Of a stretch of 11,263 bases of DNA, positions 1 to 11,263 are shown piece by piece; within the stretch, counting starts at the first letter, position 1; the number at the start of each line of letters is the position of its first letter. The DNA lies in assembly GCA_046727435.1 (NCBI GenBank), contig JBKPCR010000550.1, positions 1 to 11,263 on the forward strand, in the 5' to 3' direction. Below the pieces are notes generated by a model. The model was not told where the DNA came from. It did no database searches and saw only the letters and a program-made list of their open reading frames with translations. Origin of the DNA: CAVPRW01 sp046727435 [NCBI: bacterium] (lineage in GTDB: Bacteria; Tectomicrobia; Entotheonellia; J063). Made by a program: the position numbers and the translations under genes.

Positions 1-372
1 GACCCGCGCCTCATGATAGATCTGCGAGAGGTCGCGCGTGCGGGCCGCACGCTCGGCGACGGCCGTGTAGGTCCCGAACAAAATCACTAAAATGGTGCCC
101 AGGATGCCGATGGCGATCACTACCTCGAGCAGCGTGAACCCCGCGGGGTGCTGCGCGAGGCCTGAAACGGGGCGCGGCTGGTCCGCGGTCATGGGCAGAT
201 ACCTAGGCGAAGCCAGGCGTCCGAGGCGTCGCTCCCAGGGATCATCCCAGGCCTCCTCCAGGTTCGCGGCATGGCACGCGGCTGGACGGGCGACCGGACC
301 ATGCTGCACCGCCTGCACCCGTATGAGCCGGATCAGTTGCTGTCGGGCTATTTCCCATGCGGACTCGCTCAT
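1..372 (-). CDS. Prepilin-type N-terminal cleavage/methylation domain protein, partial
   Basis: This is a type IV pilin / type II secretion pseudopilin-like precursor, cut by the left edge (124 codons seen). The diagnostic segment is HPAG|FTLLEVVIAIGILG: a prepilin peptidase site with Gly before Phe, Glu at +5, and a hydrophobic helix of about 20 residues running to ILFGTY. The minor-pseudopilin type (GspJ/I-like) is an inference, because the globular domain is outside the window. Start choice is uncertain. ATG at 372 has a GGGAGG ribosome site 7-8 bases upstream and would give a 78-residue leader before the cleaved bond. ATG at 192, in the same frame with no stop between, gives a normal 18-residue leader but only a weak AGGT. 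The frame is closed upstream by a stop at 436-438. No companion secretion gene lies upstream, where the IS4 element begins. Family membership is seen directly; the exact role is not known. Confidence 0.85.
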   Translation of the reverse strand, partial: MSESAWEIARQQLIRLIRVQAVQHGPVARPAACHAANLEEAWDDPWERRLGRLASPRYLPMTADQPRPVSGLAQHPAGFTLLEVVIAIGILGTILVILFGTYTAVAERAARTRDLSQIYHEARV

Positions 373-439
373 ACCCCTACCTCCCCCCGCCACAGCTCCT
401 GGAGCCAAGCGCCCAGGCGCGGGCCCCTCGCGGGATCAA

Positions 440-463
440 CGTGCGCTCATGCATGAGCGCACG
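440..463. repeat. 24-bp perfect palindrome upstream of the prepilin gene
   Basis: Each half reads CGTGCGCTCATG followed by its exact reverse complement, with no spacer. It lies about 68 bases upstream of the prepilin start at 372, between that gene and the IS4 end at 531. No T-run follows on either strand, so an intrinsic terminator is unlikely. A dimeric regulator's operator is a possible reading but is inference. Confidence 0.6.
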
Positions 464-530
464 GTTCCAGAGCCCTCTCAATGTGAGGGTTACCGAGCCT
501 AAATTCACGTCACCAAAATTGCGTATGATC

Positions 531-547
531 CGGATGGCATTAAGTTA
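531..547 (+). repeat. Left terminal inverted repeat of the IS4-like element
   Basis: Reads CGGATGGCATTAAGTTA. The reverse complement of 2013-2029 is identical except for one base (G against A at the third position). Similarity stops abruptly inside the element. Confidence 0.75.
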
Positions 548-653
548 GGCAAAACCCATGCTTGCTGGCCTGGAATCACACGGATGTTGGCATCCTTCAA
601 GCACCTCCTGTATGTATTCAGGTCAACACTTCTATCATACAGGAGATCACCAG

Positions 654-1874
654 ATGGTGCCGAACATCACCGCCATCCTGCAACGCTTGACAAGCGAGTG
701 GGCCGCGCTGCTGCCACCCGAAGCGATTCTCGCCGTATGTGGCGAGGTCGGCTATACCGGGTGGCGCGACCGCGTGCTCACGCCCGTCACTACCGTGCAG
801 CTCTTCCTGTTGCAGATTTTGCATGGGAACACCGCGTGCAGCCACTTGCCCCATCTGTCGGGATTACGGTTCACGGCGGCAGCCTATGGTCAAGCGCGTG
901 CCAGACTCCCATTGCGCTGCTTTGACCTCCTCTGAGAGCGTTTCGGCCGCGCCGTGCAGGGCGCCGCCTTGGACGAAGAGCGGTGGCATGGTCATCACAC
1001 CTTTCGCGTCGATAGCTCGGGATGCTCCATGCCCGATACGCCTGCCCTCCCGGACGCGTTCGGCCAATCGACAGAGCAGCGGCCGGGGTGCGGCTTTCCC
1101 GTGGCGCACCTCTTGGGACTGTTCCATGCCGGCACTGGAGTGCTCCTGAAGCTGGTCGTCGCACCCCTCCTGACCCATGATCTCGCTCAGGTGCAGGCGG
1201 TGCATCCGACCCTCCAACCAGGGGATGTACTCGTGGCCGATCGGGGCCTGTGTTCTTACGCCCATCTTGCCCTGCTCGTCCAAGCTGGCGTGCATGCCGT
1301 GCTCGGCGTCCGCGCCCGACAGATCGTGGATTTCACCCCGGGCCGGCCTTTTGTCCGGCCGAGTGTGCGCCGGACGCCGGCCGTCAAAGGCATCCCACGG
1401 TCCCGTTGGCTCAAAGCCCTAGGCGTCCATGACCAACTTGTGTCGTGGTTGAAACCGAAGACCTATCCTTCGTGGTTCGCCCGGGAGACCTTGGCAGCCC
1501 TGCCAGATTCGTTAGTGCTCCGGGAGGTGCGTTACCACCTCTGCACGCCTGGGTTCCGCACCCGCGAGATCACCCTGGTGACGACGCTGCTTGATCCAGA
1601 GGTCTACTCTGTCCCAGACCTTGCCGAGCTGTAAAGCCGACGCTGGCGGGTGGAAACATCGTGGGCACATTTTAAGACGACAATGCAGATGGACGTGCCG
1701 CATTGCAAAACCGTGCCAGGCGTGCTGAAGAAGCTGATGGTGTTCGCCATCGTCTACAACCTCGTGCGTCTGGTCATGTGGCAATCGGCGACCCTCCAAT
1801 ACACCGCCGTGGAGCAGATCAGCTTCCTGGATGCCCTGCGGTGGCTCAGCGCGCCAAGTAATGGCCTGCCATGA
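654..1874 (+). pseudogene. IS4-family DDE transposase with two in-frame stops
   Basis: One reading frame of 406 codons plus stop, starting at ATG 654 behind AGGAG at 641-645, is interrupted by TGA at 933-935 (codon 94) and TAA at 1632-1634 (codon 327). On both sides of each stop the sequence stays transposase-like in the same frame. The catalytic triad is visible: first Asp at codon 120 in RVDSSG, second Asp at codon 196 in VADRG, and Glu at codon 334 in RRWRVETSWAHFK. The IS4 signature Y-x2-R-x3-E-x6-K is spaced exactly as expected (R330, E334, K341), except that the tyrosine codon 327 is TAA, one base from TAT or TAC. The TGA at codon 94 could come from CGA. As read, no full-length transposase can be made without readthrough, so the element is probably not autonomous. 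Family assignment is strong; inactivity is inferred. Confidence 0.88.
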
Positions 1875-2012
1875 GTGGCGTTGATGGTTATCCCTATTCG
1901 CTCCCATCGGGTGGAGCCGCGCGTCAAGAAGCGGCGGCCCAAGAGCTTTCCTTTTATGATTAAACCCCGGCAAGTACTGCCTCAGCAGTTGGTACAACAA
2001 GAACTCCAAGGT

Positions 2013-2029
2013 TAACTTAATGCCATTCG
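2013..2029 (-). repeat. Right terminal inverted repeat of the IS4-like element
   Basis: Forward strand reads TAACTTAATGCCATTCG, the inverse of the left end with 16 of 17 positions matching. Confidence 0.75.
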
Positions 2030-2660
2030 CGCAAGAGCCCACATTCGCTGCAAATCCGGGATGCGCTTTGCTGGAGGGGAGTTAGCGTCATCTACAGGCT
2101 GTGCCCTCGTGGCAACGGCCCCCAGTGTCCGGCGAAACCGTTCCTTTTACCCAGATATGTTACCCAGCTACGTGTATCTGGAATCTTCTGGTTTTTCCTG
2201 CACCATATGCGTACAATAGGCCGCGCCATGAGGTTTTTGCGGCACACCGGAGGTGATGATGACCGCGTATGCCTATCTGGCCCTACGGCACTGTAGCTGA
2301 GATACCACCTAATAGGCTCTATTCCGTTGCCAAGAAAGACATTTTTGCATCACCATAGCTGGCCTCTATCCCACGGCGAATTTCCCCCGCAGGAACCGGC
2401 ACTTTCTCGCGACCGCTGAGCGTCTCACAGCCCCTGTTGCGGGGATTTTCGTCATGAATGGCCAGCGCCAAACGCGAAAAGGGAAACTCGCGTGCGTCGC
2501 GATGTTCCTTGTGAGGTCTGGTGGCAGCTTCCGTGCTGCAGGGCCTACTTGTTTGCAAGCCCATGTGCGGCTGTTTGCAGGCCGCTACCCCTCCCTGGTC
2601 ACATCCTCGCCAGCGCGATGGGCGGTGCAGACGAGCTCGCCGGCTCGCGTCGTGCTGTAG
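2030..2660. other. Unassigned region between the IS4 element and the copC remnant
   Basis: I recognise no protein or RNA gene here. Open frames exist on both strands, including a minus-strand frame from 2933 to 2319, but its first third is only the antisense of copC and the rest has no known motif and an odd composition. The region probably contains the DNA that replaced the 5' part of copC, since CopC similarity starts abruptly after a stop at 2658. It may be decayed mobile DNA; nothing seen proves this. Confidence 0.4.
2256..2300 (+). other. Possible 5' stub of a lost gene (14-15 codons)
   Basis: A strong ribosome site (GGAGGT at 2249-2254) sits just before two tandem ATG codons (2256 and 2259). 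The frame then encodes MTAYAYLALRHCS and stops at 2298-2300. With tandem starts 1 and 4 bases after the site, the spacing is tight. It may be the start of a gene whose body was deleted, a leader peptide, or chance. No family is recognised. Confidence 0.2.
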
Positions 2661-2888
2661 TGTAACGAACGCCTCGAAGCCCAATTCTCCCAGATCTTGG
2701 GATGGAATCAGGCGGGCAAACCGATGGACAGTCACGACATCCAGGTCGGGCCGGATGATCCAAAGAAACTTTCCGTGAGGCTCCCAGCCTTGTCCGCCGG
2801 AACCTACACGGTCAAGTTTCGCGTGCGCTACGTCGACGGCCATGTCGTCGAGGTGGAGTTCCCCTGTCCCGTGCGGAGCCGTCAATGA
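2661..2888 (+). pseudogene. copC: Copper resistance protein CopC, 5'-truncated remnant
   Basis: CopC is a periplasmic copper-binding beta-barrel protein, usually about 120 residues with a signal peptide. Only the C-terminal 65-70 residues remain. Similarity begins near LEAQFSQILGWNQAGKPMD and runs through PKKLSVRLPALSAGTYTVKF and the conserved SVDGHVVEGxF-like end, here YVDGHVVEVEF. The conserved His before VVE is kept. The signal peptide and the N-terminal copper-binding His are gone: the frame is closed by TAG at 2658-2660 and the sequence before it is unrelated. A TTG at 2697 could be misread as a start but lies inside the domain. The stop overlaps the copD start as ATGA, the usual operon coupling. 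The truncated product could not be exported, so I call it a pseudogene. Confidence 0.82.
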
Positions 2889-3498
2889 TCGGCCTCGGCA
2901 TCGCCGTCCGGACGCTTCACCTCGGGGCCTCACTAGCGCTGGCTGGCCTCTTTACCTTTCTCCTGTTGGTGGCACGTCCGGCGTTTCAGGTCGGGAAGAG
3001 GGACCTCCGCTCGGCGCCGGAGCATTTCGACGCCGGGCTATTGCGCCTGGCCGGTTGGAGCCTCGTAGTCCTGTTCCTGACCGCACTCCTGGGCTTCTGG
3101 GTGCAACTGGCAACGGCGACCGGACGCCCGCTGCTTCAGGCCCTGGCGCCGGACACGACCTGGAGCCTGCTCACCACCACGCAGTATGGACGCGTCTGGA
3201 TGATTCGTATGGCCCTGATGGCGGGGCTGGGCGGCATCCTGTGGCTGCGCGGCCGGGAACAAGATGGGAGGGATTGGTGGGCTTTACGGCTGGAAGTCGT
3301 CGGCTTGGCCGTCAGCATTCTGGTGGCACACGCATGGACGGGGCATTCGGCTACGGGTGAAGGCTGGACCCTCGCCTACCGAGTGACGGCCGATGCCCTC
3401 CATTTGGCTGCCAGTGGGGTGTGGTTGGGAAGTCTCCCGGCGCTCTTCTTCCTGCTAACCCGGGCGCAGCGCAGCGATGATCCGCAGGCGGCTTTGCC
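2885..3498 (+). pseudogene. copD: Copper resistance membrane protein CopD, 3'-truncated
   Basis: CopD is an inner-membrane protein that works with CopC in copper handling, normally about 300 residues with around eight membrane helices. About 200 residues are present from ATG 2885. They include hydrophobic helices at residues 9-30 and 55-78, a segment around MIRMALMAGLGGIL, one at VVGLAVSILVAHAW, and the conserved ADALHLAASGVWLGSLPAL near residues 170-188. Near 3490 the similarity ends where base composition switches to AT-rich. The open frame continues for about 60 unrelated residues, rich in Lys, Arg and Gly, to a stop at 3674-3676. The C-terminal half of CopD does not reappear downstream. 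The cause is most likely insertion of the transposon remnant that follows. The short fused product may be made but should be non-functional. Confidence 0.82.
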
Positions 3499-4110
3499 TC
3501 AAAAGTCAAAAATGAGCTCAAAATTAACTGTTTTAGACGTAAAAAAAGTCAATAAAGCGCATGCAAAACCGACTTTTGCGGCAAAACCCCCGCCGGGAGA
3601 GGGCGGGATGAGGACCCGGGAAAGACATGGTAGGCGCTGGCGGGCCCGGCGGGCCGGCTTTTGCGGACTCCACTGATGGTGCTGGGCGAGGCCAAAGGGC
3701 GGATTTATAGTCCCGAAGAGCTCGGCCGGAAGTTTTCGCACGCCCTGTTACCTCGTACCACCAATCAATACGGCTGCGTGATCTTGCATCGCTACCACTT
3801 CTATGTGGAAGCGGGGATGGCCAAGACGCAGGTCTTCCTCTGGGTCTCTGGAGAGCAATTGCGCGCGGTGTTGGACAATGTTGTGTTAGCGGAATACCAC
3901 TGCCGCTACGGCTGGCGCGAACGCCAAGTCACCGACATTCGCGACGGGGTCCTTTACCTTACTCGCTTTGCCTCGCCGCAAAGTACGCTGATCCCACTCA
4001 ATCCCCAGGAGTCAGTGGTCGTCTATCGGCCTCAGGCACCGCGGTGTCAGGCACGTCTGTCCTGCTCCACGCAGCAGTCGGTATTGTTCGATTCGATACA
4101 TACGGAATAA
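3499..4110 (+). mobile_element. Internally deleted insertion-sequence remnant interrupting copD
   Basis: The segment begins with about 90 AT-rich bases (3499-3587) unlike the GC-rich surroundings. These contain CAAAAGTC (3500-3507), its inverse GACTTTTG (3571-3578) and another AAAAAGTCAA, the kind of short repeated sites found at the ends of transposons with integrase-like transposases. A transposase C-terminal fragment follows on the same strand. The catalytic part that should lie between is missing and no matching right end is visible, so the copy is deleted internally and perhaps on the right too. The boundaries are inferred from composition and from where CopD similarity ends. Confidence 0.55.
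3676..4110 (+). pseudogene. C-terminal fragment of an integrase-type (DDE) transposase
   Basis: The frame from ATG 3676 to TAA 4108-4110 encodes 144 residues with the look of the post-catalytic beta domain of integrase/Mu-type transposases: GRIYSPEELGRKFSHALLPR (residues 8-27), then YGCVILHRYHFYVEAGMAKT and VFLWVSGEQLRAVLDNVVLA, ending with a low-similarity tail. Such domains follow the DDE core in IS481-like and related elements. No DDE core is present upstream in any frame here, so the gene is a fragment. The frame is open a few codons further upstream, but that part is GC-rich junction sequence. I rely on remembered family patterns, so the subfamily is uncertain. Confidence 0.6.
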
Positions 4111-4147
4111 GGTCCGCGTAAGTGCACGCTGGTGTAACGGAGGTCGT

Positions 4148-4259
4148 GACTCTGTTGGTTAAGTCAAAAACGCGTGGGAAAACGGCCCTGCATAAGACAT
4201 TTGAAGGCTAAAGAGACCGAGGCTGTGCCTCTGGTGACACACACTTCCATGGCGTTGAA
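4148..4259. repeat. Inverted-repeat element, copy 1 (one end only)
   Basis: About 112 bases align without gaps to 6576-6687 at roughly 75 per cent identity, beginning with the tip GACTCTGTTGGTTAA. That tip is the exact reverse complement of the right tip of copy 2 (6704-6718). Similarity fades after the shared GGCGTTG. The opposite tip is absent, so this copy is truncated. It ends about 30 bases before the start of the MDR gene and therefore occupies that gene's promoter region. Confidence 0.75.
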
Positions 4260-4287
4260 GGACGTCTCTTGCCAGGAAAGACAAGCT

Positions 4288-4881
4288 ATGCAAACACTGG
4301 AGATCGACCATCATGGCCCACTGTCCGCACTCACGGTCCGTGACGTGCTGCGCCCGGCGATCGGCCCTCAGGAGGTGCTGATCGCCATCGAAGCCGCCGC
4401 GATTAATCCTAGTGATATCGCCAGTGCCGAGGGCCGGTTTGAGCACGCGCCCTTGCCGCGCATTTTAGGACACGATTTTGCGGGGCTGGTCTGTGATGGC
4501 CCTACCGACCTCATCGGCCAGGACGTGTGGGTGTCCGGCGGCGATCTGGGCATCTGGCGCGATGGCACGCACGCCGAGTATCTCGCCATCCCGCGTGACG
4601 GTGTGGCCCTGCGTCCACGCGAGCTCTCCGTCGAAGAAGCAGCAGCCGTGGGCGTGCCGTTCTTCACGGCGTGGGCGGCGCTGATGGACCGAGGCGGGCT
4701 ACAAGCGGGGGAGTGGGTGATTATCTCAGGGGCCTCCGGGGCGGTCGGCAACGCCGCCGTCCAGATCGCCGCGGCGCGTCACGCCAAGGTCATCGCGCTC
4801 GTCAGACACGCGAGCGACGACGCGCGGGTGGACGCCAGGGCAACGGTGCACACCTCCGCTCCCCGTGGTATACAGGAGCCT
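4288..4881 (+). pseudogene. MDR-family (quinone reductase-like) oxidoreductase, 3'-truncated
   Basis: This is a medium-chain dehydrogenase/reductase of the quinone oxidoreductase type, which would reduce C=C or C=O bonds with NAD(P)H. The GroES-like N-domain is intact: EAAAINPSDIASAEGRF at residues 35-51, then LGHDFAG at 60-66. The nucleotide-binding motif ISGASGAVGNAAVQIA follows at 146-161. Similarity stops around residues 180-198, after the first beta-alpha-beta unit and the second strand (KVIALVR). The rest of the Rossmann fold and the C-terminal lid are missing; family members have about 320-340 residues. The frame runs on without a stop into the next gene, giving a 266-residue chimera ending at 5088. 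Start ATG 4288 has AGGAAAG at 4274-4280. A longer frame from 4174 would only translate the repeat element. No catalytic zinc ligands are visible, which fits the quinone reductase branch. Confidence 0.75.
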
Positions 4882-5181
4882 ATGGGCCGCATCCTGGCCG
4901 AGTCGAAAATCAGCGCCCTGGCCGCACAGTTTCCGAGCCTCAAGACAGCGCCGGGGGTCTCCCCATGGGACCCCGATGCCCTCAATGCGTGGGCCGCGAC
5001 CCCTGCGCATCCAGGCGACCAGGCCAGGTGGGCGGCGCGGTTTATTCTGAACCTCTGGGACCCGTCGCGGGGTTGGAGTGCGGGGTAGTTTGACGTGTAT
5101 CAAGCCTTTTCAGATTGGGACGATGCCCATCGCCAGGCGTTTCTGACCTGAGCCAATGACCCCTTTCACCCCTGGCGCTAA
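4882..5181 (+). pseudogene. Conserved small hypothetical protein with TAG and TGA nonsense codons
   Basis: From about ATG 4882 (AGGAG at 4874-4878, only 3 bases upstream) the frame encodes a small Trp-rich protein resembling a widespread family of unknown function of about 90 residues, as I remember it. The visible run is ISALAAQFPSLKTAPG, SPWDPDALNAWAA, AARFILNLWDPSRGWSAG. A TAG interrupts at 5086-5088, followed in the same frame by FDVYQAFSDWDDAHRQAFLT. A TGA at 5149-5151 comes next, then ANDPFHPWR and a natural TAA at 5179-5181. The TGA sits where the family has Trp (TGG, one base away). The TAG sits where an Arg is expected before FD. The continued similarity past both stops is why I extend the gene to 5181. 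Its 5' end is joined to the broken MDR gene in frame. Function unknown. Confidence 0.68.
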
Positions 5182-5882
5182 GCCGGGAGCGGCTGCAGGC
5201 AGCCGGTGGTCACCACGCCATTTCCCCCTTAAGCCACCTGGCACGAGCGTGCCAACGGAGAGACCGAGGCCGGCCCCCGCAAACAACTCCCCCGGATAAT
5301 CACTGGCGCAGTGGTGATGATACCGTCGGAATCTAAGAAGACGCTCGGCGACTCCCGGGGGTTCGGGCACCGGGCCAGGGACATATCCGATGCGGCGGGC
5401 CAAGCGGAGTTGCCGGAGCTAGCGGAGGCGGCGGAGCGTCGCCGGCCGCCAAAATCCGGGCGACGAACGGAGCGCCCCTTGCGGGCGGTCGGTTCGGCCG
5501 CGCGACCACTGCCCCGATGCGTTGAGACGCCCCTTCCCTGTCACTGGCTCCATCACCAGGCGGGCGGGGGTGGCGGAAATGGTGGAGGCGGTTCCGGTGG
5601 TGGAACAGGAGGCGCTGGGTCGGGGAGCGGTGGTTCTGGAGGCGGAGGCAAGGGTGGTTCAGCCCATGATTCGCGAGGCGTCTTGGTGTCAGACTAGACA
5701 TGGGTCGCGCTCACCATGGGCATCCCTCCTGACCTTCGTGAGCACCAGGCTGCGTGTGCCTCTAGACCTCTACACAAGAGAAACTCTAAGAATACTTACC
5801 AAATAGTCTGTATGCCTCTAGAGAGGCACAGCGGCACACCGGAGCATCTTCTAGAGATATCCATCCACTACGGGATGACGTC
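5182..5882. other. Gene-poor spacer downstream of the MDR chimera
   Basis: No gene is recognised. Open frames on both strands (for example plus 5311-5697 and minus 5333-5701) have low-complexity or arginine/proline-rich products and no known motif, so they are probably artefacts of high GC. The stretch holds the glycine-codon-rich tract at 5558-5660. Near 5813-5828 there is a short imperfect stem (TGCCTCT/AGAGGCA-like) beyond the end of the rlpA-like gene, with no T-run to support a terminator. Confidence 0.4.
5558..5660 (+). repeat. GG-triplet-rich low-complexity tract
   Basis: About 100 bases made almost entirely of GGN triplets. Read in one plus frame they give a Gly/Ser linker-like run (GGGGGNGGGGSGGGTGG and onwards). 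In the frame starting at 5522 the same bases read as Val/Glu/Ala-rich. No ribosome site or domain points to real translation. It could be the linker of a decayed protein or simple-sequence drift. Confidence 0.5.
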
Positions 5883-6272
5883 TTAGGAGGCGTTCTCGAC
5901 CACGACGACTTGCACCCGTTCGGTGCTGCGTGCCAGTATTCCTACGCGCTTGGCCGCCGCTTCCGAGAGGTCGATAAGACGACCCTTGCCGCCCCCGTAC
6001 GGTCCACGGTCGTTGATTTTCACGACCACGTGCTGCTTCGTCCGAAGATTGGTGACCTTGACCTTCGTTCCCAGGGGTAAGGAGCGATGGGCCGCCGTCA
6101 ATTGCCCTCGTGAGAAGCGCTCCCCGCTGACCGTTTTCTGCCCCTGATGCGGCTTTCCATACCAGGAGGCGAAGCCCACCTGGCCGGCCTGAGCACGCCC
6201 GCCGAAGGCGAGTTCTGGTATGGGCGTGAGGAAGATTCCTACGAGCCCCACAATAGCTAGCAGTCTTCGCAT
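5883..6272 (-). CDS. rlpA: RlpA-like septal ring / cell-wall hydrolase domain protein
   Basis: A small secreted protein with the RlpA double-psi beta-barrel domain, whose family cleaves or binds denuded peptidoglycan at the division site. The 129 residues comprise a signal peptide (MRRLLAIVGLVGIFLTPIPE, likely cut after AQA at 27-29), then GFASWYG (33-39), GERFS (50-54), TAAHRSLPLGTKVKVTNL (59-76) and VKINDRGPY (84-92). His62 and Asp88 are the family's conserved active-site pair. RLIDLSEAAAKRVGI closes the barrel. There is no lipobox cysteine and no C-terminal SPOR domain, both present in E. coli RlpA, so this is a minimal soluble periplasmic form. Start ATG 6272 is backed by GGAGGG about 7 bases upstream. 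It stands alone on this strand, with the MITE-like element between it and the TerB gene. Confident domain call; enzymatic activity unproven. Confidence 0.9.
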   Translation of the reverse strand: MRRLLAIVGLVGIFLTPIPELAFGGRAQAGQVGFASWYGKPHQGQKTVSGERFSRGQLTAAHRSLPLGTKVKVTNLRTKQHVVVKINDRGPYGGGKGRLIDLSEAAAKRVGILARSTERVQVVVVENAS

Positions 6273-6575
6273 GACATGCCCTCCATGGGGGGAAAGGATC
6301 TCTTCTCTAGCATCAAAAATACCACAGATGGTTCATGGCTGCATGAATGGCCGCTAGAGGGCGATTCCCCTAGCGTTCCGTTGCGGACAACCTCACGTGC
6401 GTGTGAGTCACGGAGGTCTTCAGGTCTCAGGAGGGGACGAACTGCAGAGGCGTGCCCGACTCAATGTGAGAGCATCGGCTCATGAGGGCTGGAAGTGTTG
6501 GGGGTCATAGGAAAAAGGTGGGAATCCCAGCCAGGTCATTCTGAGAGCGCTCGCAGCACAAACATGGTCATGACT
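6273..6575. other. Intergenic region upstream of the rlpA-like gene
   Basis: About 300 bases without a recognisable gene. It should contain the rlpA-like promoter on the minus strand, but I see no convincing -35/-10 pair. The only open frames are short and featureless. Confidence 0.4.
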
Positions 6576-6718
6576 GACTCTGTTGGGTAAGTCAAAAAGA
6601 CGCGGAAAAGTGGGCTTGCATACGACGTTTGACGGCCAAAGAGACCGCGGGCATTCCCCTGGTGACATGCACTTCCGTGGCGTTGGGGATTGACCACCGC
6701 GGATTAACCAACAGAGTC
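6576..6718. mobile_element. 143-bp MITE-like element, copy 2 (both inverted ends present)
   Basis: The ends GACTCTGTTGGGTAA (6576-6590) and TTAACCAACAGAGTC (6704-6718) are inverted repeats matching at 14 of 15 positions. The first 112 bases align without gaps to the repeat at 4148-4259. No transposase fits in 143 bases, so it must move in trans if at all. Flanks GGTCATGACT (left) and GGTCGTGGCG (right) match at 7 of 10 positions, a possible worn target duplication, but this is weak. On the minus strand both copies keep a frame ending in TGA at the same point just inside the tip, suggesting derivation from the 3' end of a larger IS. Confidence 0.75.
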
Positions 6719-6801
6719 GGTCGTGGCGGGGTTTGCCCCAGAAAGGGGCTGGGGAGGGGGGCGAGACGACTGGGGGTATATTGGTGGCGCGCGGTACTTA
6801 G

Positions 6802-7779
6802 CTAGCGGGAGGATAGCCGCGGGACATCTGGCGGCAATGATGCGGACGCCGCAGCGCTGGATTGTCGACGAGCGAGCATCTGCTGCAATATCCATAAGCG
6901 CTCTGCGAACGCCCAGGATGTATTGCTGCCGGGTTCGCTTGGATCTCCAACAGCCGCATGGAGCTTGGCCTTCGCCGTGAGGTAGCCGACAGCATCCTGA
7001 AGATTGCGCACGGCCGATTGCGCGCGACGACGCCGCTCACGAGCGATCGGCAGGCGTTTTCGCTGGTAGCGGGTATGCAGCCAGCGACCGCTCAGTAAAG
7101 CCGCCGTGCCGATCAGGATGGTGGCACCGGCACCTAGCAGCATAGCCCGGCCAGATGCTGGACGTGCGAATCGCGAGAACATTTCTGACAGACTGACGGC
7201 GCCGATGATGCTGGAAAAGTATAGGGCGATGGCAGAGAGGCTTACACCCGCGACAAGCCACAGGCCATACTTATATTTCAACGCTGTGGCGCCCTCGTGG
7301 TAGTCGCGTGGACGGGCGCGGATCAATCCAACGTTGCAAATATAGCGTTCGATCGCCTCGATCTGCTTTTGGCTGATACGGAGGGAGGTCCTGGCCTGGA
7401 GCAGGGCTTCATCTTCGCCGGCAGCGAGGGTGCGATCGGCAAGCGCGATCTCAATCAAGTAGACCATGACGGCACATCGCACTTGGTCAGGACTGGTTGC
7501 GAAGCTGGCCAGGCAATCGGTCAGCGGTGGAGTATCGACCAGATACTCCCAGATCGTATTTCTGCTACGATCTGAGAGGCCATCGGTATGGATGTTCTGG
7601 AAAATCAAGTCCAATTCGTCCTGTCCGCAGGTGCCGTCAGCGGCGGCGATGGCGAGCATCGCGCCGTAGAAGGCGAGGCGCTGGGCTTCGGGTAGAGAGC
7701 AGAGATCGAGTAGCTCACCCACGCCGACAGCGTTTGGAGGGTCGATATTGGCTGTCATCGTCATGTATTCCCCTGACAT
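6802..7779 (-). CDS. TerB-domain membrane protein
   Basis: A 325-residue protein of unknown role with a TerB-like N-terminal helical domain. TerB domains bind metal ions through acidic residues and occur in tellurite-resistance and stress systems, often tied to membranes. The evidence is FYGAMLAIAAADGTCGQDEL at residues 37-56 and a second, similar acidic repeat, IALADRTLAAGEDEALL, at 111-127. Two membrane helices follow (about 172-195 and 211-231) and then a strongly basic stretch (KRLPIARERRRRAQ) that should be cytoplasmic, then an Ala/Ser-rich tail. No other ter genes are nearby, so tellurite resistance should not be assumed. ATG 7779 has AGAGGT 4 bases upstream. ATG 7764, five codons in, has an equally good AGGGG and could be the true start. 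The gene is divergent from the luciferase-like gene. Confidence 0.75.
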   Translation of the reverse strand: MSGEYMTMTANIDPPNAVGVGELLDLCSLPEAQRLAFYGAMLAIAAADGTCGQDELDLIFQNIHTDGLSDRSRNTIWEYLVDTPPLTDCLASFATSPDQVRCAVMVYLIEIALADRTLAAGEDEALLQARTSLRISQKQIEAIERYICNVGLIRARPRDYHEGATALKYKYGLWLVAGVSLSAIALYFSSIIGAVSLSEMFSRFARPASGRAMLLGAGATILIGTAALLSGRWLHTRYQRKRLPIARERRRRAQSAVRNLQDAVGYLTAKAKLHAAVGDPSEPGSNTSWAFAERLWILQQMLARRQSSAAASASLPPDVPRLSSR

Positions 7780-7815
7780 GTGAACCTCTGTTTGCTCCCT
7801 TCCTTGATCGCCCCC

Positions 7816-7821
7816 ATTATA
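7816..7821 (-). promoter_or_regulatory. Possible -10 element for the TerB-domain gene
   Basis: On the minus strand this reads TATAAT, the sigma-70 consensus, 36 bases before the ATG at 7779. No good -35 hexamer lies 16-18 bases further upstream, so it may be a weak or factor-dependent promoter, or chance. Confidence 0.3.
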
Positions 7822-7956
7822 CCCAGACTTTTGTCATTTTTGGAGGATGTGGACCCAGGACATCTCGAATGTCTCCCCACAAGGGTGAGAAAATTCGGTA
7901 TACTAGAGCGCTGCGGCTCGCTGTGGCGTGTCGACAACCTTCACGGGAGGGCGTGC

Positions 7957-8955
7957 ATGCGCTTTTCGGCAATTTTTCTACTATCCTGTCCCTCGGGCAA
8001 ATCGCATCCGCAAGTATATCAAGAGGGGCTCGAGCAAATGGCAGTGGCGGAGGCCCTCGGTTTTCATACCCTGTGGCTCACCGAGCACCACTTCTCCGCC
8101 TACGGGGGTTCACCCGATCCAATGCTGATGGCCATCGCCGCTGCGCACCACACCAAGACCGCGCGCATCGGCATCGGCGTTAGTGTCTTGCCGTTTCATC
8201 ATCCATTGCAGCTGGCTGAGCAGGGAGCCATGGTCGACGTGTTGAGCGGCGGTCGCCTGGAGTTTGGTGTCGGGCGAGGCAGCCAGCGCTATGAGTATGA
8301 GCGCCTCGGGTTGCCGCTGGATGAGAAAGGGGCCCGCTTTGAAGAGGCGATGGCGGTCATCCGTCGGGCCTGGACCGAGGAAGCGTTTGCCTACGAGGGG
8401 ATGTACTATCGCTTTCCGGAAACCACCGTCTATCCGCGAGTGCTGCAGCGGCCTCACCCGCCGATTTGGGTGGCCTCGACCACGCCCCCGACCCTGCACT
8501 ATGCGGTGCAACAGGGCTACCCTGTGATGGGCTCAGCGCTGCTGACGCTGCCGCGCGCCAAAGAATATTTTGCCCTTTACCAGAGCCTGCTGGCCGAAGC
8601 TGGACAGGATCCGGCGCGGACCGCGTTTGCCTTGAGTCGACGCATCTATGTGGCGGAAAATAGACGAGAGGTGCGGCAGGCCGCCGAGCGCTGCGTCGCT
8701 TTTCATTATACGTGGGCCAAACAGATGGGGATCGCCAAGCGCGGACCGCAGGGTGATTTGCCTTTCGACGAGTTATTCGATAGCTCCTATATCTTTGGCA
8801 CCCCCGAGGACTGTGTGGCGGCTCTCAGTGAGTTGCGCGCCGTGGGGATCGAGGAAGTGATCTGTAACATGAATTTCGCTGGCGTGCTTGACCATCGCCA
8901 GGTGCTGCACTCCATGCAATTATTTGCTGCCAACGTGATGCCGCAGTTGGCCTAA
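7957..8955 (+). CDS. LLM-class (luciferase-like) flavin-dependent oxidoreductase
   Basis: A member of the bacterial luciferase-like monooxygenase superfamily: TIM-barrel enzymes using FMNH2 or F420 to oxidise or reduce organic substrates. The 332 residues contain TLWLTEHHFS at 38-47, the flavin-site region IGIGVSVLPFHHPLQLAEQ (71-89), VDVLSGGRLEFGVGRG (93-108) and a late RPHPPIWVAS. EHHFS plus GVGRG is typical of the LuxA/alkanal monooxygenase-like group. I chose ATG 7957 because GGGAGGG lies 6 bases upstream and homology begins at once. The frame is open 59 codons further up, but that part is unlike the family. The 2OG oxygenase gene follows after 61 bases on the same strand, so co-transcription is plausible. 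The substrate cannot be read from sequence. Confidence 0.9.
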   Translation: MRFSAIFLLSCPSGKSHPQVYQEGLEQMAVAEALGFHTLWLTEHHFSAYGGSPDPMLMAIAAAHHTKTARIGIGVSVLPFHHPLQLAEQGAMVDVLSGGRLEFGVGRGSQRYEYERLGLPLDEKGARFEEAMAVIRRAWTEEAFAYEGMYYRFPETTVYPRVLQRPHPPIWVASTTPPTLHYAVQQGYPVMGSALLTLPRAKEYFALYQSLLAEAGQDPARTAFALSRRIYVAENRREVRQAAERCVAFHYTWAKQMGIAKRGPQGDLPFDELFDSSYIFGTPEDCVAALSELRAVGIEEVICNMNFAGVLDHRQVLHSMQLFAANVMPQLA

Positions 8956-9016
8956 CTCGGCGCCTGATCGTCGAGATCGGCCAATAGCCACGATGAATGG
9001 ATGTGGGGATGGAGAG

Positions 9017-9724
9017 ATGAATATCGCCAAACGGCTGCAAGATCTTGACTGGAAGGCCATCGAGCAGGCGCTCTGGAACATGGGGTACGCCAAGACACCG
9101 GCCGTGCTCACAGCAGATGAGTGCGAGGAGCTGATCAGTCTGTATGCGGATCAGACCAGATTTCGTCGTCGCGTCGACATGGAACGGCATCGCTTCGGGG
9201 TCGGCGAATACCAATACTTTGCCGAGCCGCTGCCAGCGCTGGTGCAGGGCTTGCGTCTGTCGACCTATCCCCCGCTGGCCCCCATTGCCAATGGCTGGAT
9301 GGAGGCCCTCAGGCAACCGCAGCGTTATCCGGCCGACCTCCCAAGTTTTCTGGCGCGCTGTCAGGAGCATGGGCAAACCAAACCCACACCCTTGCTGCTG
9401 CACTATGAGACAGGGGGCTACAATTGTCTGCATCAAGACCTCTACGGTGAGATCGCCTTTCCCCTCCAGCTCACCTGTTTTCTGAGTCGACGCGAGGTCG
9501 ATTACACCGGCGGCGAGTTTCTTCTCGTCGAGCAACGGCCACGGGCGCAGTCTCGTGGAGAGGCGATCGCGACCGAGCAGGGAGAGATCATCATCTTTGC
9601 TACACGCGACAGGCCTGCTGCCGGGGCTCGTGGTTATCACCGCCTGCAGATGCGCCATGGCGTGAGCCGCATCAGGTCTGGTCAACGCTACGCCCTCGGC
9701 ATTATTTTTCACAATGCCACGTAA
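9017..9724 (+). CDS. 2-oxoglutarate/Fe(II)-dependent oxygenase
   Basis: A 235-residue enzyme of the 2OG-Fe(II) dioxygenase fold, which couples 2-oxoglutarate decarboxylation to hydroxylation of a substrate, with a Pro-4-hydroxylase-like C-terminal half. The facial triad is visible as His139-x-Asp141 (NCLHQDLYGE) and His214 (RHGVSRIRSGQRY). Arg220 or Arg224 is well placed to bind 2-oxoglutarate. FPLQLTCFLSR and YTGGEFLLVEQ (163-173) are typical strands of this group, and KPTPLLLHYETGGYNCLHQD is characteristic of a bacterial subfamily annotated only as 2OG oxygenase. ATG 9017 is preferred (GGGGATGGAGAG before it); an in-frame ATG at 8993 has no ribosome site. It lies between the flavin enzyme and the thioesterase on one strand. 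The substrate is unknown; it could be a protein residue or a small molecule. Confidence 0.85.
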   Translation: MNIAKRLQDLDWKAIEQALWNMGYAKTPAVLTADECEELISLYADQTRFRRRVDMERHRFGVGEYQYFAEPLPALVQGLRLSTYPPLAPIANGWMEALRQPQRYPADLPSFLARCQEHGQTKPTPLLLHYETGGYNCLHQDLYGEIAFPLQLTCFLSRREVDYTGGEFLLVEQRPRAQSRGEAIATEQGEIIIFATRDRPAAGARGYHRLQMRHGVSRIRSGQRYALGIIFHNAT

Positions 9725-9818
9725 ACGCCATAACAATCCTCCTGCCATCCGCGTAACGTTTCGTCGTGTTCCCTGTTATCTCTTGTGAAGGCATGATCGC
9801 ATGAGTAGGAGGATGACC

Positions 9819-10286
9819 ATGGCCGGTGATCCGATTGACCCTAAAATTGCCGCGGAACGCCTCAATGAACGCGCCAAAGGCACGAATGTCGAGGCACGCG
9901 GCACGCATTTTCTCGAAGTCAGCGCTGAGCGTGCTGTGGCGGAACTGGCCTTCCGCCCAGACCTGGCCCAACTCACAGGCCTGTTTCACGGCGGCGTCAT
10001 CCTCAGCCTGGCGGATGAGACCGCAACAGCGTGTAGTGTGGCCAGCGTCATGCCTGACGGCGTGTGGGACCCGGCTAAGTTCCCCTTGACGATCCAGCTC
10101 AGCGCCAATCTGATCCGCAATACGAACACCGGCAAGCTGATCGCCGAGGCGGTTCCCCTGCATCGGGGCCGCACCAGCATGGTCCTGCAGACCACCGTGC
10201 GGGATGAGCAGGGGCGGGTGATGGCGGTGATCACGGCGACGCTACTTGTGCTCGATCGTTCGTCAACAGACCGAAGTAGTACGTAG
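9819..10286 (+). CDS. PaaI-family hotdog-fold acyl-CoA thioesterase
   Basis: A 155-residue hotdog thioesterase predicted to hydrolyse acyl- or aryl-CoA thioesters in the cytoplasm. The family signature is clear: LTGLFHGGVILSLADETAT at 52-70, with the HGG of the central helix and Asp66/Glu67 as the expected catalytic acids. The strands TIQLSANLIRN (91-101), GKLIAEAVPLHRGRTSMVLQ and RVMAVITATLLVL complete the fold. The start is ATG 9819: AGGAGG at 9807-9812 is 6 bases away. Two upstream in-frame ATGs (9801, 9813) lie before or touching the ribosome site. It sits 94 bases after the 2OG oxygenase and 50 before the sigma factor, so it may join either neighbour's transcript. The substrate cannot be inferred. 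Confidence 0.88.
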   Translation: MAGDPIDPKIAAERLNERAKGTNVEARGTHFLEVSAERAVAELAFRPDLAQLTGLFHGGVILSLADETATACSVASVMPDGVWDPAKFPLTIQLSANLIRNTNTGKLIAEAVPLHRGRTSMVLQTTVRDEQGRVMAVITATLLVLDRSSTDRSST

Positions 10287-10336
10287 GCGGCTGCAACCAT
10301 CGTGGCGGCTATTGGACCGATCCCAGAGCGAGTGTG

Positions 10337-10918
10337 ATGGATTCTCTGACTCCTCTTACCGACAGCGACGAAGCGTTGGTTGCCCGTGCCAAACGCGACC
10401 GCGAGGCGTTTGGGTGCCTCTACGATCGCTACGTCGAACAGGTGTATCAATTCACCTACCGCCGGGTAAAGGACCATACGATCGCCGAGGATATCACGGC
10501 CCGCGTGTTCTTTCGCGCCCTCGAGCAGTTGCCACGCTTCGAATGGCGCGGCATTCCCTTTGGCGGATGGCTGATACGCATCGCCGCCAATCTTATCCAT
10601 GATCATCATGGCGATGCACAACGCCATGTCTCGCTGCGCGAGTGGGCTGAGGATGCCATGGATATGGCTGCATCTGACCCACCCGTGGAGGAGCAATCCG
10701 CTGCCCGTCAGACGGCGAGTGTGCTATGGCAAACGGTCTCCGCGCTGCCCATGGCCGAACAACAGGTATTAGTCTACCGCTTCGCCCGTGACATGAGCAT
10801 GCGTGAGATCGCTACCACACTGGGGCGGACGGAGGGGGCGGTGAAGCAGTTGCTGTTCCGGGCTGTGAAGCGTTTACGGCAGCGGCTACAGCAGATAGGA
10901 TTTGTCGATGAACCGTGA
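10337..10918 (+). CDS. ECF-type RNA polymerase sigma factor
   Basis: A 193-residue sigma-70 family factor of the extracytoplasmic-function type. Region 2 spans residues 22-92: AFGCLYDRYVEQVYQFTYRR, then the -10 recognition helix with IAEDITARVFFRALEQLPRF and GGWLIRIAANLIHDHH. An acidic linker follows (100-125). Region 4 at 136-183 has LPMAEQQVLVYRFARDMSMR, EIATTLGRTEGAVKQLLFRA and VKRLRQRL, the helix-turn-helix for the -35 element. A GTG at 10334 directly precedes the ATG and could serve instead; the upstream ribosome site is weak. The gene overlaps the next one by 11 bases, the usual layout for a sigma factor and its partner regulator. Its signal is unknown, but the partner suggests DNA alkylation or another chemical stress. 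Confidence 0.93.
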   Translation: MDSLTPLTDSDEALVARAKRDREAFGCLYDRYVEQVYQFTYRRVKDHTIAEDITARVFFRALEQLPRFEWRGIPFGGWLIRIAANLIHDHHGDAQRHVSLREWAEDAMDMAASDPPVEEQSAARQTASVLWQTVSALPMAEQQVLVYRFARDMSMREIATTLGRTEGAVKQLLFRAVKRLRQRLQQIGFVDEP

Positions 10919-11263
10919 ACGGAGCCAAGTCGAAACGTTTGCCACAGCGGTTGATCGCCTGCTCGATCAGGGCATCCCTCCAGTGGTCGGGAGCGCGGAT
11001 GAGCCCCTGCTCGATCTAGCCATTCGTTTGCGGCAAACCGCGTCGCCCACTATAATCGATCCGCGCTTTCGGGCCAGCCTGCGCCAACGCCTGTTGCAGT
11101 CAGAGGGCTTTGTAGATCTCGCGGAGGGGCGCTACGCCGTGCTGGATACCGCCGTTGGGCGGCTGCACATTGCCTATCGCGGCCGGGTGATCTGCGGCGT
11201 CAGTCTGGCAAGCGATGATGCGACGTTTGAACAACGCTGCATGGCACGCCATGGCCTACAGCT
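10908..11263 (+). CDS. Anti-sigma-like protein fused to an alkyltransferase-like domain, partial
   Basis: This gene is cut by the right edge; 118 codons are visible from ATG 10908, with ATAGGA about 8 bases upstream. Residues 1-64 resemble the N-termini of proteins encoded next to ECF sigma factors in Chloroflexi/Actinobacteria-like genomes: acidic and helical, then IIDPRFRASLRQRLLQ, a pattern of the form DPxFRxxLRxRLL. Residues 74-118 (GRYAVLDTAVGRLHIAYRGR, then VICGVSL, DDATFEQRCMARHG) closely follow the N-terminal ribonuclease-H-like domain of O6-methylguanine-DNA methyltransferases (Ogt/Ada type). The catalytic PCHR motif would lie beyond the edge, so activity cannot be judged. The start lies inside the sigma gene, indicating translational coupling. 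Domain readings come from remembered patterns; the fusion is seen, its function inferred. Confidence 0.65.
   Translation, partial: MNRERSQVETFATAVDRLLDQGIPPVVGSADEPLLDLAIRLRQTASPTIIDPRFRASLRQRLLQSEGFVDLAEGRYAVLDTAVGRLHIAYRGRVICGVSLASDDATFEQRCMARHGLQ

Follow-up and report, generated by a model that had tools for sequence, protein, structure and literature searches.

Two overlapping genes at the end of the window, as we call the whole 11,263-nucleotide stretch of DNA analysed here, very probably encode a BldN-like ECF sigma factor and, behind it, a protein in which an RsbN-class anti-sigma domain continues in frame into an MGMT-like domain, judging by profile and structure-library comparisons. 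On balance, we lean slightly towards reading this protein as a soluble anti-sigma factor made of an ASDIII and an MGMT domain, in which release of the sigma factor would be tied to alkyl transfer. Adjoining ECF sigma and MGMT genes also recur elsewhere: among the Actinomycetota loci read we found 63 such pairs, in 49 of which the MGMT lacks a C-terminal Ada zinc domain (type A) and in 14 of which it carries one (type B). The features of the window on which the argument draws are the following:

8993..9724, + strand: 2OG-Fe(II) oxygenase, PF09859 (Oxygenase-NA), E 6e-78
9752..9779, + strand: candidate BldN-type promoter, weak, CGTAAC-N16-TGTTAT, 5' of the 4HBT gene; 9/12 to the BldN motif
9801..10286, + strand: 4HBT thioesterase-like gene (PF03061, E 1.7e-11), just upstream of the sigma gene, 50 bases to the ATG at 10337
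10337..10918, + strand: BldN-like ECF sigma gene, 193 aa from the ATG at 10337; GTG at 10334 is an alternative start
10897..10900, + strand: AGGA, possible ribosome-binding site judged from its sequence, within the sigma gene, 7 nt 5' of the ATG at 10908
10908..11263, + strand: second gene, putative anti-sigma/MGMT-like fusion, from the ATG at 10908; 118 residues visible, open at the window end
10908..10918, + strand: overlap of the sigma gene and the second gene, 11 bases
10926..11099, + strand: putative RsbN-class (ASDIII) anti-sigma domain, residues 7-64 (profile match, hhalign); three predicted helices, low confidence
11124..11261, + strand: putative start of an MGMT N-domain (Methyltransf_1N-like), residues 73-118 (PF02870, 1sfe, 44-MGMT profile, decoy control)

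The sigma factor and its putative anti-sigma/MGMT partner

To which class does the sigma factor belong? Both conserved sigma regions were recovered by Pfam (Sigma70_r2, E 2.3e-14; Sigma70_r4, E 7.9e-13), and the top NCBIfam family was TIGR02952, the BldN family, at 133.7 bits, which is below its curated cut-off of 206. The best PDB chain was 6dxo_A (E 6.5e-26), which we take to be BldN of the BldN/RsbN complex. In a tree of all 66 rows the window's sigma factor grouped with 22 BldN-like rows (support 83/91), and it grouped with 20 BldN-like rows at 100/99 once nine hand-picked rows, consisting of long branches and near-copies, had been removed. Its 30 top relatives in 296 Actinomycetota genomes are BldN-like as well (37-43% identical), and in 15 of these 30 loci an RsbN-like gene lies behind the sigma gene. 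The window has both its sigma class and its putative anti-sigma domain in common with BldN/RsbN of Streptomyces.

What is encoded behind this sigma factor? The second gene follows directly, and the 11-base overlap described in the initial annotation was confirmed at 10908-10918. The same annotation had seen an ECF-partner-like N-terminus in the second product, and this held up: residues 7-64 match the ASDIII domains encoded behind BldN-like sigma factors, a class covered in the accessible text of PMC7406223 and PMC8103513. An ordinary MGMT extension, the competing identity it had named for residues 1-64, was not found, and the match was to sigma partners instead. Against a 22-member ASDIII profile these residues scored 22.5 bits, a value reached by 0 of 20,000 shuffles, the best of which scored 17.5. 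The profile combined 15 genes from behind BldN-like sigmas with 7 of 11 Streptomyces RsbN N-termini; because its members had been picked by eye with the window already seen, and 15 of 30 genes discarded as unlike, leave-out tests were run. Without the six members closest to the window the score was 16.1 bits, again with 0 of 20,000 shuffles as high, and genuine members left out one at a time scored at least 23.7 bits, so that the window's 22.5 stands near the lowest of them. Profile-profile comparison of residues 7-64 with ASDIII (hhalign) gave a probability of 92.6 and a P of 4.6e-7. A profile built from Streptomyces RsbN only gave the window's protein a nonsignificant E of 0.025, with many shuffles higher, and was dropped as stand-alone evidence because shuffles outscored it.

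Among 3,090 decoy ORFs only two exceeded 13.1 bits against the ASDIII profile, namely the RsbN of L004 (35.1) and an ORF of L003 (18.3) that bears a DPRFRA motif and lies behind an Actinomadura BldN-like sigma; this decoy set excludes loci L077-L106 and had its starts set crudely, and most genuine RsbN are therefore missed in it. Short ORFs with a DPRFRA..LRERL-type motif occur behind the Actinomadura BldN-like sigma in L001, L002, L003 and L007 (near 5780-5825), and these are possibly miniature ASDIII anti-sigmas.

How much of an alkyltransferase can be recognised in the remainder of the second product? Residues 75-112 match PF02870, the sole Pfam family found up to E 1, at an E of 0.05 and 14.6 bits (model positions 2-37 of 71), the cut-off being 21 bits. 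In NCBIfam the segment matches Ada (E 0.037), and its top PDB chain is 1sfe, the MGMT of E. coli Ada (E 0.057). We also built a profile from 44 MGMTs of Actinomycetota (30 of type A, 27 of them with a sigma gene upstream, and 14 of type B), against which residues 73-118 scored 13.5 bits, compared with a shuffle maximum of 10.8 (0 of 20,000). With the type A profile alone the window and the best shuffle both scored 11.5 bits, and with the type B profile alone the window's 8.4 fell short of the best shuffle's 9.9; as shuffles equalled or beat the window in both, only the joint profile clears every shuffle. When the 3,090 decoy ORFs were scored against the MGMT profile, ten at 8.6-29.1 bits were MGMT-like by eye, and the next, at 8.5, was unlike; the 40 decoy rows above 40 bits all trace to loci that had been retrieved on account of an MGMT or an Ada zinc domain. 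A PF02870 match up to E 0.01 is likewise absent from two full type B MGMTs. The alkyltransferase N-terminal segment proposed in the initial annotation is therefore retained as a resemblance to the MGMT N-domain that recurs in Pfam, NCBIfam, the PDB, the joint profile and the decoy comparison, with the PF02870 match itself below cut-off. What is visible of the MGMT-like part is confined to the N-domain, and a PCHR motif and DNA-binding domain would fall past base 11263.

Predicted structure is compatible with this domain order. AlphaFold reached a pLDDT of 48 for the second product alone and 60 when nine RsbN rows were supplied; from these poor models, the predicted succession of three helices, four strands and one helix fits an ASDIII domain followed by an MGMT N-domain. 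Searches with Foldseek and VIA-align yielded no match within the thresholds used (E <=0.001 and Z >=5, respectively); MGMT or RsbN chains were absent from the rows listed, so these null results exclude nothing. The accessible text of PMC8103513 describes RsbN as membrane-anchored, whereas the window's ASDIII domain appears to run straight into the MGMT-like domain: no membrane segment is evident in the 118 residues visible of this cut gene, and the prediction is beta-rich after residue 66.

Recurring pairs of ECF sigma and MGMT genes

How widespread is the arrangement? A tblastn search with the second-gene product matched 76 of the 296 Actinomycetota genomes at E <=0.1. A six-frame profile scan of 20 of these loci recovered a single MGMT, in L026; sigma-like ORFs turned up in L025, L026, L036 and L037, and an ASDIII domain in none of the 20. 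A motif search of twelve further weak rows recovered no MGMT. Loci L028 and L046, which match query residues 32-67 at 57% identity, were rejected as relatives, as neither a sigma factor nor an MGMT is present there. The MGMT of L026 has matches in 265 of the 296 genomes at E <=1e-10, and in 27 of the best 30 loci from this list an ECF sigma gene lies directly upstream of the MGMT; in two of the three exceptions (L061 and L070) the contig ends at that point. The count of 63 pairs drew on these 30 loci, on 20 retrieved through a weak match to the Ada zinc domain (an MGMT was present in 14 of the 20), and on 40 more, 22 of them with the pair, of which four were chosen for PF09859 and the rest were taken down the L026-MGMT match list, not at random. 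The match lists for MGMT and Ada zinc are longer than the loci fetched, and the 63 are the pairs that were read. Ogt/MGMT enzymes, with which the window shares the N-domain and the 63 pairs the active-site cysteine too, also occur without a sigma partner: 27 MGMT rows have no ECF sigma directly upstream, a number that includes contig ends and the second MGMTs of pair loci. A second MGMT row was seen in each of L060, L065, L162, L175, L177 and L183, the one in L175 preceding the sigma gene on the same strand.

By motif, the active-site cysteine is kept in all 63 sigma-linked MGMTs. A 4-nt overlap with the sigma stop was found in 43 of the 63, the MGMT start being placed at the earliest ATG or GTG in a scan beginning some 40 nt 5' of that stop; a pair on plasmid 2 of Rubrobacter radiotolerans RSPS-4 (WP_051590067.1 and WP_084264190.1) has an 11-nt overlap, as in the window. 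Are the N-terminal extensions of these MGMTs anti-sigma domains as well? Grouped by type, they gave no significant match to ASDIII, with P 0.038 for type A and 0.49 for type B. When they were scored individually, L074 came out highest of the 63 at 12.7 bits (P 7e-6, uncorrected for 63 trials), and the other 62 scored at most 6.3 bits, against 23.8 for the window's first 80 residues. The pairs therefore do not show the window's fusion, and the weak match of L074 suggests, tentatively, that type A extensions could be reduced anti-sigma domains. No recurring anti-sigma gene was noticed downstream of the pairs in the 58 of 63 that were callable, judged by eye over the first 60 residues. In L149, L150, L152-L162 and L168 the ECF sigma gene is followed by an MGMT with a C-terminal Ada zinc domain, so that both acceptor domains of Ada occur in reverse order within one protein. 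A membrane protein that by its motif resembles an EamA transporter is encoded after the sigma-linked MGMT in L047, L050, L051, L053, L054 and L157.

The initial annotation had suggested looking for the same fusion beside ECF genes in other genomes. What recurs there is the sigma/MGMT pair, the fused form being found in the window only: no second copy of the ASDIII-MGMT architecture turned up in genome contigs, in plasmids, in viral contigs or in the 296 Actinomycetota genomes. An exact-pattern search of viral contigs with bases near the window end gave no match, and comparison of the window's sigma factor and oxygenase with viral contigs gave nothing useful.

Do the MGMT-linked sigma factors share one origin with that of the window? 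The sigma tree held 41 of the 63 MGMT-linked sigmas. Type A sigmas formed one clade (27 rows, 100/100), and type B sigmas formed two (10 rows, 100/96; 4 rows, 100/99), with type B appearing as a single group in 56% of bootstrap trees. A clade of the window with type A was rejected (AU p 0.0014), as was one with type B (p 0.001); a clade of the window with 36 MGMT-linked sigmas, evaluated on the tree reduced by nine rows, was not (p 0.13). Separate origins are thus possible, and the coupling of sigma factor and MGMT may have arisen once or several times.

How do these pairs relate to described groups? For ECF122, the accessible text of PMC8999054, which cites Casas-Pastor et al. 2021 for the group, lists neither a cognate anti-sigma nor a mechanism; the conserved neighbours that it names, which might act as regulators, are 6-O-methylguanine DNA methyltransferases. 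As in ECF122, an ECF sigma gene adjoins an MGMT gene in the window, as far as the visible N-domain allows; unlike ECF122 as listed in that text, the window's sigma is BldN-like and carries a putative ASDIII partner. We infer that type A or type B pairs may correspond to ECF122. Pairing of an ECF sigma with an MGMT is therefore already in print, as ECF122, in the accessible text of PMC8999054; an anti-sigma/MGMT fusion was not found there, nor in the accessible literature on ECF sigmas, anti-sigmas, and methylguanine methyltransferases or alkylation, PMC2587704 included.

A proposed damage-responsive mechanism and its alternatives

How might such a protein operate? At rest, the ASDIII domain would hold the ECF sigma factor encoded upstream. 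The MGMT part would accept an alkyl group from DNA onto an active-site cysteine, presumed for this copy; in known MGMTs, alkyl transfer to the cysteine is irreversible. The alkylated protein might then change shape or undergo degradation, by which the sigma factor would be freed, and the freed sigma factor would transcribe its own operon and perhaps nearby repair genes such as that of the PF09859 oxygenase. These steps differ in how far we would trust them. The second-gene product probably inhibits the window's sigma factor, while for release of the sigma factor by alkylation we see the odds as about even. E. coli Ada, a repair protein that doubles as an alkylation sensor, offers a likeness, as in the window's proposed system an alkyl-acceptor protein would likewise switch transcription. 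Unlike in Ada, neither an Ada zinc domain nor an AraC helix-turn-helix is found in the visible part of the window's protein (Pfam up to E 1), and it is a sigma factor that would carry the output; the zinc domain is found elsewhere, at the C-terminus of the type B proteins.

A broader conception, which we hold to be somewhat less likely than not, is that of a sigma inhibitor which is itself a suicide repair enzyme and would act as a damage counter, with one inhibitor lost per lesion. The window would represent its full form, the 63 pairs would work by the same principle through sigma-binding ends that are shorter and for the most part not recognised, and type B, where the MGMT and an Ada zinc domain share one protein, would be an Ada that has been dismantled and rewired to a sigma factor. 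If the proposal is true, bacteria have reached Ada's trick, the use of a repair protein as a sensor, by another route, and the ECF122-type pairing of sigma factor and MGMT, so far unexplained, gains a concrete and testable mechanism. The domain fusion also points to which part should bind the sigma factor. Anti-sigma factors read many signals, and we know of none that senses DNA alkylation through performing the repair.

Three other explanations have to be weighed. It is conceivable, though we think it unlikely, that the MGMT is merely an effector: the sigma factor would drive an operon with a repair gene in it, its own activity being governed by other means, such as control of transcription. 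The N-terminal domain would then be a relic or serve some other use. The absence of significant ASDIII matches from type A and type B extensions as groups is in keeping with this, as is the place of ECF122 among the groups without a cognate anti-sigma in the accessible text of PMC8999054; however, the window's ASDIII domain resembles the partners of its own sigma class, and the downstream genes inspected by eye (first 60 residues, 58 of 63 pairs) offered no recurring anti-sigma.

The remaining two concern the reality of the fusion, and we give each of them little credence. The second product might be an ordinary ASDIII anti-sigma with some other beta-rich C-terminal sensor, its MGMT match being due to chance. 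Yet the same domain was placed at the same position by three libraries, the joint profile put the window above all 20,000 shuffles and above the best decoy without MGMT likeness (13.5 against 8.5 bits), and in 63 pairs an MGMT occupies this gene position; what speaks for chance are the marginal E values (PF02870, 0.05; NCBIfam, 0.037; PDB, 0.057), the visible length of only 46 residues, and the few of 20,000 shuffles that did as well as the window when type A and type B were profiled separately. Alternatively, a sequencing or assembly error could have fused neighbouring anti-sigma and MGMT genes in one frame, which would accord with an architecture seen in a single record with no second copy; against this, the visible frame is fully open, and the MGMT-like segment begins within about 10 residues of the last ASDIII helix.

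Promoter motifs and neighbouring genes

Is there a promoter motif common to the pairs? In 19 of the 63 pairs, the words TCACG and CGTT stand at a spacing of 16 upstream of the sigma gene; the most frequent word pair in three shuffles occurred at most 5 times. A looser pattern, TCAC(G)-N15-18-CGTT, which was derived from the same sequences in which it was counted, lies upstream of the sigma gene in 23 of the 49 pairs of type A and in none of the 14 of type B, and in 29 of 1,260 random stretches from the same loci. When ten genomes were scanned for the type A motif, each contained 2-10 sites, compared with 0-2 for a reversed control. Such a motif upstream of the type A sigma genes is as expected if these sigma factors were to regulate themselves. 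Type B pairs have a different, weaker word pair (5 of 14; at most 4 in three shuffles). In the window, the + strand of the three regions 5' of the oxygenase, 4HBT and sigma genes holds no copy of the type A motif, even with 3 mismatches allowed. The BldN promoter motif is given as CGTAACN16CGTTGA in the accessible text of PMC2375139. The 9/12 agreement of the window's CGTAAC-N16-TGTTAT with it was matched in 372 of 20,000 shuffled versions of the intergenic sequence, and over both strands the window holds six sites at 9/12 or better, one of them at 10.

Which genes accompany the pairs? PF09859, a family with activity on damaged DNA according to its Pfam description, is present in only 6 of the 296 Actinomycetota genomes, and in 4 of those 6 it adjoins a sigma/MGMT pair. 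In L175 and L176 it stands directly behind the MGMT with a 4-nt overlap, in L177 it adjoins the pair on the opposite strand, and in L178 a PF09859 fragment lies on the upstream side of the sigma gene. In the window, the PF09859 oxygenase gene and the sigma gene share a strand, the former lying upstream, and between them stands one gene, the 4HBT gene, which perhaps belongs to the operon of the sigma gene. The idea put forward in the initial annotation, an alkyl acceptor wired to a sigma factor, is in line with the 63 pairs, the promoter-like motif of type A (23 of 49) and the PF09859 association in 4 of 6 genomes, all of which fit a damage-responsive circuit; the binding and release of the sigma factor would be its predicted steps. 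Elsewhere in the window, two ORFs in different frames at 558-1634 resemble one transposase (PF01609 in the second) and are perhaps a decayed insertion element, and on the minus strand a TerB/DUF533-like protein (6802-7779) and an RlpA-like double-psi beta-barrel protein (5883-6272) are encoded.
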